In this document: piece by piece, positions 1-35,357 of the stretch | Numbering within the stretch: position 1 is the first letter of the stretch | How the letters are laid out: each line of letters starts with the position of its first letter | Virus record (IMG/VR): IMGVR_UViG_3300024505_000143 | Coordinates: 1-35,357 of that record | Source: a virus | Reading direction: 5' to 3' (one strand) | Length of the DNA stretch: 35,357 nt | Translations under genes and position numbers: made by a program | Notes under the pieces: generated by a model | The model's input: only the letters and a program-made list of their open reading frames with translations | Databases searched by the model: none | Told to the model about the DNA's origin: nothing

Positions 1-143
1 GCAACTTTAGAGCCATTGAGATACAGAACCCCGTTGGCTGTGCCAGCCGACAGAGTGGGGTTGGCGGTAAGAGTGGCAGCACCCGTCAGAGTGGTTGTGC
101 CAGTAACAGCCAGAGTGGAAGAAAGCGTAGTGGCTCCAGTGAC
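1..143. repeat. Left copy of terminal direct repeat / circular overlap
   Basis: Bases 18-143 are identical to 35232-35357 (126 bp). Bases 1-17 match 35215-35231 with three differences, at positions 6, 15 and 17. In the minus-strand fibre frame these are one silent AAA/AAG change and one Asn/Asp codon change. The overlap keeps the fibre frame open, which supports circular closure. A natural repeat inside the fibre locus is the alternative. Confidence 0.85.
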
Positions 144-365
144 TCCAAGAGTTCCACCAACAGTAGCGTTACCAGAAGCCGACAAAGTAGCGAAAGAGCC
201 AGAAGCAGCGTCCTTGCTTGCCAGAGTCCTTACAGTGCCTCCGCTGTCTTTATAGAACAGCTTACCGTCATTGGTGTTAATTGCCAGTTCACCAGCAGAA
301 AGGTCTGCCGCCAAAGGAGCCGCAGAAGCCGTAGAACTGTTTTTGGTAATGATTTTAGTTGCCAT
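1..365 (-). CDS. S74-type tail fibre, N-terminal part (gene continues across the window ends)
   Basis: The ATG is at 365 and the frame stays open to base 1, giving 121 residues. Residues 1-50 look like a phage fibre N-terminus (MATKIITKNSST, then a GELAINTNDGKLFYKD-type stretch common in such fibres). Residues 60-110 are a Thr/Gly/Leu-rich shaft with repeated GTTTL/GATTL units. Bases 1-143 match 35215-35357, so the reading frame continues in the right-end ORF that stops at 33681. The joined protein would be about 632 residues: 74 codons from 365-144, then 558 from the right end. It lies just downstream of the Ala/Ser-rich fibre gene on the same strand. The role in host recognition is inferred. 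The split is a product of where the contig was cut, not a broken gene. Confidence 0.8.
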   Translation of the reverse strand, partial: MATKIITKNSSTASAAPLAADLSAGELAINTNDGKLFYKDSGGTVRTLASKDAASGSFATLSASGNATVGGTLGVTGATTLSSTLAVTGTTTLTGAATLTANPTLSAGTANGVLYLNGSKV

Positions 366-373
366 GTGTTACC

Positions 374-1624
374 TCAGAAAGTACCGCCATCAACGGTTCC
401 AGTGATTTTAGAGCCATCCAAAGAAGTGATCCAAGACGGATTAGAATAAGAGCCGGAAGTGCTTGCATATCCAGCTAAAGCATGGTTTCCCCAACTATAG
501 GCAGTATCCCAGTTGCTTTGACTGGTAGTAGAGGGTATACTATACCCGCTTTGGAGAGAAATTGCAATAGTGCCTGTGCTGGTAATAGGCCCACCAGAGA
601 CAGACAAACCAGTCGGAACTGACACATTCACGCTAGTGACTGCTGTATCCCAAGAAGCGTTGGTTCCGTTAGTCTTTAGAAACTTGCCAGAGTTACCAGT
701 CTGCGAAGGAATCACCGCAGCAGCCGCAGCAGCACTATTGGCTGCATCTGTGGCGCTATTAGCAGCATTGGTGGCACTAGTGGACGCACTAGAAGCGCTA
801 GAAGCGGCATTACTGGCGCTGGTCGATGCACTAGAGGCACTAGAGGCTGCGTTGCTGGCGCTGGTAGACGCTGCACTTGCACTGGCAGAAGCCTCAGAAG
901 CCTTAGTTGTAGCCGTTGTGGCGCTACTAGAGGCACTTGAAGCACTCGATGAGGCGCTAGAAGCACTGGAAGCAGCATCAGAGGCGCTAGTAGACGCACT
1001 GGAGGCGCTGTTGGCTGCGTTTGTAGCACTCGTGGCAGCTTCAGAAGCCTTTGTGGTAGCCGTAGAAGCACTACTAGAAGCGCTAGAGGCACTGCTGGAA
1101 GCACTAGAGGCACTAGAGGCTGCATCAGAGGCGCTAGAAGCAGCATTAGAAGCACTTGTAGACGCATTAGAGGCACTGCTAGAGGCCGCTGAAGCATGAT
1201 ACTTAGCTGAATACTCTCCGCCTGCTACCGGGCCTGTAGTCTTCGTTGCCCAATCATTAGCAAGATTAGCGCTGGCTACTGCGTCAGTCGCACTTGAAGC
1301 AGCCGTAGAAGCACTAGAAGCAGCATTAGTTGCACTCGTTGAGGCATTGGAAGCACTTGTTGAAGCGCTTGATGCACTTGAACTTGCGTTAGAAGCACTC
1401 GTAGAAGCGTCATTGGCGTATCCTTGTGCTGCTGTACGAGCAGAAGCCGCTAGAGCTGCTTGAGTCGTAGCAGTAGCAGCACTGTTACTTGCCGAAGAAG
1501 CGCTATTAGAAGCACTTGTTGCTGCAGCAGTGGCTTCAGCCACTTTGATGATAACTAATGCCGCTTGTGAGGCCGCATCATCAGTAGCGTCTCCTGCTCC
1601 ACCGGGGCCACGATAAATAGCCAT
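374..1624 (-). CDS. Ala/Ser-rich heptad-repeat tail fibre protein
   Basis: This 416-residue protein has a distinctive N-terminus, MAIYRGPGGAGDATDDA, which I associate with phage tail fibre and structural proteins. Residues from about 35 to 305 are almost only Ala, Ser, Thr and Asn in a seven-residue pattern (AxxAxxS), interrupted once by an NDWATKTTGPVAGGEYSAKYH module. The pattern suggests a long alanine-rich trimeric coiled coil. The C-terminus (GKFLKTNGTNASW, SGYSIPSTTSQSNWDTAYSWGNH) resembles fibre distal or adaptor segments, and the protein ends in TVDGGTF. The DNA is correspondingly repetitive in about 21-bp units. It lies between the 1627-2751 gene and the S74 fibre, all leftward. The structural role is confident; whether it is the main receptor fibre or a connector is not known. 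Confidence 0.8.
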   Translation of the reverse strand: MAIYRGPGGAGDATDDAASQAALVIIKVAEATAAATSASNSASSASNSAATATTQAALAASARTAAQGYANDASTSASNASSSASSASTSASNASTSATNAASSASTAASSATDAVASANLANDWATKTTGPVAGGEYSAKYHASAASSSASNASTSASNAASSASDAASSASSASSSASSASSSASTATTKASEAATSATNAANSASSASTSASDAASSASSASSSASSASSSATTATTKASEASASASAASTSASNAASSASSASTSASNAASSASSASTSATNAANSATDAANSAAAAAAVIPSQTGNSGKFLKTNGTNASWDTAVTSVNVSVPTGLSVSGGPITSTGTIAISLQSGYSIPSTTSQSNWDTAYSWGNHALAGYASTSGSYSNPSWITSLDGSKITGTVDGGTF

Positions 1625-1626
1625 CG

Positions 1627-2751
1627 TCAGACTCCAAACAATTTACCTGTCACAGAAGTGTCAGGAACAAATTTAGTTTCATACCATTGCTGTAACGGAG
1701 TAGCTACATCTTTCGGCTGCTCAGGCATATAAGCGTTGTAATATTGTTGCAACTGTTGATAATACTCAGGTGAGTAATTAGCAGAACCTGAAGAAACGCC
1801 AGCACGATTAGACGGAGTAGGAAGAGTCACTAAACCTCCTCCGCTTAGGGCGCCTGAACCAGCAGATATACCAATACCTAGCAGTCCTTTAGCAAGCAAA
1901 GCAATATCAGAAGCCGACATTCCCGGAGAAGCCGGAGGAGGGGTTTCTGGGACTGCTGGCGAAGTAGGAGCAGGAGTGGTGATGCTAGGGCCAGTAAACA
2001 AGGTCTGAGCACCTTCACCAGCGCTTTGCGTTAGCAGTCCACTCATTTGCTCTTGACCAATACCTTGTAGAGCCAACTGAGCCGCATCAGCAGCGACCAA
2101 AGAATCAACCCCGGAAGCAAGAAGGTTTTGCTCGATAGCCGCTTGGTTTAACCCCTGACCTGCTAATTGAGTAGCATCAGCAGCAATAAATTCAGCATCT
2201 AACGCCACATTTGTTGGCGGAGTAATCACATCATTTATAGAAGAAACGGGAACTGAAGAAGAAAAAAGACCTTCAGTTGGATATAGTCCTTCTAATTGAA
2301 CAGGCGTTGTTGGGATAACCTCACCAACATCAATGCCACTTACATTTATTGGAGTTTCAACGCTTGGCGGAACAAACTCTATAGGGGTAGGGGGAATAAA
2401 AGTATTTCCACCAGAGAACAAACCCTCTAACTGACTAGGCGTAGTGGGGATTGTTTCTCCCATATCTAAACCAGTCGTGTCTGCGCCTGCTCCTTGAATT
2501 ACTTGACCCACACCATACTGAATAGCTGCATTAGTTAGCGCATCTCCAATGCTTCCGCCTTCATCTAGTGTTTTTGCGGCAGCAAGCACTGCGCCAGAAC
2601 CGGGAAGAACCACATTTGTTACAGTCGCCCATCCTCCCGGAACTACATCATTGACAGCATCATCAATAGTAGACCCAACATCAGCAACAGTTTCTACTGT
2701 GCTTGAAACAACATCTGCTACCGTTTCAACAACTGAACTTACTGCACCCAT
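1627..2751 (-). CDS. Putative virion/tail-associated protein with internal duplications
   Basis: A 374-residue protein I cannot assign to a named family. The N-terminus repeats Val/Thr-rich units (SSVVETVADV, SSTVETVADV) and is followed by a Gly/Ala-rich stretch. Two internal duplications are visible: GETIPTTPSQLEGLF against GEVIPTTPVQLEGLY, and AADATQLAGQGLNQ against AADAAQLALQGIGQ. A Pro-rich linker follows, then a Tyr/Gln-rich region (YSPEYYQQLQQYYNAY) and the end DTSVTGKLFGV. It sits between the capsid-proximal small genes and the fibre genes in the leftward structural block, so a tail or ejection role is likely by position only. Confidence 0.65.
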   Translation of the reverse strand: MGAVSSVVETVADVVSSTVETVADVGSTIDDAVNDVVPGGWATVTNVVLPGSGAVLAAAKTLDEGGSIGDALTNAAIQYGVGQVIQGAGADTTGLDMGETIPTTPSQLEGLFSGGNTFIPPTPIEFVPPSVETPINVSGIDVGEVIPTTPVQLEGLYPTEGLFSSSVPVSSINDVITPPTNVALDAEFIAADATQLAGQGLNQAAIEQNLLASGVDSLVAADAAQLALQGIGQEQMSGLLTQSAGEGAQTLFTGPSITTPAPTSPAVPETPPPASPGMSASDIALLAKGLLGIGISAGSGALSGGGLVTLPTPSNRAGVSSGSANYSPEYYQQLQQYYNAYMPEQPKDVATPLQQWYETKFVPDTSVTGKLFGV

Positions 2752-2761
2752 GTTTTATCCT

Positions 2762-3124
2762 TTACACCAATGCTTTCCAGTTGTATCCGGGAATATCTGA
2801 TTCTTGCACATTGACTCCAAGGCTTCTGAGAACTTGTAGTATTTGTTCGTTATCTGCTTTTCCATACACAGCAGTCAAATCAGATTGCTTTATTTTAGCG
2901 ATAAACTCACGTAAAGCTTTAATCATTGTCATGGGAGAATCGGTTGTGAATAAATGTAATTCAGCTAATCCCTTAGAAAACCTACGCAGAATCAACACAG
3001 TATTGCCAGATTGTAAAAGAATCCCACTACCTGATTTAATAGATCGTGACATTTTATCCAGAATAGGCGCAGGGTCTACTCCGTTTCTTTTAGCATCTTC
3101 AGCAATAATTTCAGTTGGTTTCAT
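2762..3124 (-). CDS. Conserved small phage protein, possibly GNAT-like
   Basis: I place the start at the ATG at 3124 (MKPTEIIAEDAKRNG, 120 residues), because it overlaps the stop of the upstream 58-residue gene by 14 bases, a layout that favours translational coupling. A longer form from a TTG at 3172 is possible but less likely. After a helical N-terminus (residues 1-30) there is an alternating strand/helix region (GSGILLQSGNTVLILRRF, LAELHLFTTDS, MIKALREFIAKI) ending in LRSLGVNVQESD. This loosely resembles the acetyltransferase-like fold of some internal virion and accessory proteins in podoviruses. No clear acetyl-CoA motif is seen, so that idea is tentative. Confidence 0.6.
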   Translation of the reverse strand: MKPTEIIAEDAKRNGVDPAPILDKMSRSIKSGSGILLQSGNTVLILRRFSKGLAELHLFTTDSPMTMIKALREFIAKIKQSDLTAVYGKADNEQILQVLRSLGVNVQESDIPGYNWKALV

Positions 3125-3287
3125 TTTTTCGTTGATATTTACGTGTTGGTTGAACTTCTTTAACTTTTTCAACCTCTTTTTCTTCCGCTACCTCAACATA
3201 CTCCGGGTGCTTACGCATTGACGCTATGTCTACTTCGTATTCAAACTCAAAAACGTTACCAGAAGCAATACATTTAAACTTAACCAT
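3111..3287 (-). CDS. Small acidic/basic protein of unknown function (58 aa)
   Basis: A 58-residue frame begins MVKFKCIASGNVFEFEYEVD. The ATG at 3287 has a good ribosome site (AAAGGT, six bases upstream). The N-terminal half looks like a small beta-hairpin domain. The C-terminal half is charged (VAEEKEVEKVKEV, then KYQRKNETN) and probably unstructured. It is the first gene after the capsid terminators and overlaps the next gene by 14 bases. No family recognised. Confidence 0.65.
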   Translation of the reverse strand: MVKFKCIASGNVFEFEYEVDIASMRKHPEYVEVAEEKEVEKVKEVQPTRKYQRKNETN

Positions 3288-3323
3288 GAGTTTACCTTTC
3301 TAAAAGACTCACATGAAACTTTT

Positions 3324-3346
3324 AAAAAGGCCCCTCCGAAGAGGGG
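3324..3346 (-). terminator. Rho-independent terminator downstream of the capsid gene
   Basis: Read leftward, the sequence is CCCCTC-TTCG-GAGGGG followed by CC and TTTTT. It has a 6-bp GC-rich stem, a UUCG tetraloop and a short U-tract, and lies about 50-70 bases past the capsid stop codon. Confidence 0.75.
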
Positions 3347-3363
3347 ACTTAGGGGTGCAAGCT

Positions 3364-3381
3364 AAAGCCCCGAAGGGCCTT
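3364..3381 (-). terminator. Second hairpin in a tandem terminator
   Basis: Read leftward it is AAGGCCC-TTCG-GGGCTTT, a 7-bp stem with one G-U pair and a UUCG loop. It lies between the capsid stop and the stronger hairpin at 3331-3346. The U-tract is only three bases, so it may act as an mRNA-protecting hairpin or a partial terminator. Confidence 0.5.
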
Positions 3382-3392
3382 GATTGTAGTTA

Positions 3393-4298
3393 TTAGGCGG
3401 GAACAGCCAGAGCAATAGCGCCGAAGTCACGCAGCTCACCAACGCCGTACAGAACGTCAGCGGTGAACAGCGTACCGAGGTACTCTTGCTTGTACTGGGT
3501 CTGGGTACGAACGCCCATTTGCTCAACCAGAACTGCGAAGTCCTTGTGGCCCATCAGCACAATGCGATCACCGTCGGTGGCTGCATCAGCGTTAGAGGTC
3601 ACGAACACGGGAATGCCATAGACATTGCCGATTTCGCCGTTACGGATGGTGTTGTTACCACCTTGCTCGCCAACGAAGGCTTGCTCGGTGAAACGAGCGA
3701 TACCCATCAGGGTGTTACGGGTGCTCGGGGGAACGATCAGGAAACGACCGTCCATGGGCACATCGTTGTCATCCAGACGCTGAATGGTGCGACGAATAGC
3801 CGCATCGGTCAGAGCACCAGCAGTGCCAGTGTAGGCGGTCGTGCCGTCAGCACCAGAGTAAGCGCCAGTGTAGTCGGCAGTGCCGTCGCCACCGTTGGTC
3901 GAACGACCCAGACGGATCAGGCTGGTGTCAACCTGACGAGCCAGAGCGTAACCAGCGTCATCAGTGTAGAACTGACGCAGGCTCGACAGAGCTTGGGCTT
4001 CCACGATGTCTTCGATCAAGCGGCTGTATTCCCAGTGCTGGTTGATGCTCACGGTCTTCTCAGACTCGGTAGCAGCGATCAGGGTCACTTGGGTGTTGGC
4101 CGACTTAGCCGAAGCAGAGCCACGGTTGGGGGCGGGGATGTGAACGGTGTCACCCTTTTTGCCTTTGAAGCTCATCTTTTTGATGAGGTTGGCGGCAACG
4201 AGGTTTTTCTTATAAGCGGCAACAATCTCATCGCTCCAAACTTCAGGAATGAAAGTTGCAGCGGTAGTTACCGTAACGTGATTAGAACCGAGGGCCAT
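3393..4298 (-). CDS. Major capsid protein
   Basis: A 301-residue protein starting MALGSNHVTVTTAATFIPEVW, with the pattern of a phage major capsid protein: an N-arm (IPEVWSDEIVAAYKKNLV), a beta-hairpin region (KKGDTVHIPAPNRG), a spine-helix region and a C-terminal ELRDFGAIALAVPA. The fold is presumably HK97-type, judged by overall pattern rather than a single motif. The ribosome site AAGGAG precedes the ATG at 4298. It follows the scaffold gene directly and is followed by two terminator hairpins, as expected for the most highly expressed structural gene. The GC-rich, regular codon use is consistent with high expression (inference). Confidence 0.92.
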   Translation of the reverse strand: MALGSNHVTVTTAATFIPEVWSDEIVAAYKKNLVAANLIKKMSFKGKKGDTVHIPAPNRGSASAKSANTQVTLIAATESEKTVSINQHWEYSRLIEDIVEAQALSSLRQFYTDDAGYALARQVDTSLIRLGRSTNGGDGTADYTGAYSGADGTTAYTGTAGALTDAAIRRTIQRLDDNDVPMDGRFLIVPPSTRNTLMGIARFTEQAFVGEQGGNNTIRNGEIGNVYGIPVFVTSNADAATDGDRIVLMGHKDFAVLVEQMGVRTQTQYKQEYLGTLFTADVLYGVGELRDFGAIALAVPA

Positions 4299-4329
4299 TT
4301 TTGAAACTCCTTGAATTGTTTACATTGAT

Positions 4330-5106
4330 TTATTTGACTCGCCCTTCAGCATACGCAGCCATAATTTCAGGCTGGAGCGCCTCATATCGAGCAGGGTCAT
4401 TCATTTTGAGCCGGATGAGGTCGGCACGACGATAAACTTTCTTCGACGATTCACCAGTACCCCCAACATCAACCGCTGCTGCTTGAAGATTCTTTTTGAG
4501 AGTCTTCTCACCTGCTTCGGTAGTCTGCTGAGCTTTAACAGAACGAATCTGTTTAAAGGTGCTCAAAAGCTCGTCAGCGGCAGCAAAATCATACTGACTA
4601 TCAGCAAGAGCAAACATATTCAACCGAATCGGAGAGCCTTTAACCCATTGCTGGAATTCAGGATCACTAACCACTTGAGCGAAGTCAGGATGTTTAGCCG
4701 ACAACTGTTGTTGTGTCTGCATTGCCTTCATCTGCATTGCTGCTTGTTGAGCAGCTACGACTGAAGGATGATTTGCCACTGCTTTTTCGATGGCCTTCTG
4801 AGGGTCTTCGAAGAAGTCAATTTCTTTTTCTGGGACAGGCTCTGGTTGCTTGGCGGCGAGATTCTGTTTAAGTAACTGATCTGCAAGCTTGCGAACTTCA
4901 CCAACCTCTTGTGCCTGACGACCAATGAGCTTTTCAGCCTCTTGGTGCATCTGGATGATTTCCTCAAGACTTTTGCCTTCATACTTAGAAGGAGTCTTTG
5001 GTTTCTCAGGCTGCGCCTCAGTTTGTTGCTCTACTTCGGCTTGTTTCTGTTCTTCTGCTTCGATTTCACTAATGGAATCGTCGTTTACGCTATCAATAAG
5101 TGCCAT
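4330..5106 (-). CDS. Head scaffolding protein
   Basis: A 258-residue, highly charged, mostly helical protein placed immediately before the capsid gene, the usual place for a scaffold. Residues 10-45 are Glu/Gln-rich and probably disordered. Residues 45-120 are predicted coiled coil (KSLEEIIQMHQEAEKLIGRQ, EVRKLADQLLKQNL), followed by a QQAAMQMKAMQTQQQL helix and a basic C-terminal segment (KKVYRRADLIRLKMNDPARYE) suited to contacting capsid subunits. It would guide procapsid assembly and then leave. The ATG at 5106 has a purine-rich site (GGAAAGAGG) upstream. Confidence 0.85.
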   Translation of the reverse strand: MALIDSVNDDSISEIEAEEQKQAEVEQQTEAQPEKPKTPSKYEGKSLEEIIQMHQEAEKLIGRQAQEVGEVRKLADQLLKQNLAAKQPEPVPEKEIDFFEDPQKAIEKAVANHPSVVAAQQAAMQMKAMQTQQQLSAKHPDFAQVVSDPEFQQWVKGSPIRLNMFALADSQYDFAAADELLSTFKQIRSVKAQQTTEAGEKTLKKNLQAAAVDVGGTGESSKKVYRRADLIRLKMNDPARYEALQPEIMAAYAEGRVK

Positions 5107-5149
5107 ACCTACCTCTTTCCTGCCGTATAAACGGTTCTAGGATAATTTT

Positions 5150-5182
5150 AAAAATGACTCGCTGGTTTTTCAGTTACGAGTC
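5150..5182 (-). terminator. Weak terminator-like hairpin at the end of the zinc-ribbon gene
   Basis: Read leftward, GACTCG pairs with CGAGTC across a 15-base loop and is followed by ATTTTT. The stem overlaps the stop codon of the 5174-5410 gene. The large loop and short stem make efficient termination uncertain. Confidence 0.35.
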
Positions 5183-5410
5183 GGCCTTTTTGCGGTCATG
5201 TGCCATCTTCTCGGCCCTTTTGCGGTTCCAAGCGTGATAAGCGCCGGGAAAAGCACCGCTAAACGGCTCCAAATAGGCCCTAGGCGCAGAGATAATCCTC
5301 TTTGCCTCTTCACCGCACACCTTACAGGTGCTTTTGAATTCTTCAGTGTCTACTAAAGATTCAGTTGTGTGCCCTTGTCCACACAGGAAATCAAACATCC
5401 GCCGTGGCAT
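5174..5410 (-). CDS. Small zinc-ribbon protein
   Basis: I choose the ATG at 5410 (MPRRMFDFLCGQGH, 78 residues) because GAGGAG lies eight bases upstream; an in-frame upstream start at 5446 has no such site. The N-terminal 45 residues carry Cys-x-x-x-His (CGQGH) and CKVCGEEAKR, a pattern like FmdB-type zinc ribbons. The rest is basic (AWNRKRAEKMAHDRKKAD). It overlaps the preceding gene by 20 bases. A similar small zinc-ribbon protein next to portal and scaffold genes is common in podoviruses. Its role is unknown. Confidence 0.75.
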   Translation of the reverse strand: MPRRMFDFLCGQGHTTESLVDTEEFKSTCKVCGEEAKRIISAPRAYLEPFSGAFPGAYHAWNRKRAEKMAHDRKKADS

Positions 5411-5636
5411 TTGTAAGCTCCTCGTAAACTTTGTCACACATTTCACGTCTTTGAAGGATCAGACCAAGGATGTCTAACTGGCCTTTTCGGAAGTACAGTT
5501 CATTTGGCTCCGAGACAGTTGACAGGTCGTTGACCTTCTCTTTCAAACCCGTAAAATCTTCAATCAAGTCGGCCCACCCTTGAGTGGACATCATTGAAAA
5601 TGCGTTTTCGTAGTATTTCGCTAGTTCTTTATCCAT
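5391..5636 (-). CDS. Conserved small head-region protein (81 aa)
   Basis: An 81-residue acidic helical protein, MDKELAKYYENAFSMMSTQG, followed by WADLIEDFTGLKEKVND and RKGQLDILGLILQRRE. I recognise this as a conserved small protein found beside portal and scaffold genes of podoviruses, but it has no established function. It is the first gene after the strong leftward promoter at 5664-5694, suggesting that it heads the scaffold-capsid transcript. Confidence 0.75.
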   Translation of the reverse strand: MDKELAKYYENAFSMMSTQGWADLIEDFTGLKEKVNDLSTVSEPNELYFRKGQLDILGLILQRREMCDKVYEELTNATADV

Positions 5637-5665
5637 ACGGAGAACCTATTTAACAAAGATAGTGG

Positions 5666-5694
5666 ATACTAACATAAAAAATGTTAGATGTCAA
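5666..5694 (-). promoter_or_regulatory. Sigma70-like promoter for the scaffold-capsid operon, with embedded inverted repeat
   Basis: Leftward, TTGACA (5694-5689) is followed by exactly 17 bases and TAGTAT (5671-5666). The -35 is a perfect consensus; the -10 matches 4 of 6. A 7-bp inverted repeat, CTAACAT-N5-ATGTTAG (5669-5687), fills the spacer and enters the -10, so it could be an operator. Transcription would start near 5659, just before the 81-residue gene. It sits in the only sizeable gap within this gene run. Confidence 0.7.
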
Positions 5695-5702
5695 CACTTT
5701 TG

Positions 5703-7700
5703 TTACTGTTTTCTAGTCATTTGTAAGCCAGCGATACGCTCATTGGAAGCAATATCTGCTGCTTTAAGGTTAATTTCACGCTCTTTGAGCATCCTGTCAG
5801 CCAATTTCAGGCGTTTATCGAAGTCATCAGAACGGTCAATATTCGTTGCGGCGGCTTGGATAATGTCAACTTGGTGCTTCTCAGGCAGCAATTGAGCCTC
5901 GATAGAGGCCTTTTGAGCCTCTGCTTGCTCTTTCTGGGCTTTGGCTTGTAATTCCATTGCCTGAGCCTGCTTGATCTGCATATCAAGTTGAATAGCCATC
6001 GTCTGAGCCTGTTGTTGCTCAGGATTAGGCTGACTCATCTGTTCCAGCGTAGCAATCATTTCGCCACGGTTGGAGAGTCCCGAGTTCTGGAGGATTCCTT
6101 TCAGGATCACAGGCAAAACAGGGGTGTCGGGGCCAAGGGTCTGCAACAAAGCAATCAATTGTTGTTGCTCATACTCACGAGCCATGATACCCAAAGTAGC
6201 CGTGGGAATGAACTTCATGTCAACCGACGGATAGCGCTCAGGATCAAACTGCATATAACGGAAAGCAGCTTTCTCGATGAACGGGATCAGGAAGTCTTCT
6301 TGGAAGTTGCTCAATGTACGTTTGTACTTCTTGATGATACCAGCCAATACCATCGACATACCCGAAGCGCCAGCGTCACGAGGCACGTTGGAAGGCATAC
6401 CAGCCGCATCCACAGTTCCCGTTGCTTGGAGCAACAAACGCTCAAAGTTCTGAGCCGTCTGGATATTAGTTCCGTCCGTCTGACCAAACTTAAATGGTTG
6501 TAGGATTTCGTTGGGATTACCGTTGGTCAGAATAGACTTACCGGGTTTGATCTCAAACTTAGCGCCACGAGGCAGTCGAGTAGCATCCATAGCGATCATA
6601 GGAGCCGTTGTAAGGGCCACAGAGTCCATATGAGCACGCAACTGACCATCAATGGCCTTTTGCATATTGTAAGCCTTCTCGACGGTTCCACGGCCCCAAA
6701 AACGACCCGGAACGGTATCGTCTTGATAAGCCACCACAGGACGATCCTTCATCATGTAAGGATTCGCTTCTGCTTTGAGCAACATACTGTCGTTAGCAAT
6801 CACCACAATGGCTTCGACTAGGTTACAGTATTCGTCCCCCTCAGAGCCTTCAGGGAACAACTCTTCGTATTCAGTCTCATCGCCTTCCAGATACTCACGG
6901 GGAACCAGACCATAATAGGTCATTAGTTTTACCTTGTCGTCTTGGAAGTTTATGAGGTCTTGCGTCGGCTCTAGCTCCGTGTCATCATAAGTAGAAGAAA
7001 TATCAACTTTACGATAAACGCCTCGCTCAATGTTTTCCACAACCTTGTGAATCGACACATACTTTTCAATTGCACATCCTAGAGCATCATCAATGCTGTC
7101 TGCGTTAGGATCAATCAAAAAGTTACGAGGGTTGACAGGCTTTACTTGTACCGCAATACGGTTTTTTTCCTGTACGCCAATAGCAGCAGGCCCCACAACG
7201 CCGGGAATCGGCATGGTGGCAGGCACATACTCTTTTTTCTTATTAACTACAATTTCACCAATGCCTGTACCGTAGATTTCAGCAAGCAGTTCAATCTGGT
7301 CAATAGACTTCTTGATCTTGTCTTTGGCAAAATCTTCGTACAGTTGTTTTTTAATAGCTTCTACATCTAAAGGATTACCGTTCAAATCCTGAATATCGTC
7401 TTCAATGTCAAAGTATTCACCTTGACCAAAGATGGCTTCCATGATCTCAGCGTGGCGGGTTTCCACAGCCTGCTGAGTGGCGGGAGAGATGATACGGCTA
7501 CGCTCAGACTCACGAGTTTTATCGTTCATGCTCCACTTGCCACGGAAGATACGCTCGTATTCGTCCCAAGCAACAGCATAGTTAGAATCACGATAATCAC
7601 GCCAGCGAGTGGTGTGCTCAACGATAAAACTTACCAGTTCCTTGTCAGACTCGGTAGGTTCATCGAATTCCGTGGATAGGTTTTCTTTTTCGTTTTCCAT
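5703..7700 (-). CDS. Portal (head-tail connector) protein
   Basis: At 665 residues this fits the large portal proteins of P22-like and related podoviruses. Visible features are an acidic N-terminus (SDKELVSFIVEHTTRWRDYRD), a conserved early segment (RSRIISPATQQAVETRHAEI), a central GRFWGRGTVEKAYNMQKAID region and a long Gln/Ala/Glu-rich C-terminal helix from about 560 onward, typical of the portal crown or barrel. It would form the dodecameric ring at the capsid vertex, acting in DNA packaging and tail attachment. It lies between the terminase module and the scaffold and is translated just after the 7700-8176 gene. Confidence 0.9.
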   Translation of the reverse strand: MENEKENLSTEFDEPTESDKELVSFIVEHTTRWRDYRDSNYAVAWDEYERIFRGKWSMNDKTRESERSRIISPATQQAVETRHAEIMEAIFGQGEYFDIEDDIQDLNGNPLDVEAIKKQLYEDFAKDKIKKSIDQIELLAEIYGTGIGEIVVNKKKEYVPATMPIPGVVGPAAIGVQEKNRIAVQVKPVNPRNFLIDPNADSIDDALGCAIEKYVSIHKVVENIERGVYRKVDISSTYDDTELEPTQDLINFQDDKVKLMTYYGLVPREYLEGDETEYEELFPEGSEGDEYCNLVEAIVVIANDSMLLKAEANPYMMKDRPVVAYQDDTVPGRFWGRGTVEKAYNMQKAIDGQLRAHMDSVALTTAPMIAMDATRLPRGAKFEIKPGKSILTNGNPNEILQPFKFGQTDGTNIQTAQNFERLLLQATGTVDAAGMPSNVPRDAGASGMSMVLAGIIKKYKRTLSNFQEDFLIPFIEKAAFRYMQFDPERYPSVDMKFIPTATLGIMAREYEQQQLIALLQTLGPDTPVLPVILKGILQNSGLSNRGEMIATLEQMSQPNPEQQQAQTMAIQLDMQIKQAQAMELQAKAQKEQAEAQKASIEAQLLPEKHQVDIIQAAATNIDRSDDFDKRLKLADRMLKEREINLKAADIASNERIAGLQMTRKQ

Positions 7701-8176
7701 TATGATGTTGAATCCTTAAATGGGTCATCAAACTCTTCAAAGTCAAAGCCTTGATCTTTCAGCGCCTGTGCTTGCTTGATGGCGTTGTATTTAACATCAT
7801 CAATAGGGCCGCCGGGTTCTTGATCATCACAAGTACGAACAGGGCTGCAAGTAATGTGATAAAGCATACAGTATGCCACAGGTTTGGACTCAATGTCAAC
7901 TAAAGATTTATCTACCATTGAGGTTTTAAAGTCTTTAGCAGGCCCGTTATCAATACATTCCTTGATCTTTGTGGTCTCAAGATAGTGCTCGCAGTTGGCG
8001 CACAAACGTCCACGAGCGTCTCCTTCCGTTACATTCCACTTCTGAGCCTTGTCTTGCCAGAACTCAGTGTTGGGTTGACGAGGATCAGCAGGCCCAAGAC
8101 CGTGTTCTTTGATGGTGATCTTATGGTTCTTGATGTTGAGCTTGTTGTTTTGCAACGGAAGAGGACAGTATTCCAT
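7700..8176 (-). CDS. Conserved cysteine-containing phage protein, head module
   Basis: About 158 residues (MEYCPLPLQNNKLNIKNHKI). Further conserved-looking blocks are GPADPRQPNTEFW, EGDARGRLCANCEHY and CMLYHITCSPVRTCDDQEP. The cysteines (C-A-N-C, then three spaced Cys) could bind zinc or an iron-sulfur cluster; the spacing loosely resembles high-potential iron-sulfur proteins, but I cannot confirm that. Proteins of this type occur between terminase and portal in several podoviruses. The start is uncertain: ATG 8176 is used here, but GTGs at 8182 and 8185 sit nearer a possible AAGG site. It overlaps the portal start. Confidence 0.7.
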   Translation of the reverse strand: MEYCPLPLQNNKLNIKNHKITIKEHGLGPADPRQPNTEFWQDKAQKWNVTEGDARGRLCANCEHYLETTKIKECIDNGPAKDFKTSMVDKSLVDIESKPVAYCMLYHITCSPVRTCDDQEPGGPIDDVKYNAIKQAQALKDQGFDFEEFDDPFKDSTS

Positions 8177-8178
8177 AA

Positions 8179-8439
8179 TCACCACTTAACCTTGTCTGCC
8201 CAATACGCTGCACTCATCTTGCCTTTGGCGATGTTCTTAGCGTGGCGTGCTTTAAAAGCTTTGTTTCGGGCGCTACCATCAGGAGAACCAGAAACACCTT
8301 GTTGTCCAAAACGAATTGTTTTAATCTCATCTCCATCCTTAGCCACAACCACATGGCTCTTGGTTGGATGATCAGGGGTGCGCTTGGGCTTGTTGTAGCC
8401 TGATACACCGGCTCTCTCTAAGCGAGGGTCTTTAGCCAT
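8179..8439 (-). CDS. Conserved basic phage protein (86 aa)
   Basis: The sequence begins MAKDPRLERAGVSGYNKPKR and ends KNIAKGKMSAAYWADKVKW. The middle reads HVVVAKDGDEIKTIRFGQQG. I recognise this as a small, strongly conserved basic protein of marine and freshwater phages, with no proven role; nucleic-acid or virion association is plausible from its charge. It begins inside the end of the preceding 52-residue gene (8-base overlap) and is followed by the cysteine protein, so these small genes are probably translated together. Confidence 0.75.
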   Translation of the reverse strand: MAKDPRLERAGVSGYNKPKRTPDHPTKSHVVVAKDGDEIKTIRFGQQGVSGSPDGSARNKAFKARHAKNIAKGKMSAAYWADKVKW

Positions 8440-8590
8440 TCTTTTTCACTTTCTTGGCGGTTTTAGCCGCATCTTTGAAGTCTTGCGCCGAGGGAGCACC
8501 TTTAGTGCCCGGTTTACGCATCTTCTCGCCACTGCCGGCTTTGATGCGCTGACGCTTGGCGTTGATGTTTGCGTATAGTCCTTGTTTCAT
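8432..8590 (-). CDS. Small basic conserved protein (52 aa)
   Basis: A 52-residue frame, MKQGLYANINAKRQRIKAGS, then GEKMRKPGTKGAPSAQDF and a Lys/Ala-rich tail (AAKTAKKVKK). I recall similar very basic peptides (LYANI.AK..RIK.GSGE.MRKPG) in other phages, next to terminase. It directly follows the large terminase stop at 8591 and overlaps the next gene. The pairing with the 86-residue basic protein suggests a shared function in packaging or DNA condensation, which is inference. Confidence 0.7.
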   Translation of the reverse strand: MKQGLYANINAKRQRIKAGSGEKMRKPGTKGAPSAQDFKDAAKTAKKVKKNG

Positions 8591-9850
8591 TTAATACCCC
8601 GAGATTTCATCAAAAACTTCGTAATCTTCATCTTCATAGTCTACATTATAGTTAGCAATTGCCAATTGGTCAACATAACTCAATGCGTCTACTAAGTCAT
8701 CATGCACGCCAGCGGTAGGGAACATGATGAGTTGATCCATGAACTCATCCCAGTCTTCATCCTCGTTAAAAGTGATTCGACCATGTTCCAAGCGCCCTTG
8801 AAGGCTCCAGATAACCCTGTCAGACTTTTTCCTATTGCCATGCGTAAGATCGTGAATGTGAGCATATATGTTGTTTTTCCTCATTAAATCGTTTAAATAA
8901 GGCAACACAGCATTCTTCAAGGCTCCTCGCTCAATCCCTAACGCACTGGGTTGGAAGTCTCTAATTACCTTCAGGATATTAACAGCAGTTTCACGAATGT
9001 CCCAACGCCCGTGTTCAATGCTATGAACCCACCAATCTCCATTTTCTTTCAGCTTGACAATTGCGATTGCAGTCTCATCTAGCTTACGCTTGGTGCTGTT
9101 GGCGTTCTTTCCTACTTCCTCAAAGCCAGCCAAGTCAACAGCAACATAATAAGTACCAAAGTCAGGTTCTGATGCAAGCTTAAACCACTCTTCCTTAAAG
9201 ACATCCGCACCTGCGGTATCAAAGCTAGACAAATATTCCTGTTTAAACGCAAAGCTGCTCAGAGTCTTCTTGGCGTTTTCAATTTCTTTTGGATCAATGG
9301 TTTCGTTATCTTCAGTGGTGAAGTGCCAAGACTTCCACTCTTCGTCAGAACCTTCTTGTCCAAGTTTAAAAACATCGTAGAACCAGTTACGTCCACTCGG
9401 GGTGGAGATAAACAAGGCTCTACCTTTCTTATCACTCAAAGAGGCTCGGATGATCTTTTGCCATACATCCTCTTTGATAAATGCACATTCGTCCAACACC
9501 ACAAAGGTTAAAGACACACCACGAAGACTATCCGGATTGTCTGCCCCTCTTACGAGAATCTTCTTACCATTAACGAGCGTGATCTCAAGATTGTTGACGT
9601 GGCTGGACTTAATCACAGGACGACCAAGCTCATGCAACAAGTCCCAAATAATCGTTCTGGCCTGCCCTAGCGTTGGGGCGATATACATCACGCTAGAGCC
9701 ATCAGGACAGTTCAAACCCTCAATCAACAAACTCACCGCTGACAGTCTTGACTTACCACACCGACGACCAGCAGCAACAACCTTGAATCGTGTCTTGTCT
9801 TTGAATACCGTCTGCTGCCACTTCAGCAGCGAGAAGTTAAGCGTTGTCAT
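8591..9850 (-). CDS. terL: Terminase large subunit
   Basis: A 419-residue packaging motor. The ATPase domain has a Walker A-like loop AGRRCGKS (residues 27-34) and Walker B VVLDECAF, with FISTPSGR as the coupling motif. The C-terminal RNase H-like nuclease has VAVDLAG and the late acidic motif HDDLVDALSY. I choose the ATG at 9850 (MTTLNFSLLKWQQ), with AGAGG six bases upstream, over a TTG at 9856. It overlaps the small-subunit gene by 14 bases. It cuts concatemeric DNA and pumps it through the portal. Confidence 0.93.
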   Translation of the reverse strand: MTTLNFSLLKWQQTVFKDKTRFKVVAAGRRCGKSRLSAVSLLIEGLNCPDGSSVMYIAPTLGQARTIIWDLLHELGRPVIKSSHVNNLEITLVNGKKILVRGADNPDSLRGVSLTFVVLDECAFIKEDVWQKIIRASLSDKKGRALFISTPSGRNWFYDVFKLGQEGSDEEWKSWHFTTEDNETIDPKEIENAKKTLSSFAFKQEYLSSFDTAGADVFKEEWFKLASEPDFGTYYVAVDLAGFEEVGKNANSTKRKLDETAIAIVKLKENGDWWVHSIEHGRWDIRETAVNILKVIRDFQPSALGIERGALKNAVLPYLNDLMRKNNIYAHIHDLTHGNRKKSDRVIWSLQGRLEHGRITFNEDEDWDEFMDQLIMFPTAGVHDDLVDALSYVDQLAIANYNVDYEDEDYEVFDEISGY

Positions 9851-10241
9851 CCTCAACCTCTCGTGGCTCTACGTCCACAATGTCCATATGCACTTCTTCA
9901 GCCTCAACGGTAGGAGAGTTTAATCCACTGATATTGATGCTGATCTGAGGGGTTCCACCACCACCTTTGTTCTGCTCAAAGACAGACACAGGCACAATCC
10001 TATCGACAATCAATTTCCACGCCGCTGCTTGGTTCTTATGTTCATCGTTCAAAGCAGCATCATAAATGGCCTCAAGCACCTTGGCGCTCTTGGGCGAAGT
10101 AAGCATCCGTTGCTTATATTCATTGATAATTGCCGTATCGCCCTTGGGACGCCCCATGATACCTTTGTTCTTGTTCTTAACCGCAACAAGATCACTTTTC
10201 GGGGGACGACCCCTTTTCTTCGGTTTCTTCTCTTCTTCCAT
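9837..10241 (-). CDS. terS: Probable terminase small subunit
   Basis: A 134-residue protein placed directly before the large terminase, with overlapping ends. The N-terminus is very basic (KKPKKRGRPPKSD, including a GRP AT-hook-like motif, then MGRPKGDTA) and would suit DNA recognition. A helical core follows (INEYKQRMLTSPKSAKVLEA, KNQAAAWKLIVDRIVPVSVF), then a Gly-rich linker and an acidic tail (EVHMDIVDVEPREVEDDN). The assignment rests on position and general shape rather than a diagnostic motif. It is the first gene of the leftward transcription unit. Confidence 0.7.
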   Translation of the reverse strand: MEEEKKPKKRGRPPKSDLVAVKNKNKGIMGRPKGDTAIINEYKQRMLTSPKSAKVLEAIYDAALNDEHKNQAAAWKLIVDRIVPVSVFEQNKGGGGTPQISINISGLNSPTVEAEEVHMDIVDVEPREVEDDNA

Positions 10242-10314
10242 CTTTATCCTTATTTGGAGATAGACAAAACATTAGTTTTTAGACAAAACAATTATAATTT
10301 TCTCTAAGCCCTAC

Positions 10315-10343
10315 TATATACTTTAATGTAGTTTTGATGTAAA
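10315..10343 (-). promoter_or_regulatory. Candidate leftward promoter near terS
   Basis: TTTACA (10343-10338), 17 bases, then TATATA (10320-10315), matching 5/6 and 4/6 of the sigma70 consensus. The -35 overlaps one of two ATGTAAACAA repeats (10337-10346 and 10350-10359). The region is AT-rich, which raises the chance of a fortuitous match. Confidence 0.4.
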
Positions 10344-10497
10344 CAAATAATGTAAACAATACCGTAACAAGACTAACGATTAATAACTACGTATATGAAA
10401 ACTTAATGAACTGAATGAGCAGGTCGTTAAAGTATACTTTTGTTTACTTCTTAGTTCATCCCTAGTGACTTAGAAGAATATTATAATCATGGGCTGA

Positions 10498-10526
10498 AAT
10501 GTAGCATACTTTTACTGTTTTGTCAA
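10498..10526 (-). promoter_or_regulatory. Candidate leftward promoter for the terminase/structural block
   Basis: TTGACA (10526-10521), exactly 17 bases, then TACATT (10503-10498). The -35 is perfect and the -10 matches 4 of 6. It would give a transcript with about 250 bases of leader before terS, containing the 12-bp palindrome AAAGTATACTTT (10429-10440). Confidence 0.5.
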
Positions 10527-10783
10527 CAACTATTTTGAGACTTCACTCTAAAGTCCCCTCTTAGGGTGCGCAGGTTCCTTTATTGATAATTCATTCTCAA
10601 TAACTTTTATTGTCTATTTCTTCTTTGTTTTCAATAACTTAACATAATCTGTTCTGTCCCTAATTATTAGTCAACTTTCCTGACTTTTTTGCTTTCTAGT
10701 TTTACTTTTTTGTGTGCTTTGGAGGCTACAGTAACAACAACGTTCCCACCAACGCCCCTCCCCCCTAGTGAGCACTCACTCAC

Positions 10784-10855
10784 AAGCATATATAAGCAGT
10801 TACTTATATAAGTATGCACTTATATGGTGCTATATAGTTATAAATTATAACGATA
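10784..10855. other. AT-rich palindrome cluster, candidate DNA-unwinding element
   Basis: This 72-base segment holds several perfect or near-perfect palindromes: TACTTATATAAGTA (10801-10814), GCACTTATATGGTGC (imperfect, about 10816-10830) and GTTATAA-A-TTATAAC (10837-10851). It lies next to the DnaA-box cluster, where an origin's unwinding element is expected. The function is inferred. Confidence 0.5.
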
Positions 10856-10879
10856 TTAATGACTCATGGGTCAGTAAAG

Positions 10880-11143
10880 TTATCCACAGGATAATCACAG
10901 TAGGTCTTTTGTGTCTGTGGATAAACTGTGGAGAACTTTGGTGGTCGTAAGTGGAGGTCATTGAAGGTGCCTCTAAAGACACCCAAGCCTAAACCTATAA
11001 AGACATCCAAGTCTATAGGCAAAGACTATAAAGCATCCGCTGAAGTTATCCACAAGTTATCCATGGTTGTGGACAACTATACCCTATGATGTATCACTTA
11101 TCCACAGGTTATAGTCTTATATAAGACCCACGGCTGTGTATAA
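10880..11143. other. DnaA-box cluster, putative replication origin
   Basis: Five matches to the DnaA box TTATNCACA occur in 264 bases: 10880-10888 (+), 10916-10924 (-), 11046-11054 (+), 11098-11106 (+) and 11135-11143 (-, TTATACACA). Looser variants lie at 11057-11065 (TTATCCATG) and 11068-11076 (TTGTCCACA on minus). A 14-bp palindrome GTCTTATATAAGAC (11114-11127) sits among them. With the flanking AT-rich element, this is the layout of a host-type oriC or DnaA-dependent plasmid origin. No phage initiator protein was recognised. Confidence 0.75.
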
Positions 11144-11354
11144 CAGGCACTAGTGGTGTTAATAACTTTGTCTAAGGGTGGAGTGGCTTGGATGAAAATA
11201 ATCGCTCTAAAGCCGTTTAAATCGGTCTAGTGTAAAGAATTGTAAAGTTACCAAAACCTAGGGTTTTCCCTAATGTTCACCACGGCAAACGGTGGAATAC
11301 TAGATTCAATGACAGAGCACAGGGTTCTGTCAGACTTGCAAAGGATACGCAATC

Positions 11355-11594
11355 ATGGATAAATTCAATTTTCAAGACTTTGAGCGCAACCCAAAAAAAT
11401 ATGAACTGTTCAAGACAGCCACGGTGCGTAACACAATGATTCATCAAGATGGTGAAACCTTAGAGGGCACAATTGTAGGCATCCGCTTTGTAGGCGTGAA
11501 TCGCAACCAGTTGTATCGTCGTGATGAACCAGTTTATGTGCTGTCAACAGGTGATGTGTGCTACGCCAATAACCTACATTCATTCACGCTCTAA
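11355..11594 (+). CDS. Early small protein, unknown (79 aa)
   Basis: The first rightward gene, MDKFNFQDFERNPKKYELFK, followed by a strand-rich region (ATVRNTMIHQDGETLEGTIV, FVGVNRNQLYRRDEPVYVLS). The N-terminal helix followed by beta strands suggests a small beta-barrel, but I recognise no family. AAAGGA lies ten bases before the ATG. It follows the origin region and a 7-bp-stem hairpin (11310-11332) in its leader, which might influence expression. First position in the block suggests an early, host-interaction role (inference). Confidence 0.7.
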   Translation: MDKFNFQDFERNPKKYELFKTATVRNTMIHQDGETLEGTIVGIRFVGVNRNQLYRRDEPVYVLSTGDVCYANNLHSFTL

Positions 11595-11613
11595 ACCAAG
11601 GGTAAACACCTAT

Positions 11614-11634
11614 GGCGGGCCTTTAAAGCCCGCC
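11614..11634 (+). other. Strong GC hairpin between the first two early genes
   Basis: GGCGGGC-CTTTAAA-GCCCGCC, a perfect 7-bp GC-rich stem with a 7-base loop. No U-tract follows, so it is more likely an mRNA-stability or attenuator element than a simple terminator. Confidence 0.5.
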
Positions 11635-11672
11635 TACAATGAAACCATCAATCAAGCATAGGAGCAGACACC

Positions 11673-11933
11673 ATGAACTTTGACAAAGCACTCAACGCCC
11701 TGCCCGATGGCACAGGATACGACCACACGGCTCACAAGACGATAGAAGACCTTTGCTACCTATGCTTGCATGAACTTGATATGGTTGCAGAGCGTGAGTT
11801 CTGGCACCCTCTGGCACAACGCAAGAAATACCTAAAGTTCTGCGAGAAGCACGGGCACTATGTCGATGAAGCCCGAGCCATGTATCAGGCATCGTTGAGC
11901 GTGTCTAAAACCGACTGCTACATCTACGATTAA
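11673..11933 (+). CDS. Early small protein, unknown (86 aa)
   Basis: An 86-residue mainly helical protein, MNFDKALNALPDGTGYDHTA, followed by a His/Cys-rich core (IEDLCYLCLHELDMVAER, FCEKHGHYVDEAR). The C-L-C-L-H-E and C-E-K-H-G-H clusters could bind a metal, although spacing does not match a standard zinc finger. It is preceded by AGGAG (TAGGAGCAGACACC-ATG). It belongs to the rightward cluster of short early genes. No family recognised. Confidence 0.7.
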   Translation: MNFDKALNALPDGTGYDHTAHKTIEDLCYLCLHELDMVAEREFWHPLAQRKKYLKFCEKHGHYVDEARAMYQASLSVSKTDCYIYD

Positions 11934-11955
11934 CCAACCACAGGAGCAACTAACC

Positions 11956-12081
11956 ATGATCAACCGCAACATATTCACCACTAAGCGCAATTGGGATGCT
12001 ATCTTAGATATCGCCCTCGCTGTCTTTATCGGGCTTTGTCTCACCATCGGGGCATTGGCCTATTTTGATATTCTCATCTGA
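11956..12081 (+). CDS. Single-span membrane peptide (41 aa)
   Basis: A short frame, MINRNIFTTKRNWDAILDIA, continues into a hydrophobic segment (residues 17-40, LDIALAVFIGLCLTIGALAY) with basic residues before it, predicting one transmembrane helix with the N-terminus in the cytoplasm. CAGGAG lies about ten bases upstream of the ATG. It fits tightly between two early genes. Small early membrane peptides in phages may affect the host envelope or exclude other phages, but nothing here proves a role. Confidence 0.6.
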   Translation: MINRNIFTTKRNWDAILDIALAVFIGLCLTIGALAYFDILI

Positions 12082-12110
12082 TCAACCAACCAACCGAAGG
12101 AGTAAACACC

Positions 12111-12440
12111 ATGAAGAAAACCATTGATTTTTATGAATTCCGTGATGCGTTTTATCGCCTGCGTCCCTCAAGCTTTTCACCTGATGGGCTTAAGCTGTTA
12201 TGGGACTATCTGGAACAATGGGAAAATGACACTTTTGAAGAACTGGAATTCGATGTTATCGGACTTTGTTGTGATTTCAACGAGGATTATTGGCGAGATG
12301 TAGCAGAGAATTATGATATTGACCTTAAAGATATAGAAGACGAAGACGACAAAAAACAGGCTGTTATGGACTATTTGTGCGACAACACGGGTGTCTGTGG
12401 TATCACGGATGATGGTAACATCGTTTATCAAGTGTTTTGA
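12111..12440 (+). CDS. Highly acidic early protein (109 aa)
   Basis: A 109-residue protein, MKKTIDFYEFRDAFYRLRPS, then LLWDYLEQWENDTFEELEFD and NYDIDLKDIEDEDDKK. It has about 29 Asp/Glu against about 10 Lys/Arg, for a net charge near -19. I recall similar conserved phage proteins of unknown role with an early YEFRDAF motif. The length and charge invite comparison with DNA-mimic antirestriction proteins such as T7 Ocr, but there is no sequence resemblance to prove it. The ribosome site GAAGGAG precedes the ATG. Confidence 0.75.
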   Translation: MKKTIDFYEFRDAFYRLRPSSFSPDGLKLLWDYLEQWENDTFEELEFDVIGLCCDFNEDYWRDVAENYDIDLKDIEDEDDKKQAVMDYLCDNTGVCGITDDGNIVYQVF

Positions 12441-12448
12441 AGGCTTTT

Positions 12449-12628
12449 ATGAGCAGATATGAGAAAATCTTAGCATTAACAATCCATGAGATTATGTTAT
12501 CTCATGAGCAGCCATCAGAGTTTAAACGAATTGCGATGTTTTTTGCTGCTGGTGGGTATTCAAGGGAGAATGACGAAGTGATAGACGCCATGTATAACAT
12601 CATTTTTCACAACATTGAAGGATTTTGA
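12449..12628 (+). CDS. Early small helical protein, unknown (59 aa)
   Basis: The start at 12449 (MSRYEKILALTIHEIMLSHE) is preceded by GAAGG with good spacing; an upstream in-frame ATG at 12437 lies inside the preceding stop region and is less likely. The 59-residue product is mostly helical, with a central FKRIAMFFAAGGYSREND and a second helix VIDAMYNIIFHN. No family recognised. It is packed closely between the acidic protein and a Pro/Trp-rich peptide. Confidence 0.6.
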   Translation: MSRYEKILALTIHEIMLSHEQPSEFKRIAMFFAAGGYSRENDEVIDAMYNIIFHNIEGF

Positions 12629-12629
12629 C

Positions 12630-12758
12630 ATGAGTAAACCATACCCTGACACCCCTGTTTGGCCTTTTCCGTCATGGCCTTTGACACCATGGACACCAGC
12701 GCAGGAGAAGGCCTATAATCGGGATCAACTTAAACAATCGCCACCTGCGCCCTTTTGA
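12630..12758 (+). CDS. Proline/tryptophan-rich peptide (42 aa)
   Basis: The frame reads MSKPYPDTPVWPFPSWPLTP, then WTPAQEKAYNRDQLKQSPPA and PF. GAAGG lies eight bases before the ATG, and the stop nearly abuts the next gene's ribosome site. The aromatic/proline composition is very unlike that of its neighbours and suggests an extended peptide that binds another protein. The existence of the gene is inferred from spacing and the ribosome site; the function is unknown. Confidence 0.5.
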   Translation: MSKPYPDTPVWPFPSWPLTPWTPAQEKAYNRDQLKQSPPAPF

Positions 12759-12769
12759 AAGGATCAACC

Positions 12770-13003
12770 ATGCACTGCCGTTGCTGTGACACCATGCTGA
12801 CAGACTTTGAAGCCACTAGAAAAAACGCAAATACATTCGAATTTGTAGACTTGTGTAACTCGTGCTTTAATGATGTGAAGCATATCATTCCGGTGATTGA
12901 ACGAAAAGACCTAATGACCATTGACGACACGGACACCGAGGCCAAAGAAGACTTTAATGACTATGAAGATATTAAAGATATTGTTAATTATAAATATCTT
13001 TAA
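12770..13003 (+). CDS. Small zinc-finger-like protein (77 aa)
   Basis: The ATG at 12770 (MHCRCCDTMLTDFEATRKNA) has AAAGGA six bases upstream and is preferred over the upstream in-frame start. Two cysteine pairs, C-R-C-C near the N-terminus and C-N-S-C near residue 33 (DLCNSCFNDV), predict a treble-clef or ribbon zinc site. I recall similar CR.C...LTDFEATRK proteins as common unknowns in phages. The C-terminal half is acidic (DDTDTEAKEDFNDYED). A role in binding a nucleic acid or host protein is possible. Confidence 0.7.
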   Translation: MHCRCCDTMLTDFEATRKNANTFEFVDLCNSCFNDVKHIIPVIERKDLMTIDDTDTEAKEDFNDYEDIKDIVNYKYL

Positions 13004-13051
13004 ATTCTTACATTAAAGAATCATTATAGTATTGCAAGAAGTGTGCCAAAA

Positions 13052-13222
13052 ATGAACGAAGATACAGAAAAAGAGTTGTTGTCTATGATCAAAGAATCCC
13101 ATTATTGGGGTTTGGTCGATGATGTGGCGACACTATTCGCAGACAAAGAGGGTAGACACTTCTTTGTCCATGTCTATGAACGAATGTTGGAAATTTGGGA
13201 CGAAAGGGACAAAAAACCATGA
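13052..13222 (+). CDS. Small acidic protein, unknown (56 aa)
   Basis: The frame reads MNEDTEKELLSMIKESHYWG, then LVDDVATLFADKEGRHFFVH and VYERMLEIWDERDKK. It is amphipathic and helical. The ribosome site is weak (AAGAAGTG region), so confidence is moderate, but the coding frame is clean and fills a gap in a dense gene run. The stop overlaps an ATGA that opens an 18-codon frame, treated here as noise. No family recognised. Confidence 0.55.
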   Translation: MNEDTEKELLSMIKESHYWGLVDDVATLFADKEGRHFFVHVYERMLEIWDERDKKP

Positions 13223-13271
13223 GTGCTGTTATGATTGCCTTGTGTTTGTCGTTTTTAAAATGGAGTTTGAC

Positions 13272-13469
13272 ATGAACATACAATTCAACTATGAATTACC
13301 CAAGGATAAGTTCCTTGCGGACTGTGCTCTGGATGCTGTGGACAACCAAATGCGTCTAGAATCAATTAAAACCACCCTACAACGCTACCAAGCGCATGGG
13401 ATAGTGCCGGAGGTAGTCCTACAGGAAATAATCGCTCAAATGCGTGATTTTAAGGGGAAGAAGGTATGA
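13272..13469 (+). CDS. Small protein, unknown (65 aa)
   Basis: The ATG at 13272 (MNIQFNYELPKDKFLADCAL) has GGAG about seven bases upstream and is preferred over the longer upstream frame, which overlaps the previous gene. The product is helical (DAVDNQMRLESIKTTLQRYQ, IVPEVVLQEIIAQMRDF) with a basic end. The stop overlaps the next gene's ATG (ATGA), a sign of coupled translation. No family recognised. Confidence 0.6.
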   Translation: MNIQFNYELPKDKFLADCALDAVDNQMRLESIKTTLQRYQAHGIVPEVVLQEIIAQMRDFKGKKV

Positions 13470-13630
13470 GCGAATACAGATTCAACGAGGATTCGATGCG
13501 GGATTTGTTGGAACAGGCACGAAAGGCTGAGGCTTGGGCGTGTATCTCCTACCTGAACCATGCCGGGTTTGAGGATGCGGCAAAGGCTTTAAAGCAAAGG
13601 GAACAAGATGCTGACCAAGACCAAAAGTGA
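13466..13630 (+). CDS. Small helical protein, unknown (54 aa)
   Basis: The frame MSEYRFNEDSMRDLLEQARK, then AEAWACISYLNHAGFEDAAK and ALKQREQDADQDQK. The ATG overlaps the previous stop (ATGA) and its 3' end overlaps the start of the primase-helicase by 23 bases, so it is likely co-translated with that gene. It is short, acidic and helical. A role next to the replication machinery is only positional. Confidence 0.6.
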   Translation: MSEYRFNEDSMRDLLEQARKAEAWACISYLNHAGFEDAAKALKQREQDADQDQK

Positions 13631-15206
13631 CTTTTTGAAGCATATAGGGTGCGATCATTGCGGATCGAGCGATGCAAATGCCTTGTATGATGATGGTCAC
13701 TCGTATTGCTTCAAATGCGGAGCAATTGAGTCATTAGATAATGTGGATTTTCAACCCACTAAACCTAAAATGGAAACTAAAATGTTAACTCAAGGTGAAG
13801 TTAAGGCCATTGGTGATCGAGGGATTACATGGGAAACTTGTGATTTCTTTAAAGTCACTCAAGTGGACGGTAAGCATATCTATCCGTATGCGGATTCTGA
13901 CGGTATGTATGTGGCCTCAAAGGTGCGTCATGTCGCAAACAAGACCTTTGCCGTTGAGGGGCAATGGGCCAAGGCTCAGTTGTTTGGGCAAAACCTGTTC
14001 CCTAAAAGCGGTAAATACATCACCATAGTAGAGGGAGAATTAGACGCTTTGGCGTGCTACCAGATGCTAGGCTCCAAATGGCCTGTTGTGTCGATCAGAA
14101 ATGGCGCACAAGCGGCTCTGAAGGACTGTAAAGCCAGTTATGAGTGGTTGGACTCTTTTGATAATGTGGTGATCTGCTTTGATGCTGATGAACCGGGACG
14201 CAAAGCAGCAGAGGAAGTGGCAGAGTTGTTTGGCTCAAAAGCCAAGATTGTGAAACATATTAAGGACAAAAAAGATGCGTGTGATTACCTTGCTTCTGGG
14301 TTGGCTGCTGAATTCGTTTCTTCCGTCTGGTGGAAAGCAGAAACCTATGTGCCCGATGGAATCGTTGCAGGCTCTACGCTCTGGGAAGAGGTAAGCGCAC
14401 CAGAGAAACCCGCTGATGCTTTGTATCCCTTCAAAGGCTTGAATGAGCTGCTTTATGGCCTTCGACCTGCTGAGTTGATCACGGTTACTGCTGGTTCTGG
14501 ACTTGGTAAAAGTCAGTTCTTGCGGGAAATCCTGTATCATGTGCTTAAGACAACAAAGTGGAACATTGGTGGGTTGTTCTTGGAAGAATCGGTTAAGAAG
14601 ACTGCCCGTAGCATCATGAGCTTGGAAGCCAACAAGAAGTTGCATTTGCCTGACACTTTGGTGAGCGAGGAAGAACTCAAGCACGCCTTTGATGCTACAC
14701 TCGGGACTGATCGAATTTACTTGTTTGATCACTTTGGGAGCACAAACATTGACAACATCTTGAACCGCATCCGCTACATGGTGAAAGCCTGCGATTGTCG
14801 CTTGATCTTTCTCGACCACATCAGCATTGTTGTGTCGGGACAGGATAACGGTGATGAGCGTAAGGCCATTGATGAGATGATGACTCGCTTGAGGACTTTG
14901 GTGCAGGAGCTTAATGTTACTTTGGTGGCGGTGAGTCACCTCAAGCGGCCTAACGGCAACCAAGGACACGAGGACGGACAGGCTGTCTCTTTATCACAAC
15001 TACGAGGCTCCGGTGCAATTGCTCAGTTGTCAGACGCTGTGATAACATTGGAGCGTAACTCAATGGCAGAAGACCCTAATGTGAGGCACATCACCAAGGT
15101 CTCCGTTGCGAAAAACCGGTATTGCGGTCTCACTGGCCCTGCTTGTGAGCTAAAATACGATACGGACACAGGGAGAATGAGAGAAGTCACTTTGGAGGAA
15201 CTATGA
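13608..15206 (+). CDS. Primase-helicase (T7 gp4-like)
   Basis: A 532-residue bifunctional replication protein. An N-terminal zinc ribbon uses C15, C18, C34 and C37. A TOPRIM-type primase domain has the catalytic Glu in IVEGELDA (E142) and the metal-binding FDADEPG (D192, D194). The C-terminal RecA/DnaB-type helicase has a Walker A loop AGSGLGKS near 300, Walker B LIFLDHIS, and a conserved H4-like QLRGSGAIAQLSD. It unwinds the fork and primes the lagging strand for the phage polymerase. AAAGGGAA precedes the ATG. The length is close to T7 gp4 (566). Confidence 0.95.
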   Translation: MLTKTKSDFLKHIGCDHCGSSDANALYDDGHSYCFKCGAIESLDNVDFQPTKPKMETKMLTQGEVKAIGDRGITWETCDFFKVTQVDGKHIYPYADSDGMYVASKVRHVANKTFAVEGQWAKAQLFGQNLFPKSGKYITIVEGELDALACYQMLGSKWPVVSIRNGAQAALKDCKASYEWLDSFDNVVICFDADEPGRKAAEEVAELFGSKAKIVKHIKDKKDACDYLASGLAAEFVSSVWWKAETYVPDGIVAGSTLWEEVSAPEKPADALYPFKGLNELLYGLRPAELITVTAGSGLGKSQFLREILYHVLKTTKWNIGGLFLEESVKKTARSIMSLEANKKLHLPDTLVSEEELKHAFDATLGTDRIYLFDHFGSTNIDNILNRIRYMVKACDCRLIFLDHISIVVSGQDNGDERKAIDEMMTRLRTLVQELNVTLVAVSHLKRPNGNQGHEDGQAVSLSQLRGSGAIAQLSDAVITLERNSMAEDPNVRHITKVSVAKNRYCGLTGPACELKYDTDTGRMREVTLEEL

Positions 15207-15382
15207 TGGAAGACTGGAGTATAGAAGATGTGCCTTGCTATGAAATCACTATCAAAATTGCTGTCACTGGGCACAATGTTGAACGAGCACAAGATTTTCT
15301 TGAAAACTTTTTTAGGAACAGCAAGCGTGTAGAAGAGTGTGACATTTGGAACTGGGACTTTGTTGATTGGGAGGAGGCATGA
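15206..15382 (+). CDS. Small acidic protein, unknown (58 aa)
   Basis: The frame starts MEDWSIEDVPCYEITIKIAV and continues TGHNVERAQDFLENFFRNSK and ends in a Trp-rich acidic tail (IWNWDFVDWEEA). GGAGGA lies six bases before this ATG; an ATG three bases upstream is also possible. The pattern of strand-helix-strand with acidic/aromatic C-terminus is reminiscent of proteins that bind replication partners, but no family is recognised. It overlaps the end of the primase-helicase and the start of the next gene. Confidence 0.6.
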   Translation: MEDWSIEDVPCYEITIKIAVTGHNVERAQDFLENFFRNSKRVEECDIWNWDFVDWEEA

Positions 15383-15528
15383 GCATTGAACACCTCATCG
15401 TTGGAGCCACTGGCTTTGGGTATGCTGTTGTAGGAGTGCTACAATGGCTCAAAGGGGACTTACCTAATGGTATGATTTGGACTGGCTATGCTTTTGCACA
15501 GGTGGGATTATGGATGAACATCAAATGA
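15379..15528 (+). CDS. Small two-span membrane protein (49 aa)
   Basis: The frame MSIEHLIVGATGFGYAVVGV, then LQWLKGDLPNGMIWTGYAFA and QVGLWMNIK. Two hydrophobic segments (residues 5-24 and 34-48) are separated by a short charged turn, predicting a hairpin in the membrane. GGGAGGAGG is a very strong ribosome site. I recall similar MSIEHLIVG.TG..Y peptides in other phages, of unknown function. A gene of this kind inside the replication block could link replication to the membrane, but this is speculation. Confidence 0.65.
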   Translation: MSIEHLIVGATGFGYAVVGVLQWLKGDLPNGMIWTGYAFAQVGLWMNIK

Positions 15529-15980
15529 AGGACGCTGCCTTGAGGCTGGCGTTGGATGCGTTGGTAAAAACAGATACTGAGCCGGGAAGTAAGGCGTGGG
15601 AAAGAGAAACGGAAGCCATCACCGCCATCAACCAAGCATTGGCACAAGAAAAAGCCTTACAAGCCTTGCACAATGAAAACGAGCGTCTTGGTCTTTACAA
15701 AGATGCTTATAAACAACCAGACGTTGATCAAAGATCAACTGAATCGAAAGAAACTTTCGATCAGTCAGAGCCTGTGGCGTGGCGATACAACGGCAACCTG
15801 CATGAATTCGACCCAAGTGATTGGGCGACTGGCCCTGTGACACCCCTCTACACATCCCCACCCAAGCGTGAGCCGCTGACGGATGATGAGATTGATGCTT
15901 TGCCTTTCCCTCCAAGCGGAACAGCAACTTTGCGTGATTTTGTCCGAATCATTGAAGCCGCACACGGCATTAAGGAGTGA
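15510..15980 (+). CDS. Ea22-like hypothetical phage protein
   Basis: About 156 residues, with a start at 15510 or 15525 (MKDAALRLALDALVK). The N-terminal half is helical (AALRLALDALV, KAWERETEAITAINQALAQE). The middle has the EPVAWRYNG...GPVTPLYTSPP block seen in many phage Ea22-like proteins, and the C-terminus ends REPLTDDEIDALPF and FVRIIEAAHGIKE. The last block resembles the end of the next gene. Ea22-type proteins are variable early phage proteins of unknown role. Confidence 0.65.
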   Translation: MDEHQMKDAALRLALDALVKTDTEPGSKAWERETEAITAINQALAQEKALQALHNENERLGLYKDAYKQPDVDQRSTESKETFDQSEPVAWRYNGNLHEFDPSDWATGPVTPLYTSPPKREPLTDDEIDALPFPPSGTATLRDFVRIIEAAHGIKE

Positions 15981-15982
15981 CT

Positions 15983-16198
15983 ATGTTTTACGGACAATGT
16001 TGTAAATGTAACCAACGATGGGAACTAGGCACAGCATCTACCTGCAATTGCCCAGATGAAGCACCAAAGCGTGAATGGCAGGGGCTGACGCAAGATGAGT
16101 TAAAGCCAATTTGCGATGAGTATCGTATCTTGTTTGGTTATTGGGTAAATGACTTTGCCAGAGTCATCGAAGCCAAACTCAAGGAGAAGAACACATGA
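15983..16198 (+). CDS. Small Cys-rich protein with shared C-terminal module (71 aa)
   Basis: The ATG at 15983 has AAGGAG five bases upstream. The N-terminus, MFYGQCCKCNQRWELG, then STCNCPDEAP, has four or five cysteines that probably bind zinc. From residue 32 it reads REWQGLTQDELKPICDEYR and FARVIEAKLKEKN, resembling the C-terminus of the preceding gene. I recall the module as common at the end of variable phage proteins. Function unknown. Its stop overlaps the next start (ATGA). Confidence 0.65.
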   Translation: MFYGQCCKCNQRWELGTASTCNCPDEAPKREWQGLTQDELKPICDEYRILFGYWVNDFARVIEAKLKEKNT

Positions 16199-16383
16199 TG
16201 AGTCTTGATCAAATTGTTGGAAGGTTGATGGACTTGGAAGACAAGTATTATGAGTTACAATCCAGATACCACGACCTAATCAACTCCTATGAAAAACTGA
16301 AAGAAGAGCATGAGAATTGCACTGGACATAGAATCAAACCTAGCGCACAACAAGATTTGGATGTGCGTAACGAAGGACATTGA
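16195..16383 (+). CDS. Small coiled-coil protein overlapping the DNA polymerase start (62 aa)
   Basis: The frame MMSLDQIVGRLMDLEDKYYE then LQSRYHDLINSYEKLKEEHE is a continuous predicted coiled coil (residues 3-42) with a polar tail. AAGGAG lies eight bases upstream of 16195. It shares 74 bases with the start of the polymerase gene in another frame, so the tail (residues 39 on) is overprinted. A coiled coil at this place may aid oligomerisation of a replication factor, but no family is recognised. Confidence 0.6.
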   Translation: MMSLDQIVGRLMDLEDKYYELQSRYHDLINSYEKLKEEHENCTGHRIKPSAQQDLDVRNEGH

Positions 16384-18022
16384 CACTCAGGAGATTCGTG
16401 TATGGAAAGATCACAATGGCCTAAGCGACTATCTAAGCTCGGCTACACAGATAATCGCCCACAACGGGGTCGGGTTCGATTTTCCGATATTGAACAAGTT
16501 ATGGAAAACGAAGATTACTTTGAGGCAGATATTCGACACACTGGTAGCAGGGCGTCTATTAGAGCCAACGAGAGAGAACGGACACAGCTTGGAAAGCTAC
16601 GGAAAGAGTTTAAGCACACACAAGGTAGACTATCCAAAGATTTGGGAGTGGATGAATGACAAAAAGCAAGAATATTCTGGTGAGTGCTTTGATGACCCGA
16701 TTATGGGTCTGCTTGAGTACTACTGTATACGGGATGTGGATGTTCTGGTTGATGTATATCATCATGTTTCACAAGGACTAGAGAAGAATAAGTTTTCTCA
16801 AGAGTCTGTGGAACTCGAACATCGTGTGGCAATGATCATCAATGAGCAAGAACGAAACGGATTCAAACTGGACATTCCCCATGCAACAATGCTACTTACT
16901 AACCTCAAAGGAAGATTGGCAGAAATCAATGAACAAATGCAGCAGCGATGGCCTCCCTATTCAGTTGAGCGATTCTCAGAAAAAACAGGAAAGCGACTTA
17001 AAGATGAAATCGTTGTCTTCAATCCCGGCTCTCGAAAGCAAATTGGTGAAAAGCTGATTGAACTTGGGTGGAAGCCTAAGAAGTTTACTGAGACTGGACA
17101 ACCCATGGTCGATGAGGGCACGCTGATGAATGTCAATATTCCAGAAGCTAAAGTGATTGCTGAGTATCTTTTGGTGCAAAAGCGTATCGCCCAGATTGAA
17201 TCATGGGTTGATGAAGTCAAAGAGGACGGAAGGGTTCATGGACGTGTAAACACCAATGGAGCAGTTACCGGACGCATGACTCACTTTAAGCCTAACATGG
17301 CTCAGATACCAAACGCAGGAAGCTTATATGGCCCTGAGTGTCGTCAGTGCTGGACTGTTGATGCCGGTAATGTTCTTGTCGGCTGTGACGCTTCTGGTCT
17401 TGAATTGCGTATGTTGGCTCATTACATGAAGGATGAAACCTATGTCAAAACGGTCTGTGAAGGAAGCTCAAAGGATGGAACGGATGTTCACACCCTCAAC
17501 CAAAAGGCTGCGGGGCTACCAACTAGAGATGATGCGAAGACGTTTATTTATGCCTTCCTATACGGTGCGGGGCCAGCGAAGATCGGCTCCATCGTTGGTG
17601 GTGACGCATCTACTGGAACCAAGCTTATCAACAAGTTTCTTTCCGCAACTCCCTCGTTGCAGACGCTACGTAACACTGTTGCCAAGTATGCGGACAAGGG
17701 TTATGTCCCCGGCTTGGATGGTCGCAAGATTTGGGTGCGCTCGGAGCACGCCGCCCTCAATACGCTACTTCAAGGAGCTGGTGCAATTGTTATGAAGAAG
17801 GCTTTGATTCTTTTTCATGATAAGATCAGAGCAAACAAGTGGCCTGTGAAGCTTGTTGCAAATGTTCACGATGAGTTCCAGTTTGAGTGTCCACAAGAGA
17901 TCGCTGAAGAAGCCGGAAAAGCTGCTAGAATGTCTATCGTAGAAGCAGGAGAGCATTTCAACCTTCGTTGTCCCTTGGATGGCGAATACAAAATAGGGGC
18001 CAACTGGCGTGAAACACACTGA
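16310..18022 (+). CDS. Family A DNA polymerase with 3'-5' exonuclease domain
   Basis: A 570-residue T7-type replicative polymerase, shorter than T7 gp5 (704). The proofreading domain has DIE at 6-8, a HNGVGFDF Exo II motif (N52, D57) and an Exo III Y-x3-D (Y138, D142). The polymerase domain has motif A VGCDASGLELR (D360), motif B RDDAKTFIYAFLYG (R406, K410, Y414, Y418) and motif C NVHDEFQ (H520, D521, E522). The position equivalent to E. coli Phe762 is Tyr (Y414), as in T7. It would copy both strands with the primase-helicase. Confidence 0.95.
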   Translation: MRIALDIESNLAHNKIWMCVTKDIDTQEIRVWKDHNGLSDYLSSATQIIAHNGVGFDFPILNKLWKTKITLRQIFDTLVAGRLLEPTRENGHSLESYGKSLSTHKVDYPKIWEWMNDKKQEYSGECFDDPIMGLLEYYCIRDVDVLVDVYHHVSQGLEKNKFSQESVELEHRVAMIINEQERNGFKLDIPHATMLLTNLKGRLAEINEQMQQRWPPYSVERFSEKTGKRLKDEIVVFNPGSRKQIGEKLIELGWKPKKFTETGQPMVDEGTLMNVNIPEAKVIAEYLLVQKRIAQIESWVDEVKEDGRVHGRVNTNGAVTGRMTHFKPNMAQIPNAGSLYGPECRQCWTVDAGNVLVGCDASGLELRMLAHYMKDETYVKTVCEGSSKDGTDVHTLNQKAAGLPTRDDAKTFIYAFLYGAGPAKIGSIVGGDASTGTKLINKFLSATPSLQTLRNTVAKYADKGYVPGLDGRKIWVRSEHAALNTLLQGAGAIVMKKALILFHDKIRANKWPVKLVANVHDEFQFECPQEIAEEAGKAARMSIVEAGEHFNLRCPLDGEYKIGANWRETH

Positions 18023-18179
18023 AGAACCACAAGAAAAGATTGTGATTGACATCTACGAGAAAGAGTTTATGTTGTATTACAGCAACACACTCTTGCCCGA
18101 AGAAGTCGCTGCAATCCTCTATAATGCGTTAGAATATCTCGATTTGCAGAATTCCGATAACACTGGGATTCTACAATAA
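18009..18179 (+). CDS. Small protein after the polymerase, GTG start (56 aa)
   Basis: The frame VKHTEEPQEKIVIDIYEKEF, then MLYYSNTLLPEEVAAILYNA and LEYLDLQNSDNTGILQ. A GTG at 18009 overlaps the polymerase stop by 14 bases; AGGGG about nine bases before it is a fair ribosome site. The content is acidic and helical. It is a plausible gene because it fills the gap between the polymerase and ssDNA-binding genes in a clean frame, but the start codon is uncertain and no family is recognised. Confidence 0.5.
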   Translation: MKHTEEPQEKIVIDIYEKEFMLYYSNTLLPEEVAAILYNALEYLDLQNSDNTGILQ

Positions 18180-18183
18180 CCCG

Positions 18184-18202
18184 CTGCGAAAGCAGTATTT
18201 TT
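18184..18202 (+). terminator. Weak terminator-like hairpin before the ssDNA-binding gene
   Basis: CTGC-GAAA-GCAG (18184-18195) is followed by TATTTTT. The 4-bp stem with a GAAA tetraloop is short, so it may only partly terminate or may shape the downstream leader. Confidence 0.35.
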
Positions 18203-18222
18203 AACTTTCAAAGGAATTGAAA

Positions 18223-18639
18223 ATGAGTGATTTGAAACCCGTCAAAATCTCTGGTGAATTGTTCTGGACTAAATGGATGGCTGAGTTTAACAAAGCCTTC
18301 AACGAAGCCAACGACCGTTACGAATGCACCATCGGTAACATCAGTGATGACGATGTGGCTAAGTTGACTGGTCTTGGTATCAAGGTCAAATACAAAGACT
18401 CCATGGGTAACTTTATTGTTGGTAAGAGCAAGTATTTGTTTAATCCCGAAGGCCCTGATGGTGCTATTGTTCCCGTAGATGCTTTGGGGAACGGCTCCAA
18501 GTGCAACGCCATTGTGTCGGCATACAAGCATAAGCTGTCTGCAAAGCATGGTAATGCTCCTTCGATCCAGAAGGTGTATGTCACCGAGGTGAAGACTTAC
18601 GTGCCTGACGCTAAAGAAGAGGAAGATGTCACCCTCTGA
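18223..18639 (+). CDS. Probable single-stranded DNA-binding protein
   Basis: A 138-residue protein starting MSDLKPVKISGELFWTKWMA. Aromatic and basic strand segments (YECTIGNISDDDVAKLTG, IKVKYKDSMGNFIVGKSKYL) suggest an OB fold, and the C-terminus is acidic (DAKEEEDVTL), as in T7 gp2.5-type ssDNA-binding proteins. AAAGGA lies seven bases before the ATG. The position between polymerase and exonuclease genes supports the role. The family is inferred from shape and context, since OB-fold SSBs lack a short signature. It overlaps the exonuclease start by 14 bases. Confidence 0.75.
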   Translation: MSDLKPVKISGELFWTKWMAEFNKAFNEANDRYECTIGNISDDDVAKLTGLGIKVKYKDSMGNFIVGKSKYLFNPEGPDGAIVPVDALGNGSKCNAIVSAYKHKLSAKHGNAPSIQKVYVTEVKTYVPDAKEEEDVTL

Positions 18640-19318
18640 ACTACCACAGGTGGCTCTCTTGGACTCAGACATCATTACTTATCGTGTGGGGTTTGCGTCT
18701 GAGGAAGAGGACGAGAAGTTTGCCTTAGCCAGAGTGAAAGACTTGGTGTTCCAGATTGTCTATGATGATCTTAAGTGCGAAGACTACAAGGCTTACATCA
18801 CTGGTTCTGGTAACTTCCGTCACGAAGTTGCTAAGACAGTTCCATACAAGGGAAACCGTAAAGACCTTAAACGCCCCAAGCATTATCAAGCCATTAGAGA
18901 TCATCTTGAGCGCTTGGGGGCTATAAAGGTTGAAGGTATGGAAGCTGATGACGCTATCGCCATTGAAGCTCAGAAAGGTAACTTCTGGATATGCTCGATT
19001 GACAAGGACTTAGACCAGCTAACAGGATGGCATTATAACTTTGTTAAGAGAGAGAAATACTGGGTTACTGAGTGGGACGGAATGGTGAGCTTCTACAGTC
19101 AGATATTGACTGGTGACAGGATTGACAACGTGCAGGGCTTGAAGGGCATTGGAGTGGCTAAAGCCGCTAAAATCCTCAAGGACTGTAAGACTGAAAAGGA
19201 ACTGTATGATGCGTGTCTTAAAGCGTATGATGGAGATGCAGAAAGAGTATTGGAAAATGGGAGGCTTCTATGGCTCCTAAGAACCCCACAGCAAGTTTGG
19301 TCGCCTCCTTCCAGTTAG
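18626..19318 (+). CDS. 5'-3' exonuclease (FEN/T7 gp6 type)
   Basis: A 230-residue flap/5'-3' exonuclease. The metal-binding acidic residues are in ALLDSDIITYR (D13, D15), EGMEADDAIA (E106, D108, D109), CSIDKDLDQL (D126, D128) and GDRIDN (D164, D167). A helix-three-turn-helix follows, GLKGIGVAKAAKIL. These enzymes remove RNA primers and may degrade host DNA to feed the dNTP pool. The last 16 codons overlap the next gene in another frame. RBS GAAGAGGAAG is embedded in the ssDNA-binding gene. Confidence 0.9.
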   Translation: MSPSELPQVALLDSDIITYRVGFASEEEDEKFALARVKDLVFQIVYDDLKCEDYKAYITGSGNFRHEVAKTVPYKGNRKDLKRPKHYQAIRDHLERLGAIKVEGMEADDAIAIEAQKGNFWICSIDKDLDQLTGWHYNFVKREKYWVTEWDGMVSFYSQILTGDRIDNVQGLKGIGVAKAAKILKDCKTEKELYDACLKAYDGDAERVLENGRLLWLLRTPQQVWSPPSS

Positions 19319-19554
19319 CAGGGTTTGATTGGACAATCCGCTACATCGAGGGCATGGCTGACTATGGTTCCTGCAATCCTGCAACACAAGAGATTCTGAT
19401 CCGAGCAGGGATGAACAAACAAATCACAGACCAAACCCTGTGCCATGAGCTTGTTCATGCGATTTTGTTCACGATGGGAAAGACTAACCATGACGAAGAG
19501 TTTACCGATGCGTTTGCCTCTTTGTTGCATCAATACGAGAAGACGAAACAGTGA
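19270..19554 (+). CDS. HExxH metallopeptidase-like protein (94 aa)
   Basis: A 94-residue single-domain protein with HELVHAILFTMG (H59, E60, H63), a classical zincin motif, and a downstream acidic segment (HDEEFTDAFASLLHQ) that may give the third zinc ligand. The layout resembles the minimal HExxH core of SprT- or ImmA/IrrE-type proteins. GGGAGG lies five bases before the ATG, and the gene overlaps the exonuclease by 49 bases. A protease inside a replication module could process a host regulator or remove protein from DNA, but substrate and activity are unknown. Confidence 0.75.
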   Translation: MAPKNPTASLVASFQLAGFDWTIRYIEGMADYGSCNPATQEILIRAGMNKQITDQTLCHELVHAILFTMGKTNHDEEFTDAFASLLHQYEKTKQ

Positions 19555-19898
19555 AGACATCATCAGCTAAAGCAAAAGGACGAAACCTACAGAAGTGGGT
19601 TGCTTCAAGGATGTTGGAGAACGCAGCCAAAGAGCTTGAAGGAGACGATATTAAGTCAACGTCAATGGGTGCAGGTGGAGAGGACGTTATGCTCTCTCCA
19701 GCGGCTCGTAGAATCTATCCGTGGCAGATCGAGTGCAAAAGCTATGCTCGTATTGCCGTCTATGATTTCTACAACCAAGCCTGCTCACATGGGACTCATG
19801 AGCCTGTTGTCTTTATCAAACAGAATCAATGTAAGCCTCTAGCCATCGTTGATGCTGAATACTTTATAAGGAATTGCCGTGAAAGTAAATCTGATTAA
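19551..19898 (+). CDS. PDDEXK-type endonuclease, Holliday-junction-resolvase-like
   Basis: A 115-residue protein starting at a GTG (19551) that overlaps the prior stop by four bases. The N-terminus SAKAKGRNLQKWVASRM has the KG-R..E-like opening of archaeal/phage resolvases. The putative catalytic core is GGEDVMLSPAARR, then PWQIECKS, giving D45 and E61-x-K63 of a PDDEXK nuclease. Small resolvase-like endonucleases next to exonuclease and polymerase genes debranch replication or packaging intermediates in podoviruses. The family is inferred from motif and context. Confidence 0.75.
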   Translation: MKTSSAKAKGRNLQKWVASRMLENAAKELEGDDIKSTSMGAGGEDVMLSPAARRIYPWQIECKSYARIAVYDFYNQACSHGTHEPVVFIKQNQCKPLAIVDAEYFIRNCRESKSD

Positions 19899-20154
19899 AG
19901 AGAATGACGACGGGTCTGCTGACTTTAGTTTTGATCTAAATTCAACAGAAATGGGGATGCTCCTAAATCTAGGAATCCTGACTGCAATTAAGAATGGAAT
20001 CGAGGAAGGTGAGAAATATGAGCCAAGTGAAACTAGTTTGGGGGACACCGAACGGGGAGAATCTGATAGCGTACATGGCTCGGGTGAGCAATCCCGAGAA
20101 CCAGAACAACACGACCTCTTCCCCGAAACTCTTGAAGTACCTAATAAAGCATAA
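19879..20154 (+). CDS. Small protein whose 3' half is overprinted by thyX (91 aa)
   Basis: A GTG at 19879, preceded by AGGA, opens MKVNLIKENDDGSADFSFDL then NSTEMGMLLNLGILTAIKNG. This half resembles a short conserved phage protein (KENEDGSA-type opening) of unknown role. From residue 47 the frame overlaps thyX for 137 bases, and the encoded tail (SETSLGDTERGESDSVHGSG) is hydrophilic and disordered-looking, as expected of overprinted sequence. It may be a real extended protein or one with a chance-lengthened tail. Confidence 0.6.
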   Translation: MKVNLIKENDDGSADFSFDLNSTEMGMLLNLGILTAIKNGIEEGEKYEPSETSLGDTERGESDSVHGSGEQSREPEQHDLFPETLEVPNKA

Positions 20155-20653
20155 ACACTGGAGTCCTTTCGAGATGGTGAACGTCTGCATGGAGATTGAA
20201 ACCACACGGGATATTGCTCGTCAAATCCTGAGACACCGTAGTTTCAGTTTCCAAGAGTTCAGCCAACGATATGCTGTTGCTAACGGCTTTGATGTTCGTG
20301 AGTGCCGCACACAGGACTTACTGAATCGTCAGAACAGCCTCCAGACTGACAACGGAGAACTACACCAGTTTTGGAAGGAAGCTCAAGCTGAGATGATCGG
20401 GAAGGCCAGTAGTCTATATGCTCAAGCCTTGGACAAAGGAATTGCTAAAGAGACTGCTAGAGCTTTGTTGCCGGAAGGATTGACAATGAGTAAGATGTAT
20501 ATGAACGGAACTCTTCGTAGCTGGCTTCACTACATTGATATTCGTTGTGATCCTGCAACACAGAAAGAACATCGTGAAGTAGCAGAACAATGTCGTGCTA
20601 TCATCTTTGCTTTGTTTCCGTCAGTGAAGGAGGCTATGAATGGAGTTCAATGA
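20018..20653 (+). CDS. thyX: FAD-dependent thymidylate synthase ThyX
   Basis: A 211-residue enzyme that methylates dUMP to dTMP using methylene-tetrahydrofolate and flavin. The signature RHRxxSxxxxSxR is complete as RHRSFSFQEFSQR (residues 72-84). Other conserved blocks are the N-terminal ENLIAYMARVSN and the C-terminal RALLPEGLTM plus LRSWLHYIDIRCDP. GGAAGG lies about eight bases before the ATG at 20018, chosen over an upstream in-frame start. It boosts dTTP for phage DNA synthesis together with RNR. It overlaps the gene before it and the MazG gene after it. Confidence 0.95.
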   Translation: MSQVKLVWGTPNGENLIAYMARVSNPENQNNTTSSPKLLKYLIKHKHWSPFEMVNVCMEIETTRDIARQILRHRSFSFQEFSQRYAVANGFDVRECRTQDLLNRQNSLQTDNGELHQFWKEAQAEMIGKASSLYAQALDKGIAKETARALLPEGLTMSKMYMNGTLRSWLHYIDIRCDPATQKEHREVAEQCRAIIFALFPSVKEAMNGVQ

Positions 20654-20963
20654 GTATCAAGACAGGGCTGAAACTTATGCCCTATCGACCGCTAAAGGGC
20701 TGATGTATCTCATCCCCGGTCTTGCTGCTGAGTCCGGGGAAGTTGCAGGAAAGTGGGCAAAATATCTTCGTGATGCACATTTCCGTGATAATTCAATTCT
20801 CAAGGAGGACATGAAGAAAGAACTAGGAGACTGTCTGTGGTTTATCGCCATGATTGCTGAACAGTTCAATATCAAGCTGGAAGATGTTGCTATTACTAAC
20901 ATTGATAAGCTTGAAGATCGTAAACAACGTAACCAAATTGGAGGTAGTGGAGATGAGCGTTAA
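20640..20963 (+). CDS. MazG-like nucleotide pyrophosphohydrolase
   Basis: A 107-residue single-domain protein with the NTP-pyrophosphatase MazG pattern: ESGEVAGK (E31, E34) and KELGDCLWFIA (E61, D64) on the paired helices that hold Mg2+. Phage MazG proteins hydrolyse nucleotides and may alter host alarmone or dNTP pools; which substrate is used here cannot be told. GGAGG is placed upstream of the ATG at 20640, which overlaps thyX by 14 bases. Confidence 0.88.
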   Translation: MEFNEYQDRAETYALSTAKGLMYLIPGLAAESGEVAGKWAKYLRDAHFRDNSILKEDMKKELGDCLWFIAMIAEQFNIKLEDVAITNIDKLEDRKQRNQIGGSGDER

Positions 20964-21270
20964 TTATACCTTTCGTTATGAAGACGATAATGAACCGATA
21001 GGGTTATATCCTAGTGTGCTTACCAAAACAGACTTACAGTTTGAAGACGGAACCACATGGGTTAATGTCGTAGAGAGCTTCCTACAGTTCTTAGAAGGGC
21101 ATTATGGTTATAACATCCGTGAGCAAGTCTTTTACAGTGTTGCTATGCCGTTTAATGATCCTAATGAGTCTAGGGCTTCTGGTCGGGAGATGGATCGAAC
21201 AGTATTTGAAAAGCTTGTGTTAGAAAATCCAGACCTGATTCCTTCTTCCCAAGACGAGACATACAAATGA
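20953..21270 (+). CDS. Hypothetical protein (105 aa)
   Basis: The ATG at 20953 (MSVNYTFRYEDDNEPIGLYP) is preceded by GGAGG within the MazG gene (11-base overlap). The product is acidic, with aromatic-rich blocks (TTWVNVVESFLQFLEGHYGY, VFYSVAMPFNDPNESR). No known domain seen; similar tail-less small proteins are common among dNTP-metabolism genes of phages. The stop overlaps the next ATG (ATGA). Confidence 0.7.
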   Translation: MSVNYTFRYEDDNEPIGLYPSVLTKTDLQFEDGTTWVNVVESFLQFLEGHYGYNIREQVFYSVAMPFNDPNESRASGREMDRTVFEKLVLENPDLIPSSQDETYK

Positions 21271-22046
21271 GAATCCTAGTCATCCCTGATTGTCAAGTTC
21301 GTGAGGGTGTTCCTCTGGAGCACCTCTCATGGGCTGGAGAAGCGATCTGTGAGTATCGTCCTGATGTTGTTGTCAATATCGGCGACTTTGCAGATATGCC
21401 TAGTCTCAGCAGTCACGACATCAAAGGCTCTAAATACTTTGAGGGCCTTCGATACAAGAAGGATGTTGAGATTGTTCATAAGGCCATGAAGATGCTATTG
21501 CAGCCTCTGAGGGACTTGCAGGATCGTCAGCGTAAGAACAAAGAGAAGGTATACAAGCCTCGCATGGTCTTGACGCTAGGAAATCACGAGAATCGAATTG
21601 ACAGGGCGGTAAACAACAACCCCACGCTTGAGGGCCTCATTTCAGTAAAGGATTTAAACTATGAGAAAGACTGGGAGGTTCATGCTTTCCTTCGCCCTGT
21701 ATTCATCAATGGCGTTGGGTTCAATCACTATTGGCCTGTTGGCGCAATGGGACGACCTGCATCTTCTCCTGCCGCTATTATCAGTAAGCTACATATGTCA
21801 TGCGTTGCTGGACATCAGCAAGGAAAAGCAGTGGCGTATGGTAAAAGGGCTGACGGAGTTCCTATTACTGCTATCGTGGTGGGGTCTTATTATCTTCACG
21901 ATGAAAGTTACATGGATCAACTTAGCAACCGCCATTGGCGTGGACTTCTCGTGATGAACGAGGTTAAAGACGGACACTTTGATGAAATGTTCCTCAGCAT
22001 TGAATATTTGGAGAAAAAGTATGGAAAAGGAAGTAACATTAGCTGA
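21267..22046 (+). CDS. Calcineurin-like metallophosphoesterase
   Basis: A 259-residue protein with most metallophosphoesterase motifs: IPDCQ (D8; Gln10 replaces the usual His), NIGDFAD (G39, D40, D43), TLGNHENR (G105-E108) and AGHQQG (H183). Two positions thus differ from the canonical D-x-H and GHxH. The family hydrolyses phosphoesters with two metals; a phage member in a replication block could act on nucleic-acid ends or nucleotides, but the substrate is not known. It overlaps the preceding gene by four bases. Confidence 0.85.
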   Translation: MRILVIPDCQVREGVPLEHLSWAGEAICEYRPDVVVNIGDFADMPSLSSHDIKGSKYFEGLRYKKDVEIVHKAMKMLLQPLRDLQDRQRKNKEKVYKPRMVLTLGNHENRIDRAVNNNPTLEGLISVKDLNYEKDWEVHAFLRPVFINGVGFNHYWPVGAMGRPASSPAAIISKLHMSCVAGHQQGKAVAYGKRADGVPITAIVVGSYYLHDESYMDQLSNRHWRGLLVMNEVKDGHFDEMFLSIEYLEKKYGKGSNIS

Positions 22047-22278
22047 ATACATCAAAAGTATTCAACACCACGGTTCTAACGGAGTTCAAGTAGGCGGAAG
22101 TCACTATCGTGACAAAGAAATCCAGCCTTGGGACTACATTTATGTAAATAACCTTGGCTATTTTGAAGGAAACTGTGTAAAATACGTGTCCCGCTGGAAA
22201 GACAAAGGGGGAGTGGACGATCTGCGTAAAGCAATCCACTATCTGCAAAAACTGATTGAACTAGAAGAAGGACAATGA
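22021..22278 (+). CDS. DUF3310/T7 gp1.7-like nucleotide kinase family protein
   Basis: The ATG at 22021 (MEKEVTLAEYIKSIQHHGSN) gives 85 residues. The core matches DUF3310: VGGSHYRDKEIQPWDYIY, then FEGNCVKYVSRWKDKGGVDD and LRKAIHYLQKLI. The T7 gp1.7 nucleotide kinase carries this domain, but whether this short version is enzymatic is unknown. It is placed between phosphoesterase and RNR genes, consistent with nucleotide metabolism. It overlaps the phosphoesterase by 26 bases. Confidence 0.85.
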   Translation: MEKEVTLAEYIKSIQHHGSNGVQVGGSHYRDKEIQPWDYIYVNNLGYFEGNCVKYVSRWKDKGGVDDLRKAIHYLQKLIELEEGQ

Positions 22279-22715
22279 TGACAGACAAAACCTACTATGT
22301 CTACTCTCACATTGACCCTGAAAACGGCTCCAGACAATATATAGGTGTGGGCCGATACGACAGGGCTTGGTGTTGTAGACGAAACCAAAGAAATGAAAAA
22401 CATTTTTTATGGCTTCAGGAACAATATAACAAAGGTTTTACTTTGGAGAATATTGTTAGAATAGAGAAAAAAGCACTGACAAAACAGGAAGCATTGGAAA
22501 TTGAAAGTTCTATTATAAAAACAGAAAAACCGCCTATGAATGAGCTAGGTAATCCGGATCATTGGAGCCGAGGTAGGCAGTATAATCCAGAATTAGCTGC
22601 TTTTGCCAAAACGCTGCATCAGATGGGTTATGGTTATCAGCGTGTGTCCATGCTGATGGGAGGAGCGAAAAATCAACAAATGAAAGCAAAAAGGATGATT
22701 GAAAATGCAAACTGA
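22275..22715 (+). CDS. GIY-YIG-like endonuclease (possible homing enzyme)
   Basis: A 146-residue protein. The N-terminus has YYVYSHIDPENGSRQYIGVG, the spaced VY...YIG pattern of GIY-YIG nucleases, followed by DRAWCCRRNQRNEKHF with the usual Arg and basic region, and EALEIESSIIKTEKPPMNEL with the late Glu and Asn. Residues 105-135 form a helix-turn-helix-like tail (LAAFAKTLHQMGYGYQRVSM). It starts inside the preceding gene (ATGA) and abuts the RNR gene, a typical site for a free-standing homing endonuclease. Cutting has not been shown. Confidence 0.7.
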   Translation: MMTDKTYYVYSHIDPENGSRQYIGVGRYDRAWCCRRNQRNEKHFLWLQEQYNKGFTLENIVRIEKKALTKQEALEIESSIIKTEKPPMNELGNPDHWSRGRQYNPELAAFAKTLHQMGYGYQRVSMLMGGAKNQQMKAKRMIENAN

Positions 22716-24618
22716 AAAACTAAACCCTTACGCCACTTACATCGCCAAAAGCCGCTATTCCCGTTTCTTGGACGATAAGCAACGCCGTGAGCACTGGCCC
22801 GAGACTGTAAACCGTTACTTTGACTTCATGGAGAAACACCTGAAGGAGAAGATGAAATATACTCTTACGCCTGAGCTTCGTAGCGAGTTGCAAGATGCTG
22901 TGACTAATCTGGAAGTGATGCCCTCAATGAGATCAATTATGACGGCTGGAGAGGCTCTGGAGCGTCAGAATATCGCAGGATACAACTGCTCTTATTTGCC
23001 TGTGGATGATCCCAAAGCCTTTGATGAGGCTATGTATATCTTGTTGTGTGGCACTGGTGTTGGCTTTAGCGTGGAGCAAAAGTATGTTAACAAACTTCCT
23101 GAAATCCCTGAGAATCTGTACGATAGTGGCACAGTTATCGTTGTCAAGGACTCCAAAGAAGGTTGGGCTAAGGCTTTGCGACAAGTTATTGCCCTGCTAT
23201 ACGCTGGAGAGATTCCGAAGTGGGATGTGTCTGCTGTACGGCCTGCCGGAACTCGGCTTAAAACCTTCGGTGGACGGGCATCAGGCCCAGAGCCTCTTGT
23301 CGAGCTGTTCAAGTATGTTGTCGCTAAGTTCAAAGGAGCTGCGGGGCGTAAGCTGCACACCCTTGAGTGTCATGACATTCTCTGTAAGATCGGGGAAGTT
23401 GTCGTTGTTGGGGGAGTGCGTCGTAGTGCAATGATCAGTTTGTCTGATCTCTCTGATGACCGTATGGCTCACGCTAAAGCCGGTAGTTGGTGGGACGGTA
23501 ACGGTCAGCGTGCTCTGGCTAACAACTCTGCTGTCTACGAGGTTAAGCCTTCTGTGGGTCAATTCATGCGTGAGTGGTCGAACATATATGAATCGCATTC
23601 TGGTGAGCGTGGCATTTTCAATCGTTATGCTTCTGTCAAGCAAGCCAGCAAGAATGGTCGCCGTGAGTTTGATAAAGAGTGGGGTACTAATCCCTGCTCG
23701 GAGATCATCCTGCGTCCGTATCAGTTCTGTAACCTAAGCACCGCAGTGGTGCGTAGTAGCGACACCATGGAGTCTTTGGCTAAGAAGATTCGTATTGCAA
23801 CGATTCTAGGTACTTTCCAAAGCACCATGACTCATTTCCCTTATCTGCGTAAGATTTGGCAAACCAATACCGAAGAAGAACGCTTGCTTGGCGTGTCAAT
23901 GACTGGTATTCTCGACAACCCGTTGATCAACAACCCTGCTGACCCGGAGTTGGCTAACCGTCTGGAGGAACTGAAAGATGTTGCTATTCGTACAAACGCT
24001 GAATTTGCTGACGCTATTGGTATCAATCGCAGTGCTGCTATCACTTGTGTTAAGCCCGAGGGAACAGTCTCCCAACTCACAGGTACGGCTTCTGGTATTC
24101 ATCCTCAGCATAGTCAGTTTTTCATCCGCCGTGTTCGATCTGATAATAAAGACCCTATTACTTCGTTCATGAAGTCTCAGGGAATCCCTGCCGAGCCTTG
24201 TGTGATGAAGCCTGACTCAACCACTGTGTTTAGCTTCCCCATGCGAGTAGAGAAAGGCGCTGTGTTGCGAGACGATATTGATGCGTTGACTCACCTGCGT
24301 CTATGGCTGGCTTTTCAGCGTCACTGGTGTGAGCATAAGCCTTCTGTGACCATCAGTGTCAAAGAGAACGAGTGGCCTATCGTTGGCGCTTGGACTTGGG
24401 AACACTTTGATGAAATCACTGGGGTCTCATATCTTCCCTATGATGGCGGTACTTACAAGCAAGCCCCTTACGAGGAGATTGATGAGTACACTTACCATAG
24501 TCTTGCCTCTGCGATGCCTACTGACATTAACTGGGAACATTTCATTGAAATGACCGATAACGTCGAAGGTGCTCAACAACTGGCGTGTACCGCCGGTAAC
24601 TGTGAAGTGAGTTTCTAA
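22705..24618 (+). CDS. nrdJ: Class II (B12-dependent) ribonucleotide reductase
   Basis: A 637-residue monomeric class II ribonucleoside-triphosphate reductase. C95 (AGYNCSYLP) and C342 (YQFCNLS) form the redox pair, and C331 in NPCSEIIL is the thiyl-radical cysteine; the 11-residue gap between C331 and C342 equals that in the Lactobacillus enzyme. The C-terminal pair C628 and C633 (LACTAGNCEVSF) re-reduces the site. No ATP-cone is seen at the N-terminus. It makes dNTPs using adenosylcobalamin, which the host must supply. ATG 22705 is chosen over a TTG six bases upstream. Confidence 0.95.
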   Translation: MQTEKLNPYATYIAKSRYSRFLDDKQRREHWPETVNRYFDFMEKHLKEKMKYTLTPELRSELQDAVTNLEVMPSMRSIMTAGEALERQNIAGYNCSYLPVDDPKAFDEAMYILLCGTGVGFSVEQKYVNKLPEIPENLYDSGTVIVVKDSKEGWAKALRQVIALLYAGEIPKWDVSAVRPAGTRLKTFGGRASGPEPLVELFKYVVAKFKGAAGRKLHTLECHDILCKIGEVVVVGGVRRSAMISLSDLSDDRMAHAKAGSWWDGNGQRALANNSAVYEVKPSVGQFMREWSNIYESHSGERGIFNRYASVKQASKNGRREFDKEWGTNPCSEIILRPYQFCNLSTAVVRSSDTMESLAKKIRIATILGTFQSTMTHFPYLRKIWQTNTEEERLLGVSMTGILDNPLINNPADPELANRLEELKDVAIRTNAEFADAIGINRSAAITCVKPEGTVSQLTGTASGIHPQHSQFFIRRVRSDNKDPITSFMKSQGIPAEPCVMKPDSTTVFSFPMRVEKGAVLRDDIDALTHLRLWLAFQRHWCEHKPSVTISVKENEWPIVGAWTWEHFDEITGVSYLPYDGGTYKQAPYEEIDEYTYHSLASAMPTDINWEHFIEMTDNVEGAQQLACTAGNCEVSF

Positions 24619-24770
24619 TGGACTTTAACATTACCCTGATCAATGGCCTTGCCTTTGGCATCGCTCATACGGACTCAATCTTTATTGAGGATGTCGAAAC
24701 AGAAGAAATCGAGGTAGGCCACGGAATTATCATATTCTTAGGCTTCATCCAGATAGCACTATTTTGGTAG
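24618..24770 (+). CDS. Small membrane protein ending the rightward block (50 aa)
   Basis: The start overlaps the RNR stop (TAATG). The frame reads MDFNITLINGLAFGIAHTDS, then an acidic loop (IFIEDVETEEIEVG) and a hydrophobic end (IIIFLGFIQIALFW). The C-terminal 15 residues predict a membrane segment. I recall similar phage peptides (NxTLINGxxFGxAHT-like) downstream of RNR genes, with no proven function. It is the last gene before the terminator. Confidence 0.6.
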   Translation: MDFNITLINGLAFGIAHTDSIFIEDVETEEIEVGHGIIIFLGFIQIALFW

Positions 24771-24785
24771 AAGGGTGAAAACTTT

Positions 24786-24812
24786 AAGGGGCCACTAAAG
24801 GCCCCTTTTTTT
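24786..24812 (+). terminator. Strong rho-independent terminator ending the rightward block
   Basis: AAGGGGCC-ACTAAA-GGCCCCTT with an 8-bp stem and seven Ts (24806-24812). It lies where the rightward and leftward blocks converge. The opposite strand has only TTAAAG after the stem, so it should work mainly rightward. Confidence 0.9.
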
Positions 24813-25290
24813 ATCCTCTTAGAAAGATGCTTCTTTCGTCTTGTCTTCGTTTAGTCAAACCCGGCAGGACTTTATCGCCTGCTTTGTCCCATTTAAGGAA
24901 CTCATCAGCGGCTCCATCATAGTCTGCACGATTGTATTTCATCCTCAATGTCGAGTTCTGTAAGTTTCCTAGCCCCACATTGAAGGAAAAGCTCACCAAA
25001 GCCTCAAAATGCCCTACATTGGTGCGTGTGGCAGGACATAACCTTAAAACACCCTCTTCAAACCGCTTTAAATCGTCTTGGAGCAGTTTATCTACCTCAG
25101 TTAAGGTCATGGTACGATCCCACTCTTTTGGAAGCTCTAAAGCCATTCTATCGGCAAATGGAACCCTTATGTGGCTAGGATCAATCACGTGACCGACACC
25201 CACCGTCCAAAGCCTTGCAGGACACCTATAGGGCTTTAGGCGCACACCTTCATGGTGTTTGAGCATCTCTAGGGTGCTTTGTCGGATCAT
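24811..25290 (-). CDS. Endolysin, GH24 lysozyme
   Basis: A 159-residue T4/P22-type lysozyme that hydrolyses peptidoglycan between MurNAc and GlcNAc. The catalytic block is HHEGVRLKPYRCPARLWTVG: E14 and T29 are in place, but the usual Asp is Cys (C23) in the E-x8-(D/C)-x5-T pattern, a variant known in this family. GVGHV and the late ALVSFSFNVG and TKRRQDERSIF blocks are conserved. No signal peptide or SAR anchor is seen, so it needs the holin beside it. The gene is last in the leftward block and overlaps the holin by four bases. Confidence 0.93.
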   Translation of the reverse strand: MIRQSTLEMLKHHEGVRLKPYRCPARLWTVGVGHVIDPSHIRVPFADRMALELPKEWDRTMTLTEVDKLLQDDLKRFEEGVLRLCPATRTNVGHFEALVSFSFNVGLGNLQNSTLRMKYNRADYDGAADEFLKWDKAGDKVLPGLTKRRQDERSIFLRG

Positions 25291-25793
25291 TTCTTAGAGA
25301 AAGCTTGAGTACCGAACCAGAAGGAAATGATAGCTGCAAAGATTTGCTGAGTATCGTCATCCCACAATAGGTTCAAGGCTACATCAAACTCTACACCTGT
25401 TTTGATGGCATAGTAAAAGCCAAACACATCGACAAACACCAGTAAGGCAAAGAAGCCATATGTGATAGCAGGACGCACCATGGCTCTAGCGTTTTTAACC
25501 CATTGAGAGGTTCCCTCAGACAAAGACATATCGTGCTCATAGAGGGCTTGGCGCTCTTGGAGCTGATACTTCTGGGTTTCAACATTGGCTTGAATCTGTA
25601 ACTGATCGGTTCTGATTTCTTCCACCCGAGCCTGAGCCACATAGCCTTCTTTGAGCATTTGCAGCTCTCGCTCAGTCTGCATCTGGGCCAAGGCAAGTTC
25701 ATGGGTCTTATCAGCCCGGTCTTGGAAGAAATCCAACAGGCGGGGAAGACCGCCCATGAGGAACGATAGAAAAGTAGAGATCAGTGTCAGCAT
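25287..25793 (-). CDS. Probable holin (GTA-type, 3TM-like family)
   Basis: A 168-residue membrane protein placed directly upstream of the lysozyme. A hydrophobic N-terminus (LISTFLSFLMGGL) precedes a long coiled coil (residues 24-95, DRADKTHELALAQMQTEREL) and two C-terminal membrane spans (MVRPAITYGFFALLVFVDVF, IFAAIISFWFGTQAF). This resembles the phage/gene-transfer-agent holin_3TM family, where a VRP...YG segment leads the spans. Position beside the endolysin supports a holin role, but the family match is by eye. Confidence 0.65.
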   Translation of the reverse strand: MLTLISTFLSFLMGGLPRLLDFFQDRADKTHELALAQMQTERELQMLKEGYVAQARVEEIRTDQLQIQANVETQKYQLQERQALYEHDMSLSEGTSQWVKNARAMVRPAITYGFFALLVFVDVFGFYYAIKTGVEFDVALNLLWDDDTQQIFAAIISFWFGTQAFSKK

Positions 25794-25794
25794 C

Positions 25795-27270
25795 TTATTG
25801 AGGCGGATTTACCGCAGCAGAAAACAATCCTTGAATACTTGTGCGAGGCAGAGGCTCTTGCACAGTTCCGCCAAGAATATCACTCATCAGACCACGAGTA
25901 GCGCTTCGTTGAGCAGCGCCTTGGAGTTTATCGGCAGCAAAACCAGCGCCACCCATTACAGCCGCAGCAGCGGGGCTTTGACCGGCAACATAGAGGTTAC
26001 TACCAAAAGCAATCTGGCTACGTAGAGGATTCAAACGAGCAGTGGTAGACAACAACAGATCAAAGGGGCCTCCTTTGGCTACTGCTTTGATTGCGTTTTG
26101 CTCTTTATCCGAGAATAGACGCATTTTGTTCTTGTCTGCCAGAAGATCAATCATCTTTTGACGAATAATGGATGCTTCTGAAGCAGAAGGATTAATTGCT
26201 TTAGCATCAGCAACATTCAAAATGTCATCCAACACAGTAGCACGAGACAGATTACGCCAGTCTTTACGGGCTTCCATTACACTCTTAATGGCTTTTTCAG
26301 CGTTTCCTGCGCCTGTGGATATATCAGAAGATTTAATATTAGCCACAAAGTCATCAATCTTCTCAGTCATGACGCCAGCAAGACGACGGACATTAGGTTC
26401 ATTGGAGTTCTTCAAAGAAGTGGCAAGACCACGCATTTGCTCCAATTGAGTAAACGACACATCTTTGTCTTTAATAATTTGGTTGAATCGACGCAAAGTA
26501 TCGCCAATGTCTGATTGTTGTTTACTCTGAGGTAGCCAATTAGCGTCCTCAAGAGCTTTACGCATATCTCCAATCAATCCACGAGCGCTGTTGTTCTTCA
26601 GGCTTACACCTGCGTCTTCCATAGTGGTATAAGCTCGTTGTGCTCGTTGTTTGATCTCATCCATCGTTACAACAGGCTGAGAGGGCTGCGTCATCTTGCC
26701 TGCCATCTTACCAGCGGCTCCCGCAGCTACGGTAGAAGCACCCAAGGAAGCAATAGTGGCAGCAATATCGCTACCAGTCAGCTCTTTGGTGACATCATAA
26801 GCAGGCTGTGAGACAGCACCGGCGGCAGCAGCGGCAGGAATCTGTTGCACGAGGTTTTGACCTAGAGCAGTCTGCGGAAGAAGCTTTGCAGCTCCTGCGG
26901 CTCCAAGCATGGCTCCTACACCGCCCTGAGAAACTTTTTCAACCGTTGACTCAGGCTGAGGAAGACCCATAGCAGTCAATCCTTGTTGTTGTACTTGAGA
27001 CAACAAAGGGACACGCTTTTCTGATCCGGCAAGGTTCAAACCAACGTTAGCCGCTGAAGCCAAGAAGTCAGCCGCAGCGGTCACAGGGGAAGACAATGCA
27101 GTGATGGCTGTCCTAGCAGTAAGTCCTGCTTGTCGTTTGGCTTGATCAGCCATAGAAGGCTGTGTCTCAGACTTAGGAGCTTTGATAGAGGAAGCAATTT
27201 CATCAATCTCAGCGTCAGACAAAGGCGTATCCGTCTGAACACGCTTGCCTTCAATCATGTATGTAGGCAT
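25795..27270 (-). CDS. Putative ejection / internal virion protein
   Basis: A 491-residue protein. The N-terminus (MPTYMIEGKRVQTDTPLSD) resembles a short virion-entry motif. Residues 85-190 are Gly/Ala-rich hydrophobic repeats (GVGAMLGAAGAAKLLPQ, AATIASLGASTVAAGAAGKM), which suit membrane insertion in a DNA-ejection protein. The rest is helical (QLEQMRGLATSLKNSN, AEKAIKSVMEARKDW). It is one of three large Ala-rich genes between the nozzle protein and lysis genes, a usual location for ejection proteins. No lytic transglycosylase motif was seen. Confidence 0.7.
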   Translation of the reverse strand: MPTYMIEGKRVQTDTPLSDAEIDEIASSIKAPKSETQPSMADQAKRQAGLTARTAITALSSPVTAAADFLASAANVGLNLAGSEKRVPLLSQVQQQGLTAMGLPQPESTVEKVSQGGVGAMLGAAGAAKLLPQTALGQNLVQQIPAAAAAGAVSQPAYDVTKELTGSDIAATIASLGASTVAAGAAGKMAGKMTQPSQPVVTMDEIKQRAQRAYTTMEDAGVSLKNNSARGLIGDMRKALEDANWLPQSKQQSDIGDTLRRFNQIIKDKDVSFTQLEQMRGLATSLKNSNEPNVRRLAGVMTEKIDDFVANIKSSDISTGAGNAEKAIKSVMEARKDWRNLSRATVLDDILNVADAKAINPSASEASIIRQKMIDLLADKNKMRLFSDKEQNAIKAVAKGGPFDLLLSTTARLNPLRSQIAFGSNLYVAGQSPAAAAVMGGAGFAADKLQGAAQRSATRGLMSDILGGTVQEPLPRTSIQGLFSAAVNPPQ

Positions 27271-27278
27271 AATAATCC

Positions 27279-28511
27279 TTAGTCAATGATCTGATAACGA
27301 GTGCCTTTGCTGGTCGTAGCGCCAGAGGGCTGCTGTGCAGGCGTTGGGGCGGCTGCAGCTCCGGGAGCAGTCTGCTTTTCAGCGGGTAGTTTACCAGTAG
27401 CAGCATCACGCCAGCGGCTGTAATGGAACTTGATCTGGTCAAGGTTACTCTTTAGTTTCTCAGGAGACTGGTTCATGTCCAACGAAGCCAAGGAGGATTG
27501 GAGTGCAGTCAATTCTTGCACAGCCACCTGACCCAAAGCACCGCCAGTAGGAGAAGCATCACGCATCTGCTGCAGACGATCAAAGCCCAAGTTAGCCTTG
27601 ATGGTCTCCAGCGTAGAACGCAAGTTAGCGCCAGAGGTTCCGGGGATGTATGAGGTAAACGAACCCAAACCAGCAGTTAGTCCAGACACCAAGGGCAGAG
27701 CTTCGTCTACTTTAGCAATCACTCGGTCAGCACCGGCAACGGCGTTTTCAGCAGCAGCCACTTGTTTGTCTACTTTTTCTTGTTTCTTGTCATTCAAAGC
27801 ATCAATACGAGCCTGAATTAATTGACGCTGAACGTCCGTGTTCGATTGACGCAACGAAGCCTGCAACTGAGCCAATTGAACCTGAAACGCACGATCACGC
27901 TCTTTCTCTCGCTCACGGGCTTCTTGTTTTTCTTTCTCAATCTGAGCCTTAGCTTCTAGTTCTGCTTTCTTGAGGCTTGAACGCTCCAGAGCACTCAAAA
28001 CCTTATCAGGAGTACCATATTGACGAACAACTTTAAGAATATCTGCTTCAGAGGCCCCTTCAGGAAGTGCTTGCAGTTCAGCTTGCAATTTATCCTCACG
28101 AGCAAAAGCACGCTCATCACGAGTGGCTTTCATTGTCTCTGCCCGAGTCTTAGCTTCTTGAGCCTCTCGTACACTGATCTGACCAGCGAGTTTAGCAGCT
28201 TCTTCATTGAAACCAGCAGTTTGTAGTCGCATGGCGTATTGCTTTAGGCCATCCACCGTGGTGACATCCACGCCTTGAGCCAAGCGACGAAGATCGGAGG
28301 CTTTACGCACCATAGGATCAACAGTTTGTTGTCCAAACAAACCAGCAACTCCTTGACCCAACTGAGCACCGCCTTTATAACCCAAATAAGCACCAGTATC
28401 GGCCAAGCTTCGTTGAGCCGCCTGAGCAGCACGTTGCTCAATCAGTTGATTCTGAAGTTCTTGTTGACTCAGAGGACTACCAAAGAGTCCTGCAAATTGA
28501 TCAGTAGCCAT
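27279..28511 (-). CDS. Putative ejection / internal virion protein, coiled-coil
   Basis: A 410-residue protein with an extended coiled coil (residues 110-265, ISVREAQEAKTRAETMK, EKEKQEAREREKERDRA) and a hydrophobic Gly-rich segment (LVSGLTAGLGSFTSYIPG). It is unlike any enzyme I recognise. The order, size and composition match the middle of three ejection proteins that form a DNA conduit in podoviruses. It has an AAAGGA-type ribosome site before the ATG at 28511. Confidence 0.7.
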   Translation of the reverse strand: MATDQFAGLFGSPLSQQELQNQLIEQRAAQAAQRSLADTGAYLGYKGGAQLGQGVAGLFGQQTVDPMVRKASDLRRLAQGVDVTTVDGLKQYAMRLQTAGFNEEAAKLAGQISVREAQEAKTRAETMKATRDERAFAREDKLQAELQALPEGASEADILKVVRQYGTPDKVLSALERSSLKKAELEAKAQIEKEKQEAREREKERDRAFQVQLAQLQASLRQSNTDVQRQLIQARIDALNDKKQEKVDKQVAAAENAVAGADRVIAKVDEALPLVSGLTAGLGSFTSYIPGTSGANLRSTLETIKANLGFDRLQQMRDASPTGGALGQVAVQELTALQSSLASLDMNQSPEKLKSNLDQIKFHYSRWRDAATGKLPAEKQTAPGAAAAPTPAQQPSGATTSKGTRYQIID

Positions 28512-28527
28512 ACTTCTATCCTTTATA

Positions 28528-29493
28528 TTAACCCAACAGATTGCCGATCAAAGCGGCAACAGGATCAACCAAGCCACTGACAGCATTAACCTGAGCCTTG
28601 GCAGCACCAGCTTGGTAATCGGCAGCGGTCTTAGCCGCACCAGTCAGGTATTGACCCGCTTGAGCGCCTGCCTGAGACTGTTGAGCGCCCAGACTAGCGC
28701 CAAGACTCAACGGAGCTTGTCCCAGAGTTTCTGCTGACGTAGCACCAGTCAAAGCAGCCGTAAACGGAGCCAGAGCTTGCGATTGAAGGTTAAACCCACC
28801 ACCGGCAACACCCAAGCCTCCAGTCATCAGTCCTTGACCTGCTTGAGCCTGCTGGATAGCAGCGTTTTGAGCCTGAGCAGCCAACTGAGCGTCTTGTTGA
28901 GCGATGGCGTTGTAGTAAGCCGCCAACTGGGGATTGGTAGCCATCAAACCCTGAGCGCCGGGAGCGTAGCCAGCTTGAGTGCCGCCAACAGCCAAACCAA
29001 GACGACCTTGTTGCTGTTGTTGATTGGTCAACTGAGCCAGTTGTTGTTCACGACCGGGAGCCAGTAGAGCCTGTTGTTGGCTAATGTAACGCTGACGAGC
29101 AGCTTCAGGAGACTCAGCTACGTATTGTTGACCGAGGTTAAACAGACCAGTTCCGCCTGCCAGCGCAGCTTGTTGCAGAGGCTGCGTCTGAGAGACACCA
29201 CCAACGGTTTGACCTGCTTGAGTCAACAGAGCCTCACGCAGCGCAGCAATGTCAGGAGCAACTTGGTATCCAGCACCGATCAATCGACCTTTATCGTCAA
29301 ACTGAAAGCCGCTAGTGCCAAAGCGAGAGGTGATGCCAACAGGACGGAACTGCGCCATCTCAGCCGCTTGCTGGCCTTGGGCCAACAGAGCATTAGCAAT
29401 GTCGGTCTGTGCGCCTGCGGCTTGGTTAGCAGCATAAATATTGCCAAGACCAGACAAGAGGCCAGTAGTAGTAGACAAATCAGTGGTAGCCAT
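28528..29493 (-). CDS. Putative ejection / internal virion protein, Ala/Gln-rich
   Basis: A 321-residue protein dominated by Ala, Gln and Gly (LLAQGQQAAEMAQF, AYYNAIAQQDAQLAAQAQNA, LGASLGAQQSQAGAQAGQYL). A conserved-looking block is VGITSRFGTSGFQFDDKG. It is the first of the three probable ejection proteins, comparable in composition to P22 gp7/gp20-type proteins, although sequence similarity is not established here. Its ATG overlaps the stop of the small 76-residue gene (TGATG). Confidence 0.7.
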   Translation of the reverse strand: MATTDLSTTTGLLSGLGNIYAANQAAGAQTDIANALLAQGQQAAEMAQFRPVGITSRFGTSGFQFDDKGRLIGAGYQVAPDIAALREALLTQAGQTVGGVSQTQPLQQAALAGGTGLFNLGQQYVAESPEAARQRYISQQQALLAPGREQQLAQLTNQQQQQGRLGLAVGGTQAGYAPGAQGLMATNPQLAAYYNAIAQQDAQLAAQAQNAAIQQAQAGQGLMTGGLGVAGGGFNLQSQALAPFTAALTGATSAETLGQAPLSLGASLGAQQSQAGAQAGQYLTGAAKTAADYQAGAAKAQVNAVSGLVDPVAALIGNLLG

Positions 29494-29723
29494 CAGTAAG
29501 TACCTCCGTCAACGGTGGCTGTAAAAGTGCCTGAGACAGTGAGGTTCACTGCGCTGGCGTTTCCTGTCATGGTTGGATTATTAGCATCAGGTTTGCTGTT
29601 CACAGCCGATTGAATGGCGGTGAATTCTGCGTCAATCTCTGTGCCTTTGACAATCTTTGCAGGGTTGCCGGAAGCAAGAGCATCCTTGGCAGCAAAGTCT
29701 GTGGCTTTGGTATAGTTACTCAT
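29493..29723 (-). CDS. Short tail-fibre-like protein (76 aa)
   Basis: A 76-residue protein, MSNYTKATDFAAKDALASGN, then PAKIVKGTEIDAEFTAIQSA. This is the typical N-terminal attachment block of many phage tail fibres, but here it is followed by only about 30 residues and ends FTATVDGGTY. It may be a shortened fibre base, an adaptor for another fibre, or an old fibre remnant. It is placed between the nozzle and ejection proteins, away from the main fibre genes. The C-terminal VDGGT(Y/F) recurs in the fibre at 374-1624. Confidence 0.7.
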   Translation of the reverse strand: MSNYTKATDFAAKDALASGNPAKIVKGTEIDAEFTAIQSAVNSKPDANNPTMTGNASAVNLTVSGTFTATVDGGTY

Positions 29724-31261
29724 TATCGAGTCCTTCCGACCTTACAATAAACATCAAGTTTCTGAATAGACAATTCTTTGTTAGAAATGTCTGATTCAAT
29801 GCCTAACTGAACAATATTACCTGCTCCTCCGGCTTGAATCTTTTGGTTGTCAAATATCAAACCAGCAGTGTATTCATTAATGTTGTACTCAGCAAGCCCA
29901 TATTCAGCAATAGTTGTGTTACCAATATTGATGATCTGAGACTGGTAGTTGTCAACATAGTCAAAGCCATATTTAACACTAATGTCTAATCCATTACCAC
30001 CAATCAAGGTAAAGCTAATCTTCTTCAACAGCTTCAAGACCGTTGGTTGTCCAAAGTCAAAGTAACTGGTGTAGTAACGCAGACGATAAGACGAAGTATT
30101 GTCCAAATTACCAACATAGTATCCAACATAGCTCTCTGTACCGATCAGTACTTCTTTGCTGCGAGTTACCGCCAGTGCTGAAGGAGTCAAAGTCCAAGTA
30201 GTCACCCTTGCCGCACCGTTTTGCATCTTAGTACGTGTGTCAAAACAGTAAGTAACATTACTGACAGGCAACACAAGCAGGTAGAAAGCGTTGACATCAG
30301 AATAAACAGCCTTGATGTTCGCTAGGTTCTCAGCACCCACACGAGCTACCAGCTCATCACGAACGCTGCTGCTAATATCTGTCATAGGAGCAGAACGATC
30401 TTGAACCACTCGACCAAAGGATCGAACACCGTTATCGCTCAGATACAGAATATCAGTACCTACCACAGCTACCGAGTCACGAGCACAACAACCTGTGCCT
30501 ACAATGGTGTCAGTCAATTGAAGGTTCTGAGGATCAGTGGCGTTAGAATACACCAGAATCTGACGACGACCAAAGATAATCAAATAGTTGTTATGAACCG
30601 CCAGTGCTTGAATCTCATCAGCGCCAGCAGGCCATACCTGAGCTACATTCAAAGTACCAGAAGTGCCGGTAGCAAAGATGTGACCAGCAAGCAAATCAGA
30701 GAACTGAACAGTATTCTTGTCGGTAGCCGTATTAGCTGTCCAAGTGCGTCCATAGGCCGATACAACGCAGTTAGCGCTTTGTACCGTACCACTGTATCCA
30801 GATACCTCAGAAACACGCTTATATTGCGTGGTAGACACCGCAGGATCGAAGACTAGAGGATCATGATCACTCTGGTATAGGTACATCTTGCCGTTTAAAG
30901 CAGCCATCTGCCAGTTGCTGTTAGTGATCGTAGGAGCAACACCTCCACCGCCATAGGTCAAGGTGGTCAAGGTTGAACCATTGAGCTTAAACAGTTTATT
31001 ATTAGCAGCAACAAGAATATAAGAGGTTCCATCATTGGCAATTAACTCACCAATGGACTGGATACTGGCAGTGCCTGTATCGGTATTAAGCGTGTGCTTA
31101 GGAAGCCAGCCTTTACGAGCACCGATACGACCAAACTTATCAATGATGCAGTTTTGGGCAATGGTAGCGAACCCGGACTCCAACTGAACCGAGGAATCCT
31201 GAGTGTTTACCCCCATGAAGCCGGGGGCGGCGATACTGGAGGTTAAAAGCTGTTCTGCCAT
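29723..31261 (-). CDS. Tail nozzle protein (T7 gp12 / P22 gp10-like)
   Basis: A 512-residue protein starting MAEQLLTSSIAAPGFMGVNT, with repeated beta-rich motifs: DGTSYILVAANNKLFKL, NGKMYLYQSDHDPLVFD, NNYLIIFGRRQILVYSN and SYRLRYYTSYFDFG. This pattern of a beta-propeller fits the tail tubular protein B or packaged-DNA-stabilisation class that forms the tail nozzle. It follows the adaptor gene with only one base between. The conserved opening (GVNTQDSS...AQNCIIDKFGRIGARKG) supports the family. The call is by pattern and context. Confidence 0.8.
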   Translation of the reverse strand: MAEQLLTSSIAAPGFMGVNTQDSSVQLESGFATIAQNCIIDKFGRIGARKGWLPKHTLNTDTGTASIQSIGELIANDGTSYILVAANNKLFKLNGSTLTTLTYGGGGVAPTITNSNWQMAALNGKMYLYQSDHDPLVFDPAVSTTQYKRVSEVSGYSGTVQSANCVVSAYGRTWTANTATDKNTVQFSDLLAGHIFATGTSGTLNVAQVWPAGADEIQALAVHNNYLIIFGRRQILVYSNATDPQNLQLTDTIVGTGCCARDSVAVVGTDILYLSDNGVRSFGRVVQDRSAPMTDISSSVRDELVARVGAENLANIKAVYSDVNAFYLLVLPVSNVTYCFDTRTKMQNGAARVTTWTLTPSALAVTRSKEVLIGTESYVGYYVGNLDNTSSYRLRYYTSYFDFGQPTVLKLLKKISFTLIGGNGLDISVKYGFDYVDNYQSQIINIGNTTIAEYGLAEYNINEYTAGLIFDNQKIQAGGAGNIVQLGIESDISNKELSIQKLDVYCKVGRTR

Positions 31262-31909
31262 TTAGATACCGACCCAAGTGATTTCTTCATCGTAGCGGTT
31301 TCGCTCAATAGCGACAGCATCAGCCAGAGCAAGACGGTACTGGAGATAAGCTTCAGAAGACTGAACACCGCCATCCTCGCCACGCTCTGCGATAGACTTG
31401 GAATAAGCCAACATAGCCACCAAATGATCAGGAACTTCAACACGATCCGTATCCGCAACCAAGTCAGGCTGAGGAATGATCAGGTTAAACCGAAGCGTAT
31501 AGGCTTTATCGGGGATAGGATAGACATCAACCTGAGTGTCTCCGTTATTGTCTACACCGTTGAAGTTATAGTACACAGGAGCAGCTTTTTGTTGATCTAC
31601 CAGCAAGAAAGCCTTGTTCATCCAGTGAGTAGGACGATACTGCATCACAGTGTCTTCTGAGTCATTGAGCACATCAATGACACGGAAACGGTTTTGAGAG
31701 CCTACCAGAACATAGTTAAAGACTGCATCCGTAGTGGTGGCAGTCAAAGTATTGCTCAAAGCATTCCAGTCATGAGCATCTTCTACGTCTCTCTTTGCAT
31801 CGTTTACAAAGACACCAATCATCTTGGAATACATGGTGTCGTTGACCGAAGTAACCGTAGGCTCACGCAGTCGCTTCAATACATTGTTGACAAGTTCAAG
31901 GTAAGTCAT
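31262..31909 (-). CDS. Tail adaptor protein (T7 gp11 / P22 gp4-like)
   Basis: A 215-residue protein, MTYLELVNNVLKRLREPTVT, with a VNDAKRDVEDAHDWNAL segment and a late helical domain (VPDHLVAMLAYSKSIAERGE, YLQYRLALADAVAIERNR). These are the usual features of the head-tail adaptor (tail tubular A-like) proteins, which bridge the portal to the nozzle. It lies right before the nozzle gene. The ATG at 31909 is preceded by AAGGA. Confidence 0.82.
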   Translation of the reverse strand: MTYLELVNNVLKRLREPTVTSVNDTMYSKMIGVFVNDAKRDVEDAHDWNALSNTLTATTTDAVFNYVLVGSQNRFRVIDVLNDSEDTVMQYRPTHWMNKAFLLVDQQKAAPVYYNFNGVDNNGDTQVDVYPIPDKAYTLRFNLIIPQPDLVADTDRVEVPDHLVAMLAYSKSIAERGEDGGVQSSEAYLQYRLALADAVAIERNRYDEEITWVGI

Positions 31910-31910
31910 C

Positions 31911-32246
31911 TCAAATTCCTTGTTTCTTAATCAGTTCAAAAGTGCAGATGGTGCTAAATGAACTACCAGCCTCGCTTTGCATCATGACCTTATCGCCTTC
32001 TTCGAGGACAACATAAGCACCGCCGTCAATACGAAGATACTCTTTACTTGATACGGTATTCTGATTCAAGACATAAATATTAGTGCTTGCGCTGGAATCC
32101 GTCCAATAAACAGTGCAGTGCTTAGTCGAACCAGAGCCATTAAATAAGTACATAAGGTTCCACTTAGCATAGTAGCCAGTAGGAACCGTATATACCGTAG
32201 TCAGTGTATCGGCTACGAGGTTTAGACCAACGCTATATTCACGCAT
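31911..32246 (-). CDS. Small beta-rich structural protein (111 aa)
   Basis: A 111-residue protein, MREYSVGLNLVADTLTTVYT, dominated by alternating beta-strand segments (YYAKWNLMYLFNGSGSTK, YLRIDGGAYVVLEEGDKVMM). It looks like a small jelly-roll or decoration/tail protein. Similar short beta proteins occur before the adaptor gene in podoviruses. AAGAAG lies just upstream of the ATG. No enzyme motif. The exact role is unknown. Confidence 0.65.
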   Translation of the reverse strand: MREYSVGLNLVADTLTTVYTVPTGYYAKWNLMYLFNGSGSTKHCTVYWTDSSASTNIYVLNQNTVSSKEYLRIDGGAYVVLEEGDKVMMQSEAGSSFSTICTFELIKKQGI

Positions 32247-32414
32247 TTACTTCTTCTTTTTCTTCTTCTGAGCCATGCCTGCTTCGCTCATCGCTATCGC
32301 AATGGCCTGCTTACGATTCTTGACGACGGGGCCGCCTTTACCGCTATGCAGAGTACCTTCTTTGTACTCACGCATCACTTTACCAACTTTTTCTTGACCT
32401 TTAGCTTTTTTCAT
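32247..32414 (-). CDS. DUF6496-like small basic protein (55 aa)
   Basis: A 55-residue protein, MKKAKGQEKVGKVMREYKEG, then TLHSGKGGPVVKNRKQAIAI, AMSEAGMAQ and six lysines. The block QEKVGKVM-EYK-GTLHSGKGGPVVK-RKQAIAIA is the widely distributed DUF6496, found in phages and bacteria with no known role. The run of Lys at the end gives a strong positive charge that could contact DNA or membrane. Its start overlaps the 32411-32644 gene by four bases. Confidence 0.8.
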   Translation of the reverse strand: MKKAKGQEKVGKVMREYKEGTLHSGKGGPVVKNRKQAIAIAMSEAGMAQKKKKKK

Positions 32415-32644
32415 GGATTCACCTTATGAGTTACGGCAGCATAGATAGCGCCAAAGAAAGCACCAACAATAATAATAGGTTTGACTGCTTTAGCCAACCA
32501 CTCTAATACCGTGAAAGCCCCTGCCGCTGCGTTAAAAGCTTTAACCACATCCTGCGTATTGCGGTCGATCTTATCAACTTTTTGCTCAACTGTCAAGAGT
32601 CTTTCGTATATTTCAGCGTGGCTGATATCTTCCTTATCAGTCAT
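32411..32644 (-). CDS. Small membrane protein with coiled coil (77 aa)
   Basis: A 77-residue protein, MTDKEDISHAEIYERLLTVE, with coiled coil (QKVDKIDRNTQDVVKAF) and a membrane span at residues 53-72 (AVKPIIIVGAFFGAIYAAVT), ending in a short basic tail. The layout is that of small phage membrane proteins near structural genes. It is a second candidate for a holin or pinholin, but the lysis cassette at 24811-25793 already has a likelier one. It overlaps both neighbours by about four bases. Confidence 0.65.
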   Translation of the reverse strand: MTDKEDISHAEIYERLLTVEQKVDKIDRNTQDVVKAFNAAAGAFTVLEWLAKAVKPIIIVGAFFGAIYAAVTHKVNP

Positions 32645-33141
32645 TTAAACCATCCTTGATCTTTTGCAAAAATAATCCCGTTGATAAGCACCCAAAGCAG
32701 GGGCGGGACAATGATCACTACCAAACCGACACCAATACAGGTTTCAATGAACTGTTTGGTTTTCTTAGCTTTCTGAATTGCAGCATCTCTGGCTCGTCTT
32801 TGAGCTTCTTTAGCCTCTTTTTCAGCCTCTGCTACCCTTTTTGTTATCTTGTCCCAGACATCAGCGTGCCCGGTGGTGAAGAATATCATCTTTAGCTCAT
32901 TCTCAAACTTCTCTTGAGATAATAGTTCCAACTCCAGTTGAACCGCTTGCGCTAAGGATGATCCACCTTTCTTTTTAGCCTGCTCAACAGCCTTAATTGT
33001 CTCGTGCTTGGCTCCAAAATACTGAGACACCAGAGGCCCAAGAGAACTCACATCGTTGATGGTCTTTTGGGCTTGTTTGATGACTTGAACAGTCTTTTGA
33101 ACCGCTGCAAAAGCAGCCAAGGCTGTCGATAAAGGTTCCAT
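32641..33141 (-). CDS. Membrane-anchored helical protein (166 aa)
   Basis: A 166-residue protein with N-terminal helices (LSTALAAFAAVQKTVQVIKQ), a charged coiled coil (KRVAEAEKEAKEAQRRARDA) and a C-terminal membrane span (residues 136-158, CIGVGLVVIIVPPLLWVLIN). A protein with such a soluble coil and membrane end near the tail genes could assist DNA entry or lysis. No family recognised with certainty. It directly follows the 33141-33344 gene with a one-base overlap. Confidence 0.65.
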   Translation of the reverse strand: MEPLSTALAAFAAVQKTVQVIKQAQKTINDVSSLGPLVSQYFGAKHETIKAVEQAKKKGGSSLAQAVQLELELLSQEKFENELKMIFFTTGHADVWDKITKRVAEAEKEAKEAQRRARDAAIQKAKKTKQFIETCIGVGLVVIIVPPLLWVLINGIIFAKDQGWFK

Positions 33142-33344
33142 TACTCACCATCAAGAGATTTCTTTAGCATCCCCATGAAAGCATCACGACCAACAGCAAG
33201 CTGATCAAGGTTAAACCGAGCAGTGCCGATCTTACGATCCAAGTCTGCCACGTGGTTCACCATCGCTTGTTGCTCGGGTGTCAAGTCTTCAAACAGATAC
33301 TCTTTGTCATCAATCTTCAGTGGGGTCTTTTCATTTTTTCCCAT
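33141..33344 (-). CDS. Small charged helical protein (67 aa), DUF6447-like
   Basis: The ATG at 33344 (MGKNEKTPLKIDDKEYLFED) has AGGAGA upstream; a longer in-frame start at 33371 is less likely. The C-terminus is a helix (LTPEQQAMVNHVADLDRKIG, LDQLAVGRDAFMGMLKKSLD). The opening KIDDKEYLFEDLTPEQQAMV resembles the DUF6447 small phage proteins, which have no known function. An inverted repeat (CCACCA-N8-TGGTGG, 33362-33381) lies before it, probably an mRNA hairpin. Confidence 0.6.
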   Translation of the reverse strand: MGKNEKTPLKIDDKEYLFEDLTPEQQAMVNHVADLDRKIGTARFNLDQLAVGRDAFMGMLKKSLDGE

Positions 33345-33390
33345 GCTGATTCTCCTATAAGCCACCATCAAAGGCTGGTGGATTGCCTAT

Positions 33391-33678
33391 TTACCAAGGA
33401 AGCCCAGAAGCTTGAACAGGGTTCTTCTGAGCATTGATCTGTGCGGTCACAGCAGCCTCAGTAGCGGCTTTGTCCACAGATGCCCACACCCAACCCAACA
33501 CAGTTTCTTGTGTCAGAGCGTCATAGGCGACAGTCGGCTGTCCTTCAGCCCATGAGCAAGTGGCGTAAACAGAAGCGGAGAACTCTCCGTCTACTGCCGA
33601 ACAAGTCCAATGTGCCGTTGTTACAAAACCGTCAGAGGTACGGCGGTCGAGATTAGAGATTGTCCAAGTGATTTGCAT
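33391..33678 (-). CDS. DUF7936-like small fibre-associated protein (95 aa)
   Basis: The ATG at 33678 (MQITWTISNLDRRTSDGFVT) has AGGAG with good spacing; a nearer ATG at 33684 is too close to it. The sequence TAHWTCSAVDGEFSASVY and AAVTAQINAQKNPVQASGLP, W closes, resembles DUF7936 proteins found right after tail fibre genes in many phages. A fibre-assembly or chaperone role is commonly supposed but unproven. The gene overlaps the end of the S74 fibre. Confidence 0.75.
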   Translation of the reverse strand: MQITWTISNLDRRTSDGFVTTAHWTCSAVDGEFSASVYATCSWAEGQPTVAYDALTQETVLGWVWASVDKAATEAAVTAQINAQKNPVQASGLPW

Positions 33679-33680
33679 TT

Positions 33681-35357
33681 TCATGCTCCTTTCAATGCGG
33701 CCACATCGGCCTTGAGTTGTTCAATGATGGCTTGCTGTTCTTGAATTGCTTTGACCAAACGGGCTTCAGTTTTGCTCCACGCCGAGACAGTAAGCATCCC
33801 ATCTTCTCGTTCACCTACAGCATCTGGATAAACTTTTTGCATTTCTTGAGCAATAAAACCAGTTTGATGTCCACCTCCTTCAGACGCAATGTAATCAAAC
33901 TCAACAGGACGCAATGCCATGATGTTGGCAAGTTGAGGTGGTATATCAACAATGTTTTCTTTCAATCGAGCATCTGAATATGTGCCAAAGGCCAATGTGT
34001 TAGCCCCGTTCATATTGATTTGACCAGCACCCGCACCAGTGGAAAGAATGGTGGCCTGCAAAATGATTTGTGAAGTTGTCGTATTGTTGTCCTGCTTACC
34101 AATCCGAAGCCCAGGTTGACCAACATCACCAGCCGTAGAACTGTTAAAAGTAACAAGCGGTGCGGAAGTTGCGGCTCCGCTAACTGCAAGTTTTCCAGAT
34201 TGGCTCGTAGTCCCCACCAGCAAATTCCCGCTGGAGTCGATTAACATCCGAGCCGCGCCAGCGGTATTGCTGTAAATCACAAACTGGTCAGCAGAGGCGG
34301 TAACACCGTTACCGATAGTCCATCCATATACGCCGTTGGAAGTAACAAAACCCAACGTGCGACTTTCTGTGGCCGATGCGATACGCAAGACTGCGCTACC
34401 GTTAACATCAAGTTTTGCAACGGGGGATGTACTTCCAACCCCCAAATTCCCACTCGCATCCAGCGTCATTGCTTGGGTGAAGGTGATGGCAGAACCAGCA
34501 GTTCCAGTTCCAGCAGTAAACCATTTATGGACGTTGGCATCCAGCAAATACATTGATGCACTAGAACCCGCAACACGGTTGTATGTTGGAGACGAACCTG
34601 TGCCAGTTGCATATACGTTGTTGGCGAACAAAGCCTGTCCAACAGTTGAAATTTCGGCCGCAACACTTGCGTATTGTCCAAGTTGAATCGGCTTATAGTT
34701 TGCACTCCAAGCACTCGGCGTAACCCCTAGACCAAGGTTGCCAGAGGAGTCGAGACGCATACGCTCGGAGCCAGCAGTTGCAAACAGAATTGCATCGTTG
34801 GCAAACTCATACCCCACATATCCTCTGTTAACTCCAGAAGTGGTGTTTCTAAATACCAAATACCCCGTAGCAGTTGAGGGGCCAGAAACAGCAACCCTTG
34901 GAGATGAGGCATCGTATATATCAAGTTTTGTAGAAGGCGAACTCGTCCCAATGCCAAGACCTGTGGAGGTCAGGCGCATTTTTTCTGCAAGGTTTGCCGA
35001 GAACACCAGAGAAACACCAGTGCCACCGTATAAGTTATATGTGCTGCTTGTGTTGTCGTAATACAAGTAGCCTTTTTCAACGCCGTTGTACCTGTTTGCA
35101 ATGCCAGATAAATTTCCTGATGACGCATCGGTATAAATCTGACCTTTCCCAGTAGCCCACGCAGCCGTTGATGCAAGACTCGCCCCATCAAAAGTCAGCG
35201 CACTACCACTTGTCGCAACCTTAGAGCCGTCGAGATACAGAACCCCGTTGGCTGTGCCAGCCGACAGAGTGGGGTTGGCGGTAAGAGTGGCAGCACCCGT
35301 CAGAGTGGTTGTGCCAGTAACAGCCAGAGTGGAAGAAAGCGTAGTGGCTCCAGTGAC
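33681..35357 (-). CDS. S74-type tail fibre, C-terminal part with self-cleaving chaperone
   Basis: The frame is open to the right edge (558 residues in window) and continues from the fibre N-terminus at 1-365. The shaft has repeated beta-type blocks, such as MRLDSSGNLGLGVTPSA, MTLDASGNLGVGSTSPV and MLIDSSGNLLVGTTSQS, the pattern of fibre repeats. The last 98 residues are the intramolecular chaperone/peptidase S74 domain: YSDARLKENIVDI carries the catalytic Ser-Lys (SDxRLK), followed by FDYIASEGGGHQTGFIAQEM and a coiled-coil tail. The domain would cut itself off before the Ser after folding the trimer. It probably carries the receptor-binding region. Confidence 0.9.
   Translation of the reverse strand, partial: VTGATTLSSTLAVTGTTTLTGAATLTANPTLSAGTANGVLYLDGSKVATSGSALTFDGASLASTAAWATGKGQIYTDASSGNLSGIANRYNGVEKGYLYYDNTSSTYNLYGGTGVSLVFSANLAEKMRLTSTGLGIGTSSPSTKLDIYDASSPRVAVSGPSTATGYLVFRNTTSGVNRGYVGYEFANDAILFATAGSERMRLDSSGNLGLGVTPSAWSANYKPIQLGQYASVAAEISTVGQALFANNVYATGTGSSPTYNRVAGSSASMYLLDANVHKWFTAGTGTAGSAITFTQAMTLDASGNLGVGSTSPVAKLDVNGSAVLRIASATESRTLGFVTSNGVYGWTIGNGVTASADQFVIYSNTAGAARMLIDSSGNLLVGTTSQSGKLAVSGAATSAPLVTFNSSTAGDVGQPGLRIGKQDNNTTTSQIILQATILSTGAGAGQINMNGANTLAFGTYSDARLKENIVDIPPQLANIMALRPVEFDYIASEGGGHQTGFIAQEMQKVYPDAVGEREDGMLTVSAWSKTEARLVKAIQEQQAIIEQLKADVAALKGA
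35215..35357. repeat. Right copy of terminal direct repeat / circular overlap
   Basis: The last 126 bases are identical to 18-143, and the preceding 17 match with three differences. It lies within the minus-strand fibre gene in the same frame. This is the expected sign of a circularly closed contig or a terminally redundant genome. Confidence 0.85.

Follow-up and report, generated by a model that had tools for sequence, protein, structure and literature searches.

Within a 35,357-nt stretch of viral DNA (IMG/VR record IMGVR_UViG_3300024505_000143, positions 1-35,357; hereafter the window), we identified a non-coding element at 10788-11165 in which DnaA boxes surround a palindrome matching the operator core of the host regulator SdhR. 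We judge the chances to be evenly balanced that this element makes up the phage's origin of replication, wholly or as a central part, with host DnaA opening it and SdhR as a second input. Since the module recurs in unrelated phages, it is a candidate, and a probable one, for the means by which this freshwater phage draws on host signals to begin copying its DNA. No description of such a module was found among the papers searched.

The window's leftward genes at 0.4-10.2 kb (tail fibre, capsid, portal, and terminase) are followed by rightward genes at 11.4-24.6 kb (primase-helicase, PolA, exonuclease, ThyX, MazG, and ribonucleotide reductase), and downstream of 24.6 kb the genes, for lysis and structure, run leftward again. 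The entire DnaA-box element is contained within a non-coding gap of ~1.1 kb (10242-11354), inside which the ORF list holds only small, overlapping mechanical ORFs, and which is flanked by leftward late genes (a 134-aa ORF adjoining terL) on one side and rightward early genes on the other. The initial annotation had described a phage with a T7-like primase-helicase and polymerase, no RNA polymerase, and no recognised initiator, and this description held throughout: a T7-type primase-helicase (13608-15206, + strand; phrog_239, E 1.5e-188) and a PolA-type DNA polymerase (16310-18022, + strand; phrog_17 PolA, E 2.6e-146) are present, the T7-type RNA polymerase family PF00940 was absent from the window and found in the positive control S-CBP3 (E 5.6e-55), and the DNA-binding domain of DnaA (Bac_DnaA_C) was found in 0 of 33 phage records and in 10 control genomes. 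The window thus lacks the phage single-subunit RNA polymerase by which T7-type, RNA-polymerase-primed replication is recognised. Elsewhere in the window, a homing-endonuclease-like ORF (22275-22715; phrog_314, E 9e-5) directly precedes the ribonucleotide reductase gene, and HNH-like genes are frequent around the module in relatives. An exact 126-bp direct repeat occupies 18-143 and 35232-35357, the second copy standing at the record end; because a fibre ORF stays in frame when joined over this repeat, an almost complete circular assembly of ~35.2 kb may be what the record represents, with an internal fibre repeat as the alternative, given that the 17 bases preceding the first copy differ.

Exact matches to TTATNCACA occur at 10880 (+), 10916 (-), 11046 (+), 11098 (+), and 11135 (-), so the five boxes in both orientations reported earlier for 10880-11143 are present, and they form the densest box cluster of the genome; the sole other exact TTATNCACA box of the window is at 2945. 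Four of them (10880-10888, +; 10916-10924, -; 11046-11054, +; 11098-11106, +) are the DnaA box TTATCCACA, and the fifth (11135-11143, -) is TTATACACA. Looser variants were also found: a weaker TTCTCCACA box at 10927-10935 (-), 11 bp from the 10916 box, TTGTCCACA at 11068-11076 (-), and a degenerate TTATTAACA at 11157-11165 (-). This density is far above chance, with five TTATNCACA boxes in a 391-bp region against a shuffle mean of 0.043 and a maximum of 2 (0/5000 shuffles reach five), and four strict TTATCCACA boxes in that region against 0.0096 in shuffles; when the whole window was shuffled (n=200), the best 264-bp stretch never held more than two boxes.

Beside the boxes, the AT-rich palindrome cluster noted at the outset proved real. 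The stretch at 10788-10867, a candidate DNA-unwinding element by stability and ssDNA folding, ranks second for low stability among all 80-bp stretches of the record and contains three TTATATAAG-like units spaced 16 bp apart (10788, 10804, and 10820), and 10770-10880 folds better as ssDNA than shuffles do (z = -3.4). The same 16-bp repeats adjoin the module in locus L048 and in Limnohabitans phage DC31, and neither in DC31 nor in Curvibacter phage P26059A does the module rank with the least stable DNA. In DC31 itself, sets of three TTATATAA units spaced 16 bp apart form two arrays (L201:17333-17372 and 20372-20411), one adjoining the module and the other 3 kb off in another non-coding gap, and these arrays are possibly a separate phage operator. 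GC skew, proposed at the start as a check, does not support an origin here and was dropped as evidence: the cumulative minimum of the window (12182) is near the cluster, not at it, and falls where the genes change from leftward to rightward, which makes skew uninformative in the window. In DC31 and P26059A, where skew can be told apart from gene direction, it tracks gene strand: its turns fall at gene-strand switches, away from the module and its box cluster (35.1 kb against a module at 20.3 kb in DC31, and 56.0 against 72.4 kb in P26059A).

Structurally, a BLAST match to DC31 first exposed a fixed unit, which in the window spans 11098-11165 and consists of box A (11098-11106, +), 7-9 bp, the palindrome TCTTATATAAGA (11115-11126, present as a single copy in the record), 7-9 bp, a reversed box B (11135-11143), ~13 bp, and a reversed box C (11157-11165), which starts 22 bp from box B and in most relatives reads TTATCCACA or TTGTCCACA. 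Across 111 distinct modules, among the matches listed, box A mostly stands 7-9 bp left of the palindrome, the gap from palindrome to box B is 7-9 bp, and that from B to C is mostly 13 bp; more generally, the enriched box spacings are 22, 9, and 11 bp for tandem boxes and 36-38 bp for facing boxes. Boxes A and C, which were freely sampled, vary mainly at position 5, with box C also A or G at position 3, as expected for DnaA, while box B was fixed by the search pattern and so was not freely sampled. In all nine module-bearing genomes examined, the palindrome occurs once only, within the densest box cluster, and in two scans whose search did not depend on the palindrome every module contig recovered carried it exactly, the other matches having different layouts. 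The boxes of the window and the SdhR core are one module common to different phage groups, which goes beyond what the initial annotation described. A structured RNA is unsupported: no Rfam family matched at the gathering threshold, with only chance-level matches below it, and co-variation between boxes A and B is lacking (15/91 identical).

Searches of 394 Burkholderiaceae genomes returned many short matches to one site, in which TCTTATATAAGA is flanked by mdh on one side and, on the other, by a GntR/UTRA regulator gene with sdhC after it. SdhR is a GntR/HutC-family regulator of the TCA cycle in Burkholderiaceae hosts, and its operator is TCTTATGTCTTATATAAGACATAAGA (PMC4494728). As TCTTATATAAGA matches both this operator and the host mdh/sdhC site, the phage palindrome is, at the level of sequence, identical to the 12-bp SdhR operator core. 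The 12-mer occurs in 226 of 246 sampled Burkholderiaceae genomes, usually in 2-4 copies, and a reversed control pattern was rare in the sampled genomes. The phage copies differ from the published operator (PMC4494728) in being enclosed by DnaA boxes and mostly lacking its outer half-sites (TCTTATG / CATAAGA), of which the full left one was found in 2/97 modules and the full right one in 0/97; one locus (L086) carries TCTTATGTCTTATATAAGA, which matches the first 19 of 26 SdhR consensus bases.

Among phages related through the primase, 51 loci were retrieved, and most of those with an upstream region have TTATCCACA boxes clustered in the corresponding gap, at 2.5-5 kb ahead of the primase gene (L011, L014, and L018 have no exact box). 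Relatives whose primases are 74% (L028, L029), 68% (L042, L049), or 55% (L044-L046) identical keep the boxes, arranged differently (often as tandem copies 11 bp apart) and without TCTTATATAAGA, which indicates that the boxes are the more constant part. The cluster is not a general property of phages with T7-like primases, as four more distant ones (HTVC115P, CRP-125, Pasto, and ctYwJ313) lack it, with at most one box per 500 bp. Dense TTATCCACA clusters in other layouts and without the palindrome were also seen in viral contigs of up to 149 kb (L257, L260, L263, L274, and L279), and it may be that phages carry clusters of DnaA boxes more often than has been recognised.

The pattern TCTTATATAAGAN{6,10}TGTGNAYAA matched at least 120 viral contigs, most of them with boxes A and B, and in 257 Gb of bacterial genomes it gave 28 matches, none with box A, including those in Bosea and Massilia. 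Loci were grouped by marker genes and communities (single-linkage by shared genes chained all of them together), which placed 91 of 123 in the window's phage group (~35-40 kb), 15 with DC31 and P26059A (many of these contigs 53-84 kb), and 13 in a third group that is only partly linked. DC31, a long-tailed phage (PMC12195039), and P26059A are phages of 76-84 kb that are unrelated to the ~35-40 kb group. A module-consensus search of 50,697 phage records was convincing only in these two, with 94% identity over 90 bp in DC31 and 81% in P26059A, where only boxes A and B survive. Their hosts, Limnohabitans and Curvibacter, are both Comamonadaceae, which suggests that the window phage infects a related freshwater bacterium. 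Near the module, 27 loci (L108:5672-5893, L002:9563-9787, and 25 more) encode a family of ~74-aa proteins (GQWVYAG...GRFLGVKKSG...VVAW) that is shared by the short phages and the 76-kb group and had no match in a Pfam search. P26059A also encodes, by its record annotation, an IHF-like protein (L205:18783-19100), a type of DNA-bending factor used at many origins.

No plasmid relatives emerged, the consensus search of plasmids giving no match, and a copy of host oriC was ruled out, as no intact module was found in the 394 Burkholderiaceae genomes or the 257-Gb scan; the upstream regions of 12 host dnaA genes hold few exact boxes and no comparable cluster. Calling the region a host-type origin was therefore too strong, given that the host genomes searched do not contain the module and its layout matches no known host origin. 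The DnaA-dependent origin proposed alongside that label fared better, since the boxes exceed chance, are conserved in relatives, keep a fixed geometry in unrelated phages, and in the window lie next to AT-rich DNA in a phage with a T7-type primase-helicase but neither a T7-type RNA polymerase nor a DnaA-like domain. Counting against the proposed model are GC skew, the survival of boxes A and B alone in P26059A, the unexceptional stability of the module in DC31 and P26059A, and the scarcity of SdhR outer half-sites in the phage copies.

Functionally, host DnaA, which very probably binds these boxes, would occupy the inverted and tandem TTATCCACA sites and help to melt adjacent AT-rich DNA (10788-10867 and/or TCTTATATAAGA), whereupon the phage T7-type primase-helicase could load onto the single-stranded DNA so uncovered, with elongation by the phage polymerase. 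SdhR, whose binding to the phage palindrome we consider fairly likely from the shared operator core, would sit between boxes A and B, shaping or gating the complex and thereby coupling phage start-up to host metabolism. That the element acts as an origin is slightly favoured, and a gating role for SdhR is conceivable and on balance doubtful. More speculative, and tentative at best, is a general scheme in which unrelated lytic phages of freshwater Burkholderiaceae share an origin module that reads DnaA as a signal of replication readiness and SdhR as one of carbon state before handing the DNA to a T7-type primase-helicase.

The strongest competing explanation, itself unlikely, is a transcriptional control hub in which DnaA and SdhR regulate the divergent promoters of the early and late genes, with replication starting at some other site. 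DnaA is a known transcription regulator, and the module lies between divergent gene blocks in 57 of the 67 window-group loci with both flanks scored. SdhR is likewise an established regulator of transcription (PMC4494728). However, the DC31 and P26059A modules sit inside same-strand gene runs, promoter-like sites in the gap are no commoner than in shuffles, and module direction relative to genes is not constant, differing among DC31-like phages, which suits an origin better than a promoter. It is improbable that the element is instead a sponge, whereby replicated phage copies would titrate DnaA (stopping host initiation) and/or SdhR (releasing TCA genes): phage copy number is high in infection, and the element has several strong boxes and an exact copy of the host operator core, but a decoy could do without the constant spacings of 36-38 and 22 bp, and without a palindrome count of exactly one in each genome. 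An element of the DARS or datA kind, resetting which nucleotide DnaA carries, would share with E. coli DARS1 and datA a non-coding cluster of DnaA boxes, and its order of one forward and two reversed boxes is that of the DARS1 core; the box starts are 37 and 22 bp apart in the phage module versus 14 and 12 bp in DARS1, so that DARS1 spacing was not found, and the palindrome inside and the flanking boxes are extra, making this reading very improbable. A packaging (pac) site is scarcely credible, for the module is within 1 kb of the ORF adjoining terL in the window's phage group but in P26059A lies at ~72.3 kb of 84.0 kb, far from terL (1078-2550).

Among known systems, E. coli oriC likewise has TTATCCACA boxes in both orientations beside AT-rich DNA; the phage element differs in spacing and order, has no dnaA or host genes beside it, holds an SdhR operator core, and belongs to a module not found in the host genomes searched. 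Phage P1 (at oriR) and plasmids such as F and pSC101 are mobile elements with DnaA-box origins that use host DnaA, as proposed for the module, and they also need a self-encoded Rep and iterons, whereas the window phage has no recognised initiator. That a phage should contain DnaA boxes at all has a published precedent as a software prediction, in that Pseudomonas phage PseuGes_254, with PolA and a primase, has an AT-rich region with DnaA boxes by Ori-Finder (PMC11512268); in the accessible part of that report, the origin is a software prediction only and no module or cross-phage comparison is reported.

For phages that carry a T7-like replisome without an RNA polymerase, a module of DnaA boxes around a host operator core offers a testable answer to how the start site is chosen, and with DC31 and P26059A, both in culture and both carrying the module, the test is already within reach. 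If true, it would directly link host carbon metabolism to phage replication.
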